Shown here: positions 1 through 64,000 of the stretch, in pieces
Layout: each line of letters starts with the position of its first letter
Numbering within the stretch: the stretch's first letter is position 1
Origin: Gemmatimonadota bacterium
Lineage (GTDB): Bacteria > ARS69
DNA: 64,000 nt
Reading direction: 5' to 3'
Assembly: GCA_030747075.1 (NCBI GenBank)
Contig: JASLLL010000006.1
Location: 1 to 64,000 of the forward strand
The notes under the pieces: model-generated
Told to the model about the DNA's origin: nothing
What the model saw: the letters and a program-made list of their open reading frames with translations, nothing else
Databases searched by the model: none
Made by a program: the position numbers and the translations under genes

Positions 1-174
1 AGTGCGGTGACAGACGCCTGGATCACCGATGTCGTTCTCCGAGGTGAAATCGGCGACGCCATCTTCTTCTACCGCCTGCATGATCTTCTGGAGCGTGCGG
101 ATGAAGTGGAGCCGGGTATCCGCCTGCCCGGGTTCTCCTTCTCCTACGGAATCTCCTGGCGCTTCATCGGCTAG
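1..174 (+). CDS. 3' end of a probable outer-membrane beta-barrel protein (partial)
   Basis: Frame 1 is open from the first base to a TAG at 172-174, giving the last 57 residues of a protein that starts outside the window. The tail alternates polar and hydrophobic/aromatic residues and ends in FSYGISWRFIG, as the closing strand of TonB-dependent receptors and other outer-membrane barrels often does. The fragment is too short to name a family. A promoter-like sequence follows, so the gene is probably the last of its transcript. Confidence 0.4.
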   Translation, partial: SAVTDAWITDVVLRGEIGDAIFFYRLHDLLERADEVEPGIRLPGFSFSYGISWRFIG

Positions 175-189
175 GTCGATCTGGCCCCG

Positions 190-218
190 TTGACACCATC
201 GGACCCCACCGATACCCT
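190..218 (+). promoter_or_regulatory. Putative sigma-70 type promoter for cvpA-manB-manC
   Basis: TTGACA at 190-195 is a perfect -35 box. A 17-base spacer follows, then TACCCT at 213-218, a weak -10 box keeping the T, A and final T. A short inverted repeat (ATCGG at 198-202, CCGAT at 209-213) lies across the spacer. The site is 60 bases ahead of the cvpA start and 16 bases after the preceding stop codon. Confidence 0.5.
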
Positions 219-277
219 TTGCCCGCCCGGGTAGCCGGGTGCGTCTGCACTTCTCGCAAATCGGGAGGTTTCAGAAC

Positions 278-820
278 ATGAACTGGGTGGATCTGGTCAT
301 TCTCGTGATTCTGGGTGTCAGTCTTGTGGCAGGCATCATCCGAGGGGTGGTGAAGACCGTGTTCTCCCTGGCCGGGGTGTTTGCGGGGTTCGTTCTGGCC
401 TCTCGCGAGTCGGGGGCCGTGGCGATGGTCTTCGAGAACTGGATGCCGGAGAAGGCCGCCGGGGTGGTGGGTTTCCTTGCGGTCTTTGTGGTGGTGGCCG
501 CCATCTTCGCCCTCGTGGGGGCGGTGCTGCGGAAGATCCTGGAGGGGCTCTCGCTGTCGTGGGTCGACCGCACGCTGGGAGCGGTTTTCGGGTTTCTCAG
601 GGCCGCGCTGATTCTGGGGCTCTTGTCGCTCCTTGTCGAAGGGGCCGGGTCTCTTGGGGCCGCCCGGGAGTCCGTGACCTACCCCTGGGCGCTCTGGGGA
701 GGGGAGTTCCTGCTGGAACTGGTTCCGGAGGAGACGCGGGATCGCTTTGACTGGGATGAACTGATGGACAGGGTTCCGGAGGGTCTTCCGGCCCTGCCGG
801 GAGCGGATCCAAACGACTGA
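278..820 (+). CDS. cvpA: CvpA family inner-membrane protein
   Basis: 180 residues. Four hydrophobic segments (roughly residues 4-22, 26-41, 60-82 and 100-119) and the opening MNWVDLVILVILG, with a conserved G/R-rich turn after the first segment (GIIRGVVKTV), fit the CvpA (colicin V production) family of small integral membrane proteins, whose biochemical role is not settled. The C-terminal 60 residues are acidic and soluble. The ATG at 278 is chosen because GGGAGG at 263-268 sits about 9 bases upstream; an in-frame GTG at 239 has no such site. It leads the manB-manC group. Confidence 0.85.
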   Translation: MNWVDLVILVILGVSLVAGIIRGVVKTVFSLAGVFAGFVLASRESGAVAMVFENWMPEKAAGVVGFLAVFVVVAAIFALVGAVLRKILEGLSLSWVDRTLGAVFGFLRAALILGLLSLLVEGAGSLGAARESVTYPWALWGGEFLLELVPEETRDRFDWDELMDRVPEGLPALPGADPND

Positions 821-859
821 TTTCGAAGGTCGGAAGGGTCCGGCCGGGAAGGGAAGAAC

Positions 860-2233
860 ATGGCCGAGATCCACGCGGAGATTTTTCGCGAGTACGACAT
901 TCGGGGAATCACGGACACCCAGCTGGATTCGCGAACTTCGCGCCTGATCGGGCGTGGGCTCGGGACGCTTCTCGTGCGATCCGGTGCTCGCGAGGTCGTC
1001 ATCGGACGCGATGTGCGCCTCTCCTCCGACCGCATCCGCGACGATCTTGTGGAAGGGCTTCTCTCCACCGGGCTGCACATCATCGATGTCGGCGTGGTCC
1101 CCACGCCCGCTACCTACTTTGCGCTGCATACGCTGGAATGCGGCGGAGGGATCATGATTACCGGCAGCCACAACCCGGCGGAGTACAACGGCTTCAAGAC
1201 CTCCGTCGGAAAGGAGTCCATCCACGGCGAGAAGATCCAGGAAGTCCGGCGTCTGATTGAGGCGGACGACTTTGTCGAGGCCATCGGCGGTGTGCTGGAA
1301 GCGCGCGACATCCTCCCCAACTACCTCGGGCGCCTGACGGAGGACATCAGGCCGGAGCGGGGACTGACCGTTGTGGTGGATGGCGGGAACGGCGTGGGCG
1401 GCTCGCATGTCTGCAATATCCTGGAAACGCTCGGGTGTACGGTCCACCGTCTCTACTGCGAACCCGACGGGAACTTCCCGAACCACCATCCGGACCCGAC
1501 GGTGGAGGCCAACCTTGCGGACCTCATCGCGAAGATCCATGAGACCCGCGCGGATCTCGGCATCGCGCTGGACGGAGACGCCGATCGGATCGGCGCGGTG
1601 GACGACCAGGGCGGGATCATCTGGGGAGACCGGCTGCTGGCGCTCTTCGCGCGGGATGTCCTTCGCGACGGCCCCACATCCATCATCTTTGAGGTGAAGT
1701 GCTCGCGCGGCCTCATCGAGGACATCGAAGCGCACGGGGGCACACCGGTCATGTGGAAGGCGGGGCACTCCCTCATCAAGGAGAAGATGAAGGAAACCGG
1801 TGCCTTGCTCGCGGGGGAGATGAGCGGGCATATGTTCTTCAAGCACCGGTTCTACGGATTCGACGACGCGCTCTACTCCGCGGCGCGTCTGGTGGAGATC
1901 GTTGCGAATGAGAATGCGCCACTTTCGGAGATCATGGCCACGATCCCGTCGTATCCGTCTACGCCGGAGATCCGGATCGACTGCCCGGAGGAGCACAAGG
2001 CTCCGGTGGTCGAGGAGATCCTCCAGCACTTCGCGACAGATCACGAGGTGATCGATGTGGACGGAGCCCGCATCGATTTCGGGGACGGATGGGGACTCGT
2101 CCGCGCCTCCAACACGACGCCGCTTCTTGTGCTTCGCTTTGAAGCATCCACCGAAGATCGGCTGGCCGAAATCCGGTCGGAAGTGGAGTCGAAGCTGGCG
2201 GAGATCCTGCGCGCGAGGGCCGTGGCGTCATGA
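860..2233 (+). CDS. manB: Phosphomannomutase/phosphoglucomutase
   Basis: 457 residues, usual length for the alpha-D-phosphohexomutase family (ManB/AlgC), which interconverts hexose-6-phosphate and hexose-1-phosphate. The phosphoserine loop TGSHNP gives catalytic Ser103, the metal loop DGDADR is at 238-243, and the C-terminal domain carries the phosphate-binding segment RASNTTP. It is followed with a 4-base overlap by mannose-1-phosphate guanylyltransferase, so the mannose route to GDP-mannose for surface glycans is the likely job. Dual use on glucose phosphates is common in the family and cannot be excluded. Confidence 0.92.
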   Translation: MAEIHAEIFREYDIRGITDTQLDSRTSRLIGRGLGTLLVRSGAREVVIGRDVRLSSDRIRDDLVEGLLSTGLHIIDVGVVPTPATYFALHTLECGGGIMITGSHNPAEYNGFKTSVGKESIHGEKIQEVRRLIEADDFVEAIGGVLEARDILPNYLGRLTEDIRPERGLTVVVDGGNGVGGSHVCNILETLGCTVHRLYCEPDGNFPNHHPDPTVEANLADLIAKIHETRADLGIALDGDADRIGAVDDQGGIIWGDRLLALFARDVLRDGPTSIIFEVKCSRGLIEDIEAHGGTPVMWKAGHSLIKEKMKETGALLAGEMSGHMFFKHRFYGFDDALYSAARLVEIVANENAPLSEIMATIPSYPSTPEIRIDCPEEHKAPVVEEILQHFATDHEVIDVDGARIDFGDGWGLVRASNTTPLLVLRFEASTEDRLAEIRSEVESKLAEILRARAVAS

Positions 2234-3288
2234 GCACGATTCACGCGGTCATCATGGCGGGGGGGCGAGGCACCCGATTCTGGCCTGAAAGCCGCACGCA
2301 GCTTCCCAAGCAGTTCCTCGCGGTGGCGGGCGGAGATTCACTGCTCACGCGAACCGGGAAACGGCTCTTTCCGCTGACGGGGGAAGATCGAGTGTGGGTC
2401 GTCACGAGCGCGGCGCATGTGGATCTCGTCGCCGGGCATCTTCCGCAGGTGGCGCGGACGCGCATCGTGGGGGAACCCGTGGGGCGGAATACCGCGCCGT
2501 GCGCCGGAGTCGCCGCGGCGCTGGCTGCACGCGAAGACCCGGAGGCGGTGCTTCTGGTGGCCCCGGCGGATCATTGGATCGGCGATGAAGACCGATTCCG
2601 GGCCGCTGTTCAGGACGCGGCTGCCGCCGCGCAGGAGACGCGCGGGCTGGTGACCTTTGGCATTCTGCCGACTTCGCCGGAGACCGGGTTCGGATACATC
2701 GAACGGGGAGAGGCCGCGACGAGCGGCGTGTCGCGGGTTGCGCGCTTTACGGAAAAGCCGGACCGCGCCACGGCCGAGGGTTTCCTCGCGGGCGGGCGGC
2801 ACTACTGGAACAGCGGTATTTTCTGCTGGCGCGCCGATGTCTTCATGGAAGAACTGGCGCGCTACCGGCCGGAACTCGCGGCCGCGTGCGAGCGGATCGC
2901 CGCAGCTGAGGATACGGCCAAGGCCATGGAGGCGGACTTCCCCTCAATGGAATCCGTCTCCGTCGATTACGCCGTGCTGGAGCCCTCCGAGCGCGTGTTC
3001 GTGCTTCCAGCGGATTTCGCCTGGTCCGATGTCGGGTCGTGGGATTCGCTGCCGGACATTCTTCCCCGCGACGAGTCAGGAAACAGCGTGTCCGGAGACG
3101 CGCTTGTTGTGGACTCCACCAACTGTCTGGTGCGCTCCCCCGGCAGGTTCACCGCAGTCGTCGGCATGACCGGCACGATCGTCGTCGATACCGGCGACGC
3201 TCTCCTCGTCTGTCCCCGGGACCGCTGTCAGGATGTGCGTCGAGTCGTCGATGCACTGGAGCAGAAGGGTCGCCGGGAACTCCTCTAA
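2230..3288 (+). CDS. manC: Mannose-1-phosphate guanylyltransferase
   Basis: 352 residues, the short single-domain form without the fused isomerase. The N-terminal signature MAGGRGTRFWPESR with PKQFL about 15 residues later is the nucleotide-binding loop of the GDP-mannose pyrophosphorylases. FTEKPD and the stretch around WNSGIF match the sugar-phosphate site. The product makes GDP-mannose from mannose-1-phosphate and GTP. Its ATG overlaps the manB stop (ATGA), implying translational coupling. Confidence 0.92.
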   Translation: MSTIHAVIMAGGRGTRFWPESRTQLPKQFLAVAGGDSLLTRTGKRLFPLTGEDRVWVVTSAAHVDLVAGHLPQVARTRIVGEPVGRNTAPCAGVAAALAAREDPEAVLLVAPADHWIGDEDRFRAAVQDAAAAAQETRGLVTFGILPTSPETGFGYIERGEAATSGVSRVARFTEKPDRATAEGFLAGGRHYWNSGIFCWRADVFMEELARYRPELAAACERIAAAEDTAKAMEADFPSMESVSVDYAVLEPSERVFVLPADFAWSDVGSWDSLPDILPRDESGNSVSGDALVVDSTNCLVRSPGRFTAVVGMTGTIVVDTGDALLVCPRDRCQDVRRVVDALEQKGRRELL

Positions 3289-3476
3289 CCCCGGCGCGGT
3301 TTTGGACCATCGATCCGTCCGACGCGTTCTCCCCGGAATGACCTGCCTCCCTGGAGTGAAACGCTGGCAGAAATGACACCTGCAAACAGAGCCCGGGCCG
3401 GTCGGCTTCAAGCCGGCTGCGGCACCGGTCGATACGGAAGAAGAGTTCCCGTCCCGTGTTGTCGTGGAGGAGTGCG

Positions 3477-3953
3477 ATGACGCGTGAGGAACGGAATGTC
3501 CTTCTGTTTCTGGTGGCGGGGGTCGTTCTCGGCTGTCTCGTTCCCGACGGTGGAGAGTGGGGCGTGTTCGCGCCACCGCAATCCGGGGAGGCGCGGGAAG
3601 AGGACGGGGTGGTCGTGCGCGACCTGTTCCCCATCGATGTGAACCGGGCCGACGCGGATCTCTTGGAACGGCTGCCCGGGATCGGACCGTCGCGGGCGCG
3701 GGCGATTGTGGCGTTGCGGGAAGAGCGCGGGGTGTTTGAGTCGCTCGCCGAACTCACGCGGATCCGGGGCATCGGCCCGCGGACGGTGGAAGGTCTGGAA
3801 GATCGTGCGGTTGCCGGAATGGCGGACGCGGACGGTACAGCGGAGGAGACGCAGCGTGGACACGAACCGCATCGAGACCCTTCTTCTGGAGCACGAGATC
3901 CTGGCTCCGGAGCAACTGGCGCAGGCCAGAACGCAGCAGAAATCCTCCGGTGA
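3477..3953 (+). CDS. comEA: ComEA-like helix-hairpin-helix DNA-binding protein
   Basis: 158 residues. A single N-terminal hydrophobic segment (about residues 8-22) anchors the protein facing outward. It is followed by tandem helix-hairpin-helix motifs (VNRADADLLERLPGIGPSRA, then LTRIRGIGPRTVEGL), the arrangement of the DNA receptor ComEA. The ATG at 3477 is preceded by GTGGAGGAG. The last 33 codons overlap the start of pilB by 98 bases, and this tail is low complexity (Gly/Ala/Ser/Asp), so the functional protein may end near residue 120. Next to pilus genes and with dprA in the same window, a role in DNA uptake is likely. Confidence 0.75.
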   Translation: MTREERNVLLFLVAGVVLGCLVPDGGEWGVFAPPQSGEAREEDGVVVRDLFPIDVNRADADLLERLPGIGPSRARAIVALREERGVFESLAELTRIRGIGPRTVEGLEDRAVAGMADADGTAEETQRGHEPHRDPSSGARDPGSGATGAGQNAAEILR

Positions 3954-5565
3954 CACGCTGGACGAGAGCCTCGTCAAGCTGGGGATCTTCACGGAGCAGG
4001 ACCTCCTCATGACGCTGGCGCGGATCTTCGAAATGCCCGCCGTGGATCTTCCCACCATCGAGATCCCGGAGGAGGTTCTCGAGATCGTCCCCAGCGAAGT
4101 GGCGACCCGACTGGGTGTTCTTCCCGTGCAGAAGACCGGGCGCACGCTGACGCTCGCCATGGCGGACCCTCTCAACATCTATGCCGTGGACGACATCAAG
4201 TTCATCGCGGGACTGGAAGTACAGCCGGTGGTCGCCAGCGAGGGCGCCATCCGAAAGGCCATCGACCGGCACTACGGCACCGCCAATGCCCTTGCGGACA
4301 TCATGAAGGACATGGAAGACGGGGAAGGCCTGGAGGTCGTCGAGGATCCGGATGACGACGACCGGGATCAGGACGACGGTTCCGGCGACGCCCCCGTCAT
4401 CAAGTATGTGAACTCGCTGCTCGCCGAGGCGGTCATGCGAGGCGCGTCCGACATTCATGTCGAGCCGTTTGAGAAGCACATCCGCGTGCGATTGCGCCAG
4501 GACGGGACACTTCACGAAATGGCATCCCCTCCATATCGCATGAAGGCCGCCATTACTTCGCGCTTGAAGCTGATGGCGGAACTCGACATTGCGGAGCGGC
4601 GCGTCCCCCAGGACGGTCGAATCAAGATCCGCATTCAGGGACGGATGATTGACCTTCGCGTGTCTTCGCTGCCGGTGGTGTTCGGCGAGAAGATCGTGCT
4701 GCGTGTTCTCGACCAGACCAACCTGAATGTGAATCTGGAGGCGTTCGGATTCGATCGGTCGGCGCAGGATCGGTTCGAGAAAGCCATCGGGAGCCCGTAC
4801 GGAATGGTGCTGGTCACCGGTCCGACCGGAAGCGGCAAGACGACCACGCTTTACTCCGCGCTCTCGCGGGTCAATGTGCCCGGGACGAACATCATGACTG
4901 TCGAAGACCCCGTGGAGTACAACCTGGAGGGAATCAACCAGGTACAGGTCCACTCCGATGTGGGGCTGACCTTTGCATCGGCGCTGAAGTCGTTCCTGCG
5001 ACAGGATCCGAACATTGTCATGGTGGGTGAGATCCGCGATCAGGAGACCGCATCGATTGCGGTCACGGCCGCACTCACCGGGCACTTGGTTCTGTCGACC
5101 ATTCATACGAACGACGCCGCATCCACCATCGACCGGCTGGTGGACATGGGCGTTCCCCCGTTTCTGGTTTCCTCCTCGCTCAATCTGGTGGTGGCGCAGC
5201 GGCTGCTCCGGCGGGTCTGCCCGGAGTGTCGCAAGGAGATCGTGCTGCACGGAGAAACCGCGCGCGAACTCGAGATGGATGTGACGGAAGAGAACGCGAC
5301 CGTCTACGAGGCTGTGGGTTGCCCAGCCTGTCACGATACCGGCTATCGAGGACGGACGGGGATCTTCGAGGTTCTCGCGCTGTCCCCGGTCATCCGCAGG
5401 ATGGTCCTGGACCGGGCTCCCGGGACGGAGATCAAGCGCGTTGCCGTGAAGGAGGGAATGCTGACTCTCCGGCGGGACGCAGTGCGAAAGATGATGGCGG
5501 GGGAGACCACGCCGGAAGAAGTGCTGCGCGAGGCCGCGGCAGACGAGACCCCGGAGGGACCATGA
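3856..5565 (+). CDS. pilB: Type IV pilus extension ATPase PilB
   Basis: 569 residues. An N-terminal MshEN-type domain (about 1-150) precedes the ATPase core with Walker A GPTGSGKTTT, the Walker B/Asp box region (VGEIRDQETA) and His box (HLVLSTIHTND). Near the C-terminus two CxxC pairs (CPEC and CPAC) form the metal-binding knuckle typical of GspE/PilB and absent from PilT. It powers pilin assembly. The GTG at 3856 is used because GGAGGAGA lies 7 bases upstream and the domain begins right there; upstream codons are out-of-frame comEA. Confidence 0.94.
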   Translation: MDTNRIETLLLEHEILAPEQLAQARTQQKSSGDTLDESLVKLGIFTEQDLLMTLARIFEMPAVDLPTIEIPEEVLEIVPSEVATRLGVLPVQKTGRTLTLAMADPLNIYAVDDIKFIAGLEVQPVVASEGAIRKAIDRHYGTANALADIMKDMEDGEGLEVVEDPDDDDRDQDDGSGDAPVIKYVNSLLAEAVMRGASDIHVEPFEKHIRVRLRQDGTLHEMASPPYRMKAAITSRLKLMAELDIAERRVPQDGRIKIRIQGRMIDLRVSSLPVVFGEKIVLRVLDQTNLNVNLEAFGFDRSAQDRFEKAIGSPYGMVLVTGPTGSGKTTTLYSALSRVNVPGTNIMTVEDPVEYNLEGINQVQVHSDVGLTFASALKSFLRQDPNIVMVGEIRDQETASIAVTAALTGHLVLSTIHTNDAASTIDRLVDMGVPPFLVSSSLNLVVAQRLLRRVCPECRKEIVLHGETARELEMDVTEENATVYEAVGCPACHDTGYRGRTGIFEVLALSPVIRRMVLDRAPGTEIKRVAVKEGMLTLRRDAVRKMMAGETTPEEVLREAAADETPEGP

Positions 5566-5566
5566 C

Positions 5567-6667
5567 ATGGTGACCATGAAAGCGCTTCTGGAAGAGATGG
5601 TGCGCATGAAGGCGTCGGATCTCCACCTGACGGCCGGCGTCCCCGCGAGGTTCCGCGTGGACGGCGTTCTGGAGACGGCATCGGCGGGGGATGTGCTCAC
5701 GCCGGAAGTGACGCAGCGCCTGGCCTACAGCACCCTCACCGACGAGCAGAAGAAGCTCTTCGAGCGCACGCGGGAACTGGACTTCTCGTTTGGAGTGCAG
5801 GGGCTGGCCCGGTTCCGTGGAAACTGCTTCATCCAGCGCGGAGTGGTCACGATGGCCGTGCGGATGATTCCGTTCGAGGTGGCTCCGTTTGAGTCGCTGG
5901 GTCTTCCGCGCTCGGTGCTTTCGTTTGCCGGGCTGACTCGCGGGCTCGTCCTCGTGACCGGGCCGACAGGAAGCGGAAAGTCCACGACGCTCGCATCGCT
6001 CATCGACCGGATCAACGAAGAGCGCGCCGTCCACATCCTGACGCTGGAAGACCCCATCGAGTTCATGCACTCGCACAAGAAGGCCATCGTGAACCAGCGC
6101 GAAGTGGGGTCGGATACGGAGTCGTTCGGGTCGGCGCTGCGCCATGTTCTCCGGCAGGATCCGGATGTGATTCTGCTCGGCGAGATGCGCGACCGCGAGA
6201 CCATCGAGACAGCGCTCACCCTGGCCGAGACCGGGCACCTGGCATTCGCGACGCTCCACACGAACTCCGCAGTCGAGTCGATCAACCGGATTGTGGATGT
6301 CTTCCCCTCGGAGCAGCAGTCGCAGATTCTCGCGCAACTGGCGTTCGTGCTGCAGGGGGTGGTGACGCAACTGCTTCTCCCAAGGTCGGGACGCGCCGGT
6401 CGAGCCCTGGCCGCGGAGATCCTTGCGGTGACTCCCGGGATTCGCGCGCAGATCCGGGAAGGGAAGGTCCATCAGATCCACTCCATGATTCAGGCGGGGC
6501 AGAAGCACGGCATGGTGACGATGAACCAGAGCCTGGCGGCACTCGCGACTCGCCGCGAAGTCTCAGTGGAAGACGCGCTCCTGCGAAGTCCCGACAAGAA
6601 GGAGTTTGAGTCGCTGTTCGGGCGCAGAGTCCCGGAGCGCAGGCAAGCACAGGGGGTTCAGTCGTGA
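5567..6667 (+). CDS. pilT: Type IV pilus retraction ATPase PilT
   Basis: 366 residues. PAS-like N-terminal domain, then Walker A GPTGSGKSTT, Asp box and the His box ETGHLAFATLHTNSA. The C-terminal segment IRAQIREGK corresponds to the AIRNLIRE motif needed for retraction in PilT, and no metal knuckle is present. The ATG at 5567 is one base past the pilB stop with GGAGGGA 7 bases upstream; the ATG at 5576 is a weaker alternative. Confidence 0.94.
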   Translation: MVTMKALLEEMVRMKASDLHLTAGVPARFRVDGVLETASAGDVLTPEVTQRLAYSTLTDEQKKLFERTRELDFSFGVQGLARFRGNCFIQRGVVTMAVRMIPFEVAPFESLGLPRSVLSFAGLTRGLVLVTGPTGSGKSTTLASLIDRINEERAVHILTLEDPIEFMHSHKKAIVNQREVGSDTESFGSALRHVLRQDPDVILLGEMRDRETIETALTLAETGHLAFATLHTNSAVESINRIVDVFPSEQQSQILAQLAFVLQGVVTQLLLPRSGRAGRALAAEILAVTPGIRAQIREGKVHQIHSMIQAGQKHGMVTMNQSLAALATRREVSVEDALLRSPDKKEFESLFGRRVPERRQAQGVQS

Positions 6668-7875
6668 CGACCTGGGTTTGGCGAGGGCAGGCACCCGGCG
6701 GAGAGACGGTGACGGGAGAACTGGCGGCGGGGAACCGGGGCGAGCTGTTGGCGAATCTCCGCCGAAGGAAGATCGTCGTTCAATCGGTTCGTCCCAAGCC
6801 GAAGGAGATCCGCCTCAACCTGCCTTTCATGGACAAGATCACTACGCGCGACATGGCGGTCTTCACGCGACAGTTCGCGACCATGATCGATTCCGGACTT
6901 CCGCTCATTCAGTGTCTGGACATTCTCTCGCGGCAGTTGGGGAAGGGCCCGTTGCGCGGGATCACCAAACGCGTCATGCAGGATATCGAGGCGGGTTCCA
7001 CGCTCTCCGAAGCGCTGGCAAAGCACGACAAAGCGTTCGATGAACTCTTCGTGAGCATGGTCAGCGCGGGCGAAGCGGGCGGCGTACTGGACACGATCCT
7101 CCTCCGCCTCTCCGAGTACATCGAGAAGATCGACGCGCTGAAGCGAAAGGTCCGAAGCGCCATGACCTACCCGGTGGTCGTGATGGTGGTGGCGATGGTT
7201 GCCACCATGTTCATGCTCATCTTCATCATCCCGACCTTCGCGAGGATGTTCACGGACTTCGGCGCGGCACTCCCGACACCGACCCGGATCGTGCTGGGTA
7301 TGTCGGGGTTCGTGCGGGCGTGGTGGTGGGTGATGGTGGCCGGTGTCGCGGGCGGGCTCTTCACGCTTCGGAAGTGTTACGCCAATCCAAAGGGGCGCCG
7401 CACGCTGGACCGGTTTCTTCTGCGAGTGCCCGTCCTGGGAGATGTCATTCGCAAGGGCGCGGTCTCGCGCTTCACCCGGACGCTGGGAACGCTGATCTCC
7501 TCGGGTGTCCCCATCCTCGATGGCCTGGAAATCACAGCGCGGACGGCTGGAAACGCCGTGGTAAAGGATGCCGTCATGGATGCGCGAACCGCCATCCGCG
7601 AGGGCCAGACGATCGCTATGCCATTGCGGGAGTCCGGTGTCTTCCCGCCGATGGTGACGCAGATGATCGCCGTGGGAGAGGAGACCGGCGCGCTGGACGA
7701 TATGCTCGGGAAGATCGCGGACTTCTACGACGAAGAGGTGGACACCGCCGTCGACGGCCTCACTTCCATCATCGAACCGGTGATGATTGTCGTGATGGGG
7801 ACGATGGTGGGAGGAATGGTCATGTCCATGTACCTGCCCATCTTCAAGATGGTCAATGTCATCATGGCGCAGTAG
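6664..7875 (+). CDS. pilC: Type IV pilus inner-membrane platform protein PilC
   Basis: 403 residues with the duplicated GspF/PilC fold: two cytoplasmic helical repeats (about 70-195 and 270-395), each opening with the family pattern FTRQFATMIDSGLPL or FTRTLGTLISSGVPI. Transmembrane segments are near 170-195, 215-235 and at the C-terminus. It couples the PilB/PilT motors to the growing pilus base. The start is a GTG whose last bases form the TGA stop of pilT (GTGA). Confidence 0.94.
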   Translation: MTTWVWRGQAPGGETVTGELAAGNRGELLANLRRRKIVVQSVRPKPKEIRLNLPFMDKITTRDMAVFTRQFATMIDSGLPLIQCLDILSRQLGKGPLRGITKRVMQDIEAGSTLSEALAKHDKAFDELFVSMVSAGEAGGVLDTILLRLSEYIEKIDALKRKVRSAMTYPVVVMVVAMVATMFMLIFIIPTFARMFTDFGAALPTPTRIVLGMSGFVRAWWWVMVAGVAGGLFTLRKCYANPKGRRTLDRFLLRVPVLGDVIRKGAVSRFTRTLGTLISSGVPILDGLEITARTAGNAVVKDAVMDARTAIREGQTIAMPLRESGVFPPMVTQMIAVGEETGALDDMLGKIADFYDEEVDTAVDGLTSIIEPVMIVVMGTMVGGMVMSMYLPIFKMVNVIMAQ

Positions 7876-7883
7876 GGGACAGG

Positions 7884-9146
7884 ATGCACAGCCTTCACCA
7901 GGTCGCGGGGGCCATGTTCCTTCCGCTTTGCGGCGCGGCTTCGCTCGGAATGGTGCTCCTGATGGCGGTTCGGCGCGACCGCAACCGCCGGGAGCACGCC
8001 GCCGAAGACCTTGCGCGGATGGCATCATCCACCGATCGGATTCTGGAGAGCATGCCCGCGGCCCTTGTTCTGGCGTCCGCCACCGGGGAGATCACCCGCC
8101 TCAATCGGTCCGCGCTCGAAGTGCTCCAGATCGACGATCCGGGTGAGGTCACCGGCGGGGATCTGTCGGCCTTTCTGGGCTCGCTCGACCCGCGTCTCGT
8201 GGAAGCGCTCGACGATGCGCTGTCCGGTCGTCGCTGGGCGGTGCGGGAGGAGGTCGTCCTCGGGAAGGGGCGCGCGAAGAGGCCCGTGGGCGTTTCGATC
8301 ACTCCGCTGACCGGAGAGGGCGGCGTCCCGGAAGGCGTCATGACCTGCTTCACGGATCTCCAGGTGGTGCGAAATCTGGAGAGTCGGATTCGGCGCTCCG
8401 AGCAACTGGCTGCCCAGGGAGAACTGGCGGCGGGGATCGCGCACGAGATTCGCAACCCGCTGGCATCCATCTCCGGCGCCGTTCAGGTTCTCCGAGGAGA
8501 CGATTGCGTCGATGGCGACTCCCGCGAACTGATGGACCTGATCGTCGGGGAGTCGGAGCGGTTGAATCGACTCATCGAAGGATTCCTCAGCTACACGCGG
8601 GATCCCGGAACGCGCCGGGAACGCTGCGAACTCTCCGTTCTTGTCCGGGATGTCGTGCGTCTCCTTCGCCATGACCGCGGCCTCACCTTCGGCAAGACCG
8701 TGCTCATGGAGTTGCCCGAGGATGCGGGGGCGGTCATCGAGGCCGAGGACGAAGGCATGCGTCAGGTGGTCCACAACCTCGTGCGGAATGGTCTGGAGGC
8801 GATGGATCTGGGTGGCATCCTCCGGATCACGGCCGAAGAGTTGCCCGACGGGAATGTCGCGCTGGTGTTTCGGGACACGGGAGAGGGAATCCCGCCGCAC
8901 GAACTGGAAGAGATCTTCAAGCCGTTCCACACCACGCGCCCGGGCGGTACGGGGTTGGGCCTTTCCATTGCTTCGCGCATCGTGGAGGAGCACGGCGGGT
9001 CCATTCGTGTGAGAAGCACGCCCGGAATGGGCACGGCCATCACGGTGGAACTTCCCGTGGTTCCCGCGAATCGGCCTTCAGGAATGCGATCTGACGCGCC
9101 GAAGAGGAAGGAAGGCACCCCTTCCCGCAACGAGGTGAGCGCGTGA
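7884..9146 (+). CDS. pilS: Sensor histidine kinase PilS (PAS-HisKA-HATPase)
   Basis: 420 residues. One N-terminal membrane segment (about 8-29), a PAS domain (about 45-160), a HisKA helix pair with phospho-acceptor His187 in AAGIAHEIRNP, and a HATPase domain with NLVRNGLEAM, DTGEGIPPHE and GGTGLGLSI. It is followed at a GTGA overlap by the sigma-54 response regulator, the PilS-PilR arrangement that controls pilin transcription. Pseudomonas PilS has six membrane segments, whereas only one is visible here. The start at 7884 has GGGGACAGG just upstream. Confidence 0.88.
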   Translation: MHSLHQVAGAMFLPLCGAASLGMVLLMAVRRDRNRREHAAEDLARMASSTDRILESMPAALVLASATGEITRLNRSALEVLQIDDPGEVTGGDLSAFLGSLDPRLVEALDDALSGRRWAVREEVVLGKGRAKRPVGVSITPLTGEGGVPEGVMTCFTDLQVVRNLESRIRRSEQLAAQGELAAGIAHEIRNPLASISGAVQVLRGDDCVDGDSRELMDLIVGESERLNRLIEGFLSYTRDPGTRRERCELSVLVRDVVRLLRHDRGLTFGKTVLMELPEDAGAVIEAEDEGMRQVVHNLVRNGLEAMDLGGILRITAEELPDGNVALVFRDTGEGIPPHELEEIFKPFHTTRPGGTGLGLSIASRIVEEHGGSIRVRSTPGMGTAITVELPVVPANRPSGMRSDAPKRKEGTPSRNEVSA

Positions 9147-10522
9147 CGGATTCATCCCGGATTCTCATCGTGGATGATGAGAGTGGAATGTGTCGTTTCC
9201 TGTCCATCATGCTGGGCAGGGAGGGATACTCAGTGACGGTGGTTTCGAGCGGCACGGAAGCGCTCGAAGCGTTTCGAAACGATGTGTTTCATGCGGTCAT
9301 CACGGACATCAAGATGCCGGGGATGAGCGGGATCGAACTCCTTCGCGCAATCCGCGCTCTGGATCCGGTGGTTCCGGTGATCGTGATGACGGCGTTTGCT
9401 TCGCTGGATACGGCCATCGAGGCGGTGAATCAGGGCGCGTTCCACTACTTCATCAAGCAGGCGCGCAACGAGGAAATCAAGCTCGTCGTTCGTCGCGCAC
9501 TGGAGACCACGCGCCTTCGCCGGGAGAACCGTGTCCTGCTCGATGAGGTCCGGCAAAGCGCTCCCACTCGCAGGATCGTGGGGGAGAGCGAGTCGCTCCG
9601 CGGCGTCTTTGCGACCATTCGAAAGGTCGCGCCCACCGACTCCACCGTCTTGCTGTGCGGCGAGAGCGGCACCGGGAAAGAGCTCTTTGCACGGGAAATC
9701 CATGCGGCGTCCCGCAGACGGGAAGGGCCGTTTGTGTCGATCAACTGCGGTGCACTGCCCGAGGGCCTCCTGGAAAGCGAACTGTTCGGGCATGTGAAAG
9801 GCAGCTTCACCGGGGCCGTGCGCGACAAGGAGGGTTTGTTCAGCGTCGCGAGCGACGGGACATTCCTGCTCGACGAAGTGGGCGAGACTTCCCCCGCAAT
9901 CCAGGTCAAGCTGCTGCGCGTGCTGCAGGAACGCGAGATCGTGCCGGTCGGCGGGCACAAGCCCGTGAAAGTGAATGCGCGTCTGATCGCGGCCACGAAC
10001 GCGGATCTGGAGAAGGCGGTGGAGGCCGGGACCTTCCGCGCGGATCTCTTCTACCGGCTGCATGTGATCCCGGTCGTGCTTCCGCCGCTGCGTGAACGCG
10101 CGGATGACATCCCCCTTCTTGCCGTGCACTTCCTGAAGCGCCACTGTCGCATCTCCGACCGCTCAGGCATGGAGATCTCCGAGGCAGCGCTCGAAGTCCT
10201 TGCGGCCTACGACTGGCCGGGCAATGTCCGCGAACTGGAGAACATCATTGAGCGCTCGGTCATTCTGGAGGAGTCGGACACCGTGACGCCCGAATCACTT
10301 CCCGAGAAGATTCGGCAGGGCCCGTCCCGTTCCGGCGATCCCGCAGTGGGCGAATGTACGGGGACGCTGGAGAGCATCGAGCGGGCATACCTCGTCAAAG
10401 TGCTTCGGGAGACCGGCTGGAAGAAAAAGCGGGCCTCGTCGATTCTGGGGATCAACTCCTCTACGCTCTATCGAAAGATCCAGCGGTACGGGCTGGAGCA
10501 GACCGGGCCGACCGCAGACTGA
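9143..10522 (+). CDS. pilR: Sigma-54-dependent response regulator PilR
   Basis: 459 residues. Receiver domain with Asp11/Asp12, phospho-acceptor Asp55 in ITDIKMPG and Lys105. The AAA+ domain has Walker A GESGTGKE and the sigma-54 contact loop in its GSFTGA form. The C-terminus is a Fis-type helix-turn-helix (KKRASSILGINSSTLYRKIQ). It activates transcription from -24/-12 promoters, and a fitting site lies 237 bases downstream in front of the pilin gene. GTG start overlapping the pilS stop. Confidence 0.92.
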   Translation: MTDSSRILIVDDESGMCRFLSIMLGREGYSVTVVSSGTEALEAFRNDVFHAVITDIKMPGMSGIELLRAIRALDPVVPVIVMTAFASLDTAIEAVNQGAFHYFIKQARNEEIKLVVRRALETTRLRRENRVLLDEVRQSAPTRRIVGESESLRGVFATIRKVAPTDSTVLLCGESGTGKELFAREIHAASRRREGPFVSINCGALPEGLLESELFGHVKGSFTGAVRDKEGLFSVASDGTFLLDEVGETSPAIQVKLLRVLQEREIVPVGGHKPVKVNARLIAATNADLEKAVEAGTFRADLFYRLHVIPVVLPPLRERADDIPLLAVHFLKRHCRISDRSGMEISEAALEVLAAYDWPGNVRELENIIERSVILEESDTVTPESLPEKIRQGPSRSGDPAVGECTGTLESIERAYLVKVLRETGWKKKRASSILGINSSTLYRKIQRYGLEQTGPTAD

Positions 10523-10833
10523 CGCCCTGCCGGGGTCGCGCGTGTCCTGCAATGAACCCTCCAGAAGCGCCCCCATTTCGCCGATAAAGACCACGAAACC
10601 CCGGGTCGGATGCGAAAGGGGCTGATTGCAGATTGCGAATCGGCGTCGCATTCCGGGTCGCGGGGAGTGGCCGGCCGGAGGAAGACCTGTAGGATTGTCG
10701 TCATTCAACCGGCGTAATGACAACGGGTTGCACGCAACACTTCGAGGTCGGCTGACCTTGGCACGACCCATGCACACCGAAGGGGTCAGGGGAAGAAGAC
10801 GCCCAACACTGATCCCCGGAAAAGGAGAAACTG
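10523..10833 (+). other. 311-base pilin upstream region
   Basis: No coding sequence is seen. The region holds the sigma-54 promoter at 10759-10774 and, just upstream, a perfect dyad GTTGC-AC-GCAAC at 10727-10738 that could bind a regulator. The first 200 bases would be the place for PilR sites, but I see no repeated motif I would name. The pilin ribosome-binding site AAAGGAG is at 10821-10827. Confidence 0.6.
10759..10774 (+). promoter_or_regulatory. Sigma-54 promoter of the first pilin gene
   Basis: TGGCAC, five bases, then ATGCA. The invariant GG (10760-10761) and GC (10772-10773) are exactly 10 bases apart, as sigma-54 requires, and only the first base of the -12 box departs from the TTGCA consensus. 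It lies 59 bases ahead of the pilin start and directly behind the gene for a sigma-54 activator, so PilR control of this pilin is a strong inference. Confidence 0.8.
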
Positions 10834-11298
10834 ATGCTTCGAGGAACCCGCGGTTTCACACTGATCGAGCTCATGATCGTCGTGGTGATCATTGGCATCC
10901 TGGCCGCCATCGCGATTCCCAACTTCATGGGAATGACCAACCGGGCGAAGGTGGCGCAGGTGAAGTCCTCCATGCACACCTGCCAAGTGACGGTCGAAGA
11001 CTATGCGACACGCAACAACGGGATCTACCCGGCGGGCGCGGCCAGCACCACCGCCGAGGGCGGCCTGACCTTTGCCAGTCTCCTTCCGGGCGGTGCGGCG
11101 CCGGCGAACCCGTTCACGGGTGCGGCCACGACCATCGACTGGGGAGCGGCCCTCGGTACGGCTCCGGCCACCGATGCGGCGGGCGGCATTTCGATGAACA
11201 CGATCTCCACCCAGGCGAATGCGGTCGTCGACGCCTACGACATCACCGGCGAGGACGATGGCGGCAACCTGCTGTCTCTGGTTCTCACAAACCAGTAG
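10834..11298 (+). CDS. pilA: Type IV pilin (major pilin candidate)
   Basis: 154 residues. A short 7-residue leader ends in Gly, then FTLIELMIVVVIIGILAAIA: the type III prepilin signal with Glu5 and the N-terminal hydrophobic helix. The mature protein has about 147 residues. The globular part (YPAGAASTTAEGG and PANPFTG) resembles the small GspG/PilA pilins of deltaproteobacteria and lacks the disulphide loop of Neisseria-type pilins. It is the first gene after the sigma-54 promoter, hence the likely major subunit. PilD in this locus would process it. Confidence 0.9.
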   Translation: MLRGTRGFTLIELMIVVVIIGILAAIAIPNFMGMTNRAKVAQVKSSMHTCQVTVEDYATRNNGIYPAGAASTTAEGGLTFASLLPGGAAPANPFTGAATTIDWGAALGTAPATDAAGGISMNTISTQANAVVDAYDITGEDDGGNLLSLVLTNQ

Positions 11299-11336
11299 TC
11301 ATCCTGACGGTCGTTGCGGCCTGACGAGTGGCCGGG

Positions 11337-11364
11337 GGAAGGTGGGGCGTTTGCTCCGCCTTCC
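11337..11364 (+). terminator. Strong hairpin between the two pilin genes
   Basis: An 11-pair stem (two G-T pairs) with a 6-base loop, running from GGAAGGTGGGG to CTCCGCCTTCC, 38 bases after the first pilin stop. There is no T-run behind it, so it may be a partial terminator or an mRNA 3'-end stabiliser that makes the first pilin more abundant than the second. Confidence 0.45.
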
Positions 11365-11408
11365 GTCGCGTCCGGTACGGAATGAACTCAACCGAGGAGC
11401 GCACTGCC

Positions 11409-11873
11409 ATGAGAGGAACGAACCGGGGCTTCACGCTGGTGGAGCTTCTGATCGTGGTCGTGATTCTCGGAATCCTGGTGGCGATTGCCGTCCCCAACTA
11501 CGGGGGGATTCGGGATCGCGCCCGGGTTTCCAGCGTGAAGAGCAACATGCACACGATCCAGATCGCCACGGAGGACTTCGCCACACGCAACAACGGCGTC
11601 TACCCGGCTACGGCCGCATCGACGACAAGCGAAGGCGGCATGGTCCTTCTGCAGCTCCTTCCCTCGGGAGTGCCCCCCACCAACCCGTTTACAGATTCCC
11701 CGACGGTGATCGGCTGGGGAGTCGTTCAGGGCGCGGCCTATTCGGGGAGCGATCCAGGCGGGGGGATCGAGATCAATATCTGGTCGAGCGGCGGAGGGGC
11801 CGCGGACACCTACGAGATCACGGGCGCAGACGAGGCGGGAGCGGTCCTTCCTCTCGTTCTCGGGAACAGCTGA
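11409..11873 (+). CDS. Second type IV pilin, paralogue of the upstream gene
   Basis: 154 residues, exactly the length of the neighbouring pilin. Prepilin leader MRGTNRG, then FTLVELLIVVVILGILVAIA with Glu5. The middle (TRNNGVYPATAASTTSEGG, PTNPFTD) is clearly homologous to the first pilin, while the C-terminal third differs. The ATG at 11409 is supported by GAGGAG about 10 bases upstream and by the leader pattern. No second -24/-12 promoter precedes it, so expression probably depends on read-through from the first pilin. It could be a minor or alternative major subunit. Confidence 0.88.
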   Translation: MRGTNRGFTLVELLIVVVILGILVAIAVPNYGGIRDRARVSSVKSNMHTIQIATEDFATRNNGVYPATAASTTSEGGMVLLQLLPSGVPPTNPFTDSPTVIGWGVVQGAAYSGSDPGGGIEINIWSSGGGAADTYEITGADEAGAVLPLVLGNS

Positions 11874-11880
11874 CCGGCCG

Positions 11881-11929
11881 AGCCCTCTCCAGACACGGCC
11901 CCGGGCGGCCGATGATTCGTGAGAGGGCT
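11881..11929 (+). other. Long inverted repeat between pilin 2 and the ABC genes
   Basis: AGCCCTCTC at 11881-11889 is the exact complement of GAGAGGGCT at 11921-11929. The 31-base interval contains a smaller GGCC/GGCC stem. It starts 8 bases after the second pilin stop, without a T-run. It may be a transcript-end or processing structure separating pilin from transporter expression. Confidence 0.4.
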
Positions 11930-11946
11930 TCCACCGGAGGAACCTG

Positions 11947-12966
11947 ATGCCCGTGCTTCGCCCCATGGAACTGAACGGTCTCTGCCGAAGCTTCCGATCC
12001 GGAATCCTCGGCCGTAGATCGGTCGTGCTCGACGGCCTCGACCTCCGCGTGGAGGAAGGGGAGATCTTCGGGTATCTGGGCGCCAACGGCGCGGGCAAGA
12101 CCACCACTATCCGCATTCTGCTGGGACTCATCCGGCCCGACTCCGGTAACGGGACGCTCCTCGGGCATCCCCTCGGGAGTCTCGCGGGGCGACGCGGGCT
12201 GGGGTTTCTCTCCGACTCTCCCGACTCCCCCGAGCGGCTGCTTGTTCGCGAGCATCTGAAGTTCTGCGGCCGCCTGCACGCGCTTTCGGGGCACTCCCTG
12301 ACCCGGCGCGTGGAAGAATCGCTCGACTCCATGGAAGTGCGTGCCGCTGATCGCGACCGGTCTCTTGGCGATCTTTCGCGCGGAACTCTCCAGCGCGTGC
12401 GCTTCGCCGCGGCCACACTGCACCGGCCCCGGCTTCTGATTCTCGACGAACCGATGTCGGGTCTGGATCCCATGGGACGCCGACTGGTTCGCGACACGCT
12501 GGTCTTGCTTCGCGATGGTGGCACCACGGTGTTCCTGTCGTCCCATGTGCTCTCCGATGTCGAGAGCATGGCCGACCGCGTGGGGATTCTCCGCGACGGG
12601 CATCTCGTTGCCTGTGGGCGGGCCCGGGAGATCGGCGCGGCGGACTGCGAAGGCGTGGACATTGTGTTCCATGCTCCCGAAGGCGTGTCGCTGGCCGGAT
12701 TCGCGGGCGTTCTCGCCGGGTTCCGGCGGGAGGCTCGCGGATGGACGGGGTGCGCACCCGATCGGGAGACGGCACGAGGAGTCGTGGCGGCCGTTCTGGA
12801 CGCGGGGTGCGAACTGGTGGAGTTCGTCCCCTCGGCGGGGGCGCTGGAGGAACGATTCCTGCGCGAAGTCTGCCAGTCGAAAGCGAGCGGCGTGTCGCCT
12901 TTGCGCAAGCAGGCCGAGCTCTTCGGTGTGGGCGCACTTCCCGAAAACGAGGGGGCCTCCCGATGA
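11947..12966 (+). CDS. pilH: ABC transporter ATP-binding protein (PilH-like)
   Basis: 339 residues. One ABC domain in the first 230 residues: Walker A GANGAGKTTT, signature LSRGTLQR, Walker B LLILDEPMSGLDP. A C-terminal domain of about 100 residues is typical of ABC-2 exporters. Myxococcus and Geobacter pilus loci carry an ABC ATPase and permease (PilH, PilI) in this same place between pilA and pilD, so the assignment rests on position plus family. Substrate unknown. ATG at 11947 with GGAGG 6 bases upstream. Confidence 0.8.
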   Translation: MPVLRPMELNGLCRSFRSGILGRRSVVLDGLDLRVEEGEIFGYLGANGAGKTTTIRILLGLIRPDSGNGTLLGHPLGSLAGRRGLGFLSDSPDSPERLLVREHLKFCGRLHALSGHSLTRRVEESLDSMEVRAADRDRSLGDLSRGTLQRVRFAAATLHRPRLLILDEPMSGLDPMGRRLVRDTLVLLRDGGTTVFLSSHVLSDVESMADRVGILRDGHLVACGRAREIGAADCEGVDIVFHAPEGVSLAGFAGVLAGFRREARGWTGCAPDRETARGVVAAVLDAGCELVEFVPSAGALEERFLREVCQSKASGVSPLRKQAELFGVGALPENEGASR

Positions 12967-13730
12967 CGCGCGTCGCCGCGATTGCGGGATCGACCTTTCG
13001 GGAAGCCGTTCGCGACAGAATTCTGCTATCGGCCGTCGCGTGCGGCGCGTTTCTGGTGGGCGCGTGTTCGCTTCTCGCGCCGCTTGCGCTGGGGGAGGAG
13101 GCGCGTGTTGTGGCCAGCGTGGGCCTGGGCATGCTCAGCGCGTTCTCGGTTCTCGTCGTCGTGCTCGCGGGGACGGGACTCGTTCAGCGCGACGCCGAGC
13201 GGCGTACCGTTCACTTCCTGTTGGCGATGCCGGTGCGGCGCGGAGAGTACATTCTCGGGCGGTACTTCGGGATGGTCGGCGCGGTTCTGGCCGCGCTGGC
13301 GGTCCTTGCGCTGATGTACTTCGGCGTGGTTGCGCTCTTCGGCGGCGGTTTTCGCCCCGGGCTTCTGACGGCGGTGGTTCTTGTCGCGGCGGAGGTGTCG
13401 GTCGTGGGGGGAGTCGCGATGATGTTCTCGACGCTCGTCTCTCCGCTCCTCAGCGGCGTCCTCACCGGTTCGGTCTTTGTGCTGGGGCACCTGGCCGGTG
13501 ATCTGGATGCGCTGGTGGGGCAGGCCGGATCCATCGTGGCACGCACGGCGCTGGAACTGGTCGCCATGCTGCTTCCCGCGCTTCACCGATTCGATCTCCG
13601 GAGTGATCTTGTGTCCGGCGCAGCCGTCCCGGCCGGGTCGGTGGCGTGGTGTCTTCTGCACGCATTGCTCTACACGACGACGGTTCTTCTCGTGGCCGTC
13701 GTGGTGTTCCGACGGCGGGATCTTCAGTGA
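12963..13730 (+). CDS. pilI: ABC-2 type permease (PilI-like)
   Basis: 255 residues with about six hydrophobic segments and the ABC-2 permease feature of an amphipathic start (FREAVRDRILLSA) before the first segment. ATGA overlap with the ATPase gene implies a coupled pair forming one exporter. By location it corresponds to PilI of Myxococcus, which is needed for pili there. The exported substrate is unknown. Confidence 0.78.
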   Translation: MTRVAAIAGSTFREAVRDRILLSAVACGAFLVGACSLLAPLALGEEARVVASVGLGMLSAFSVLVVVLAGTGLVQRDAERRTVHFLLAMPVRRGEYILGRYFGMVGAVLAALAVLALMYFGVVALFGGGFRPGLLTAVVLVAAEVSVVGGVAMMFSTLVSPLLSGVLTGSVFVLGHLAGDLDALVGQAGSIVARTALELVAMLLPALHRFDLRSDLVSGAAVPAGSVAWCLLHALLYTTTVLLVAVVVFRRRDLQ

Positions 13731-14779
13731 TCGCCCGGGCGGTCATGCTGGCTGTTGCGGTTGCGACAGGTGTTGGCGCGCACGCGAGCGCCGATCGTGC
13801 CATCCGCGCGGGAGATGCGGACGGTACGGTTCGCCTTCCCAGAGCGACGGTGCTTCGCGCAATCGGACTGGGACACCGGGCTCTCGTGGCGGACCTTCTC
13901 TGGGTGCGCGCGATTCAGTACTACGGATATCATCGCATGACCGACCGCAAGTACGACTCCGCGAAGACGCTCTTTGAGGGCATCTACGAGACCGACCCCG
14001 CCTTTACGGGTGCGGTCCGGTTTGGTGCGCTCATTCTGGCGCAGGACGCGAATGATCCCGAATCCGCGCTGGCTCTTCTGGAGCGTGCGGAGCGCGACCA
14101 TCCCGACAGATGGGAGTTCCCGTTCGATCGGGGGTTCATCCTCCAGACGGTTCGGCGCGATCTGCAAGGCGCGGCCGCGGCCTACACCCGGGCGGCATCT
14201 CTGGACGGGGCGCCCGATCTGGCGATTCGACTGGCGGGATTGTCCTGGCAGCGACTGGGAGAGAGCGACGCCGCGCGGCAGGTCTGGCAGATGCTGCTGG
14301 CGGACAAACGCAATCAGGGCATGGCGGAACTGGCCGCGCACTCGCTCCGGAATCTGGATCTTGAGAATGCCGTGGCCACGCTTGCGCAGGGGGTGGATCT
14401 CTTCGCGAAGAAGACGGGTCGACTCCCCGTGCACCCGGGTGAAGTCGTGGACGCCGGGCTGCTGGACGGTCTTCCGATGGACCCCTTCGGCGGGTCGTTC
14501 GTGATCCAGCCCGATCGCGGAGGTGTCTTTTCGACCACGTTGGTGGACCGTCGCATGGCTCGTGAGCGGGATCGCTTCGCGGCAGCCGCCGCAGGCGTGC
14601 GGACCCGCGACGGGCGATACCCGGGGAGCCTGGAAGAACTGATGGCTCGCGGAACCATGGAGGCGTCGTGGAGTCCGCTGGGTCTTTCACTGGAGTATGA
14701 CTCGACCACCGGTGTCGTGTCGTGGAACCCGCCATGGTCTCCTTCCGAGCCGGGCAATCAGGGAGGGAAGGGAGCATGA
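13727..14779 (+). CDS. Exported TPR-like protein of the pilus locus
   Basis: 350 residues from a GTG that overlaps the permease stop (GTGA). An N-terminal hydrophobic segment (about 5-20) reads as signal peptide or anchor. Residues 60-230 form helical TPR-like repeats (the KTLFEGIYETDPAF region and the SALALLERAERDHPD region). The last third has two LP..P.E..DAG/YPGSLEEL blocks with DPFGGSFVI, a motif also found in pilin and pseudopilin globular domains. It lies where Myxococcus carries pilG-I accessory genes. No catalytic motif; I infer a pilus assembly scaffold. Confidence 0.65.
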   Translation: MIARAVMLAVAVATGVGAHASADRAIRAGDADGTVRLPRATVLRAIGLGHRALVADLLWVRAIQYYGYHRMTDRKYDSAKTLFEGIYETDPAFTGAVRFGALILAQDANDPESALALLERAERDHPDRWEFPFDRGFILQTVRRDLQGAAAAYTRAASLDGAPDLAIRLAGLSWQRLGESDAARQVWQMLLADKRNQGMAELAAHSLRNLDLENAVATLAQGVDLFAKKTGRLPVHPGEVVDAGLLDGLPMDPFGGSFVIQPDRGGVFSTTLVDRRMARERDRFAAAAAGVRTRDGRYPGSLEELMARGTMEASWSPLGLSLEYDSTTGVVSWNPPWSPSEPGNQGGKGA

Positions 14780-15537
14780 CGATTCTCGTGCTGGTTCTTC
14801 TGGGAATGGCGGTCGGGAGTTTTCTGAATGTGGTGATCCATCGAGTGCCGCGCGGGGAGTCCGTGGTTCGGCCCCGTTCGCGATGCACCCGATGTGCGCA
14901 TCCGGTTCGTCCGATGGACAACATCCCGATCGTGTCGTGGGTCTTTCTGCGCGGCCGATGCCGAAACTGCGGAACGCGCATCTCCTCGCGTTATCCAATG
15001 GTGGAGGCGGCGACGGCTCTTCTGTTCGCCGGTGCGGCGGTGGTCCTTCGCGGGCCGGTCGAACTGGTGCCGGCGCTGGTTTTTGTCGCGGCGATGATGG
15101 CGGTCACCTTCATCGATCTCGACCACATGATCATCCCCGACTCCATCACGCTGCCGGGGATTCTCCTGGGGATTCTGGCCGCTTCGCTCGGCTGGGGGAT
15201 TGCGCCGTTGGACGCGGTGCTGGGAGTTCTCGCGGGCGGAGGGAGCCTCCTGGCGGTCGGGAGCATCTACCGCTTCGCCACGGGCCGCGACGGGCTCGGC
15301 GCGGGCGACATCAAACTCCTGGCGATGGTCGGCGCCTTCCTCGGTCCTTCCGGAGCGTTCCTGACGATTCTCGCGGGCTCGCTCGCGGGGACGCTGGTGG
15401 CGGCGGTCGGTATGGCACGAGGCGGGCTGCATCGCACTTCCGAACTTCCTTTTGGCGCATTCCTCGCGCCGGGGGCGGTGGTCGTTCTCTTCTTCGGGGG
15501 GCGCTTGGTTGCGTTGTACTGGGGACTCGTTTCGTAA
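14776..15537 (+). CDS. pilD: Prepilin peptidase / N-methyltransferase PilD
   Basis: 253 residues. The N-terminal methyltransferase part carries the CxxC pairs Cys37/Cys40 and Cys62/Cys65. The peptidase part is polytopic with the aspartate pair of the GXGD family: IDLDH (Asp114 and Asp116) and GAGDIK (Asp178). It cleaves the Gly-Phe bond of the two prepilins upstream and methylates the new N-terminus. ATGA overlap with the TPR gene. Confidence 0.93.
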   Translation: MTILVLVLLGMAVGSFLNVVIHRVPRGESVVRPRSRCTRCAHPVRPMDNIPIVSWVFLRGRCRNCGTRISSRYPMVEAATALLFAGAAVVLRGPVELVPALVFVAAMMAVTFIDLDHMIIPDSITLPGILLGILAASLGWGIAPLDAVLGVLAGGGSLLAVGSIYRFATGRDGLGAGDIKLLAMVGAFLGPSGAFLTILAGSLAGTLVAAVGMARGGLHRTSELPFGAFLAPGAVVVLFFGGRLVALYWGLVS

Positions 15538-15604
15538 CGCCGGGCTTCAGCGGGGCGCGCCATTTACCGATAGAACGGGAAGCGGGTCCGGTTTCGAGGG
15601 AACC

Positions 15605-15627
15605 CCGGGGGAGGCGTGCGCCCCCGG
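15605..15627 (+). terminator. GC-rich hairpin after pilD
   Basis: CCGGGGG at 15605-15611 pairs with CCCCCGG at 15621-15627 across a 9-base loop, 68 bases after the pilD stop and 75 before pilM. No T-run follows, so it is at best a partial terminator dividing the pilB-pilD and pilM-pilQ parts. Confidence 0.35.
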
Positions 15628-15701
15628 AGAGGGAACGGGTGACCCGATGAATCGGCGGGAATGCCTCCGCCAGTCAGCCCCCCCGCAGGAGTGGCGACAA
15701 G

Positions 15702-16766
15702 ATGCCATCATTCGGCAGACGATCCAAACGGTGCGTGGGCCTCGACATCGGTTCAAGTTCGGTGAAGGTCGTGGAAATTGACCACTCCGGGGACCATCCC
15801 CGCCTCGTCAGGTACGGACTCCGGAGCCTCCTTCCGGAAGCCATCGTCGACGGCGAGATCATGGATCACGATGTCGTGGTCGACACGATCGCGGAACTCA
15901 TGGAAGAGCAGGGCATTCGAACCCGGGATGTGGTGATCGGGGTCAGCGGTCGGGCCCTCATCGTCAAGGTCATCCAGATGGATCGAATGAGTGATGAAGA
16001 AGTCTCCTACGCCGTCGAGTGGGAAGCGGAGCAGCACATTCCGTTCGAGATGGACGATGTGTCGCTCGACTTCCAGATGGTGGACCGGGAGGCGGCTCCT
16101 GATCGCATGGACATTGTGCTGGTGGCTGCACGAAAGGAGATGATCGAGGCGCGTACAGACCTGGTGCGCGCGGCCGGTCTCGACCCGGTCGTTGTGGATG
16201 TGGACTCCTTTGCCGTTCAGAACGCGTTCGAAATTGGATGCGGTTCCTCTGCGGAGGCCGATGCGGTGACGGTGCTGCTGAATGTGGGCTGCTATGCGAG
16301 CAACCTGAATATCGTCAAGGACGGGATTCCCCGATTCACGCGCGACCTCTCATTTGCGGGGAACAACATACTGGAAGCGGTGCAGAAGGAACTCGGCATG
16401 GATCGGGACGGAGCGCGCCACGCGCTGGGCGGGCCGAACGAAGCGCCCTCCGCAGATGTGCGAAGCGTGGTGGAGAAGGCGGCCGGGGAACTCTCCGCAA
16501 GCGTCGCGAAGTCGTTCTCCTATCTCCAGTCTTCGGGTGAAGCGGAATCCATCGACCGGATCTGCCTCTCGGGCGGCGGCGGGATGTCTCCGGGGCTTCG
16601 CGAGTGCCTCGAGAAGGGACACGGTGTGCCGGTGGAAATCGCCAACCCGTTCCGAAGTCTGGAATGGGCGGATGGTCTCTTCGCGGAAGAGGAACCGGAG
16701 GATGTCGCGTCTCGCTTCATGGTGGCCACCGGCCTGGCCCTGCGCGGCGGGGAGCATGACTCATGA
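15702..16766 (+). CDS. pilM: Type IV pilus assembly ATPase PilM (actin-like)
   Basis: 354 residues. The FtsA/actin-type nucleotide fold opens with VGLDIGSSSVKVVEI (phosphate-1 loop) and has the second glycine-rich loop CLSGGGGMSPGL near residue 290. PilM is the cytoplasmic ring protein that binds the N-terminal tail of PilN, encoded next at an ATGA overlap. Length and order match the pilMNOPQ operons of many Gram-negatives. Confidence 0.93.
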   Translation: MPSFGRRSKRCVGLDIGSSSVKVVEIDHSGDHPRLVRYGLRSLLPEAIVDGEIMDHDVVVDTIAELMEEQGIRTRDVVIGVSGRALIVKVIQMDRMSDEEVSYAVEWEAEQHIPFEMDDVSLDFQMVDREAAPDRMDIVLVAARKEMIEARTDLVRAAGLDPVVVDVDSFAVQNAFEIGCGSSAEADAVTVLLNVGCYASNLNIVKDGIPRFTRDLSFAGNNILEAVQKELGMDRDGARHALGGPNEAPSADVRSVVEKAAGELSASVAKSFSYLQSSGEAESIDRICLSGGGGMSPGLRECLEKGHGVPVEIANPFRSLEWADGLFAEEEPEDVASRFMVATGLALRGGEHDS

Positions 16767-17329
16767 TTCGCATCAATCTTCTTTCCCGCGATCAGCGTCC
16801 GAACTCCGGCGGCGCCTTTCGACTCGATCGGATGCGCGTGGTGCCGCTTCTCCTGCTCGGTGCGGTGCTGAGCGCGTGCCTTGTGACGACCGTCGTTCAG
16901 GACGGGCGCGTCAAGACGCTGAGCCGCGAAGTGGAAACAGCTCGCACCGAAGTGGAGGGGTACCGCCGCACCATCCACATGATCGACGAGTTCGTTCGCA
17001 AGGAAAAGGAACTCGTGAGGCGACTGGATCTCGTTCGCGATCTGGACCGCGACCGTTTCCGCACGGTCGGCATTCTGGACGAAGTTGCACGCCGCCTTCC
17101 TGACCATGTCTGGCTGACCTCGCTGCGGGAGACCGGACCCGGACGCATCGCCATTCAGGGAGTGGCGTATTCGAATCTGATGGTCTCGGAACTGATGGAG
17201 GCACTGGGCGAATCAGACCGCTTTACGGAAGTGGAACTCTCGCTGGCGAAGCGTCGTGTGGTCGAAGGGCAGGACGCTGTGGACTTCACCGTCACCTCGG
17301 GCATTCGCGCGGCGCCCGAGGCGGATTGA
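16763..17329 (+). CDS. pilN: Type IV pilus alignment protein PilN
   Basis: 188 residues. The first residues MIRINLLS are the conserved PilM-binding peptide. A membrane segment is at about 28-46, followed by a coiled coil (50-95) and a small ferredoxin-like periplasmic domain. It pairs with PilO across the inner membrane. ATGA overlap with pilM. Confidence 0.92.
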   Translation: MIRINLLSRDQRPNSGGAFRLDRMRVVPLLLLGAVLSACLVTTVVQDGRVKTLSREVETARTEVEGYRRTIHMIDEFVRKEKELVRRLDLVRDLDRDRFRTVGILDEVARRLPDHVWLTSLRETGPGRIAIQGVAYSNLMVSELMEALGESDRFTEVELSLAKRRVVEGQDAVDFTVTSGIRAAPEAD

Positions 17330-17341
17330 CAGGAGGCGGGC

Positions 17342-17974
17342 ATGCCGGGAGTGGACTTCAGAGATCCGAGCGTTCAGGTCGCGGGGTTGGTCGTGCTGGT
17401 TTCGCTGACCGTCGCGTATCTCTTCTTCGCGGGATCCCTCTTCCCGTTCGGTTATGCCGTGCGGAGCGCCGAGATCACGCTTCTGGAGGAGGAGTACGAG
17501 AAGCTCTCGGCAGATCTTGTGAAGGGGACGCAGAGCGTCGGACGCCTTTCGGAGGCGAAGGTGCGATACGAGAAGGTCTCTGCCATGTGGGAGGAGACGC
17601 GGCGACTTCTTCCCGAGAAGACGGAGATGGCGCCACTTCTGTCGCAGATGACGCTGGCGGGACAGCGGGCAGGGATTGAGTTCCTCCACTTTGAACCGAA
17701 ACCGGCCCGTCCGAAGGAAGTGTACTCGGAGCATCCCGTGGCTGTGCGAGTGCAGGGTGGCTATCACGAAGTCGGGGAGTTCCTGGGTCGCGTGAGCAAC
17801 CTCCCGAGAATCGTAAATATCGCTTCCATGAAGCTGAAGACTGTTCGCGATCCGCTGGATCCGGAAGCGGGCGAAGAAGTAGAGGCGGAACTGGAACTGG
17901 CGGCGTACACGCTTCTGTCGGAGGGGGAGCGCGAGAGACTTCGCGCTCGCGCAAACGGGGGAGGAAGGCGATGA
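17342..17974 (+). CDS. pilO: Type IV pilus alignment protein PilO
   Basis: 210 residues: one membrane segment (about 12-35), a coiled coil (40-85) and a C-terminal ferredoxin-like domain with the family's IEFLHFEPKP and LPRIVNIASMKLK segments. It forms the PilN-PilO heterodimer that joins the PilM ring to the PilP/PilQ outer-membrane channel. AGGAGG lies just upstream of the ATG. Confidence 0.92.
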   Translation: MPGVDFRDPSVQVAGLVVLVSLTVAYLFFAGSLFPFGYAVRSAEITLLEEEYEKLSADLVKGTQSVGRLSEAKVRYEKVSAMWEETRRLLPEKTEMAPLLSQMTLAGQRAGIEFLHFEPKPARPKEVYSEHPVAVRVQGGYHEVGEFLGRVSNLPRIVNIASMKLKTVRDPLDPEAGEEVEAELELAAYTLLSEGERERLRARANGGGRR

Positions 17975-18564
17975 AGTTCACGCGTCCAGCGTTCCTGATG
18001 GCGATCCTTTCCGCATGCGTACTGGCCAGCGGGTGTGGCGGCGTGGGCGAGAAGGCCGCGGGCCTCTTCCGCGGATCGGACTCCGCAGACAAGAAGGAAA
18101 TCCCTCCGACGGTGGCTGCGTCCTCGGTCGTCCAGTCCCTGTCCACACTTCCGGGAGTCCTGGACGAACCGGTCTTGCGGGACAAGAACCCGGAGGTCGC
18201 TACGCCTGGCGCGGAGGAAGCGACTGACAAGGACACGCAAGTTCGCGAGCAGGTCTGGCGGTACCGCTCCTCCGACCGGCGCGATCCATTTCGCGCACTG
18301 GTAGGAAACAACGACAAGAAGAGCGGCGTCGTCGATCTGGCTCTCGCGAAACTCGTCGCGGTGGTCGAGGGGGCGGGAGGCGTCTTCTGTGTCGTCGAGG
18401 ATGCGGACGGGATGAGCCATGTCCTTCGGAAGGGGGATCGCGTGAGGAACGGGCGGGTCGTCAGTGTCGGAAGCAACTCGTTGATCGCATCAAGATCCGT
18501 ATTCGGCTACACCACGACAGTCCGCCTGGGACTCGTCGATCGGAAGGATGATCAGCATGAATAG
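17971..18564 (+). CDS. pilP: Type IV pilus lipoprotein PilP
   Basis: 197 residues. A lipoprotein signal with lipobox LASG before Cys22 is followed by about 80 disordered residues. A C-terminal domain begins at the family hallmark RRDPFRALVG and ends in a beta-rich HR-type fold that binds the secretin. The start overlaps the pilO stop (ATGA), and the end overlaps the pilQ start by 8 bases. Confidence 0.9.
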   Translation: MKFTRPAFLMAILSACVLASGCGGVGEKAAGLFRGSDSADKKEIPPTVAASSVVQSLSTLPGVLDEPVLRDKNPEVATPGAEEATDKDTQVREQVWRYRSSDRRDPFRALVGNNDKKSGVVDLALAKLVAVVEGAGGVFCVVEDADGMSHVLRKGDRVRNGRVVSVGSNSLIASRSVFGYTTTVRLGLVDRKDDQHE

Positions 18565-19825
18565 ACACCGAATCTTCGCGTCGCCGGGACGGATCCTCAT
18601 GGTGTGGGCGTTGCTCGCGTGGGCTGCGGTCGCGATGGCGGAAGTGGAGGACACCGACGGGATGCCGACGATCAGCATTGACTTTCAGGACGCGCGAACC
18701 CCGTCCGTGCTCCGTAGTTTTGCTGAGTTCTCAGGCATCAACATTGTCGCCGGCCCGGAGGTGAAGGGGACCATCACCGCGCGCCTGGACGATGTTCCGT
18801 GGCTCACGGCGCTGGACACCGTTCTTCGCGCGCACGGGTACGGATGGGAACGGAGCGGCTCCATCATTCGCGTGACGACGGTCGACAAGCTTCAGAACGA
18901 ACGCCTGAACGAGCAGGTCATCGAGAGGAAGCGCGAAGAGTACCTGCCTCTGGAGACGGAGGTCATGCGGGTGGATTACGCAAACGCCGCCGAACTGGTG
19001 AAGCCGCTGGAGACGCTGCTCTCGTCGCGGGGAAGGGTGGATGTGGACGAGCGGACGAACGCTCTCGTGGTGACGGACATCTTCGATCGGCTGACGCGCC
19101 TGAGAGAACTGGTGGCGATCCTCGACTTCAGCACGCCGCAGGTGGAGATTGTCGCCAAGCTGGTCGATGTGGACGCGCGCCATGTGCGGGAGTTGGGAAT
19201 CAAGTGGGACGCGCTGGGCATGGGTGGCGGCGACGCGACGATCAGCGGGGGCGTGGCCACCTCGATTGCGTCCGCGGCGGGAAGTGTGAATGTGGGGCTT
19301 CTCGGATCCGACGGGGATCTCAGTGCAGTGATCGACGCGCTGGAGCGGTCGAACCACGCACGGATCATCTCCAACCCCCGGATCACCACTGCAGACAATC
19401 GGGAAGCGCGCATTCTGGTCGGGAAGAAAGTGCCGCTCGTCGTGGCGGATGAAGCAGGCAATGCCATGACCGAACTGACGACCATCGGAATCAAGCTGGT
19501 CGTGACTCCGCACATCAACTCGGACTCCCGTGTCACGCTGGATCTGTTTCCCGAGGTGTCGGACCTGTCCTCGCAGGCGACCGTTCAGGGCGGGATCATC
19601 ATTGTGACCAGCCAGGCGCAGACTCGCGTGATTGTCCGAGACGGAGAAACTGCCGTGATCGGCGGGTTGATCCGACTCAACGAATCGGTCTCCGAGACGG
19701 GGGTTCCGTTCCTGAAGGACATTCCGGTTCTGGGGAACCTGTTCAAGAGTTCCAACCGGACGACGGAAGAGCGGGAACTCCTGATCTTTGTGACGCCTCG
19801 CATCATCGAGCCGCAGGCCTCGTAG
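18557..19825 (+). CDS. pilQ: Type IV pilus secretin PilQ, short form
   Basis: 422 residues, short for PilQ. Signal peptide (cleavage near AMA-EV, residue 28), one STN/N0 domain (about 35-110, with the sequences GINIVAGPEVKG and VPWLTALDTVL), one N1-type secretin domain (about 120-190) and the secretin beta-barrel module (190-420) with VPFLKDIPVLGNLFK and the final ERELLIFVTPRII. No AMIN peptidoglycan-binding domains are present. The ATG at 18557 is preferred over 18548 because GGAAGG at 18542-18547 gives correct spacing only for it. Confidence 0.92.
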   Translation: MNRHRIFASPGRILMVWALLAWAAVAMAEVEDTDGMPTISIDFQDARTPSVLRSFAEFSGINIVAGPEVKGTITARLDDVPWLTALDTVLRAHGYGWERSGSIIRVTTVDKLQNERLNEQVIERKREEYLPLETEVMRVDYANAAELVKPLETLLSSRGRVDVDERTNALVVTDIFDRLTRLRELVAILDFSTPQVEIVAKLVDVDARHVRELGIKWDALGMGGGDATISGGVATSIASAAGSVNVGLLGSDGDLSAVIDALERSNHARIISNPRITTADNREARILVGKKVPLVVADEAGNAMTELTTIGIKLVVTPHINSDSRVTLDLFPEVSDLSSQATVQGGIIIVTSQAQTRVIVRDGETAVIGGLIRLNESVSETGVPFLKDIPVLGNLFKSSNRTTEERELLIFVTPRIIEPQAS

Positions 19826-19980
19826 TCCGGGGCCCTTGCGGTTTGTTGACCGAGTTCCCCGCCCGGGGGCGTGACGCTATCTGCGGTCTAGTGAGAAACC
19901 CGGGCAGGCAGTATCCTCCCGGTCACTCACGGTCGGCCCCGCCCGGGCGCGGCGATCGTGGCGAACACGGGAGGAAGGGA

Positions 19981-20532
19981 ATGCCCTGGGTCTCCGTCAT
20001 CGGGTTCATGTGTTGCGGGAAGTCCGCCAGCGGGCGGTCCCTCGCGCGGCAACTCGGCTGGCCCCACTACGACACCGACAGCATGATCGTCGAACGCACC
20101 GGGCTCGAAGTGGCGGAGATCTTCGCATCGATGGGGGAAGAGGCGTTTCGTCGGATGGAATCCGAAGTCGTGGAGGAACTTGCTCCCGAGCGGGACGCTG
20201 TCGTGTCTACCGGAGGCGGGTTTGTTCTGAACGAGATCGCCATGGAGATCCTCCGCGTGCAGGGCCCCATCTTCTGGCTGCGGGTGGAACCGGAGGATGT
20301 GGCGGAACGGGCGCGGCGGCCCTGGGCTCCGCGTCGACCCATGCTGGAGGGGCCGGATCTTGAGGATCGCGTGGCCCAGTTGATGAGGCAGCGCGAGCCG
20401 CTCTACCGGAAGTACGGCATTTCGGTTCCGGGCGGATTCGATCATCCCAGAAACGCGGCGCGCCACATGATACAGCTCCTTCGTGAGATGGACGGTTTCG
20501 GCGTGTACTTCGGGGCAAGTGATGGATCTTGA
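19981..20532 (+). CDS. aroK: Shikimate kinase
   Basis: 183 residues. P-loop GFMCCGKSASG at the N-terminus, a DTDSMIVERTG segment matching the shikimate-binding DxD region, the GGGFV turn and a lid arginine segment. It phosphorylates shikimate in aromatic amino acid synthesis. aroK directly follows pilQ in Pseudomonas and relatives, which supports the call. GGGAGGAAGGGA lies immediately upstream of the ATG. The double cysteine in the P-loop is unusual. Confidence 0.85.
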   Translation: MPWVSVIGFMCCGKSASGRSLARQLGWPHYDTDSMIVERTGLEVAEIFASMGEEAFRRMESEVVEELAPERDAVVSTGGGFVLNEIAMEILRVQGPIFWLRVEPEDVAERARRPWAPRRPMLEGPDLEDRVAQLMRQREPLYRKYGISVPGGFDHPRNAARHMIQLLREMDGFGVYFGASDGS

Positions 20533-20574
20533 CTCGGCCCCCGCGGACTGCAACCCTCTATTCCGTGTGTTCGC

Positions 20575-21126
20575 ATGAGGATCGTCGGGGGAGGCTTTCG
20601 GGGCAGGAAACTTCGTGCGCCGGAAGGCACCTCCACACGCCCGACCGCAGATCGGGTCCGGGAGTCTATCTTCGACCTCCTGGGTCCGGTGCTTCCCGGG
20701 ACCGTCGTGCTGGATCTCTTCGCCGGGTCGGGGGCGTTGGGGCTTGAGGCACTAAGCCGCGGAGCCATCCGGGCGGTATTCGTGGAGCGGGCGCAACCTG
20801 CGCTGCGTGTGTTGCGCGGCAACCTGACGGCGTTGGGAGTGGCGGAGAGTGCTGCCGTATGGCCGGGCGACGCGTTCCGGGTTCTGGCTGACCGGCGGGA
20901 CCGGTTCGATCTGGTCTTCGCCGATCCGCCCTACCGGGAGGAGTTGGAGCAACCGGTTGCGGACTTGGCCTCCCTCGTTCTTGCGGATGGAGGGGTGTTC
21001 GTGCTGGAGCATTCCGCAGTCGTCGCCTCGCCGGAGGGGACGGGCGGCATGACGGTCTGGAAGCATCGCCGGTACGGGGGGACTTCGGTCACGCTGTACC
21101 GGAAACAGTCGAAGGAGATTCTGTGA
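20575..21126 (+). CDS. rsmD: 16S rRNA (guanine966-N2)-methyltransferase RsmD
   Basis: 183 residues. The start MRIVGGGFRGRKL, the block TRPTADRVRESIFDLL, the SAM-binding LDLFAGSGALGLEAL and the catalytic DPPY motif are all diagnostic of RsmD. It is coupled to coaD by a GTGA overlap, the rsmD-coaD order seen across bacteria. Confidence 0.93.
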   Translation: MRIVGGGFRGRKLRAPEGTSTRPTADRVRESIFDLLGPVLPGTVVLDLFAGSGALGLEALSRGAIRAVFVERAQPALRVLRGNLTALGVAESAAVWPGDAFRVLADRRDRFDLVFADPPYREELEQPVADLASLVLADGGVFVLEHSAVVASPEGTGGMTVWKHRRYGGTSVTLYRKQSKEIL

Positions 21127-21608
21127 GATCGGCCATCTATCCGGGGACATTCGATCCGGTGACTCTGGGGCATCTGGATCTTGTCGTGCGTGCGCTCGGG
21201 CTCTTCGACCGGGTGATCGTTGCGGTCGCGAAGAGCGGCGGCAAGGATCCGCTCTTTCCGCAGGAGGATCGCGTGAAGCTGTTTGCCGCCGCACTCGGAG
21301 ACCTGGAGAATGTGGAGGTGACTCCGTTTGAGAAGCTGACCGTCGAGTTTGCGAAGGAGCGCGGGGCGGTCGCCATCATCCGGGGGTTGCGCGCGGTCTC
21401 GGACTTCGACTACGAATTTCAGCTGGCCTGGATGAATCGAAAGCTGGATTCCTCCATCGAGACGGTCTTCCTCTGCCCGAACGAACACTACTCTTTCCTG
21501 AACTCCACGCTCGTGAAGGAGATCGCCCGGATGGGGCGTTCCGTCCAGGAGTTCGTGCCGGACGGCGTGGAGGAAGCTCTTCGCATCCGGTACGGCCATT
21601 CCATCTGA
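21123..21608 (+). CDS. coaD: Phosphopantetheine adenylyltransferase CoaD
   Basis: 161 residues. The nucleotidyltransferase motif YPGTFDPVTLGHLDL carries the T/HxGH signature. RGLRAVSDFDYEFQLAWMNR and YSFLNSTLVKEIA are conserved CoaD blocks. It makes dephospho-CoA from phosphopantetheine and ATP. GTG start within the rsmD stop (GTGA). Confidence 0.95.
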   Translation: MRSAIYPGTFDPVTLGHLDLVVRALGLFDRVIVAVAKSGGKDPLFPQEDRVKLFAAALGDLENVEVTPFEKLTVEFAKERGAVAIIRGLRAVSDFDYEFQLAWMNRKLDSSIETVFLCPNEHYSFLNSTLVKEIARMGRSVQEFVPDGVEEALRIRYGHSI

Positions 21609-21642
21609 CTCCCGCGACCGCATATCACCGAGGTAGAAACTC

Positions 21643-21903
21643 ATGCCCACCTATCGTTATGAATGCGCCTCCTGTGAGGAGGTCCGTGAAGTCTTCCACT
21701 CCATGTCTGCGCAGCCCGAGGAAGATTGTCCGGACTGCGGCGGAAAGCTCAGGCGGCTGATCGGCGGCGGAGGGGGAGTGTTGCTGAAGGGGCAGGGGTT
21801 CTACACGACGGACTATCGCTCCGATGCCTACCGCAGCGCTCAGAAGAAGGACCGCCCCCCGTCCCCCGATGGCGACAAGGGAAAGAAGTCGTCCGGCGGC
21901 TGA
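21643..21903 (+). CDS. FmdB-family zinc-ribbon protein
   Basis: 86 residues. MPTYRYECASC opens an FmdB/CxxC putative regulatory domain, with the second cysteine pair CPDCGG at residues 29-34, so one zinc site. A glycine-rich GVLLKGQGFYTTDY segment and a charged lysine/proline tail complete the family pattern. The function of the family is not firmly established. Confidence 0.88.
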   Translation: MPTYRYECASCEEVREVFHSMSAQPEEDCPDCGGKLRRLIGGGGGVLLKGQGFYTTDYRSDAYRSAQKKDRPPSPDGDKGKKSSGG

Positions 21904-21910
21904 GGCCCCG

Positions 21911-22600
21911 TCACCGGGTGCCGTCGGCACCCGTAGGCAGGAGAATCTCCCGAAGCTCCTCGTAGGTGACGGCCACGCGGTCCGATGGATGGCGCTCCGT
22001 TCCGGCGAAGCCTCCCGCGAAGAGAACGAAGGGGATCCGGTTCTCAAGAGCGGCTTCCCGGTCGTTCCAGCGGTCGCCCACCATCACGGCGTCCCGCGTG
22101 TCTTCATGCAGCAGGATGTCTTCGATCATGTCCGCTTTCGACCCGATCCCCGGGCTTTCCGCGCATCGCGTCTCATGAAAGAGCGAGTGGAGATTGAAAG
22201 TGGTGAGGAATGCGTCCAGAAAACGCAGCCCGCAATTGGAGGCGACTCCCAGCCGGGTCCCGGCGGCGGCAAGGTCGTGGAGAAGTCCCCGCGCTCCCGG
22301 GTACAGCCCGCCCAGCCCCCGGGCGAAGGCGATTTCCTCTCCGCGCGTGGCGAGCAGGTCGATCTCGTCAGCCAGTTCGTAGGCCTCCGGTGGAAGCGCA
22401 ATCCGCCAGCCCTCGCGGTTGGGGCGGCCGATCATGTCGAGCAGAACCTCCGGAGAAGGAAGCGGGAGGTCGATGTCGTGGCGGCGATAGACTTCCGCCA
22501 CCGCTTCACGGGCCACCGTAATCCAGAAGCGGTCCGTTGCGAGAAGGGTGCCGTCGATATCGAAGATCGTCAGACGATAGGCGGGTCGGGCGCGGCACAC
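21911..22600 (-). CDS. HAD-superfamily hydrolase, phosphoglycolate phosphatase-like
   Basis: 229 residues. HAD motif I FDIDGTL with nucleophile Asp, motif II (SNC in VASNCGLRFLD), a conserved Lys in GSKADMI and motif IV VMVGDRWND. An alpha-helical cap lies between motifs I and II, as in Gph/PGP-type phosphatases. Substrate cannot be read from sequence. Encoded convergently with the FmdB gene, 7 bases apart, and divergently from obgE. Confidence 0.82.
   Translation of the reverse strand: MCRARPAYRLTIFDIDGTLLATDRFWITVAREAVAEVYRRHDIDLPLPSPEVLLDMIGRPNREGWRIALPPEAYELADEIDLLATRGEEIAFARGLGGLYPGARGLLHDLAAAGTRLGVASNCGLRFLDAFLTTFNLHSLFHETRCAESPGIGSKADMIEDILLHEDTRDAVMVGDRWNDREAALENRIPFVLFAGGFAGTERHPSDRVAVTYEELREILLPTGADGTR
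21915..21933. terminator. Hairpin at the convergent gene ends
   Basis: CGGGTGCC and GGCACCCG form a perfect 8-pair stem with a 3-base loop just past the FmdB stop and inside the last codons of the HAD gene. It could end transcripts from both sides, although no T-run is present on either strand. Confidence 0.4.
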
Positions 22601-22691
22601 GGGGAGAAGACCTCCTTTCTGGAGCTGGGTGGAATCCTGCCGGAGAGCGTGCGCGGCGTCCAGTCCGGCCTGCGGCGGTGTGGCGGCGGCG

Positions 22692-22720
22692 TTGACGCTC
22701 CGGCCCGACGCCGGTAGGTT
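22692..22720 (+). promoter_or_regulatory. Putative promoter for obgE-dprA-acyltransferase
   Basis: TTGACG at 22692-22697, 17-base spacer, TAGGTT at 22715-22720, 56 bases before obgE in the divergent gap with the HAD gene. The spacer contains the inverted repeat CCGGC/GCCGG. The -10 box is weak, but the spacing equals that of three other sites in this window. Confidence 0.4.
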
Positions 22721-22776
22721 CTTCTTCGCCTTCGCTGGAGATAGAGGACAGGTTCACGACTCCCCTTTGGGTCATC

Positions 22777-23811
22777 ATGTTTCTGGATCGCGCGGCTATT
22801 GAGGTCTTTGCCGGAAACGGTGGAGACGGGTGCATGAGCTTCCGTCGGGAGAAGTATGTCCCGCGCGGAGGACCGGACGGTGGAAACGGCGGCAGCGGCG
22901 GGCATGTCTATCTGCAGGTGGACCCCCGATCCTCCACGCTGATGGACTTCCGCTACCGCAGGCTCTTCCGGGGAGGGCGGGGCGGACACGGGCAGGGGAA
23001 GGACCGGACCGGCCGCTCCGGCGAGGACCTCATGATTCCGGTGCCCCCCGGAACCGTCGTGGAGAATGCGGAAACCGGAGAGGTTCTTGCAGACCTTCGG
23101 GCGCATGGCGCGCGGTTCCTGCTGGCGACCGGAGGAAGGGGCGGCCGGGGAAACGCCTGCTTCGCCACGGCGACCAACCGGGCTCCGCGGCGATCGGAGA
23201 AAGGTCGCCCGGGGCAGCAGATGCGTGTCCGGCTGGAGCTGAAGCTGATCGCGGATGTCGGTCTCGTCGGGTTCCCGAACGCGGGCAAGTCCACCTTCCT
23301 GTCGCGGGTGTCCGAAGCCAGGCCGAAGGTTGCGGACTACCCCTTCACGACGCTGGCGCCCCACCTGGGAGTGGTGAGTCTTCCCGGGTACCGGCAGATG
23401 GTGGTGGCGGACATCCCCGGGATCATCGAGGGCGCGCATCAGGGCAAGGGTCTCGGGCTGGAGTTTCTCCGCCATGTGGAGCGGACGCGCGTGCTTCTGT
23501 TTCTGGTGGACCCCGGGAACGGGAGCCCCCACGAACAGTGGAGCAAGCTCCGGACGGAGATCGCGCTTCACGGTGCGGGGCTGGAGAAGCGCCCGTTCCT
23601 TGTGGCGCTCTCCAAGGCGGACCTTCTTCCGGATGCGTCGATTCCGGCGGAACTGGCGGGGCGGGAGGATGTGCGCGTGATCTCCTCGGTGCGTGGCGAT
23701 GGCGTGGACGCGCTTCTGGAGGAACTTCACGACATGGTGAAGGCGGCGAAGGCGGAGGAACCCCCGGAACTCCCCGGCGAGGAGTCGGAAGCCGGGGAGG
23801 AACACGGATGA
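22777..23811 (+). CDS. obgE: Ribosome-associated GTPase ObgE/CgtA
   Basis: 344 residues. The glycine-rich Obg domain (1-158) starts MFLDRAAIEVFAGNGGDGCMSF. The GTPase domain has G1 GFPNAGKST, G3 DIPGIIEGAHQGKGLG and G4 SKAD. The C-terminal part is short and acidic (PEEPGEE-type), without a TGS domain. Acts in 50S ribosome maturation. Followed by dprA with an ATGA overlap. Confidence 0.95.
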   Translation: MFLDRAAIEVFAGNGGDGCMSFRREKYVPRGGPDGGNGGSGGHVYLQVDPRSSTLMDFRYRRLFRGGRGGHGQGKDRTGRSGEDLMIPVPPGTVVENAETGEVLADLRAHGARFLLATGGRGGRGNACFATATNRAPRRSEKGRPGQQMRVRLELKLIADVGLVGFPNAGKSTFLSRVSEARPKVADYPFTTLAPHLGVVSLPGYRQMVVADIPGIIEGAHQGKGLGLEFLRHVERTRVLLFLVDPGNGSPHEQWSKLRTEIALHGAGLEKRPFLVALSKADLLPDASIPAELAGREDVRVISSVRGDGVDALLEELHDMVKAAKAEEPPELPGEESEAGEEHG

Positions 23812-24842
23812 CGGATCGGGAATCGCTCTGCCGACTGGGTGTGGTCACCGCTCCGCGCGTGGGGCCGATGACGGCTCGCAAGCTCTTTCATGCTTCCGGC
23901 GCGTGGGAAGCGGTCGCGCGAGATGCAGCGCGCGGACGCGGCCCGGCGTCCTCCCGGCTTCGACCGGGGATCGGGCAGGCCCGCGACCGCGGGGAGAAGA
24001 TCGCGGCGGCGTGTCAGCGTACACGGACGCGCGTGCTGTTCCGGGGAGACCCCGGATGGCCGAAGGATCTGGCAAGAGTGCCGGATGAGCCCGAAGTGCT
24101 CTTCCTCCGCGGAGATCCCACCGCCCTGGAAGAGCGAGGCGTGGCCATTGTCGGAGCGCGGGAGTGCTCCCCGGACGGGCGCGGCATGGCGTTCGACCTC
24201 GGGGCCGGTCTCGCCTCCGAGGGATGGAGCGTCGTGTCGGGGTTGGCCCGGGGCATCGACGGCGGTGCGCATGAGGGGGCCCTCTCCGGGCAGGGGGTGA
24301 CCGTGGCGGTCCTCGGTTGCGGCCCGGATGTCGTCTATCCGCGGGAACACGCGGCGCTGCAGGACCGGATCGCCGACGAAGGGCTCTTGCTGTCGGAGTT
24401 CCCCCCCGGCACGGACCCGCGCCCGGGGCACTTCCCCCGGAGGAACCGGGTTCTCTCCGCGCTGTCCGAGGCGACGGTGGTCGTGGAGGGAAGAATGCGA
24501 AGCGGCGCTCTCGTCACGGCCCGGCACGCACTGGATCAGGGCCGGGAGGTCTTCGTGGTCCCCGGTTGGCCGACGGCCCCGCTTTCCGACGGTCCGCTCT
24601 CGCTGTTGAGGCAGGGGGCGCGTCCGGTCCGGGGCGCGGCGGATCTGCTGGAGGATCTGGGCGGAATCTCCGGTGGCCTTGCGCTGGACCCGGAGGAAGT
24701 TCGGGCTCGCGAAGCCCTGGAGGGCGGAGCGACCACCCCGGACGCGCTCGCGGAGGAACTTGGCGTGGACCGCGCGCATGCCCAGGATCTCCTCGCGAGA
24801 CTGGAACTCAAGGGGGAACTCCCGCGGGCGGATTGTGCCTGA
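23808..24842 (+). CDS. dprA: DNA processing protein DprA
   Basis: 344 residues. A short helical N-terminal part is followed by the DprA Rossmann fold with VAIVGARECSPDG, SGLARGIDGGAH and the block GHFPRRNRVLSALSEATVVVE. A C-terminal winged-helix domain starts near residue 290. It loads RecA on incoming single-stranded DNA in transformation. Together with the comEA-like gene and the pilus locus, this window carries several parts of a DNA-uptake route. Confidence 0.93.
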   Translation: MTDRESLCRLGVVTAPRVGPMTARKLFHASGAWEAVARDAARGRGPASSRLRPGIGQARDRGEKIAAACQRTRTRVLFRGDPGWPKDLARVPDEPEVLFLRGDPTALEERGVAIVGARECSPDGRGMAFDLGAGLASEGWSVVSGLARGIDGGAHEGALSGQGVTVAVLGCGPDVVYPREHAALQDRIADEGLLLSEFPPGTDPRPGHFPRRNRVLSALSEATVVVEGRMRSGALVTARHALDQGREVFVVPGWPTAPLSDGPLSLLRQGARPVRGAADLLEDLGGISGGLALDPEEVRAREALEGGATTPDALAEELGVDRAHAQDLLARLELKGELPRADCA

Positions 24843-25782
24843 CCGCCGCCGGTTCCGCCGCCCGCTTGAGTCGCTGGGCGTTGCGCTGCTCGCCGGAGGT
24901 GTGCGTCGGCTTCCTGTTGCCGGGCTTGGGGCGCTGGCTGCGGTGCTGGGCTGGCTGGCGTTCGATGTCCTGCGGATCCGCAGGGCGGTGGCGGTGGGAA
25001 ATGTGCTGGACCGCATTGCGCCGCCGGGGGGGGCAGCGGAGGCGGTTCGCATCGCCCGGAAGAGCTATCGGATCACTGCCCTGACCTTCCTGGATCTGCT
25101 GCGAATCGACCTCATCGACGAAGACTCCCTCTGGAAGCGTGTCCGCCGGGAGGATCTGGATCGGTTGGTGGCGCATGCCCGAAGCGGCCGATGCGGCGTC
25201 CTGGTCTCCGGGCACTTCGGGAACTGGGAACTGATGGCGCTGGCCATTCGCCGATGCGGGCTCAAGCTCAACGCGCTGGCCGGAGATCAGGCGAACCCGG
25301 CCGTCGATTCCCGTGTGAAGAAGATCCGCGGCCGGGCGGGAATCCTGACGCACTCGGCGCGAACCGGCGTGCGGGCCGCCCTGGACGGGCTTGGTCGCGG
25401 GGAGTTTCTGGCGACGCTCATGGATCAGGATGCGCGCCACCGGGGGGTGTTCGTGGACTTCCTCGGCACTCCCGCGAAGACGCACACGGGCGTGGTCGTG
25501 CTGGCGGCCCGGGCGGGCGTTCCGCTGATTCCCGTGGCGCTGGTCCGGGAGGGCAAGGGGCAGTATCGCTTCATCACGGGGGAGCCCTGGGAGCCCGGAG
25601 AGGGCGCGGCCGAGGAGGTCTTCGCCCCGCTGGGCGCCGCGCACTTCACCCGTTTTCTGGAGCGGCTTGTGAGGGAGCACCCCGAGCACTACTTCTGGGC
25701 ACATCGCCGATGGAAGACCCGCCCCGTCGCAGAGGCGGGGTCCGTCCAACAGGAACCGAAGGGGACATGGCCCACAGGGTGA
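24835..25782 (+). CDS. LpxL/HtrB-family lipid A acyltransferase
   Basis: 315 residues from a GTG overlapping the dprA end by 8 bases. An N-terminal hydrophobic segment (about 12-45) is followed by the acyltransferase core with the HxxxxE motif SGHFGNWE (His127, Glu132) and the later DQDARHRGVFVDFLG block of the lauroyl/myristoyl acyltransferase family. It implies lipid A-type late acylation at the inner membrane and supports a lipopolysaccharide-bearing outer membrane. Acyl specificity cannot be read from the sequence. Confidence 0.85.
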   Translation: MPDRRRFRRPLESLGVALLAGGVRRLPVAGLGALAAVLGWLAFDVLRIRRAVAVGNVLDRIAPPGGAAEAVRIARKSYRITALTFLDLLRIDLIDEDSLWKRVRREDLDRLVAHARSGRCGVLVSGHFGNWELMALAIRRCGLKLNALAGDQANPAVDSRVKKIRGRAGILTHSARTGVRAALDGLGRGEFLATLMDQDARHRGVFVDFLGTPAKTHTGVVVLAARAGVPLIPVALVREGKGQYRFITGEPWEPGEGAAEEVFAPLGAAHFTRFLERLVREHPEHYFWAHRRWKTRPVAEAGSVQQEPKGTWPTG

Positions 25783-26085
25783 CGGGGCCGGAGGTTCCCA
25801 TTCGGGTGTCGGCCAGTGCTGCGGAGCGTGTCACGCCGGACTTGATGCGTGTGTGGTAATGCTCGCTGAATCGGCAAGTTAGGCGCCGCTGCCTGTCAGA
25901 ATCCGCCATTTTCTCCAAGACGGGGAGAGAGTCGGCACGGTTCTCGCTAAGACTCCGTGTGTCGGGGCTGGATTCACGCATCTAGTCTTTCCCGCGGTCT
26001 CGGCTTTGAGCTGGCGACAGAGGAAGTGGCCGGCGGTCAGTGTGAGAGGAGCTTCCGGGGGGGAGCCGCTGACCCGCATCAAGCT
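25783..26085. other. 303-base gap without a recognisable gene
   Basis: Between the acyltransferase and a reverse-strand membrane protein gene I find no convincing reading frame. A 30-codon frame at 25767-25859 overlaps the acyltransferase end. The gap has local stems (for example GCTTCC/GGGAGC near 26051-26066) and leads to a clear forward terminator at 26109-26139. It may be a long 3' untranslated region or a small RNA. It does not match tmRNA, 4.5S or RNase P signatures that I know. Confidence 0.5.
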
Positions 26086-26790
26086 TCAGCTGATAACGGC
26101 TCTTCGGGCGCTCTCCTTCGGGAGAGCGTCCTTGTTTTTGGGGTCCGGTGTCCCGGCGATCGGCGCACTCCGGGTACCGAGGGTCCTTCCCAGCTCAAAG
26201 GCGGACCCGGGAGGGCCGAAGAGGAGCAGGTCGCCCACTCTGCGACGCAGCCGCCTCCACCCGTAGACGAGAATCAGCGCAGCCGCCAGGACTCCGCATG
26301 CGTCCCCGGTGAGCGTCTGAGTCGTTCCCGGAAGGCGGGAGGTTGCGTAGACTGTTCCCGCCAGGATCAGAACGACCGACTCGGCGGTCGGCCCCAGATG
26401 AGCGCGTGCGAGGAAGTACAGGGCCGCCGCCTCCAGCGCGGCGAGCACGAGAGCCAGTTCCATTTCCCCGGACCCTCCCGCCGGGTGGAAGTGGGCATCC
26501 CACGCCAGGAGCGCGAAGAACACAAACTGCGAAACCAGAAAGAGCCGCTCACGGCCCGTTCCACCGGTCTTGCGGATTCCCATCGCCCGGTACTCCAGCG
26601 CAAAGAGCAGGGCCGCACACGCGAAGAGTCCCGCCGCCAGCGCGGAGAGTGCCCGGGGAGCATGGGGAGCCCCGCTCAGATCGTCCAGGTACGGCCGGAC
26701 GGTGTTCGCCCCGCCGGTGTCACCCAGTGCGCCGGCCAAGACGACCGACAGTCCGATCATCGCCGTCAGGAGCCATGGGAGGCGTTTCAT
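26086..26790 (-). CDS. Polytopic membrane protein of unknown function
   Basis: 234 residues with about six hydrophobic segments (roughly 5-22, 48-66, 84-100, 110-128, 133-148, 160-178) and a basic soluble tail. The ATG at 26790 has CGGAGGACGGCGGGA before it, a good ribosome-binding site. I do not recognise a family. The last 17 or so codons lie on the complement of a forward-strand terminator hairpin, so the C-terminus is constrained or dispensable. Divergent from rnd. Confidence 0.65.
   Translation of the reverse strand: MKRLPWLLTAMIGLSVVLAGALGDTGGANTVRPYLDDLSGAPHAPRALSALAAGLFACAALLFALEYRAMGIRKTGGTGRERLFLVSQFVFFALLAWDAHFHPAGGSGEMELALVLAALEAAALYFLARAHLGPTAESVVLILAGTVYATSRLPGTTQTLTGDACGVLAAALILVYGWRRLRRRVGDLLLFGPPGSAFELGRTLGTRSAPIAGTPDPKNKDALPKESARRAVIS
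26109..26139 (+). terminator. Rho-independent terminator
   Basis: CGCTCTCC at 26109-26116 and GGAGAGCG at 26121-26128 form an 8-pair stem closed by a TTCG tetraloop, followed by TCCTTGTTTTT. The T-run exists on the forward strand only. It would end transcription coming from obgE-dprA-acyltransferase or from an RNA starting in the preceding 300 bases. Confidence 0.8.
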
Positions 26791-26843
26791 TCCCGCCGTC
26801 CTCCGGATCGGTGTTTTCCCGCCGTTCACCGGGAAGATCGGGC

Positions 26844-29805
<2,962 letters not shown>

Positions 29806-29813
<8 letters not shown>

Positions 29814-30144
29814 CCGCGTCTCCCTCGGGCGAGGTGGGCGCGAATCCGATCTGCGACGGATCGGCGTTCTGTCCCTGCGTGGGAATGGCGCCGTGCTTGT
29901 CTTCAAAGGCGTCTACATTCCGGACGAGCAGATCCCGGAGGGCCTTCGCGTGTTGCGGGGTGGTGATGATCCGCGAGTACACCTGCCCCTTGCGCGCTCC
30001 GGGAAGCACCCGGGCGAAGTCAAGAATGAACTCGGACGGAGAGAAGGTAACGAACACCAGATTGGAGTATTGGCCCTGCGCGACCTCGTCCGGCAGGTGG
30101 ATCTGGACCTGCCCGGGGCCGGGCGGGGGCTTTGGCTGGTTCAT
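29806..30144 (-). CDS. DUF3467 family protein
   Basis: 112 residues. The core VQIHLPDEVAQGQYSNLVFV, FSPSEFILDFARVLPG and AKVYSRII-type block (here GQVYSRIITTPQHAKALRDLL) is the DUF3467 pattern, a small soluble domain of unknown function. A proline-rich start and acidic tail flank it. It is upstream of and translationally linked to the GH57 gene. Confidence 0.82.
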
Positions 30145-30264
30145 GGAGCTCTCCTTGAGAATCGGGTGGCTTCCGGGCGCACCGCCGTGTGCGACCGGGC
30201 CGCGCCAGATTACTCGCAGCCGCGCGCGGAGGCAAGGGGGACCGCATCGACACAGGCCGGGAGG

Positions 30265-32013
30265 TCACCGCAGCAGCAGGATCTTCCCCGCCCCTCCGTC
30301 TCCCGCGCCTCCCGCGACGCCGAAGAAATACACGCCCGACGGCAGCGGCCGTCCGTCATCATCGCGGCCGTCCCACCGCGCGACGCGCCGGTCCCCGGCA
30401 AAGTCTCCCGCGGACACGCGGAGCGTCCGCAGCCTTCTCCCCGAGAGGTCATGGATCGTGACGGATGCGTCTTCCCCCGTGGCGTCAGGAACGAGCGACA
30501 CGACCAGCTGAACGGTCTCCTCCGATCCCGGGCGGAACGGGTTCGGGCGAGCGAAGGGAATCGGCGGGATCATCGTCTTGTCCAGGGGAGCCGCAGCGAA
30601 GAAGAACACGCGGCCCTCCGCGTCGGGTTGCGTGATCTCGCGCAACTCCACGCCGCTGTCTGTTCCGTCGAAGAGCCGTGACGACGGCGTGCTCGTCGAG
30701 TCGAACGCGTTCTGCCCGCCTGTGGAGGGCCACGGGTCCGCGGCGGCGTTGCCCGGCATGACAGAGACGACCTCGTCCTGCGGCAGGAGCAGCAGGAGTC
30801 CGCCGCCGTCGGGGTTCTCGTCGGTTCGGTTGCCTTCGCGAGACTCGTCCGCGTGAAAGAGAATCAACCCGTCCGCCGGGAGTGCGGCATCGAACCCTTC
30901 GCGGCGGCGCACTTCGGCCAGAAAGAACTCCCCGTCTCCCGGGGAGCCCATCGACCAGTCGACCCCGCCGGGGTTGGAGAGAAGCCGGAGCGGCACGCCC
31001 TCCGCCGTGACGGGGGCGAGCGTGAGCGTCTCGCCCAGCGTGTCGCCGGTTGGCGGAGGGAGGGTCTCCTCCGTGGTCCACCCGAGGAACATCCGCGACC
31101 ACGCCGAATAGTGGGACGGAAGATCGCCCGGCAGAAGGAGGCCGCACCAGCTGCCGTAGTCCATGAGGTCCCAGTGGCCGATCCGGTTCTCAAAGGTGAA
31201 GGTGTCGTAGAAATCCGGCAACCCCAGCATGTGTCCGAACTCGTGGCAATAGACGCCGATCGTCGCGATCGAATCGTCCCATGCGGGGTAGTGGATCTTC
31301 CTCGCCAGCTGAAGCTCCGGGCAGGTGAAGTAGTCCTCCACTTCCGGGAGTCCCGCGCCGTAGTCCGTCCGCCGGAGCGCCCACTTGTGCGAGTTGATCG
31401 CGTCCGTGTCGTGTTCCGGGGTGACCTGTGCATTGGATGCCCACTCGTACCCCTGTCCGGAGTGGATGACAAGGAGCGCGTCCACGAATCCATCGGTGTC
31501 GGCGTCGTAGGCGGAGAGGTCCAGCCCTCCGTCGATGGCTTCCGTCAGCGCGTCTTCGGCCATACGCTGCCCGTTGGTCGGGTAGGAGCCGACGCCGCCC
31601 ACGCCCTGCGAGTAGTACTGCTTCGTCCGGGGGAGCGTGACCCAGCCGTGAAGGTCTCCGGTCAACTGGAACGCACCCCGGCTGACTTCGTCGTAGTAGG
31701 TGCGCATGCTCACGGTGTCTGCCGCGAAGAGAAGCCGGTCGAAGCGAGCGGGTTCAATCCGGTGCGGCGTGTCGGAGAACTCCGCCAGAATGACGAGAAG
31801 GTGGGTGTCGCCCGTGCGGGGCACTGCCCGCCGTGCCGGCGCGTCGAGTCCTCGCCCGGCTGCTTCCCGGACCGCCTCCGCGAAGGGGCTTCGCCCGGCC
31901 CCGGTGCCGAATGGAGCCACGGCCCCGGCGTCGCCCGCCGACACGCACGCGCCCGCCACGACCAGCGCGGCCATTTCTCGTCCGAACTTCCGCTTCCCGC
32001 CTCTGCCGGTCAC
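30265..32013 (-). CDS. Secreted M6-family metalloprotease with FlgD-like C-terminal domain
   Basis: 582 residues. A signal peptide is at about 1-31. The M6 (immune inhibitor A) catalytic domain carries the zinc motif HEFGH at 257-261 with Asp267 after a LGLPD turn. The last 85 residues form a beta-sandwich with VTIHDLSGRRLRTLR and WDGRDDDGRPLPSGVYFF, the FlgD/T9SS-sorting-like domain of exported FCB-group proteins. The GTG at 32013 has GGGAGGAGAGACG upstream. Extracellular or cell-surface proteolysis is inferred. Confidence 0.87.
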   Translation of the reverse strand: MTGRGGKRKFGREMAALVVAGACVSAGDAGAVAPFGTGAGRSPFAEAVREAAGRGLDAPARRAVPRTGDTHLLVILAEFSDTPHRIEPARFDRLLFAADTVSMRTYYDEVSRGAFQLTGDLHGWVTLPRTKQYYSQGVGGVGSYPTNGQRMAEDALTEAIDGGLDLSAYDADTDGFVDALLVIHSGQGYEWASNAQVTPEHDTDAINSHKWALRRTDYGAGLPEVEDYFTCPELQLARKIHYPAWDDSIATIGVYCHEFGHMLGLPDFYDTFTFENRIGHWDLMDYGSWCGLLLPGDLPSHYSAWSRMFLGWTTEETLPPPTGDTLGETLTLAPVTAEGVPLRLLSNPGGVDWSMGSPGDGEFFLAEVRRREGFDAALPADGLILFHADESREGNRTDENPDGGGLLLLLPQDEVVSVMPGNAAADPWPSTGGQNAFDSTSTPSSRLFDGTDSGVELREITQPDAEGRVFFFAAAPLDKTMIPPIPFARPNPFRPGSEETVQLVVSLVPDATGEDASVTIHDLSGRRLRTLRVSAGDFAGDRRVARWDGRDDDGRPLPSGVYFFGVAGGAGDGGAGKILLLR

Positions 32014-32049
32014 CCGTCTCTCCTCCCGCGCCGCCGTCCGGCCCGTTTC

Positions 32050-32078
32050 TTGACGCCCTCCGGGGGGCGTGCTAGCCT
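32050..32078 (+). promoter_or_regulatory. Putative promoter of the hldE1-to-rnc run
   Basis: TTGACG at 32050-32055, 17-base spacer, TAGCCT at 32073-32078, 76 bases before hldE1 in the gap with the divergent protease gene. Bases 32053-32070 form an almost perfect 18-base palindrome (ACGCCCTCC and GGGGGGCGT), overlapping the -35 box and filling most of the spacer. Confidence 0.45.
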
Positions 32079-32153
32079 GCCCGGTCGATTTGCATGGAAT
32101 CGTCTTCCACCTGTCCGGGCAGTCGCCCGTGGCGCCTCTCCCGGGAGGGCGGC

Positions 32154-33164
32154 ATGGTACCACCGACCCTTGGAATCGAGGAAGCCCGCGCTCTCGTGTC
32201 CCGTCTCTCGACGCGACGCGTTCTGGTCGTCGGGGATGTCATGCTGGACGAGTATGTCTGGGGTGATGCCGGGCGAATCTCCCCGGAGGCCCCGGTGCCG
32301 GTTGTCGAGGTTTCCGGCTGCTCGGTGCGTCTGGGAGGTGCGGCCAATGTGGCGCGGAATGTCGTGTCGCTGGGCGGGAAAGTTCACCTGCTGAGCGTGG
32401 TCGGCGCGGACGATCGTGCGGGGAAGCTCCGCGAAGTGTTGGATGAGGAGGGAATCCTCCCGGACGGACTGGTGGAGGATGCGGACCGGCCGACTTCGCT
32501 CAAGACCCGGATCATCGCGGGGCGACAACAGGTCGTACGCGTGGATCGCGAGAGCCGTGCCTCTCTCACGGGGGCTGTCCGCGAGGAGTTCGATGCCCGC
32601 CTTTCGGATCTGCTTGCGGGAGTGGACGGCGTGATTGTGTCTGACTACGGGAAAGGCATCGTGGATCTGCCCTTCATGGAGCGGCTGATCCGGGAAGCGC
32701 GGGAGCGGGATGTCCCTGTGGCGGTGGACCCCAAGGAATCGCACTTCCACCGGTACGCAGGGGTCAGCATCGTGACCCCCAACGCGAATGAAGCGGGCGG
32801 CGCGGCGCGGGTCGCGATCGTGGACGAGGAGTCCCTTGCCCGGGCGGGGCGTGTTCTGCTCTCCGAACTCGGCGCCGAGGGCGTGCTCATTACGCGTGGG
32901 GCAGAGGGGATGTCGCTCTTCCGCCCGGACTGCCCTCCGGTCCACATTCCCGCCACCGCCCGCGAGGTTTTCGATGTCACCGGCGCCGGAGACACGGTCG
33001 TGGCAGCCTTCACCATGGCACGCGCCGCGGGCGGTTCCATGGAGGCGGCGGCGGTTCTCTCCAACGCGGCGGCGGGGATTGTCGTCGGGGAACTGGGGAC
33101 GGCTTGTGTCTCCCCGGAAGCGCTTCTCTCTGCGGTGGGCGCTTCTCCCGCGGGTGCCGCATGA
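32154..33164 (+). CDS. hldE1: D-glycero-beta-D-manno-heptose-7-phosphate kinase
   Basis: 336 residues of the PfkB/ribokinase fold: VVGDVMLDEYVWG near the start, GGAANVARN, and the C-terminal signature DVTGAGDTVVAAF with its catalytic Asp. Together with the adenylyltransferase encoded next at an ATGA overlap it makes ADP-heptose for lipopolysaccharide core; in E. coli both are fused as HldE, here split. ATG at 32154 with GGGAGGGCGGC upstream. Confidence 0.9.
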   Translation: MVPPTLGIEEARALVSRLSTRRVLVVGDVMLDEYVWGDAGRISPEAPVPVVEVSGCSVRLGGAANVARNVVSLGGKVHLLSVVGADDRAGKLREVLDEEGILPDGLVEDADRPTSLKTRIIAGRQQVVRVDRESRASLTGAVREEFDARLSDLLAGVDGVIVSDYGKGIVDLPFMERLIREARERDVPVAVDPKESHFHRYAGVSIVTPNANEAGGAARVAIVDEESLARAGRVLLSELGAEGVLITRGAEGMSLFRPDCPPVHIPATAREVFDVTGAGDTVVAAFTMARAAGGSMEAAAVLSNAAAGIVVGELGTACVSPEALLSAVGASPAGAA

Positions 33165-33691
33165 CCGGCGGCATTCTCTCCCGCGAGGATCTGGGAGAGG
33201 TTCGGCGGGAACTTCGCGAAGCCGACCGGACCTTTGTCTTCACCAACGGGTGCTTCGATGTTCTGCACCGGGGGCATGTGGATCTCCTGCGGGAAGCCCG
33301 CTCGCTTGGCGATTTTCTCGCGGTGGGAATCAACGACGACGACTCGGTCCGCCGCCTGAAGGGCTCCGGGCGGCCGCTTGTGCCGGAACGGGATCGCGCG
33401 GAGATTCTCGCGGCGCTGGAGATGGTGGATGCGGTCGTTCTTTTTCCGGAAGACACCCCGGGGGCATTGATTGAAGCCCTCGTTCCGGACATTCTGGTAA
33501 AGGGTGGAGATTACCCGCCGGACGGGATTGTAGGGCGGGAGACGGTGGAAGGAGCGGGCGGTCGAGTCGTCCGTGTGGAACTGACGCCGGGCCGGTCCAC
33601 GCGAGGGCTGGTCCGCGACATTCTGGAGCGGTATTCCGGTACTGGTGACCGGAAACAGTCGGACCCGAAACCGGGGAAGGAAGACGCATGA
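33161..33691 (+). CDS. hldE2: D-glycero-beta-D-manno-heptose 1-phosphate adenylyltransferase
   Basis: 176 residues. The cytidylyltransferase-like fold has the motif TNGCFDVLHRGHVDLL (HxGH), followed by VGINDDDSVRRLKG and VKGGDY, typical of RfaE domain II. It adenylates heptose-1-phosphate. ATGA overlaps on both sides link it to hldE1 and sucC. Confidence 0.92.
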   Translation: MTGGILSREDLGEVRRELREADRTFVFTNGCFDVLHRGHVDLLREARSLGDFLAVGINDDDSVRRLKGSGRPLVPERDRAEILAALEMVDAVVLFPEDTPGALIEALVPDILVKGGDYPPDGIVGRETVEGAGGRVVRVELTPGRSTRGLVRDILERYSGTGDRKQSDPKPGKEDA

Positions 33692-34842
33692 ATCTGCACG
33701 AATACCAGGCGAAGGAGATCTTCGCCTCCTACGGCATCCCCATTCCGGCGGGTCTCGTCGCGGGGACTCCGGAGGAAGCCGCGGACGCCGCTCGAAAGCT
33801 GGGCGGATCCGTTGTCGTCAAGGCGCAGGTCCACGCCGGAGGGCGAGGGAAAGCGGGGGGGGTCAAGCTTGCGGACACTCCCGAGCAGGCGGCGGAGGTC
33901 GCGAAGGCCATTCTCAAGCTGAAGATCAAGGGCTGGCGCGTCCGGAAGGTGCTCGTGGCCGCGGCGGCGGACATTGTTTCGGAAGCGTACTACGGGATTA
34001 CGCTGGACCGGGAGTCGCGTCGCCAGATGGTGATCGTCTCCGCGGCGGGCGGGATCGACATTGAAGAGGTGGCCGCGAAAACCCCGGACAAGATCCATCG
34101 CCATCTGGTGGATCCGACAACGGGGCTCACCGCAGATGATGCGCTGGAGGTTTCGCGAACGGTCTATGCGGATGAGGAACAAGCGAAGCAGGCTGCGGAC
34201 ATTCTCCAGAAGCTCTACCGCGTGGCCACCGAGAAGGACACATCTCTGGTGGAAGTGAATCCGCTCATCGTGGATGACCAGGGGCGCGTCGTCGCGCTGG
34301 ACGCGAAGGTGTCGGTGGACGACAGCGGGCTCTTCCGTCATCCGGAACTGGAAGAACTCCGGGATCCAGACTCGGAGACGAAGTGGGAGCGGTCCGCCAG
34401 GGAGATGGGGCTCTCCTATGTCAAGCTCGACGGGAATGTCGGTTGCGTCGTCAACGGAGCCGGGCTGGCCATGGCGACCATGGATCTCATCAAGTACTAC
34501 GGGGGAGAACCCGCCAACTTCCTGGACATCGGAGGCAGTTCCTCCCCGGAGAAGGTGCTGACCGCGATGAAGATCATCCTCGCGGACAAGAGTGTGCGGG
34601 CTATCGTCTTCAACATCTTCGGCGGGATTACCCGGTGTGACGATGTCGCGCGCGGGATCGTGGCAGCCGTAAAGAAGGGGAGAATCAGTCACCCGATCGT
34701 GGTGCGCCTGACCGGTACGAATGAAGAAGAAGCACGGAAGATTCTGGCGGACTCGGATGTCGACATCATCCCTGCGGAGACCATGGATGATGTGGTCAAG
34801 GAAGGGATCCGAGCCGCACTCATGAGCAAGATCGCGGATTAG
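33688..34842 (+). CDS. sucC: Succinyl-CoA synthetase beta subunit
   Basis: 384 residues. MNLHEYQAKEIFASYGIP opens the ATP-grasp domain, with KAQVHAGGRGKAGG following. The C-terminal ligase domain has NGAGLAMATMD and FNIFGGITRCD. It forms the heterodimer with SucD that interconverts succinyl-CoA and succinate with ATP or GTP formation. ATGA overlap with hldE2. Confidence 0.95.
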   Translation: MNLHEYQAKEIFASYGIPIPAGLVAGTPEEAADAARKLGGSVVVKAQVHAGGRGKAGGVKLADTPEQAAEVAKAILKLKIKGWRVRKVLVAAAADIVSEAYYGITLDRESRRQMVIVSAAGGIDIEEVAAKTPDKIHRHLVDPTTGLTADDALEVSRTVYADEEQAKQAADILQKLYRVATEKDTSLVEVNPLIVDDQGRVVALDAKVSVDDSGLFRHPELEELRDPDSETKWERSAREMGLSYVKLDGNVGCVVNGAGLAMATMDLIKYYGGEPANFLDIGGSSSPEKVLTAMKIILADKSVRAIVFNIFGGITRCDDVARGIVAAVKKGRISHPIVVRLTGTNEEEARKILADSDVDIIPAETMDDVVKEGIRAALMSKIAD

Positions 34843-34851
34843 GAGAGACCC

Positions 34852-35724
34852 ATGGGCATTCTGGTCGGTACGGATACAAAGCTGCTCGTCCAGGGGATCA
34901 CCGGGCGGGACGGCTCCTTCCACACGCGCAAGATGGTGGAGTACGGCACCCGCGTCGTGGCTGGCGTGACGCCCGGGAAGGGCGGCGAGAACATGGACGA
35001 AGTTCCCGTCTTCGACTCGGTGAAGGAGGCCGTGAAGGAGACGGGCGCAAATACGAGCGTCGTATATGTCCCTGCGAAGTTCGCGTCGGGCGCGGTCATC
35101 GAAGCGGTGGAAGCGGGCGTGCCCTTCGTGGCATGCATCACCGAGGGCGTGCCGGTGCGGGACATGGTGAATGTCTGGGCCGCGGTCGAAGGCAGCGAGA
35201 CAAGGCTTCTCGGTCCGAACTGCCCGGGCGTGATCACTCCGGGCGAGTGCAAGGTCGGCATCATGCCCGGTGAGATCCACCAGGCGGGACCGGCGGGCGT
35301 CGTCAGCCGGAGCGGGACGCTGACTTACGAGGTCGTGGATCAACTGACGCGTGCGGGAATCGGGCAGTCCACCTGTGTGGGCATCGGCGGAGATCCAATC
35401 ATCGGCACGCGGTTCATCGATGTGCTGGATCTCTTCGAGAAGGATCCGAAGACGGAGTACATCGTGATGATCGGCGAAATCGGCGGCACGGACGAAGAGG
35501 CCGCCGCCGAGTTCATCGCGGAGCATGTGACCAAGCCGGTCGTCGGGTTCATCGCGGGGCAGACCGCCCCTCCGGGGCGCAGGATGGGTCACGCGGGGGC
35601 CATCGTTGCGGGCGGAAGCGGGAAGGCGGAGGACAAGATCGACGCGCTGGCGAAGGCGGGCGTGAAGGTTGCCGTGACGCCTACGGAAATCGGTCGGCTG
35701 GTGGCGGGACTTGTGCCCGCCTGA
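34852..35724 (+). CDS. sucD: Succinyl-CoA synthetase alpha subunit
   Basis: 290 residues. The CoA-binding Rossmann domain starts with [20 protein letters not shown] is conserved, and the phospho-histidine loop is [10 protein letters not shown]. Nine bases after sucC with GGAGAG upstream of the ATG. No sucA/sucB genes are in view, and a ferredoxin-type oxidoreductase (korAB) lies at the other end of the window. Confidence 0.95.
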
Positions 35725-35799
35725 CCGGAATCGACGGGGAGGGGCGGAACTGATCGTCCTTCCCCATTTCATGACCATCTCCTGAGGAGTGAAGACGAC

Positions 35800-36228
35800 A
35801 TGAGCCTAGTGCGGACACTTTGCATCATCAAGCCGGACGCGGTCGCGGCCGGGAACGCCGGGAAGATACTTTCCATGCTGGAGGGCGAAGGGGGCTTCCG
35901 GATTGTCGCCCTTCGGATGGAGCACCTGACGGAGGAGTCCGCGCGGGCGTTCTACGCCGTTCACGAAGAGCGGCCTTTTTACGCGGACCTCGTGGAGTTC
36001 ATGACCTCCGGGTCGTGCATTCCGATGGTGCTGGAGAGGGAGAATGCCATCTTCGCGTTGCGGGGGTTCATCGGGGCGACGAACCCGACAGAGGCCGAAG
36101 AAGGCTCTGTACGGCAGCTTTACGGTGCCAGCATCCAGAATAACGCGGTCCACGCCTCGGACTCTCCGGAGTCGGCGGAGACCGAGATTCCGCACTTTTT
36201 CGCGGACACGGCGGTTCACGCAGGCTGA
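35800..36228 (+). CDS. ndk: Nucleoside diphosphate kinase
   Basis: 142 residues. LCIIKPDAV gives the Lys of the active site, GATNP and a following Arg the nucleotide pocket, and NAVHASDSPESA contains the phosphorylated His118. It balances nucleoside triphosphates. GAGGAG sits in front of the ATG, 75 bases after sucD. Confidence 0.95.
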   Translation: MSLVRTLCIIKPDAVAAGNAGKILSMLEGEGGFRIVALRMEHLTEESARAFYAVHEERPFYADLVEFMTSGSCIPMVLERENAIFALRGFIGATNPTEAEEGSVRQLYGASIQNNAVHASDSPESAETEIPHFFADTAVHAG

Positions 36229-36248
36229 CTCCGGGAGAGGATTCCAGT

Positions 36249-36815
36249 TTGACACGGGGCACGCAGGACTCTAGTCTCACCGGCGGCTTATTCCGTCTGG
36301 ACCTTTCCGGGGTCCGGGAGGGAGTTTGTCCGCTCGTCGTCCGGGAACCGGAGACGGCCCTGCCCGTCGGTGACGGAGGGGCGCGTCTTCTGCCCGGGAG
36401 CCGGATCTCCGGATCGCTGGCTTTCGACGGCGGGGAGTACCGTGCAGAGGGAAACCTGCACGCGGAACTGGAGGCTCTGTGCGACCGTTGTCTGGCTCGC
36501 TTTGTCGCCCCGATCGGTGTCCGGCTGGAACTCCGGATCCGCCGGGTCGTACAGGGTGAAGGGTTGGAAGAGGATGTACTCGGGATTGCCCCGGACGCGA
36601 CTGCGGTGGACCTGACGGAAGAGGTCGTGGGCGCAGTACTTCTGGAGAGTCCCATCAAGAGCCTTTGTCGGCCGCAGTGCCGGGGGCTCTGCCCTTCGTG
36701 CGGAAAGAACCGCAACGAGGGAAACTGTGAATGCGTGCCCGAGGGCGGGGACTCCCGCTGGGATGCGCTCAAGAATCTGTCCGGCCCCATTTCGGGCGGG
36801 ACGCAAGAGGAATAG
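36249..36815 (+). CDS. yceD: DUF177/YceD family protein
   Basis: 188 residues from a TTG at 36249 with GGAGAGG about 8 bases upstream; no in-frame ATG exists. The family core (EGNLHAELEALCDRCL, then EDVLGI) and a cysteine cluster at the end (CRPQCRGLCPSCGKNRN) are visible. It lies directly in front of rpmF as in most bacteria, where YceD is linked to 23S rRNA levels. Confidence 0.85.
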   Translation: MTRGTQDSSLTGGLFRLDLSGVREGVCPLVVREPETALPVGDGGARLLPGSRISGSLAFDGGEYRAEGNLHAELEALCDRCLARFVAPIGVRLELRIRRVVQGEGLEEDVLGIAPDATAVDLTEEVVGAVLLESPIKSLCRPQCRGLCPSCGKNRNEGNCECVPEGGDSRWDALKNLSGPISGGTQEE

Positions 36816-36823
36816 GAAATAGC

Positions 36824-37009
36824 ATGGCTCTGCCAAAGGTACGCATCTCCAGGACGCGGAAGCTCAAGCGCCGCTCACATCATGCCCTGGACATTCCCGC
36901 GAAGAACATCTGCCCCGATTGCGGACAGGTGAAGCTTCCCCATCGGGTCTGTCCCCACTGCGGCAACTACGCAGGTCGCAAGGTCATGGCCGGGAAGGAC
37001 GACGTCTAG
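36824..37009 (+). CDS. rpmF: 50S ribosomal protein L32
   Basis: 61 residues. MALPKVRISRTRKLKRRSHH followed by two cysteine pairs (CPDCG and CPHCG) forming the zinc site of the Cys4 type L32. Eight bases after yceD. The short length is normal for the family. Confidence 0.95.
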   Translation: MALPKVRISRTRKLKRRSHHALDIPAKNICPDCGQVKLPHRVCPHCGNYAGRKVMAGKDDV

Positions 37010-37055
37010 CCTGCGGGCTCGGCTGTCGTCCCCCGAATAGACCGGGGACGGAATC

Positions 37056-38069
37056 ATGAGAATCGCCATCGACGCCATGGGCGGCGACGGTGCTCCCGCA
37101 GTCGAAGTGCGGGGCGCCATCGAAGCCGTTGCGCAGGATGAAACGAACACCCGTGTGGTGCTTGTCGGGGACGAGGCGGTCCTGCGGGAGGAACTCTCCC
37201 GGCAGGGTGCCGAGGGCACCCCGGAGATCACCATTGAACATGCGCCCGAGCAGATCGAGATGGGAGAGGATCCCGCCCGCCAGGTTCGGCGGAAGCGGGA
37301 TGCCTCCATTGTGGTCGCGACCCGGCTCCTGAAGGAGGGTGCGGTCGACGGGCTTGTGAGCGCGGGGAACACGGGCGCGGTCGTGGCGTCTTCGCTGTTT
37401 CTTCTGGGGCGGCTGGAAGGCGTGCGGCGTCCCGCCATCGCCACATTCGTCCCGACGAATACGGGCGGCGCCATCATTCTCGATGTGGGCGCCACCTCCG
37501 ACTGCACCCCGCAGCATCTTCTCCAGTTCGGCGTGATGGGTGCCATCTACGCTCGTCGCGTGCTCGGGCGTGCGGAGGCGAAGGTGGGACTCCTGAACAT
37601 CGGAGAGGAAAGCTCCAAGGGGAACAGCCTCGTGCGCGGCACCTATCCGCTGCTTCAGGAGAGTTCGCTCAACTTCATCGGGAATGTGGAGGGGCGCGAT
37701 ATCTTCCAGGGTGGCGCGGATGTCGTGGTGACGGACGGCTTTACCGGGAACATCGTCCTGAAGTTCTCTGAGAGCGTCATCCATCTGGTGACTTCCCTGA
37801 TTCGGGAGGAGGTGGGTGATGATCTCCGGCGGCGGTTTGGAGCGGTCCTCATGCGACCGGTGTTCCGAAGCCTCTCGCAGCAACTGGACTACGCGGAGTA
37901 CGGGGGCGCACCGCTGCTGGGAGTGAACGGAGCGGTCATCATCGCACACGGGAGTTCCTCGCCCAAAGCCATACGGAATGCGGTTCTTGTCGCGGCGCGG
38001 TTCGCCCGGGAAGGAATCAACGATCACATCCGAAACGAATTGCAGGGGCAGTGCCTTGGAAATGCGTGA
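37056..38069 (+). CDS. plsX: Phosphate acyltransferase PlsX
   Basis: 337 residues. MRIAIDAMGGDGAP is the family start; VSAGNTGAVVAS and DGFTGNIVLK are conserved. It makes acyl-phosphate from acyl-ACP for phospholipid synthesis. Part of the yceD-rpmF-plsX-fab order that is conserved from E. coli to many phyla. Confidence 0.95.
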   Translation: MRIAIDAMGGDGAPAVEVRGAIEAVAQDETNTRVVLVGDEAVLREELSRQGAEGTPEITIEHAPEQIEMGEDPARQVRRKRDASIVVATRLLKEGAVDGLVSAGNTGAVVASSLFLLGRLEGVRRPAIATFVPTNTGGAIILDVGATSDCTPQHLLQFGVMGAIYARRVLGRAEAKVGLLNIGEESSKGNSLVRGTYPLLQESSLNFIGNVEGRDIFQGGADVVVTDGFTGNIVLKFSESVIHLVTSLIREEVGDDLRRRFGAVLMRPVFRSLSQQLDYAEYGGAPLLGVNGAVIIAHGSSSPKAIRNAVLVAARFAREGINDHIRNELQGQCLGNA

Positions 38070-39054
38070 CATGGACCGCCCGGCGGGGATTGTGGGGATT
38101 GGGTCGGCCGTTCCGGAAGGGACCCTCACTAATCAGGATCTGGAACGGATGGTGGACACCTCCGACGAGTGGATCGTCGAGCGCACCGGCATTCGAACGC
38201 GCCACATTACGGATTCCGCCACGACGACCTCCATGCTGGCTACCGAAGCGGGTCGTCGAGCGATGGCGGCTGCCGGTGTGGGGCCGGAAGACCTGGACCT
38301 CATCATCGTGGCGACGGCGACGCCGGATATGCTCTTCCCGTCCACGGGGTGTCTTGTGCAGCGGAATCTGGGCGCGTCACGCGCGGCGGCATTTGACATC
38401 GCGGCCGCGTGCACCGGCTTCATCTACGGGCTGAATCTGGCGTCGGGGATGATTGCGCTGGGCGTGCATGAGACCGTGCTGGTGATCGGTGCGGAGACGC
38501 TGACGAAGATCACCGACTACACGGACCGCGGGACCTGCGTGCTGTTCGGCGACGGTGCGGGGGCGGCGGTGGTTCGCCCGGTGGAGAAGGGGCGCGGATT
38601 CCTTTCGCTCCGGATTCACTCGGACGGGAATCTCGCGGACGAGTTGAAGCTGCCCGGCGGCGGGTCGCTGCACCCGGCCACGGAAGAGACGGTGGCGAAG
38701 CGCCTGCACTACCTTCGCATGAACGGGAACAGCGTGTTCAAGGCGGCCGTCACTTGCATGGCGGGCGCGGCTCGCGAGGCCATGGACGCCGCCGGGGTTA
38801 CCACGGACGATCTGGCGCTGTTCATCCCCCATCAAGCCAACATTCGGATCATCGAGGCCACGGGACGGAAGCTGCGCGTCCCGAAGGAGAAGCTCCTGGT
38901 GAATGTGGATCGCTTCGGGAACACCTCCGCCGCTTCGATCCCGATCGCGCTGGACGAAGCGATTCAGGACGGTCGCGTGGCGGAGGGGGATCTGGTGGGA
39001 GTGGTGGCGTTCGGTGCGGGTTTCACCTGGGGATCCGCCGTCATTCGGTTGTAG
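38062..39054 (+). CDS. fabH: Beta-ketoacyl-ACP synthase III
   Basis: 330 residues from the ATG at 38062 (overlapping plsX by 8 bases); the ATG at 38071 is an equally possible start. Catalytic Cys117 in AAACTGF, His in PHQANIRI and Asn in GNTSAASIP form the KAS III triad. It condenses acetyl-CoA with malonyl-ACP to start fatty acid synthesis. Confidence 0.94.
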   Translation: MRDMDRPAGIVGIGSAVPEGTLTNQDLERMVDTSDEWIVERTGIRTRHITDSATTTSMLATEAGRRAMAAAGVGPEDLDLIIVATATPDMLFPSTGCLVQRNLGASRAAAFDIAAACTGFIYGLNLASGMIALGVHETVLVIGAETLTKITDYTDRGTCVLFGDGAGAAVVRPVEKGRGFLSLRIHSDGNLADELKLPGGGSLHPATEETVAKRLHYLRMNGNSVFKAAVTCMAGAAREAMDAAGVTTDDLALFIPHQANIRIIEATGRKLRVPKEKLLVNVDRFGNTSAASIPIALDEAIQDGRVAEGDLVGVVAFGAGFTWGSAVIRL

Positions 39055-39063
39055 GAGGGAGTC

Positions 39064-40005
39064 ATGTCGAAGGCCGCGTTTCTGTTCCCCGGTCAGGGGG
39101 CGCAGTATGTCGGGATGGGGGCCGCGCTGGCCGCAGAGTACCCGGCTGCGCGCGCCGTGTTTGACCGTGCGTCGGAGGTGCTGGGCTTCGACCTTGCTGC
39201 GCTTTGCGCGGACGGTCCGGAGGACGCACTTCGCGAAACGCGGAACACGCAGCCTGCGCTCTTCGTCAAGAGCTTTGCCGCCTGGGAGGTGGTGCGCGGG
39301 GTGGTTCGCGCGGATTTTGTCGCCGGGCACTCTCTGGGGGAGTATTCCGCGCTGGCGGTGGCGGGAGCCGTTTCCTTTGAGGATGGTCTTCGCGCCGTGC
39401 GCCGTCGCGGGGAACTCATGTGGGAATCCGGCGTGAAACGCCCGGGGACGATGGCGGCAGTTCTCGGGATGTCCGGCGATGCTGTGGAGAACCTCTGCGC
39501 CGAAGCCAGCGCCGCAGGGGTCGTGCAGCCTGCAAACCTGAACTGCCCCGGGCAGGTCGTCATCTCCGGATCGGTCCCGGGGGTGGAACGCGCGGTGGAA
39601 CTCGCGCCGGAGCACGGGGCCAAGCGTGCCATGCGGCTCAATGTGTCGGGCGCGTTTCACAGCGAACTCATGGAAGACGCGCGGGACGAGCTGGCGGCTT
39701 TCCTTGACGGGATCGAAATCCGGGACGCGGCCATTCCCGTAGTGGCGAATGTGTCCGCGAAGCCCGTGACGGAGGCCGCGCAGATTCGCCGGAACCTCGT
39801 CGACCAGATGACCTCTCCCGTTCGCTGGGAAGAGTCGATGCGCTTCCTTCTGGAGGCGGGCGTGGAGGTGTTTACGGAGATCGGTGCCGGTCGGGTTCTG
39901 CGGGGGCTTCTCCGCTCGGTGGATCGAAAGGCAAAGTGTTCAAGTGTGGGGAATGCGGAAACGATCGCGGCGGTCCTGACCGGCGCAGGGGAGGTGGCCC
40001 AATGA
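39064..40005 (+). CDS. fabD: Malonyl-CoA:ACP transacylase
   Basis: 313 residues. FLFPGQGAQYVGMG at the N-terminus and the nucleophile elbow GHSLGEYSA with Ser90, plus the later SGAFHSELM block with catalytic His. It charges ACP with malonate. GGAGGGAGTC precedes the ATG. Confidence 0.95.
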   Translation: MSKAAFLFPGQGAQYVGMGAALAAEYPAARAVFDRASEVLGFDLAALCADGPEDALRETRNTQPALFVKSFAAWEVVRGVVRADFVAGHSLGEYSALAVAGAVSFEDGLRAVRRRGELMWESGVKRPGTMAAVLGMSGDAVENLCAEASAAGVVQPANLNCPGQVVISGSVPGVERAVELAPEHGAKRAMRLNVSGAFHSELMEDARDELAAFLDGIEIRDAAIPVVANVSAKPVTEAAQIRRNLVDQMTSPVRWEESMRFLLEAGVEVFTEIGAGRVLRGLLRSVDRKAKCSSVGNAETIAAVLTGAGEVAQ

Positions 40006-40736
40006 GTGTGCCCGTAGCTTTGGTGACGGGAGCGGCGCGAAACATCGGACGCGCCATCGCGACGCGACTTGCCGCGGACGGTTTCGATGTGGCGTGTGTG
40101 GACATGACGGAGGATTCGCTCACGGAGACGGTGGCGGAAGTGGAGTCGCTCGGTCGCCGTGCCGTGGCTGTGGCCGCGGATGTGTCGGATCCAGAGAGCA
40201 GTCGCGCCGCCGTGGACGCGACCATGGAAGCGTTCGGTCGCGTGGATGTGCTGGTGAACAACGCGGGGATCACGAGGGACGGGCTGCTCCTTCGTATGTC
40301 CGAAGAGGACTTCGGCCTCGTTCTGTCTGTGAACCTGAAGGGCGTTTTCCACTTTTCGAAGGCGGCGGCACGCCCCATGATGAAGCAGCGCTCAGGCCGG
40401 ATCATCAACATATCGTCGGTGATCGGGCTGCGAGGCAATGCGGGACAGTCCAACTACGCTGCGTCGAAGGCAGGGGTGATCGGCTTCACGAAGAGCCTCG
40501 CCCAGGAACTGGCTTCGCGCGGCATTCTCGTCAATGCGGTGGCGCCGGGCTTTATCGGAACCGCCATGACCGAGAACCTCCCCGAAAGCGTCAAGGAGGG
40601 AATGCTGAAGTCCATTCCCCTCGGGAAGTTGGGGACTCCCGAAAATGTAGCGGGTATCGTATCTTTTCTGGCTTCGGAGGATTCGTCGTACGTCACCGGT
40701 CAGGTGTTGACTGTGGACGGTGGAATGGTGATGTGA
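40002..40736 (+). CDS. fabG: 3-oxoacyl-ACP reductase
   Basis: 244 residues, short-chain dehydrogenase fold: [12 protein letters not shown] nucleotide-binding loop, NNAGITRD, and the catalytic Ser-Tyr-Lys set ending in SNYAASKAG. The ATG at 40002 overlaps the fabD stop (ATGA). NADPH-dependent reduction step of fatty acid elongation. Confidence 0.95.
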
Positions 40737-40752
40737 GGAAAGGAGCTCTGGA

Positions 40753-41001
40753 ATGGACTCACAGTATTTCGCGAAGGTGAAGGAAATCACGATGGAGCAG
40801 CTCGGTGTGGAAGATGCGCAAGTGACGGGCGAGGCGTCGTTCATCGACGATCTTGGAGCCGATTCGCTGGACACGGTGGAGCTTGTGATGGCGCTGGAAG
40901 AGGAGTTCGACATCGAAATCCCCGACGAGGCCGCCGAGAAGCTGAAGTCAGTCGGCGATGCGGTGAAGTACCTCGACGAACATGTGGCCGCGAAGAGCTA
41001 G
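40753..41001 (+). CDS. acpP: Acyl carrier protein
   Basis: 82 residues, acidic, with the phosphopantetheine attachment motif [15 protein letters not shown] (Ser38). Located between fabG and fabF as usual. AGGAAAGGAG stands before the ATG, a strong site suiting an abundant protein. Confidence 0.95.
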
Positions 41002-41023
41002 TGCTCTTGCCGAAGGGGATCGA

Positions 41024-42265
41024 ATGAAAGGCGAAAGACGGGTAGTCGTGACCGGAGTCGGGGCGGTGACCCCGCTCGGGAACACGGCGCAGGAGTCCTG
41101 GGAGAACCTTCTGAACGGCGTCAGCGGTGCGGGGCCGATCACCAGCTTCGACGCATCGGGGTTTGGTACCCGATTCGCCGCGGAGGTTCGGGACTTCGAC
41201 CCGCTGAGCTTCATCAGCCGGAAGGAAGTTCGCAGGATGGACCGCTTCACGCAGTTCGCCGTGGCGGCTTCCCAGATGGCCATGGATGACTCCGGTCTGG
41301 AAATCGGAGAAGAGAACGCTGCTCGCGTAGGGGTGATGGTGGGGTCCGGCATCGGCGGATTCCTGACCTTCGAGGAGCAGCATTCCGTCCTTACGGAACG
41401 GGGTCCGGGCCGGGTGAGCCCCTTCTTCGTTCCGATGATGATCATCAACATGGGCACCGGCATGGTCAGCATCCGGTTCGGGGCGAAGGGGCCGAGCGGC
41501 TCTCCCGTCACTGCGTGTGCGTCCGGTGCCAACGCGGTCGGGGACGCGTTCCGTGTGATCGCCCGGGGCGATGCGGACGCGATGATCGCGGGGGGCGCAG
41601 AGGCTCCCGTTACTCCCCTGTCCGTGGCGGGGTTCGGCTCTATGAAGGCTCTGTCCACGCGCAACGACGACCCCCAGGTCGCCAGCCGCCCGTTTGATGC
41701 TCAGCGGGACGGTTTTGTGATGGGGGAAGGCTCCGGGGTAGTCATCCTGGAGGAACTGGAACACGCGCAGGCGCGTGGCGCTTCCATCTATTGCGAGATT
41801 GTGGGGTACGGCTGTACGGCCGATGCCCACCACATGACCGCACCCTCCCCGGGCGGGGAAGGCGCGGCGCGGGCGATGGCTCGGGCCATGGAGGATGCCG
41901 GGATGAATTCCGGGGAAGTGGACTACATCAACGCCCACGGAACCTCCACCTCGCTGAACGATCGTCTGGAGACCGAAGCCATCCGGACGGTGTTGGGCGA
42001 AAGTGCATCCGGCGTCGCCGTGAGTTCCACCAAATCCATGACGGGACATCTGCTGGGCGCCGCGGGCGGCGTGGAGTTCATGATACTCTGCCTCGCTCAT
42101 CGCCACGGCCGCATCCCGCCGACCATCAACTATGCCCACCCGGATCCCGACTGTGATCTGGATTGCGTTCCGAACGAGGCGCGCTCCGCAGATGTCGGGG
42201 CCGCGCTCTCCAACTCGCTGGGCTTTGGTGGACACAATGTGACACTGGCAACCAGGAAACTATGA
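41024..42265 (+). CDS. fabF: Beta-ketoacyl-ACP synthase II
   Basis: 413 residues. Catalytic Cys165 in TACASGAN, His in NAHGTST and the Lys/His pair in [27 protein letters not shown] is the usual start. Elongates acyl-ACP chains. AAGGGGATCGA precedes the ATG; its stop overlaps the rnc start (ATGA). Confidence 0.95.
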
Positions 42266-43773
42266 AAAAACAAGATTCCATGTTCCGCCGCGGCTGGTCC
42301 GTCGTCGGAAAGCTCGTTTCAGGAAGCAGGTCGGGCCCGTCTCCGGAGAGGGTCCGGCAACTGAAGAAGCTCCAGCGAAGGATCGGCGTTCACTTCAACG
42401 ATCTGTCGCTTCTGGAGCAGGCGCTGACACATCGCTCCTATTCCCACATCACCTCCGGCTCCCGAAACGACTCCAATGAGCGAATGGAGTTTCTCGGAGA
42501 TTCCGTGCTGGGGCTGTCCACGAGTCAGTTCCTCTACACGCGTTTCCCGGAGCGGAGTGAAGGTGCGCTGTCGAAGATGAAATCGCTGCTCGTCAGCCGC
42601 AAAGTGCTGTCCAGCGTGAGCCGGGAGGTCGGCCTCGGGGAGTTTCTTCTTCTGTCGGAGGAAGAGGCGGACACCGGAGGGCGCGACCGCACTTCTATCA
42701 TTGCGGACTCGTTCGAGGGCGTGATCGGGGCGATCTATCTCGATCAGGGTTATCGCGCGGCCAACCACTTCGTGCGAGCGTTTCTCCTGGCACAGATCGA
42801 CGAGATCTGCGAGGACGAGGCGCACATCAACTACAAGTCGCTCCTTCAGGAGCATGTGCAGGGGCACCACCTGCCGCATCCCGTGTATCGGGTTCGTGCC
42901 GAGAAGGGACCCGAGCACAAGAAGGAATTTGCGGTGGAAGTTGTGATTCGAAACGAAGTCTGGGGAAAGGGTCGCGGTCAGAACAAGAAGGACGCGGAAC
43001 AGGCGGCCGCACGGGCCGCGCTGGAAACCCACCTTCAGAAGAGCGGTTCCCGAAGGGGCGGACGACGAGCGCGCGGCAGACGCACTCGCGGCGGGGAGGG
43101 TTCGAGGAGTGGACCCGAGAGGGCGCAGAGCTCACGCGGAGAGCGAACGGTTTCCGCGGAGTCCAACCAAGGGCGGCGAGCGCCGTCCGACTCCAGGCCG
43201 TCGGACAGGTCGCGTGGCGGCACCCGTCGGGATGAGTCCCGCCGATCCGGCGGCGACGGGAGCAGGTCCCCCCGGGGGAGGCGCAGGTCGCAGGAGCCCA
43301 TCCGGGCGAATGGGGAGCGGGAGGATCGTGACCTTACGGGGCGCGGTCCTGCGGAAGGTTCTGCGCACGGAGTTCACGCTTCGCGGGAGAGACTGCGCAA
43401 GTCGCGGCAGGAAGAGTTGCGCCTGGAAGAGGAAGAGTCGCGTGCATTGAAGGAGAAGCGGGCCGCTGCGAGGAAGCGTCCGTCGCGCACGCGCATGTCC
43501 GAACCGACCCGCGAAGAGGAACCCCGGACGCCCTCTTCCGCCGAAGAGCCTGAGAGGACATCGGACCGCGGCCGCCGGACTTCCCGTCGTGAAGAAGCCC
43601 CCGCGCCTCGGGAGCGGGAGTCTCGCGTTCGATCTGTGGACAAGCCGGAAGCGTCCTCGCCCGCCGATCCCCCGGTGGAGCCGAAGGCCCCGGCGTCGCC
43701 CGCGCCGGAAGAGGCGAAGAAAGAGCCCGTGGCATTTGTGCCGCGGAAGAAGAAGGCTGCCCGCCGCCGGTAG
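42262..43773 (+). CDS. rnc: Ribonuclease III with a long charged C-terminal tail
   Basis: 503 residues, about twice the usual length. RNase III domain (about 35-175) with signature [12 protein letters not shown] (Glu76, Asp80) and the second acidic pair in [10 protein letters not shown] (Asp149, Glu152). Double-stranded RNA-binding domain at about 188-258. Residues 261-503 are a low-complexity tail rich in Arg, Ser, Glu and Pro, first RGGRR/RS-like, then mixed-charge with a predicted helix ([19 protein letters not shown]), ending in KKKAARRR. The tail stays in frame with no stop, so it looks genuine. ATGA overlap with fabF. Confidence 0.92.
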
Positions 43774-43779
43774 TTCTCG

Positions 43780-43798
43780 CCGGGAGGGCGACCTCCGG
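43780..43798. terminator. Hairpin between rnc and the CHAT gene
   Basis: CCGGGAGG and CCTCCGG pair with one bulged base around a GCGA tetraloop, 7 bases after the rnc stop and 7 before the convergent CHAT gene end. No T-run on either strand; possibly a bidirectional transcript end. Confidence 0.4.
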
Positions 43799-43805
43799 TG
43801 GGGGG

Positions 43806-45941
43806 TCAGCCGGTGGTTCTCCGTCGGAGAAGCACCGCCCCCGCCACGAGGGCGACGGGTACGCCGAGCCACCACGCTCCCCTCCGGCCCGGTCGGGGGG
43901 GAGGCGCGGCTCCCGGAGGAAGATCCCGCCCGCGCACGACAAATGCCGCCCATGTGAACGGGTCCGCCAGCGACTTCCGCCGTGACTCCGCGCACTGCCT
44001 CCGAGTTTCCCGCAACGCCTCGGACGGGCGCACGCCGGTGCGCAGGTTCCGGTGGAACCGTTCCATGAACCGAGTCGTGGACTGATCGTCCACTTTCCAG
44101 AGAGCCCCCACGACCGTCTCTGCACCGGCCATCAGGAACGCGGTGCCGATGTCCCCGACGGCCCGGCGCCCGGGGACATCGGCGAGGAGAGTCTCGCATC
44201 CCGACAGGATCACCAGGCGCGGCGGATGCGGGAGCGCGGCTGCTTCAGCGGGCGTCAGGACCCCGTCGTCGTCGGCACCGGGAGCCAGCAGGAGACCCGC
44301 AGCCCCTCCGGAGGAACCCGTGTGTGCGGCGATGTGCAGTATTCGTGCGGCGGGCTTCGCCGAGAGGCGCGCCTCGGTCGCCGCCTCTCCGCAGAGGGCC
44401 TCCGCGTCGGGGGATTCGGCTGCAATGCGCGCGCCTTCTCTTTCCGCGCCGACGAGTTGCGTGGCAGGGATCGCTCCGGCGGGAGGGGACGGAGCGGCGA
44501 GCACCAATAGATCCAGGAGCACCGAGTCATCCGCCGGGCGCTCGGTGACGGTCGCTGAGGTGATGCGGATCACCGAACACCGGATCCCCAGGGGCTCCGC
44601 GAGCCCGCCGATCGGGAGGGCCGCCAGCGCGAGCCCTTCCAGAATCCCGTCCGGCGCGGCAAGAATGCGCTCCGGAAGTAGTGCTTCGGCGAAGGGAAGG
44701 AGACGCTTCGAGAGAATCTGGCCGACGCGGTGAGCGTCCTCCGATCGCGCCGGGTCCGCGAGACACGCGCGGTAGAGCAGGATCCACTCGCGAAGTTCTT
44801 CCGGTGCGCCTGCGGAAAACGGGCGGACGGACCCCGAAGGCCCTTCGCGCAGGAACCCGAGGACGCGGGCGCCGCCCCAGTGCCATGCGACGAGCGCCTC
44901 CCCCGGGCGAAGCGCCGGCGGAGGGAAGCCCAGCGTCAGGGCCAGTGCGTCTTCGGCGAAACCGGACCCGGCGGGCGAGTGAAGGGCGAGGTCGAGGAGG
45001 GTCTCCAGATAGGGACGGGTCCGGCGCTGCCGAAGAGCTTGCTCCCCGGCGTCGGGAGCGTCCGCAATCCACGACCGGGCGAACTCCATGGCGCGGTGCG
45101 CGGCCGCCCACGCGCGTCCCGGCTCCCCCGCGAGCTGCGCGGTCAGCGCTTCCCGCTGGTGGACATCGGCGCGGTCGGCGGCGGTTCGCGCCAGCGTGTG
45201 CGCAGCGGCCAGACTTCGTTCCGCGTCCGCCCGGCGGCCTGATGCGGCCAGCGCCTCCACCCGGGCCAGTTCGATCTGGAGTGCGCCGCCCGCGGGGTCC
45301 GCCGAGGGAAGCTCCTTTGCGCGGTCGAGCCACGGCAGCGCGTCCCCGGGGCGGTCGTCGTCCAGCGCCAGAAGGGCCTCGACCAGCGCGAGTTCCGCTT
45401 CGGGCATCCCGCGTGGGGCCTCCGCCTCGATGTGGCTCCACGCGCGGCGGAGTGCCTCCCTCGCGCCGGGTGCGTCTCCTGTCAGGCGGCATGCATCGGC
45501 CCGGATCCACAGGTACCAGACCTCCCGCCGTGCGTTTTCGGCGCGATCCTCCGGCGTGTCACCCAGGTCGCGCGCGCGGTCGGCCGCTCGCAATGCGACG
45601 GCAGCGGCGCTCTCCCAGATGCCGTCGTGCAGAAGCCAGTATGCCCATCGTCCAAGAGCAGTGGGGGCATCGGGGTGGTTCGCAGGCAGGCCCGCAGCCT
45701 GTCGGGCCGCGCGGCGAAGAAGAGGCTCCGCCCGCGCCGGAAACCCGCGCGACTGGAGGTCGAGCGCTTCATCGGAGAGGCGAAGCACATCCGACGCGGG
45801 CGCCGGATTTTCCGCCTCCGCGGGGAGTGCGATCAGCGCGAGGGCGACCAGCGGAAGGAGGACGGCGCCGACGACGCATGCGAGCCATCGGCCGTGCGCA
45901 CATGAATCACCCAGGTGATGCCGCTTCCGCTTTCGAGCCAT
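43806..45941 (-). CDS. Membrane-anchored TPR-CHAT caspase-like protease
   Basis: 711 residues. A signal peptide of about 43 residues (basic start MARKRKR, hydrophobic core, AEA cleavage site), TPR-like helical repeats (about 50-290), then a CHAT domain at about 400-660. The catalytic dyad is intact: His540 in HIAAH and Cys582 in LSGCETL, 42 residues apart. A C-terminal membrane segment (about 688-705) ends in RRRTTG. This predicts a periplasm-facing protease held by its C-terminus. The start has CGGAG upstream and lies 109 bases inside the anti-sigma-like gene. In type III-E CRISPR systems TPR-CHAT cuts an anti-sigma protein; here the same partners occur without CRISPR genes. Confidence 0.82.
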   Translation of the reverse strand: MARKRKRHHLGDSCAHGRWLACVVGAVLLPLVALALIALPAEAENPAPASDVLRLSDEALDLQSRGFPARAEPLLRRAARQAAGLPANHPDAPTALGRWAYWLLHDGIWESAAAVALRAADRARDLGDTPEDRAENARREVWYLWIRADACRLTGDAPGAREALRRAWSHIEAEAPRGMPEAELALVEALLALDDDRPGDALPWLDRAKELPSADPAGGALQIELARVEALAASGRRADAERSLAAAHTLARTAADRADVHQREALTAQLAGEPGRAWAAAHRAMEFARSWIADAPDAGEQALRQRRTRPYLETLLDLALHSPAGSGFAEDALALTLGFPPPALRPGEALVAWHWGGARVLGFLREGPSGSVRPFSAGAPEELREWILLYRACLADPARSEDAHRVGQILSKRLLPFAEALLPERILAAPDGILEGLALAALPIGGLAEPLGIRCSVIRITSATVTERPADDSVLLDLLVLAAPSPPAGAIPATQLVGAEREGARIAAESPDAEALCGEAATEARLSAKPAARILHIAAHTGSSGGAAGLLLAPGADDDGVLTPAEAAALPHPPRLVILSGCETLLADVPGRRAVGDIGTAFLMAGAETVVGALWKVDDQSTTRFMERFHRNLRTGVRPSEALRETRRQCAESRRKSLADPFTWAAFVVRGRDLPPGAAPPPRPGRRGAWWLGVPVALVAGAVLLRRRTTG

Positions 45942-46630
45942 CCAAGGGACTCCGGGTCGATGAGGAGTGTGGTTCCGCCGGTGCGTCCCGCCTCCAGGAT
46001 CTTCCCGGCTTTCAGGTCGTGAAGCACCACGCGATACTCCACCGCGCCCGCGACCGGTTCCCAGGACAGCGTCACCGGCCCGGAGGCCAATCCGCCGTCT
46101 TCCGGAGTGTGCAGGACGACAGCGCTCGTGCCCGAACGGGCGGCGCGGTAGGCGGGTGTCTCGTGTTCCAGCGGTGCGGATCGCACGAAGAAGAGCACCA
46201 AGGCGGCCGTCGCGGCGACTCCCGCGACCGTCCATCCGGGCGACAGAGACATCATCTCGCGGAGCGATGTCGACCAGGAGCGTCGCGCCGGGGAATCCGC
46301 CACGGCGGGAACTCTCTCGACGGCCTCGCGGAGAAGTGCCGCGGGCGCATCGTGTGCGTCCACAGAGCCGCCCGTCTCGCGAAGCGCCGCCACCAGTTCC
46401 CCGAACCTCCGTGCGAGGTCCGGATCCGACGCCAGGAGCGTCCGGGCAGCTTCCGCTTCTTTGCCGGATGGGGTGCCGTCCAGCAGTCCGAGGACCGCTT
46501 CCGGAAGATCTGCGCCCTCCGTGAACGGGTCCGCAGAGCCCCCCCGGCCCCAATCGGTCAGGATCAGCGCTTCCTCTTCGAGATCTCGAAAGAGGGCCTT
46601 CCCGGGTGGCTGGTTCCTGTCGTGCGTCAT
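45833..46630 (-). CDS. Single-pass membrane anti-sigma-like protein
   Basis: 265 residues. The N-terminal 130 are soluble and helical, without the HxxxCxxC zinc motif of ZAS anti-sigma factors; one membrane segment lies at about 132-149. The outer 115 residues look like one fibronectin-III-type beta-sandwich (the GPVTLSWEPVAGAVEYRVVL pattern). It overlaps the ECF sigma gene by ATGA, the standard order for a cognate sigma regulator, and the CHAT gene by 109 bases. Anti-sigma function is inferred from topology and context, not from a recognised motif. Confidence 0.7.
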   Translation of the reverse strand: MTHDRNQPPGKALFRDLEEEALILTDWGRGGSADPFTEGADLPEAVLGLLDGTPSGKEAEAARTLLASDPDLARRFGELVAALRETGGSVDAHDAPAALLREAVERVPAVADSPARRSWSTSLREMMSLSPGWTVAGVAATAALVLFFVRSAPLEHETPAYRAARSGTSAVVLHTPEDGGLASGPVTLSWEPVAGAVEYRVVLHDLKAGKILEAGRTGGTTLLIDPESLGWLESGSGITWVIHVRTADGSHASSAPSSFRWSPSR

Positions 46631-47400
46631 GGCTGGTGGTCCTTTCCCTGTTCTCCATGATCAGACACCTCTTCACCCGCGTTTTGAATACCGTTTGCCG
46701 CAAAAAGCGCCTCCCGGAACTGGTCGGCCGCTCCGTGAAACGCGCTTTCGTCCCATTCCGGGGAGGAACGCGCGGTCGTCAAGGCCCGGCACCGTCCCAG
46801 CGCCTTCCGGAGCCGGTAGGCGGCGTCGTTGGTGTCTCGTGCTCCGAGGACTTCAGCGAGCTCCCGGAGCTTCAGCCCTCCGGCGAAGCGCAGAGTGAGG
46901 ATTCGGCGGTCCTCCTCCCCCAACGCCTCCAGCGCCTCACGCGCTGCTTTCCGCCCGACTCCGTGATTCCAGTCGGGGAGGGGGCTCTTCCCCGGATCCA
47001 ATGAGTCTCCCTTGGGTGCTTCCACGGAAAGGAGAGCCTCCCGCTCCAGAATGTCCTTGCCGCCTCTCTCCACGCCACGCCGTCTGAAGAGCCGAAACCG
47101 CTCCGTCTGGATCACCCGGTAGAGGTAGGTGCGAAACTCGCATTGCCCTCGAAAGCCCCGAATGAGCGCGAAGTCCCGGGCCTCCAGCCGAACGAAGACG
47201 CGTCGGTAGAGTTCTGCGGCGAACTCCTCCGGGTCGTCCAGACCGCCGGAAAACTTCAGCGAAACCGAATAGACGAATCGCGAGTATTTCTCGACGAAGA
47301 GACGCCAGCCGCGCGGCGCGTCGGAACCGAGGAGGTCCACGACTTCTCCGATCGCCACGCCGTCATGGCGGGTTTCCATGCCTTCCAAGCTTTTCAGCAT
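46627..47400 (-). CDS. ECF-type RNA polymerase sigma factor
   Basis: 257 residues. Region 2 spans about 30-112 (LFVEKYSRFVYSVSLKF, then FRGQCEFRTYLYRVIQTERFR for promoter melting). Region 4 is at about 152-208 (LGEEDRRILTLRFAGGLKLRELAEVLG). About 50 extra residues follow region 4. The start is uncertain: ATG at 47400 is used, with ATG 47379 and TTG 47454 possible; none has a clear ribosome-binding site. First gene of the sigma/anti-sigma/CHAT operon. Confidence 0.85.
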   Translation of the reverse strand: MLKSLEGMETRHDGVAIGEVVDLLGSDAPRGWRLFVEKYSRFVYSVSLKFSGGLDDPEEFAAELYRRVFVRLEARDFALIRGFRGQCEFRTYLYRVIQTERFRLFRRRGVERGGKDILEREALLSVEAPKGDSLDPGKSPLPDWNHGVGRKAAREALEALGEEDRRILTLRFAGGLKLRELAEVLGARDTNDAAYRLRKALGRCRALTTARSSPEWDESAFHGAADQFREALFAANGIQNAGEEVSDHGEQGKDHQP

Positions 47401-47544
47401 CCCGGACAGGGGGCGATGGTTCGACACGAACTCCTCCGGACCCGTGAGGCTCAAAGGCTAGCACGGAGGCAGGTGCCGCGCACGCATCTCCGTGGGTTCC
47501 TTCAAGTCCACGCGCGGTTCCGCCGATTATTGATCAGGATTGGA

Positions 47545-47556
47545 GTGTCCTGACAC
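47545..47556. other. Short dyad in the gap between the sigma operon and the GAF gene
   Basis: GTGTC-CT-GACAC is a perfect 12-base inverted repeat in the divergent gap, 9 bases before a GGAGG. It could be an operator for either side or a target linked to the ECF sigma. Evidence is position and symmetry only. Confidence 0.3.
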
Positions 47557-47676
47557 CTCGGCCCGGAGGCTGACATCGACCACGAGAACCCCCCCGGCGG
47601 CGCGGCGCCCTGGGAGGAGGGTCTGGCGTATCTTCTCGCGTTCAGCGAGAAGCTGCTCGACCTGGCTCCGGATGGC

Positions 47677-49554
47677 ATGGCCGTGCTGGACGACCGCCTG
47701 TGCGTTCGCTCGGCGAACCGCGCGATGGCGTGCCTCCTGGGATTCGACGAGCCGAATCAGGCGCGGGGCGCATCGCTGGCCGAGCATCCGCTCATCGACA
47801 TCTTGGTGGATGACGGGAGTGACCGTACGGTAGGGGCGGTGCTCACGGATCTGCTCGACCAGGGAGTCGGGTCGGTGGAAGTGGCCGCGCCTGCGGAGGG
47901 CGGTCCCCGGGTTCGTATCAGGGCCGCGGCGTGGGACACCGAGGACCCGGCCTACCGGCGGATTCTCCTCTGGGTCGCGGAAGTCCCGCTGAAGGAACCG
48001 GTTCCCGAGGCTTCCATTGGGGAGGAGACGGCTTCCCGCGCAAAGGAAGGCACGCCCCCCCCGGGACAGGGTAGGATGGGGCGGTCCTCGAAAGAGGAGG
48101 TCGCTCCCGTGCAGGACAGCTTGATTGAAGCGGACGCTCCCGCCATCCGGGTGGTTCTTCTGGGTGCCGGTGACAACGAGATTCCCGCGCTCCGGTTGCT
48201 CTACCGGGTTCGCCGCATGGCCATCGCCATGGTCTTTGACCCCGACGCGGAGGCTCCCGGGCTTTCGCTGGCGCAGGATCTGGGCATTCCCGCGATCTCC
48301 GGAAACCTCTCCGTGACGCTGGAGACCCCGCCGGATGCGGTGGTGCTGGCACGCGACGGGTTGGAGGGTTCTCTTGACTCGCTCGGGCTGAGCGCGGTGC
48401 CCCGTGTCCGTCGCGACGACCTGGAGGAGTTCCTCGTGGAACCGGACCCCTTCCTCGACCGCACCTGCGCCGCGCCGGAGGTGCTGGTGGAGTCGCCGCC
48501 ACAGGAACTGGCTGCGGAGGACCCCTTGCCTGCCGCACCCGGGGAACCCGCCGCGGAGGAACCTCCATCCGGGGAGCAGCCCGCGAAAGGCCCGGCTCCC
48601 ATGGACGAAGTCGAACGACTCGAGGCGGCGGCGGAGCTCTTGTCGGATCTTGCCCGGCTGGGCGGGCAGATTGTCGACATGGGCATCGAGCGGATCGGGG
48701 CCTCTTCCGGGAGCCTCATGCTTTTCGACGAGGAAGGGGAAGCGCTTCGTGTGGTGGCGTCGCGAGGATTGCCGCCGACGGTCGTTCAGGAATCCCGGAG
48801 GCTTCGAGGCGAAGGGATCGCCGGAAGGGTGGCGGATCGGGGGGAGCCACTTCTTCTCACCGGGCAGGTCGCGGACGCGGCGTTCGATCTGGACCCCGAC
48901 CGGCCGACCATTCCCTCTTCCGTGTGTGTCCCTGTTCGAACGGCCACCGGGATACTGGGTGTTCTCAACTTCCGCTCCTCACCTCTTGCGCCGGATTTGG
49001 ACCGTGGCGAACTCGAAGAAGCTGCCGCGCTGGGCCGCCGGGCCGGGCCGCTTCTGGAACGCGCGCTGTTGCTGGAGCGCGCGGAGAGGGGAACCCGGGA
49101 GCATTCGCTGGAGGCGGACCTGGAGGCGATTGCCGCGTCGGGTGAGGGGCTGGCTCTCCGGCTGGAGCGGATGGCCGAGCGGTTTGCGTCCGGGCTCGGT
49201 ACGCAGTCGTGCGCGATCTACTCGCTGGACCCTTCGGGTGACCGGCTTGTTCTGCGGGCGGCGGCCGGGATTTCGGCGGTTCCCGAGGGATCCGTGTCGG
49301 CTCCGGTCGGAACGGGGCTGGTGGGGTGGGCGGCGGCGGAGGATCACGCCATCGTGCTGGCTCCCGCCGCGACCGGGGGAGGTCCGGCTCCGTTCAGTGC
49401 GGCCGCGCCACTTCGACATGACGGTCGGGTGGTTGGCGTGGTCTCGGTTGAAGGAACGGCCGTCGACACCTTCGCGGACGAGTCCCTTCAGCTTCTGGAG
49501 AGCGCGGGCACGATTCCCGGAAGGTGCATCGCTTCGAGCGACTCCCGTTCTTGA
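47677..49554 (+). CDS. PAS/Rossmann/GAF/GAF signalling-type protein without output domain
   Basis: 625 residues from the first in-frame ATG. Residues 1-105 are a PAS-like domain cut at its start. Residues 155-245 form a Rossmann-like unit with VVLLGAGDNE and NAD/TrkA-N style spacing. A Pro/Glu-rich linker follows, then two GAF domains (about 310-465 and 480-615), the first with a GIAGRVADRGEPLL block. No kinase, cyclase, HTH or other effector is seen. The reading frame stays open and coding-like upstream to 47554 (WEEGLAYLLAFSEKLLDLAPDG), completing the PAS domain, so the true start is probably upstream at a non-standard codon. Confidence 0.7.
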   Translation: MAVLDDRLCVRSANRAMACLLGFDEPNQARGASLAEHPLIDILVDDGSDRTVGAVLTDLLDQGVGSVEVAAPAEGGPRVRIRAAAWDTEDPAYRRILLWVAEVPLKEPVPEASIGEETASRAKEGTPPPGQGRMGRSSKEEVAPVQDSLIEADAPAIRVVLLGAGDNEIPALRLLYRVRRMAIAMVFDPDAEAPGLSLAQDLGIPAISGNLSVTLETPPDAVVLARDGLEGSLDSLGLSAVPRVRRDDLEEFLVEPDPFLDRTCAAPEVLVESPPQELAAEDPLPAAPGEPAAEEPPSGEQPAKGPAPMDEVERLEAAAELLSDLARLGGQIVDMGIERIGASSGSLMLFDEEGEALRVVASRGLPPTVVQESRRLRGEGIAGRVADRGEPLLLTGQVADAAFDLDPDRPTIPSSVCVPVRTATGILGVLNFRSSPLAPDLDRGELEEAAALGRRAGPLLERALLLERAERGTREHSLEADLEAIAASGEGLALRLERMAERFASGLGTQSCAIYSLDPSGDRLVLRAAAGISAVPEGSVSAPVGTGLVGWAAAEDHAIVLAPAATGGGPAPFSAAAPLRHDGRVVGVVSVEGTAVDTFADESLQLLESAGTIPGRCIASSDSRS

Positions 49555-49579
49555 CCCCCGCGGGGTCAGGAAGTAACCT
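49551..49579 (+). promoter_or_regulatory. Putative promoter with operator-like dyad for gap-pgk-tpiA-secG
   Basis: TTGACC at 49551-49556, 17-base spacer, TAACCT at 49574-49579, 111 bases before gap. A perfect inverted repeat TGACCCC-CGC-GGGGTCA at 49552-49568 overlaps the -35 box. A binding protein there would block RNA polymerase. It could instead be a terminator stem for the preceding gene, whose stop codon lies in it, but no T-run follows. Confidence 0.45.
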
Positions 49580-49689
49580 CAATCGCCTTTTGAATGGGTC
49601 GCCCTCGCGCACGCGGTCGGCCCGGTCTTCACAGTTTCCGGGCCCTTCGGGCCGGGTCGGACGGGGCTGCGCCCCGGGAGGAACTTCAC

Positions 49690-50700
49690 ATGCCAGTCAG
49701 GATCGGAATCAACGGGTTCGGTCGCATCGGCCGAAACTTCTATCGCGTCCTGATGTCCAACCCGGATGTCGAAATCGTCGCCGCGAATGATCTGACGGAC
49801 TCCGCGACTCTGGCGCACCTGCTCAAGTACGACTCGGTCCACGGTCGTCTCGGCAAGGATGTCAAAGTGGTGGACGGGGGCATCGAAGTCGAGGGTCGCC
49901 TGCTGCGCGTTCTGTCGGAGCGGGATCCGGGGAAGCTCCCCTGGGGAGAGCTCGGTGTGGATGTCGTGGCGGAGAGCACGGGGCTTTTCACCGCCCGCGA
50001 GAAGGCCGCGCTGCACCTGAAGGCCGGCGCGAAGAAGGTGGTGATCTCCGCGCCGTCGAAGGACGCGGATGTGATGGTCGTGATCGGCGTGAACGATGAC
50101 ATGGTGGATCCGGCTGGCCACGAAGTGGTCTCGACCGCCAGTTGCACCACCAACTGCCTGGCTCCCGTCGCGAAGGTGCTCCACGAGACCTGGGGGATTG
50201 AGCACGGCCTCATGACGACGATCCACGCGTACACCAACGACCAGCGGATCCTGGACTTTCCCCACAAGGACCTGCGTCGTGCGCGTGCCGCTGCGGTCAG
50301 CATGATTCCCACCACGACCGGCGCGGCGGCTGCGGTGTCCAAGGCGCTTCCGGAGCTGGAAGGAAAGCTGACGGGCATGGCCATTCGCGTTCCGGTACCG
50401 AACGGTTCGGTGGTGGACCTCACGGCGGTGCTTTCGCGCGAAACCACCGCAGAGGAAATCAACGAGGCCATGAAGTCCGCTGCCGAAGGAGAGCTTCGCG
50501 GGGTGCTGGAGTATTCCGACGAGCCGCTTGTCTCGGTGGACATCATTGGGAATCCGCACAGCTCCATCTTCGATTCCATGTGCACGACGGTGATCGGGGG
50601 AACGCTGGTGAAGGTGGTGAGCTGGTACGACAACGAGTGGGGCTACTCCAATCGTCTGGCGGAAATGACGCTGCGCATGGCGAAGGGGATTTCCGGCTGA
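49690..50700 (+). CDS. gap: Glyceraldehyde-3-phosphate dehydrogenase, type I
   Basis: 336 residues. [14 protein letters not shown]-binding start, catalytic Cys152 in [12 protein letters not shown], and [11 protein letters not shown] near the end. The 5' leader contains two stable stems (GGCCC-TTC-GGGCC, and CGGGGC-TGC-GCCCCG at 49662-49676, the latter one base before GGAGGA). First gene of the lower-glycolysis operon. Confidence 0.95.
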
Positions 50701-50701
50701 C

Positions 50702-51916
50702 ATGGTGTCCTCCTCTGCTCGTCGGCTGTCCGTCCGGGATCTGAACGCTTCCGGGAAGCGGGTGCTCGTCCGATGCGACCTGAATGTGCCGCTCGCGCAC
50801 GGAGCGGTGGCGGACGGGACGAGGATTCGGGCCAGCCTGCCCACCATCCGCCACCTGACAGAGGCCGGGGCGCGGGTCATCCTGATGTCGCATCTGGGTC
50901 GCCCGAAAGGCCGTGTCGTGCCGGACCTGAGCCTTGCGCCGGTGGCCGGGGAGTTGTCGCGGGAACTGGGGATGCCGGTCGCGATGGCGCCGGATTGCGT
51001 CGGGCCGGAGGTGATGCGGCTGGCCGCCGAACTGGGCGACGGGGAGGTGCTCCTGCTGGAGAACCTGCGATTCCACGCAGAGGAGACCGCCAACGAGGAG
51101 TCCTTTGCGAAGGGTCTCGCCGCGCTGGCGGATCTGTTCGTGAGTGATGCGTTTGGGACCGCGCATCGCGCACACGCTTCCACGGCAGGCGCGGCCGCGC
51201 ACTTTGAACAGGCGGCGGCGGGGTTTCTGCTGGAGAAGGAGCTGGCGTTTCTGGGAGGCGCCGTGACGGACCCGGAGCGGCCGTGCGTGGCCATTCTCGG
51301 GGGCGCGAAGATCAGCGGGAAGATGGATGTGCTGGAGAACCTGCTGGATCGGATGGACTCCATTCTCATTGGCGGGGCGATGGCCGGGACCTTCTTCCGG
51401 GCGCTCGGGCTGGAGACGGGGAACAGCCTCGTGGAGGAGGACCGGATCGGGCTGGCGAAGGGGCTTCTCGCACGGGCCTCGGAGAACGGCCGGGACCTTC
51501 GGCTTCCTGTGGACGGCGTGGTGGCTTCGGCGTTTGATGCCGATGCGGATGCGTCGGTCGTCCCCGTGGGCGAGATCCCCGTGGATCGCTGGATGCTGGA
51601 TGTCGGCCCGGAAACCGTGGCGGAGTACCGCAAGGTGATTCTCGGCGCGCGAACCGTCCTCTGGAACGGGCCCATGGGTGTTTTTGAGATGGATCGGTTT
51701 GCAGAGGGAACGCTGGGCATTGCGCGTGCCATGGCCGAGGCGACGGACCTCGGAGCGACCACGATCATCGGCGGGGGAGACTCCGCCGCCGCCATTGCGA
51801 AGGCCGCGTGCGCGGATCGAGTGAGCCATGTATCGACGGGAGGCGGTGCGTCCCTTGAGTTCCTGGAGGGGAAACTCCTTCCCGGCGTGGCGGCCCTGAC
51901 GGAGGTGAACTCTTGA
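50702..51916 (+). CDS. pgk: Phosphoglycerate kinase
   Basis: 404 residues. [11 protein letters not shown] and HLGRPKG in the N-domain, [17 protein letters not shown] linking the domains, and GGGDSAAAI with [13 protein letters not shown] in the nucleotide domain. ATG one base after the gap stop. Makes ATP from 1,3-bisphosphoglycerate. Confidence 0.95.
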
Positions 51917-52677
51917 GAACGCCATTCGTATGCGGGAACTGGAAGATGCACAAGACGACGGGAGAGGCCCGGGCGCTCGCGCGGGAGATCGTGAACTCGC
52001 TTCGCGGCGGGGCCGGGGGCGTGGATGTGGTGGTATGCCCGCCGTTCACGGCACTGGCGGCGGTGGGGGAGGTGCTGGGAGGGTCCGGGGTGCGTATGGG
52101 CGCCCAGAACGCCCATTCCGCCCCGTCCGGGGCGTACACTGGAGAGGTCTCCGCGCCGATGCTGGTTGACCTCGGCTGCGATTTCGTGATACTCGGCCAC
52201 TCGGAGCGTCGCCAGCTCTTCGGAGAGACCGATTCGGGTGTCCGGGAAAAGCTGGAGTCGGCTCGTGGAGCGGGCCTCGTCCCCATCGTTTGCGTGGGAG
52301 AGACCCTGGAGGAACGCGAATCAGGCCGCACCGCAGAGGTGGTGCTGGGCCAGGTGCGCGGGGCGCTGGAAGGTCTGCCGGCCCCGGAGGTCGGGAGGTT
52401 GATCCTCGCTTACGAGCCGGTCTGGGCCATCGGTACAGGGAAGACGGCCACGCCGGAAGAGGCTCAGGAGGTGCATGCGCGGATTCGCGCAGAGGTTGAA
52501 ACATTGTTCGGCGAAGAGCCCGCGGGCTCCGTTCGCATCCTCTACGGAGGGAGCATGAAGCCGGACAACGCCGCGGACCTTCTGTCCCGGCAGGACATTG
52601 ACGGAGGCCTGATCGGGGGGGCGGCCCTCCGGGCCAGCGACTTCACTACCATCGTGGGTGCGGCATGTACGGAGTGA
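51913..52677 (+). CDS. tpiA: Triosephosphate isomerase
   Basis: 254 residues from a TTG that overlaps the pgk stop (TTGA) with GGAGGTGAAC upstream. Catalytic Asn9 and Lys11 in GNWKM, His in LGHSERR, Glu in [11 protein letters not shown], and the phosphate-gripping YGGSMKPDN loop. Fourth consecutive element of the glycolytic block. Confidence 0.95.
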
Positions 52678-53096
52678 TTCTCGGAGTTCATGTGATTGTC
52701 TGTCTCGGCCTGATTCTCGCCGTGCTTCTCCAGTCCTCCAAGGGCACGGGGCTCGCGGGGGGGAGCGCATTCGGCGGTGGCGCGGAGGCCACGGTGTTTG
52801 GTGGACGAGGCGCGGCCACATTCCTGTCGAAGGCCACGACCATCCTGGGGGCCTCGTTTATGGTGACCTCCCTGGTGCTGACGCTGATCGGTATCGGGGG
52901 AGGAGACGGGCCGGAGAGCATCGTCGCCCGGGAGGCGGCTCAGAACGCTCCGGTAGCGGCACCCGCCACGGGCGCGCCTCTGGGAGGCGATGGCACAGGA
53001 ACCCCGGTGGCACCCTCGTTTCCGGCGCCGGGTGCGGGGAGCGGCGCGGGAGAACCCGCCTCCACCGACGGGGGAGAGAGTGCGGGCGGAGAGTAG
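52665..53096 (+). CDS. secG: Protein translocase subunit SecG
   Basis: 143 residues. Two membrane segments (about 3-21 and 58-77) flanking a polar loop with LLQSSKGTGLAGGSAFGGG, the SecG hallmark. The last 65 residues are an Ala/Gly/Pro-rich hydrophilic extension not needed for the core fold. Overlaps tpiA by 13 bases and is followed by tRNA-Leu. Confidence 0.9.
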   Translation: MYGVILGVHVIVCLGLILAVLLQSSKGTGLAGGSAFGGGAEATVFGGRGAATFLSKATTILGASFMVTSLVLTLIGIGGGDGPESIVAREAAQNAPVAAPATGAPLGGDGTGTPVAPSFPAPGAGSGAGEPASTDGGESAGGE

Positions 53097-53110
53097 AGTC
53101 TGATCCGAGT

Positions 53111-53195
53111 GCCCGGGTGGTGAAACTGGTAAACACGCACGGTTGAGGGCCGTGTGGGGCAACCCTTGCGGGTTCGAGTCCCGCCCCGGGCACCA
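53111..53195 (+). tRNA. tRNA-Leu (anticodon GAG)
   Basis: 85 bases including an encoded CCA. Acceptor stem GCCCGGG (53111-53117) pairs with CCCGGGC (53185-53191), discriminator A then CCA. The anticodon stem CACGG/CCGTG holds the loop TTGAGGG with anticodon GAG, which reads CUC/CUU leucine codons. A long variable arm (class II) and T-loop GGTTCGAGTCC are present. Situated after secG, as leuU is in E. coli. Confidence 0.96.
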
Positions 53196-53202
53196 TGAGA
53201 AG

Positions 53203-53240
53203 AGGGCGGTCAGGGGAAACCCGGCCGCCCTTTCTTCGTT
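53203..53240 (+). terminator. Rho-independent terminator after tRNA-Leu
   Basis: AGGGCGG at 53203-53209 pairs with CCGCCCT at 53225-53231, with an inner GGGG-AAA-CCC stem, then TTCTTCGTT. The T-rich side is on the forward strand, so it closes the gap-pgk-tpiA-secG-tRNA unit. Confidence 0.8.
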
Positions 53241-53266
53241 CTGTCTGTGCGGAAGCACCCGGTGGG

Positions 53267-54589
53267 CTACTCCACCCTGGTCAGCACATCTCTCAGACGC
53301 ACCATGCCCGCATCGATCTCCGAAGGGCTGACCGCGCCGACGGAAATCCTCATCCAGCCGGTGTCTCCCTCCATCCCGAAAGCCTGGAAGGGAAGAACAC
53401 CCAGCCCGGCCTCCTCCAGCAGAAGTCGGCGGATGTCTTCGTTGGTCCGGATGTCGCGGCCCGCCACCCGCTTTCCGACCAAGTCGAATCGCACGGAGAG
53501 GTAGATGGCTCCCTGCGGCGGGATGTGCTCCACGGGACATCCGGCGGTGGCCATGTCGCCCAGCGCCAGGTGGATGCGATCCAGACGGTCGTGCAGTTGA
53601 CCGATGAAGGAGACCCGGTGCGCGGAGAGCGCGGTGCGGTCTTTCAGGAAGCGAGCCGTGGCCACTTGTTCCGCGCGCGGCGCCCAGGCCCCGTAGTGCC
53701 CGGCCATTTCCCGCATCTTCGCAATGAGATGCGGCGGTCCGGCAGCCCACCCCACGCGCAGCCCGGTGCCGCTCATGGCCTTGCTCACCGCGTCCACCAG
53801 GACCGTGTAGGGCGCCATCTCCGGGACCAGCCCCACGGGTGTGTGGTGTCTGGAGTCTCCATAGGTCAGCGTGCGGTATACCTGATCGTAGACCACATAA
53901 AGCGGACGCTGCCCGATGGCCTCCCGCCGGGAGTTCTCCCGTACGATGGCCTCGGAGATCCCGCCGAGCGCGCTTTCCGAAATGCAGGTGCCCGTCGGGT
54001 TCAGCGGCGAGTTCAGACACAGGAGGCGTGCGCGCTGAATCCACGGTTCGATGGCTTCCGCGTCCAGATGGAAGTTCCGGTCTGGAGAGACGGGAAGCGC
54101 CGTGGCGTTTGCGCCGGAGAGATAGGCGTAGTGGTGGTTGTTCCACGAGGGAACGGGATACAGCACGCAGTCCTCCGGGTCCACCACCGCCATGTAGGTG
54201 GAATAGATGAGGGGGCGCGCGCCTCCGGCCACGAGCACGCTCTCCATGGGGTACTCCAGTCCCAGATCGTCCCGGTTGAGCACACGGATCTGCTCCCGGA
54301 GTTCCGGAACGCCGTCGACGGGTGGGTAGTTGGTTTCCCCGTCGTGCAGTGCCTCTACGATGTAGTCCACCAGAGCTTCAGGAACCGGGAACTGATCCGG
54401 CCGGAAATCCCCGACCGTGAGGTTGAGCACCTGCTCTCCACGCCCCTGCATCGCGCGGATTTCGGCGGCGATCCGAAGGATGGTGGAGCCCTCTACGCGG
54501 TCCGCATACCGGGACAGGCCGGGTTGCGCGGCGTCGTCACCGGGAAGGAAGTGCGTGAGATTCCTGTCCGGGGTTTTCGAGGCGGTCAT
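53267..54589 (-). CDS. Class I/II pyridoxal-phosphate aminotransferase (aspartate type)
   Basis: 440 residues. Fold type I core with [33 protein letters not shown] and the PLP-lysine motif [16 protein letters not shown]. Closest in style to aspartate/aromatic aminotransferases; exact amino acid unknown. The ATG at 54589 overlaps the stop of the acetyltransferase gene (ATGA), so the two are one transcript. Confidence 0.85.
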
Positions 54590-55203
54590 GCGGACTCTCC
54601 ATCCGGAGGACTTCCCTCCTGCTCGAGCGTGACGATCCCCTCCGCGAGTCGGTAGATGTCTCCGGTGCGAGGGCATTCCGCGCGTCCCTGATCATCGAAG
54701 GAGATGCTCTCTCCGTACCGTCCGACCCAGCCGTGATGCCGGGCGGGGCTTCCGTACACCAGCGCGAAGTCCGGGACATCCTTCGTTACGACGGCGCCGG
54801 CGCCGATCATGGCGTGCAGGCCGATCGTGATGCCGCAGACGATGGTGGCGTTGGCGCCGATGGTGGCTCCCGTTCGGATCAGCGTGGATCGGAACTCCGT
54901 TTCCGGGTCTTTCTTGAATGCGGATCTCGGGAGGAAGTCGTTTGTGAAGCACGCGTTGGGTCCGAGGAAGACATAGTCTTCGCAGGTGACCTTGTCCCAC
55001 ACCGCGACTCCGTTTTTCACCGTACAGAAGTCTCCGAGGACGCCACCTCCCTCGACGAAGCTGCACTCTCCGATGTTGCACTCCCGGCCGACGACGGCTC
55101 CCGGGAGAACATGGGCGAAGGCCCAGATGCGGGTGCCTTCTCCCACGGTGTCTGAATCGCAGAGACCGCGCGCGTGAACGAACACTCCGGCAGGACTTGC
55201 CAC
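54586..55203 (-). CDS. Left-handed beta-helix acetyltransferase (WbbJ/WlbB-like)
   Basis: 205 residues. Hexapeptide repeats run through most of the protein (for example [67 protein letters not shown]), the trimeric beta-helix fold of sugar N- and O-acetyltransferases. A helical tail follows. The GTG at 55203 has GAGGAG 6 bases upstream; ATG 55236 lacks a site. The pair with an aminotransferase is like the amino-sugar modules of surface glycan loci, an inference. Confidence 0.82.
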
Positions 55204-55383
55204 GACTCCCTCCTCGCTGATTCCAGGACCGCCCATGGTACGCGTGAGGGCAGGGGAAGGCAACGGGTGTCGCCTCGGTGGGATGTGCTTCCGCTTTCCC
55301 CGGCCCGGTCTGTCTGATATCTTGCGCTCCGCCCGGGAATGCCGGGCGAATGCGCGCGGGCTTTGTTCGTAGGAGGGTCACTC

Positions 55384-56601
55384 ATGACCACCGGATCCAC
55401 TGACCGATTCATTGATCTTGCAGACCAGTTCTCCGCCACCAACTACCACCCTCTTCCGATCGTGATTGAACGCGCGGAGGGCGTCTGGGTCTGGGACCCG
55501 GAAGGCCGTCGGTATCTGGACATGCTTGCGGCGTATTCGGCGGTGAATCAGGGACACTGTCATCCGCGGATTCTCGAGGTGCTCCGGTCTCAGGCGGAGC
55601 GTGTCACGCTGACTTCGCGTGCCTTCCACAACGACCAGTTTGGTCCGCTTTGTCAGGAACTCTGCGAGGTGGCCGGGTTCGAGAAGGTGCTGCTCATGAA
55701 CACCGGCGCCGAAGCGGTGGAGACCGCCGTCAAGATGGCGCGGAAGTGGGCGTACGAGGTCAAGGGTGTGGAGCGTGATCAGGCGGAGATCATCGTGGCC
55801 GAGGGGAACTTCCACGGGAGGACGACTACCGTGATCAGTTTCTCCACGGATGAGCAGTACCGCGAGGGCTTCGGGCCATTGACGCCCGGCTTCCCGGTGG
55901 TTCCGTTCGGAGATGCGGACGCACTGGAGGCGGCGATCACTCCGCGGACGGCGGCGTTCCTTGTGGAGCCCATTCAGGGCGAGGCGGGGATCATCATTCC
56001 GCCGGACGGATACCTGAAGCGTGTGCGGGAGCTTTGCACGCAACACAGGGTGCTTCTGATTGCCGACGAGATCCAGAGCGGACTGGGACGGACCGGGAAG
56101 CTGTTCGCGCACGAGCACGCCGGGATCCGGCCGGACGCGTTGATTGTCGGGAAGGCGCTCTCCGGCGGCTTCTACCCGGTGAGCGCGGTGCTGGCGGACA
56201 GCGAAGCCATGGGGGTCTTCCGGCCGGGGGATCACGGATCGACTTTCGGCGGGAATCCGCTTGGCTGCGCGGTTGCCCGGGAGGCGCTGGCCGTGCTTCG
56301 CGAAGAGAACCTCGTGGAAAACTCGCGGGAGATGGGCGCGTACCTCATGGAGCGGCTGGCCGAGGTCCCGTCGGAGGTGGTGGAAGAGATCCGCGGAGTG
56401 GGGCTTTGGATCGCGATCGAGGTGAAGGAGACGGCCGGAAGCGCGCGTCCCTACTGCGAGGCGCTGAAAGAGCGCGGTATTCTCGCGAAGGAGACGCATG
56501 AGCAGGTGGTGAGGATCGCGCCGCCGCTTTGCATTACGCCGGAGGAGATCGACTGGGCGGTCCCGCTGATCGTGGAGGTACTGTCCGGGAAGAGGGGCTG
56601 A
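55384..56601 (+). CDS. rocD: Ornithine--oxo-acid transaminase
   Basis: 405 residues, class III aminotransferase: [19 protein letters not shown] at the start, [30 protein letters not shown] and the PLP-lysine motif [12 protein letters not shown]. These match ornithine aminotransferase rather than acetylornithine aminotransferase. TAGGAGGG lies before the ATG; a GCCCGG/CCGGGC stem is in the leader at 55331-55347. The last 68 bases overlap the convergent transporter gene. Confidence 0.9.
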
Positions 56602-57433
56602 GAGCGCCCGCTTCGGAGAGCACCATGCCGCCGAGAATGATGATTCCGCCGAGCCACGCGGTGGGCGTCAGCGTCTCGCCGAGGAGCACCCACGAGAACC
56701 CCGCCGCGAAGAGCGGCTCCGTGGCGTAGACCAGTGCGGCGCGGGTCGGCTCCACCTTCGGCTGGTAGCGGAGTTGGAGCCAGACCACGCAGGCGGTGGC
56801 GAGAATCGCGGTGGTTGCCAGCCCCGTCAGCAGCACGGGGACGGGTTCCATGCGGGGAGTCTCGACAAGCGGGGACAAGAGGAGCGCGAGAGCCGCGGTG
56901 ACCCCCAACTGCGAGACGAGAAGCCCGGCGCGGTCGTAGTCGCGGCCGTACTTCCCCAGAAGCGCGACATGAAGCCCGAAGAAGAACGCGCAGGCGATCG
57001 TCCAGGAGTCTCCCCGGTTCCATGAACCAGCCTCCGGGGCGGTGAGAATCCAGAGCCCGGGTACGGCAAGTGCCAGTCCCGCCATGGAGAGGGGGCGGGG
57101 TTTCCGGCCGGTGAGGAGCATTGACCAGACTGGAACCAGTGCGACGGAAAGTCCGGTGATGAATGCCGACCGGGCCGGCGTGGTGACGGCCAGCCCCAGC
57201 GTCTGGGTGCAGTAGCCTCCGGCGAGGACCACGCCCAGCCCGATGCCGCGAACAAGCGCCGCCCGGACTTCGGGGCCCCGGTGACGCAGGAGTGGCAGCG
57301 TGGCCAGCGTGGCCAGCGCAAACCGCATTCCCACGAACAGCAGTGGCGACGCATGGTCCAGAGAGGCCTTGACCGCCACGAAGGTGGCGCCCCAGAGGAA
57401 GGAAACGAGGAGGAGTGCTGCGGTCGGGGGCAT
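56534..57433 (-). CDS. EamA/DMT-family transporter
   Basis: 299 residues with ten hydrophobic segments arranged as two EamA repeats (first repeat begins [16 protein letters not shown], second near the [18 protein letters not shown] segment). Proposed as an exporter of metabolites; substrate unknown. The ATG at 57433 has AAGGA 9 bases upstream, while the ATG at 57442 touches it. The 3' end runs 68 bases into rocD on the other strand. Confidence 0.82.
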
Positions 57434-57468
57434 CAGGCGCATTCCTTGAGGATTTCAGGCTCCGATCG

Positions 57469-57477
57469 TGCTATTAT
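57469..57477 (+). promoter_or_regulatory. Extended -10 promoter for the LVIVD-repeat protein gene
   Basis: TGCTATTAT at 57469-57477 combines the extended-10 TGn with TATTAT (five of six bases of TATAAT), 53 bases before the ATG in the divergent gap with the transporter gene. No -35 box at the usual distance; TTGAGG is 20 bases upstream. Confidence 0.5.
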
Positions 57478-57529
57478 GGACATCCTTGTACGCAATCCCG
57501 GAAATCGCAGCCATCCTGAGGAACCCAGT

Positions 57530-59932
57530 ATGCATCGGAACATCTCTCTTGCCGCTCTGGCGGTCGCCCTGTCTTGCCTTGCGCCGTGTCCCTCGTTCGC
57601 GTGGGATACCTACAACACCGTCCTTCGCAGCCATCAGAATGTCCACCCCGGCGTGAATGACTGCTGGGGGTACACGGCCCCGGACGGAACGGAACTGGCC
57701 ATCTATGGCTACGATCTGGGAACGGCCTTCGTGAACGCGACGGACCCGGACAACCCGGTCGAGATCTTCGACCTGGCCGGTCCCAGTTCCGTCTGGCGAG
57801 ACATCAAGACATACCTCAACTATGCGTACATCGTCACGGAAGGATCGGGCGCGGGGACGGGCATGCAGATTGTGGATCTCTCGGATCCGCTGAACCCCGT
57901 CTATGTCACCACCTACACGGCGGCCGGAATGACCACCGCGCACAACATCTGGATCGACGAACCCGAGGGCGTCGCCTATTGCTGCGGGGCGGCCCCGGGC
58001 GGGGGGATGCACATTCTGTCGCTTGCGGACCCCGAGAATCCGGTAGAGCTGGACTTCTTCAGTCAGTACTACATCCACGATCTGTATGTCGGGAACGGTC
58101 GAGCTTATGCCGGGAACATCTACTCGGGCGCGCTTCGGATCATTGATGTGACGAATCCATCCCAGCCGGTGACCATTGCTTCGCATTTCTATCCGGACGG
58201 ATTCACACACAACGGGTGGCCGACCGCGGATGAGTCGCACTGCATCACCACGGATGAAGTCGGCGGGGGGCACCTGAAGATCTGGGACATCTCCAACTTC
58301 TCGAACATCTCGCTTGCCGGAGAGTGGGAGCCGGACCCCAACGGGATCATCCACAATGCTCTGCTCCGTGACGACATGGCGTACATCTCCTACTACACGC
58401 GCGGAGCCCGAATCGTGGATGTCACGAACCCGACCGCTCCCGTGGAAGTGGGGTACTTCGACACCTCCACAAGGCCCAGCGGGTTCAATGGTGACTGGGG
58501 CATCTACTGCTTCCGGGACGACAACATCGTGTACGCGTCGGATCGCCAGAACGGACTGTTCATCTTTGAGTTCGTCGGGGACTTTGCCGCGGACATTTCC
58601 GGGGTCGTGCGTGACGCGGGAACGATGGCCGTTCTGGACAGCGCGACGGTAACCCTCCTGGAGGACGGGCTCACACTCTCTACCGGAGGGGCGGGCACCT
58701 ATGCCGGCGCGGTCTCCGGAGGGAGCTACACGGTGATCACCACGCGGTTCGGTTATGTACCGGACACGACCGTTGTGGCCATGCCCGGGCACTCGCAGGT
58801 GACCCACGATGTACTGCTGAGCGCGTCCCCGAACGGGGCGGCGCGGCTTCACCTGACATACCGCGGCGCCCCTGCGGAAGGGGTGCTGATGGATATCCCG
58901 GGGACCCCCGTTCACGGACTGGTGTCGGACGCCGCCGGGGAGATTCTCGTGCCGGGTCTTCCGGTGGGACAGACCTGGGGGCTTCGCGTGGCGCGCTTCG
59001 GGCTGGCGGTGACGGAGATTCCCGCAGCGGTCACCGAGGGGACCGTGACGGATGTGTTCGCGGAACTGGCCTCGGGATTCCAGGACGACTTCGAAGTCGA
59101 TCAGGGCTGGACGGTGGGAGACCCCGCCGATGACGCAACGGACGGATTCTGGGAACGGCGGATTCCTCTCGGCAGCTACTTCCTGGGTATCGTCGGTCCC
59201 GAAGAGGACGCAACCCAGGCCGGGACCGGATACGCCTACATCACGGAACGCCATGTGATGGGGGCCTATGTCGGGACTTCGGATGTGGATACCGGGCGCA
59301 CCTCCGTGCTCTCCCCCGTGTTTGATGCGACCGGGCTGGGGTCACTCATGCTGAACTACCAGCGCTGGTTTTCGAATCGGGCGCCCACTCCCGCATCGGA
59401 TCCGTTCCGGGCGGAGATCAGCAACGACGGCGGCGCCACCTGGACGAATCTGGAGACGGTGAACACGGGAACGGACAGCTGGGCCGCGGTGAGCATCTCG
59501 CTGGACGGGGTGATCACCCTGACGGACTCCATGCGTCTCCGGTTCTCGGCGGAGGACCCAGGTAGCGACACCTATGTGGAAGCCGGACTCGACGATGTAG
59601 AGATTCTCTCCACCGCGACTTCGGCGGGAATCCCGTCTGCCGCGACGGACTCAGAGTCTCTGCTTCGCGCTCCAGTGCCGAGTCCGTTCCGTTCGAGCGT
59701 GGACTTTTCGTTTGAACTCCCCGCATCCGATGCCGTGGAACTGGTCGTCCACGATGTCTCGGGGCGTCGAGTCGCGCGGCTTCTCTCCGCCGAGCGCCTG
59801 GCTTCGGGAGTGCATCGCGTTCGCTGGGACGGGCGGGATGACCAAGGGCGACAGGCGGTTCCGGGTGTCTACTTCGTGCGGCTGGAAACCCGGGAAGGCG
59901 TGGAGTCCGAGAAGGTCGTGCGCGTTCGCTGA
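57530..59932 (+). CDS. Large secreted LVIVD-repeat (choice-of-anchor B type) protein
   Basis: 800 residues. A signal peptide at 1-24 (cleavage near SFA-WD) is followed by five or so LVIVD-type beta-propeller repeats (MQIVDLSDPLNPV, LRIIDVTNPSQPV, ARIVDVTNPTAPV) to about residue 350. Then come a carboxypeptidase-regulatory-like domain (ISGVVRDAGTMAVLDSATV), an MAM/jelly-roll-like segment (FEVDQGWTVG to DDVEIL) and a FlgD-like C-terminal domain (LVVHDVSGRRVARLL, WDGRDDQGRQAVPGVYFV). GAGGAACCC lies before the ATG at 57530. A cell-surface or released structural/binding protein is likely. Confidence 0.85.
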   Translation: MHRNISLAALAVALSCLAPCPSFAWDTYNTVLRSHQNVHPGVNDCWGYTAPDGTELAIYGYDLGTAFVNATDPDNPVEIFDLAGPSSVWRDIKTYLNYAYIVTEGSGAGTGMQIVDLSDPLNPVYVTTYTAAGMTTAHNIWIDEPEGVAYCCGAAPGGGMHILSLADPENPVELDFFSQYYIHDLYVGNGRAYAGNIYSGALRIIDVTNPSQPVTIASHFYPDGFTHNGWPTADESHCITTDEVGGGHLKIWDISNFSNISLAGEWEPDPNGIIHNALLRDDMAYISYYTRGARIVDVTNPTAPVEVGYFDTSTRPSGFNGDWGIYCFRDDNIVYASDRQNGLFIFEFVGDFAADISGVVRDAGTMAVLDSATVTLLEDGLTLSTGGAGTYAGAVSGGSYTVITTRFGYVPDTTVVAMPGHSQVTHDVLLSASPNGAARLHLTYRGAPAEGVLMDIPGTPVHGLVSDAAGEILVPGLPVGQTWGLRVARFGLAVTEIPAAVTEGTVTDVFAELASGFQDDFEVDQGWTVGDPADDATDGFWERRIPLGSYFLGIVGPEEDATQAGTGYAYITERHVMGAYVGTSDVDTGRTSVLSPVFDATGLGSLMLNYQRWFSNRAPTPASDPFRAEISNDGGATWTNLETVNTGTDSWAAVSISLDGVITLTDSMRLRFSAEDPGSDTYVEAGLDDVEILSTATSAGIPSAATDSESLLRAPVPSPFRSSVDFSFELPASDAVELVVHDVSGRRVARLLSAERLASGVHRVRWDGRDDQGRQAVPGVYFVRLETREGVESEKVVRVR

Positions 59933-59948
59933 TTCGGCGCGGAGCCTG

Positions 59949-60314
59949 CTAGCGGGCCTGCTCGGAGAAGATATCGAGGCGAATGTTGGATCCCGGTTCC
60001 ACGAAGAAGCGGATGCCCTCCTCGTCAGGCATCCATGAGAACTGAATGTCGCGCCTGCGGTGCCGGCCGGGGAACTCGACGAGTCCGCTCTCGAAGTCCT
60101 TCAGGTGGCAGCCGAGTGTCTTGAGTTCCGCATCCAGGTCCGAGAGTTCACGCGTGAGACGGTCGTGTTCCGGCGAAGAGTTGCCGAACTCCTCGCGGAC
60201 TCTGATCAGTTCCTTCCACTTGTCCGCTGCATCGCGCGCAATGGATCGCACAAGAGGGAGGGCCTGTTCGGCTTCCCGGATTGAAAAGCGCCGCTCTTCC
60301 TGGGATGCACTCAT
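59949..60314 (-). CDS. DUF2203-like protein
   Basis: 121 residues. RFSIREAEQALPLVRSIARD starts a long helical hairpin (to about residue 70), then LGCHLKDFESGLVEFPGRHRRRDIQFSW and RFFVEPGS, the DUF2203 pattern. Soluble, no catalytic motif known. The final residues are codon-normal; it lies between a secreted protein gene and korB. Confidence 0.75.
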   Translation of the reverse strand: MSASQEERRFSIREAEQALPLVRSIARDAADKWKELIRVREEFGNSSPEHDRLTRELSDLDAELKTLGCHLKDFESGLVEFPGRHRRRDIQFSWMPDEEGIRFFVEPGSNIRLDIFSEQAR

Positions 60315-60484
60315 CGTTCCCCTCCCGGCCCGCCGGTCTGCGGGACACTAGTAGCATCGGCCGGACCGCACCGGCTCTTCACCGGAATCCTGCGGCCGCT
60401 TTGGGGGGATCGGTCGGTGATTGCGGGCGTTTCGCCCTCCCTCCGGCGAAGCCGCAGCAGAGCGCAGCCCGACACCCAAACCAG

Positions 60485-61510
60485 TTAGATCTCCCAGACA
60501 TCCCCTTGCTCAAGAAGGTCTTCCAGCTTCCCCGGCCCTTCGGCCGCAGTGACCGTGGCGATCTGGTCCGCCATGGCCGCATCGAAGGTGGGGGCCTCCA
60601 CGGCTCGGAACACGCCGATGGGAAGCGGGAAATCCGGGGGTTGCAATGACGCAAGCATAGACGCCATGGCCACAGAAGGGGCCTTTTCGTCGTGGACGAA
60701 GAGGCCGTCCGTCTGGTTTCCGCTTTCAGGAATGTCGACGATTTCAAGGTCCCGGGACTGGAAGCGAAGACCCTTGTTCTCTTCCGAGCCGAACACGAGC
60801 GGCTTCCCATGGGCGAGCTCCACCTGCGTGTCCTTGCGGTGGGCTCTCTCCGTGATGCTCTTGAAGGCGCCGTTGTTGAAGATGTTGCAGTTCTGGTAAA
60901 TCTCCACGAAGGAGGTTCCGCGGTGAGCCTGAGCCCGCGCGAGCGTCTCCTTGAGATGCTGCCCTGAGACATCGGTGGTGCGGGCGACGAAAGTGGCTCC
61001 CGACCCAAGCGCCAGCAGGATCGGATTGAACGGAGGGTCCACGGTGCCGTAGGGCGAGGACCGCGTGCGCTTGCCGTACTCCGAAGTGGGGGAGTACTGG
61101 CCCTTGGTGAGCCCGTAGATTCGGTTGTTGAACATCAAGATGTTGATGTCGACATTGCGCCGGAGCGTATGGATGAGGTGATTCCCTCCGATGGCAAGCG
61201 AGTCTCCGTCTCCGGACGCGACCCATACGGACAGATTCGGGTTGGCAATCTTCACACCACTGGCGATGGCGGCCGCACGGCCATGAATGCCGTGGAAACC
61301 GTAGGTCTTCAGGTAGTACGGAAACCGGCTGGAACATCCGATGCCCGACACGAAGACGAAGTCCTCCCGGGGAATCCCGAGCGTCGGAAGGATGTTCTGT
61401 ACCGCCGAGAGAATGGAATAGTCTCCGCAGCCCGGACACCATCGGATGGCCTGATTGCTGACGAAGTCCTTCTTGACGAGGGGAGCGCTCCCGTTGGCCT
61501 GGTCGGTCAT
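60485..61510 (-). CDS. korB: 2-oxoacid:ferredoxin oxidoreductase beta subunit (KorB)
   Basis: 341 residues. IRWCPGCGDYSILSAVQ opens the subunit with two of the [4Fe-4S] cysteines. The thiamine diphosphate motif is SGDGDSLAIGGNHLIH followed by NNRIYGLTKGQ, and IYQNCNIFNN holds a further cysteine. The sequence style is that of 2-oxoglutarate:ferredoxin oxidoreductase. It shares an ATGA overlap with korA upstream. It links 2-oxoglutarate oxidation, or in reverse CO2 fixation, to ferredoxin. Confidence 0.9.
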   Translation of the reverse strand: MTDQANGSAPLVKKDFVSNQAIRWCPGCGDYSILSAVQNILPTLGIPREDFVFVSGIGCSSRFPYYLKTYGFHGIHGRAAAIASGVKIANPNLSVWVASGDGDSLAIGGNHLIHTLRRNVDINILMFNNRIYGLTKGQYSPTSEYGKRTRSSPYGTVDPPFNPILLALGSGATFVARTTDVSGQHLKETLARAQAHRGTSFVEIYQNCNIFNNGAFKSITERAHRKDTQVELAHGKPLVFGSEENKGLRFQSRDLEIVDIPESGNQTDGLFVHDEKAPSVAMASMLASLQPPDFPLPIGVFRAVEAPTFDAAMADQIATVTAAEGPGKLEDLLEQGDVWEI

Positions 61511-63369
61511 TCCCCGTCCTCCAGCGTGCGGTGGATTGCATCCAGGATCTCCGAACTCTTGAACGGTTTGCCCTGGACCTTGTTGTACTGTTTCACATCG
61601 ATGAGGAACTCCGCTCGCAGCATGTGCGCCAACTGGCCGAGGTTCAGTTCCGGGACCAGGATCTTGTCAAACCCCTTCAGGAGTTCCTCCAGATTCTTCG
61701 GGAAGGGGAACAGGTAGTCCACATGAACATGGGACACTTGAAGACCGTTTTCCGCGCCGCGCCGCAGCGCGCCGCAGATGGCTCCGTAGGTGCTCCCCCA
61801 ACTGACAATCAGGAGTTTGCCGGTGCGGTCCCCGACCACTTCGGCGTCGGGGATGGAATCCTGGATCCGGGCGACCTTCTCGGCGCGCAGCTGGACCATC
61901 TTCTGGTGGTTGGCGGGGTCGTGGCTGACATTGCCGCTCCCGTCCTCCTTTTCCAGGCCTCCGATCCGATGTTCCAGGCCCGGCGTGCCGGGAATGGCCC
62001 AGGGCCGTGCGAGCGATTCCGGGTCCCGATCGAAGGGGCGGAAGCCCTCCGGGTCTGTTCGCAGCTTGACGGGGATTCCCGGGAGTTCGTCCGGGGAGGG
62101 GATCTTCCACGGCTCCGCGCCGTTGGCGAGGTATCCGTCCGAGAGAATGATGACCGGAGTCATGTACTGGATGGCGATCCGCGCCCCCTCCATGGCTGCC
62201 CAGAAGCAATGCCCCGGAGAGCGTGCGCTGATAATGGGGATGGGGGCCTCGCCGTGCCGCCCGTAGGCGGCCTGAAGCAGGTCCGCCTGCTCCGTTTTCG
62301 TGGGGAGACCCGTGGAGGGACCTCCTCGCTGGATGTTCACGATCACAAGCGGGAGCTCCGCCATCACAGCCAGCCCCATGGCTTCCGACTTGAGCGCCAT
62401 GCCCGGCCCGCTGGTGGTCGTGACCGCGAGCATCCCCGCGAACGCTCCACCGATCGCCTGGCAGATGGCTGCGATCTCATCTTCGACCTGGATGGTCAAC
62501 ACGCCATGGCGCTTGTGCTTGGCCATCTCGTGAAGGATGTCGCTGGCGGGGGTGATGGGATAAGTGGACAGAAACACGGGAAGCCGGGAGCGGTGCCCGG
62601 CGGCGGTCAGTCCGAGCGCCATGGCCGTATTGCCGTTGATGTTGCGGTATTTCCCGGGAGGGAACTCCGCCTTCTCCACGCGATAAGTGGTCTGGAAGAC
62701 ATGCGTGGCCTCGCAGTAGGCTCGTCCGCCCTGGATCGCGAGGCGGTTGGCCTCGGCCAGTTCGGGGCGGTTCTGGAACTTCTTTTTCAGCCAGGCGACC
62801 GTGGTGTCGGATGACTGATTGTAGAGGTAGTACATCATCCCCAGTGCGAAGAAGTTCTTGCATCGGTCCACGGTCTTGCGGGGAAGGTCCAGCTTCTCCA
62901 GCGCCTTCCGCGTGAGCGTCGTAAGCGGAACTTCGATGGTTCGGTAGCCGTCCAGCGAGTGGTCATCCAGGGGGCTCTTCTCGTACCCGGCAAGCTGGAT
63001 GTTCTTCGGCGTGAAGAGATCCGTATTGATGATCAGGATGGCATTGACCTTGAGGTCCTGGACGTTCATGCGAAGCGCGGCGGGATTCATCGCGACGAGT
63101 GCATCCGGCTGATCACCGGGAGTATGAATGTCCATGCTGGCAAAGCTGATCTGGAAGCCGCTCACGCCAGCCAGCGAACCCGCGGGTGCGCGGATCTCGG
63201 AAGGGAAGTCCGGGAAAGTGCTGACATCGTTCCCGAGGATGGCGGAGGTGTTGGTGAACTGGTTTCCGGTGACCTGCATTCCGTCACCGGAGTCTCCGGC
63301 GAACCGGATGATCACACGCTGGACGCTTTCGACTCCGTTCTGCACGGGGTCCTTCGCTGTCGGGTTCAT
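61507..63369 (-). CDS. korA: 2-oxoacid:ferredoxin oxidoreductase, fused gamma-alpha subunit (KorA)
   Basis: 620 residues. The gamma domain (about 1-195) starts QRVIIRFAGDSGDGMQVTGN. The alpha (pyrimidine-binding) domain has STYPITPASDILHEMAKHK and TTTSGPGMALKSEAMGLAVM, and a C-terminal transketolase-like domain has IVSWGSTYGAI. The fused gamma-alpha form of about 620 residues is the KorA type known from mycobacteria and other aerobes. ATG at 63369; a GTG at 63432 is an unlikely longer start. Confidence 0.9.
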   Translation of the reverse strand: MNPTAKDPVQNGVESVQRVIIRFAGDSGDGMQVTGNQFTNTSAILGNDVSTFPDFPSEIRAPAGSLAGVSGFQISFASMDIHTPGDQPDALVAMNPAALRMNVQDLKVNAILIINTDLFTPKNIQLAGYEKSPLDDHSLDGYRTIEVPLTTLTRKALEKLDLPRKTVDRCKNFFALGMMYYLYNQSSDTTVAWLKKKFQNRPELAEANRLAIQGGRAYCEATHVFQTTYRVEKAEFPPGKYRNINGNTAMALGLTAAGHRSRLPVFLSTYPITPASDILHEMAKHKRHGVLTIQVEDEIAAICQAIGGAFAGMLAVTTTSGPGMALKSEAMGLAVMAELPLVIVNIQRGGPSTGLPTKTEQADLLQAAYGRHGEAPIPIISARSPGHCFWAAMEGARIAIQYMTPVIILSDGYLANGAEPWKIPSPDELPGIPVKLRTDPEGFRPFDRDPESLARPWAIPGTPGLEHRIGGLEKEDGSGNVSHDPANHQKMVQLRAEKVARIQDSIPDAEVVGDRTGKLLIVSWGSTYGAICGALRRGAENGLQVSHVHVDYLFPFPKNLEELLKGFDKILVPELNLGQLAHMLRAEFLIDVKQYNKVQGKPFKSSEILDAIHRTLEDGE

Positions 63370-63428
63370 AGCTCCGCTCTCGCCGCAAGGCGATGGTTCC
63401 CCCGGTCTCCCGGGAAAAGGCTGACGGC

Positions 63429-64000
63429 TCACGCCCCCCGGGAGGAGGAGGCAGACAGTTTCTTGACGACTTGCTTCCTTGCCCTGTTCTTCGACACCCC
63501 TGATCTATCGGTTGAGAGGGATGGGGTCAAGAGATCCTCGGGTTTTCTTCCGATTGCGTCCATTTTCTCCAGGAATCGGAGCGTCAGGATATCTCGTGCG
63601 CGGGCGTAAGTGGAGGGGGTGAATCGATCCAGATGGGCGATCCCACCCGCCATCATTCCGTGTCCGCCCGCCTTTCCTTCCTTGCCGACCACCCGGGCAA
63701 TGGTCCGTCCCGCATGGCCGGAGCGGACCCTGGTTCGGAGCGACAGGGCCACCATGCCGTTCACCTGGCCCATGCAGAGCGCCCAGCGCACGGAGTCCAG
63801 TCGCAGAATCATGTCGCAGAACTCGGCGCAGAAGTCCGGGTTGGAGATCTTCCCCAGCGAAGTGACGGAGACATCCCCGTAGAGGACGGAGTGAGACAGC
63901 GCGTGTCCCATCAGCCCGAAGTACTCCCGGGAGACGCCCGCGTGTTCGATGTCGGAGATCTTGCGGAAGTCCACATGCGGGAAAAGCGCGACATAGGCGT
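63429..64000 (-). CDS. DHH-family phosphoesterase, 3' part (partial)
   Basis: About 190 residues; the gene continues beyond the window edge. The DHHA1 substrate-binding motif GGHGMMAGG is present, with the preceding VNGMVALSLRTR strand and a REYFGLMGHALSHSVLYG helix, as in the NrnA/RecJ-like oligoribonuclease group. The DHH metal motifs must lie outside. The C-terminal 45 residues are basic and disordered. It ends 60 bases before korA. Confidence 0.7.
   Translation of the reverse strand, partial: AYVALFPHVDFRKISDIEHAGVSREYFGLMGHALSHSVLYGDVSVTSLGKISNPDFCAEFCDMILRLDSVRWALCMGQVNGMVALSLRTRVRSGHAGRTIARVVGKEGKAGGHGMMAGGIAHLDRFTPSTYARARDILTLRFLEKMDAIGRKPEDLLTPSLSTDRSGVSKNRARKQVVKKLSASSSRGA

Follow-up and report, generated by a model that had tools for sequence, protein, structure and literature searches.

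The output arm of the type III-E CRISPR system Craspase, which comprises Csx29, Csx30, and CASP-sigma, is cytoplasmic and triggered by RNA, and it needs Cas7-11 with a crRNA (PMC10028731). The operon described here, found in a 64-kb stretch of Gemmatimonadota DNA (the window), resembles this arm in that a TPR-CHAT protease with a similar CHAT fold is tied to an ECF sigma factor and a candidate inhibitor. Unlike the cytoplasmic Craspase, it combines a CHAT protein and an anti-sigma outer domain that are both predicted to be extracytoplasmic.

DdvS and DdvA of Myxococcus xanthus, an ECF sigma factor and a transmembrane anti-sigma factor, are represented by solved structures (PDB 8rot, 8rw5, and 8rlz), and DdvS reportedly has a CBASS/CRISPR island under its control. 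DdvA itself bears an extracytoplasmic TPR-CHAT part, so there is precedent for an ECF switch linked to CHAT outside type III-E. The window shares with DdvS/DdvA the ECF sigma factor, a probable anti-sigma protein with one membrane helix, and a predicted extracytoplasmic TPR-CHAT module, but whereas DdvA carries all of these parts in one polypeptide, the window encodes CHAT as a separate exported protein. Its anti-sigma protein has no cysteines, in contrast to the zinc-finger (HxxxCxxC) anti-sigma domain of DdvA, and carries an FN3-like domain of its own. The work on DdvS/DdvA is reportedly that of Bernal-Bernal et al. (2018 and 2024), as cited in PMC12288465.

Group ECF54, as presented in PMC8999054, consists of ECF sigma genes with conserved CHAT neighbors; proteolytic control was proposed there, without an anti-sigma factor and with a subtilase and a carboxypeptidase. 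The window likewise has an ECF sigma gene with a CHAT neighbor but differs in encoding a probable anti-sigma protein and no subtilase beside it. This genomic context is said to go back to Casas-Pastor 2021 and Huang 2015. ECF sigma genes are also found near EACC2/caspase systems (PMC8195603). As in the window, caspase-fold genes, an ECF sigma factor, and a TPR protein share one neighborhood, but those systems contain an EACC2 domain and a DUF1822 TPR protein, and their protease family and layout differ. Finally, the RseA/DegS/RseP pathway also relies on a membrane anti-sigma factor with an outer domain, and a site-2 (M50) protease is encoded in the genome carrying the operon; the candidate first-cut protease, however, would be a CHAT cysteine protease rather than a DegS-like serine protease.

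Three overlapping genes and their products

The operon consists of three overlapping genes that all lie on the minus strand (positions 47400 to 43806) and encode an ECF sigma factor, a one-pass membrane protein, and an exported CHAT protein. Profile matches to the sigma factor and to CHAT bear out the operon proposed in an earlier, sequence-only reading of the locus.

The sigma factor gene (46627..47400; 257 aa, with a possible longer start at 47454) is assigned to the ECF type, defined by regions 2 and 4 and the superfamily model, through TIGR02937 (55.1 bits; cut-off, 42.9). Region 4 also scores above its cut-off (Sigma70_r4_2, 27.2 bits versus 25.7), and the region 2 match is below threshold. 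The four other genomes sampled from the phylum contain no orthologue of this sigma factor. A search for a common ECF promoter motif, suggested in the earlier reading, yielded none: GGAAC, TGAAC, and GAACC are no more common upstream of 27 sigma genes than in shuffled sequences.

The sigma stop codon and the start of the next gene overlap by 4 bp in an ATGA junction (46627..46630). The second gene (45833..46630) codes for a membrane protein of 265 aa that contains no cysteine and therefore no zinc motif. Hydropathy predicts a single transmembrane helix (residues about 131 to 149; 46184..46240), as had been claimed. The predicted cytoplasmic anti-sigma helices occupy residues about 41 to 106 (46313..46510); the structural model places helices at residues 44 to 106 with moderate confidence, the N-terminal helices having pLDDT values of about 67 to 79 or lower. 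Matches of this protein to anti-sigma profiles are sub-threshold (NF052375, 26 bits against a cut-off of 100, E=7.8e-6; RskA_N, E=0.029). Judging from its position, the helices, and these matches, this part is probably an anti-sigma domain. The confident portion of the model (pLDDT about 87 to 92) covers only the C-terminal β-sandwich (residues about 175 to 265; 45836..46108), which Foldseek matches to fibronectin-III folds, in agreement with the extracytoplasmic β-sandwich envisaged earlier. This outer domain is homologous to the outer domains of three other anti-sigma proteins (L070, L063, and L124). Searches with exact peptide patterns from the membrane protein alone retrieved no relatives, because it evolves too fast for such patterns.

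The third gene (43806..45941) likely starts at ATG 45941, about 8 nt downstream of a GGAG sequence. The resulting 711-aa product agrees exactly with the His540/Cys582 numbering used before, and the gene overlaps that of the membrane protein by 109 bp. By its profile score (147 bits; cut-off, 24) and catalytic dyad, the protein is a member of the CHAT protease family PF12770, with the CHAT domain at 43929..44723, His540 at 44322-44324, and Cys582 at 44196-44198. The dyad is intact and is aligned in 19 CHAT proteins of the phylum (this one and 18 others). The N terminus resembles a signal peptide (45813..45941), with MARKRKRHHLGDSCAHGR, a hydrophobic stretch, and AEA, and the C terminus contains a predicted membrane anchor (residues 686 to 710; 43812..43886) followed by RRR. 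The earlier description of a TPR-CHAT protein with an intact dyad, a signal peptide, and a C-terminal anchor stands for these features; the TPR part gives no match in a Pfam TPR search and is recognized only through the modeled helices and fold matches to TPR proteins (residues 48 to 337; 44931..45800). The predicted topologies anchor both proteins in one membrane, with CHAT and the anti-sigma outer domain facing outward into the common compartment that had been proposed for them.

Relation to Craspase and DdvA

The sequence-only reading regarded the locus as a CRISPR-free counterpart of the Craspase output arm. In keeping with a CRISPR-free setting, the window and the 20 kb that follow it contain no CRISPR-like repeats, and Cas1 is missing from five source-phylum genomes. 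A similar manner of working is possible; membership in the type III-E family is not supported, given this lack of an array and of adaptation genes, the score of 18.4 bits (cut-off, 300) that the Csx29 model NF041237 gives the CHAT protein, and the lack of a match between the Csx30 model and the 265-aa membrane protein.

Foldseek comparison of the modeled CHAT protein with DdvA gives E=6.8e-13, TMq 0.47, and 20% identity, and its comparison with the Craspase TPR-CHAT gives TMq 0.34 to 0.41 and about 14% identity, a small margin in which both TM-scores are below 0.5. On the strength of the model, DdvA is the nearest solved fold relative besides Craspase. Fused forms are found at two loci (L077 and L115), where an anti-sigma zinc domain, a transmembrane helix, and TPR-CHAT are joined in one protein encoded behind a sigma gene; the L115 fusion is homologous to DdvA over its full length (E=3e-134). 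The window operon looks like a split-gene version of the DdvA switch.

CHAT-linked sigma genes across phyla

A survey of some 145 genomes, most of them chosen as one representative per phylum, shows that ECF sigma genes are concentrated around CHAT genes (within 1.5 kb), in most cases together with an anti-sigma gene. Their density within this distance is 12.3 per 100 kb in the one-per-phylum sample, versus about 0.4 further off, and 6.4 per 100 kb in the named sample, versus about 1 further off. Since this concentration is seen in two independent samples, the adjacency of sigma and CHAT genes is more than chance. The window operon looks like a member of a wider, little-studied group of CRISPR-independent, protease-linked sigma switches. 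The majority of CHAT genes lack a sigma gene in their vicinity, and some sigma-CHAT pairs come without any anti-sigma factor (for example, G000:C44). Further genomes sampled from the G121 phylum numbered only two. DUF928-type partners of cyanobacterial CHAT proteins, suggested by L161, are not obvious from the gene layout of 9 loci.

Among 36 two-gene systems, with topologies assigned by hydropathy and by eye and with the ambiguous L155 and L088 left out, a membrane anti-sigma protein accompanies an exported CHAT in 24 and a soluble anti-sigma protein accompanies an unexported CHAT in 12; there are no mixed pairs. This agreement is not a significance test, because few independent changes underlie it: the topology label changes 4 times on the best CHAT tree, 1 of these changes is forced by well-supported branches, and the AU test does not reject a common origin of all soluble systems (p=0.228). 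An export-type N terminus is present in about 70% of the CHAT proteins that have no sigma gene nearby (79 versus 34).

Gene loss in a relative and the proposed switch

The orthologous locus of a related genome (G002) has lost the sigma factor, of which a 32-residue relic is left, as well as the anti-sigma domain, whose loss appears as an in-frame gap in the alignment with L035. The sigma/anti-sigma junction persists, the short membrane-protein gene with its outer domain and the CHAT gene are still open and still overlap, and the CHAT orthologue keeps the His/Cys dyad, an export-type N terminus, and a C-terminal transmembrane segment. An assembly artefact is an unlikely cause of this loss, because the flanking genes keep their synteny and the tail of the sigma gene survives as a relic. 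G002 provides the only loss locus seen; the contigs of G003 and G004 end at that spot. The gene order, whose conservation was to be checked, thus recurs broadly as a module and is broken at this orthologous locus. As the CHAT/outer-domain pair persists there without a sigma factor, it must have another use, and freeing the sigma factor cannot be its sole job.

We propose that the operon is an envelope-facing ECF switch, a split counterpart of DdvS/DdvA with the outer half of the anti-sigma protein as the target of CHAT. On the cytoplasmic side, the helices of the membrane protein would hold the sigma factor inactive. On the other side, the fibronectin-III-like domain would sit beside the membrane-anchored TPR-CHAT and be engaged by it, an arrangement favored by the comparative evidence. 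Binding of a ligand or sensing of damage by the TPR part might then lead CHAT to cut or reshape the outer half, and intramembrane proteolysis by the M50 protease, followed by cytoplasmic degradation, would free the sigma factor, by analogy with RseA. Cleavage of the anti-sigma protein by CHAT is something we infer. The operon overlap, intact dyad, sigma-CHAT clustering, topology agreement, fusions, DdvA fold match, co-loss in G002, and M50 protease count in favor of this switch; the G002 pair without a sigma factor, the few independent topology changes, the small DdvA margin, and the lack of a promoter motif count against it, which leaves the proposal about evenly poised.

CHAT might instead be an output, with the sigma factor autoregulating the operon, the outer domain sensing alone, and CHAT serving as an envelope effector that is expressed along with them and cleaves other proteins. 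The G002 pair, the sigma-CHAT pairs devoid of an anti-sigma factor, and the majority of CHAT genes with no sigma gene nearby all fit this explanation; yet it leaves the anti-sigma/CHAT fusions and the consistent match of compartments unaccounted for, the search for a shared promoter motif yielded none, and this explanation appears rather unlikely. Slightly less likely still is a non-cutting sensor or scaffold, in which TPR-CHAT would bind the outer domain and alter the anti-sigma conformation as a receptor, much as TPR-CHAT forms the extracytoplasmic part of the anti-sigma protein itself in the DdvA-like fusions; a pure scaffold would not need the dyad, yet the window protein, its G002 orthologue, and all of the aligned CHAT proteins retain it. 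That the outer domain chiefly serves to partner or inhibit a protease with an independent envelope job, the sigma factor only reporting the state of the complex, accords with the joint loss of sigma factor and anti-sigma helices in G002 but draws on that single locus and is improbable.

More broadly, and tentatively, CHAT proteases could be general controllers of ECF sigma factors in many phyla, with membrane and cytoplasmic versions whose components match in location and with both split and fused (DdvA) architectures; the type III-E Craspase arm would then be one CRISPR-captured case of an older, RNA-independent switch. Textbook envelope sigma cascades use serine proteases; if CHAT cuts the anti-sigma protein, such a cascade would have a cysteine, caspase-like protease making the first cut. 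Cutting of this kind would also link DdvA and Craspase with the ECF54-type neighborhoods, hint at the origin of the type III-E output arm, and provide a testable substrate, the neighboring anti-sigma protein, for a large set of uncharacterized bacterial TPR-CHAT proteins. A CHAT gene in a subtilase context is found at G000:C2.

The window operon and its products

The ECF sigma gene (47400-46627, minus strand; TIGR02937, 55.1 bits, above the cut-off) is followed by a gene for a one-pass membrane protein (46630-45833, minus), which matches anti-sigma models only below threshold, and by a minus-strand gene for a TPR-like CHAT protein (PF12770, 147 bits, above the cut-off). The first two genes overlap in ATGA. 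ATG 45941, 8 nt downstream of a GGAG, is the most likely start of the CHAT gene, which then overlaps the membrane-protein gene by 109 bp. This start gives a 711-residue protein with a His540/Cys582 dyad, as numbered in the sequence-only reading, whose account of a sigma/membrane protein/CHAT operon agrees with the gene layout, domains, and dyad. In the AlphaFold model of the membrane protein, the FN3-like outer domain is confident and the N-terminal helices are moderately so; the body of the CHAT protein is modeled as a helical repeat plus CHAT, with helices at either end. Its positive N terminus, followed by a hydrophobic stretch with AEA, and its C-terminal helix, followed by RRR, indicate that this protein is probably exported and membrane anchored. 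A ribonuclease III gene (42163-43773 in the window; 10671-12596 in L035, the orthologous locus of genome G002) encodes, in this lineage, a very long low-complexity C-terminal tail rich in Arg, Ser, Glu, and Pro.

Joint loss of sigma and anti-sigma helices in G002

The phylum is represented by five genomes, all from one family, and the orthologous locus was compared between the window and G002; the contigs of G003 and G004 end at that spot. In G002, the locus is flanked by rnc/fab genes and a GAF-domain gene, then gap-pgk. The CHAT orthologue (42 to 43% identity) has an intact dyad and N- and C-terminal hydrophobic segments like those in the window. The membrane-protein orthologue has 169 aa, comprising the first ~16 residues, the transmembrane (TM) segment, and the FN3-like domain; the anti-sigma helices are absent, in frame. 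This locus has no sigma gene. However, a 32-residue stretch directly upstream matches the C-terminal tail of the window sigma (score 62; none of 2,000 shuffles or 594 control pieces scores as high) and terminates in the same ATGA junction. No orthologue of this sigma was found elsewhere in the other four genomes. Thus, in G002, sigma and the anti-sigma helices were lost jointly, whereas the outer domain and CHAT were retained jointly. Functionally, this loss splits the operon into two pairs, sigma/anti-sigma helices and outer domain/CHAT, and shows that the latter is useful without that sigma; sigma control therefore cannot be its sole role. The neighboring GAF-domain protein has 625 aa in the window (47677-49554, called from ATG 47677) versus 1,293 aa in G002 (L035, 3514-7395), where it also has PAS and receiver domains.

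Recurrence of the module and match in topology

A PF12770 search covering 145 genomes (mostly one per phylum) found the domain in 44. Among 60 loci fetched outside the window's phylum, 20 have an ECF sigma gene within 1.5 kb of the CHAT gene; sigma density there is 12.3 per 100 kb, versus ~0.4 per 100 kb farther away (6.4 versus ~1 in a named sample comprising 80 CHAT loci). The window operon belongs to a wider pattern than the sequence-only reading knew. The anti-sigma-like gene sits between sigma and CHAT or, in Bacteroidota, is convergent to CHAT. Such modules are found in Acidobacteriota (L124, L161, L167), Saprospiraceae (L126, L172, L189), Dokdonia pacifica (L195), Aureibaculum flavum (L162), and Agaribacillus aureus (L164). 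The L070, L063, and L124 anti-sigmas have outer domains related to that of the window membrane protein (29.5, 17.7, and 9.1 bits, respectively).

Several loci show variants. In the window's own genome, an ECF sigma gene directly precedes that of an exported TPR-CHAT protein, with no anti-sigma gene between (G000:C44; L036, 251-4158). Locus L050 (1746-12432; G002:C253) carries a tandem pair of complete modules of sigma, membrane zinc anti-sigma, and exported CHAT. The CHAT protein of a sigma/anti-sigma operon in L095 (7387-10611, minus) carries a class III nucleotidyl cyclase domain (PF00211, 77.8 bits) at its N terminus and TPRs at its C terminus, and the outer domain of the membrane anti-sigma in L161 (5975-7147) matches DUF928 (28.4 bits; cut-off, 26).

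In 24 two-gene systems, an anti-sigma with a TM segment accompanies a CHAT protein with an export-type N terminus, and in 12, a soluble anti-sigma accompanies one without it; none of these systems is mixed in either direction. L154 was dropped as an exception after inspection revealed a weak TM segment. Export-type N termini also occur in 79 of 113 CHAT proteins without a nearby sigma. Because the labels switch only 4 times on the CHAT tree (once where branches are well supported) and the AU test does not reject one common origin for the soluble type (P = 0.228), the match is consistent and suggestive, not statistically independent evidence.

Known relatives and a possible mechanism

In L077 and L115, the gene next to sigma encodes zf-HC2 (25.8 and 26.2 bits, respectively; cut-off, 22.2), a TM segment, TPRs, and CHAT (206 and 63 bits) as one polypeptide. 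The L115 protein matches Myxococcus DdvA (PDB 8rot) over its full length (E = 3e-134). Against PDB, the window CHAT model gives similar E values for DdvA and the Craspase TPR-CHAT chains, with TMq of 0.46 to 0.47 for DdvA versus 0.34 to 0.41 for Craspase and identities of 19 to 20% versus ~14%. According to PMC12288465, the defence island under DdvS/DdvA control includes CBASS and type III-B CRISPR-Cas. Unlike DdvA, the window system is split into separate genes and its anti-sigma has no zinc, so it is not DdvA proper. Nor is it a member of type III-E, whose Csx29, Csx30, and CASP-sigma are described in PMC10028731, since it yielded no above-cut-off match to the Csx29 model, no Csx30, no CRISPR-like repeat across the window plus 20 kb beyond, and no Cas1 among five genomes from the phylum, in line with the earlier claim of no CRISPR and no Csx30. 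No description of the split exported form was found in the literature searched, supplements of ECF classification aside.

The anti-sigma would bind sigma, and its outer domain would be the partner of CHAT; upon a signal sensed by the TPRs, CHAT might cut this domain, after which M50 (a protease present in the genome) and cytoplasmic proteases would complete sigma release. The proposal of a CRISPR-free, CHAT-linked ECF switch was right in spirit, but its key step, the CHAT cut, is unproven, and it was partly anticipated by DdvA. Alternatively, CHAT could be a sigma-driven effector or a receptor that does no cutting, or the outer domain could be an inhibitor of CHAT.

A second cluster in the window's genome (G000:C2; L038, 5481-11153) encodes sigma, a soluble zinc anti-sigma without a TM segment, an unexported CHAT protein, and, downstream, a subtilase (S8). 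This arrangement, shared by L044 (S8 by Pfam) and L048 (by sequence), resembles the ECF54 context in PMC8999054, which mentions CHAT and subtilase neighbors and proposes proteolytic control.
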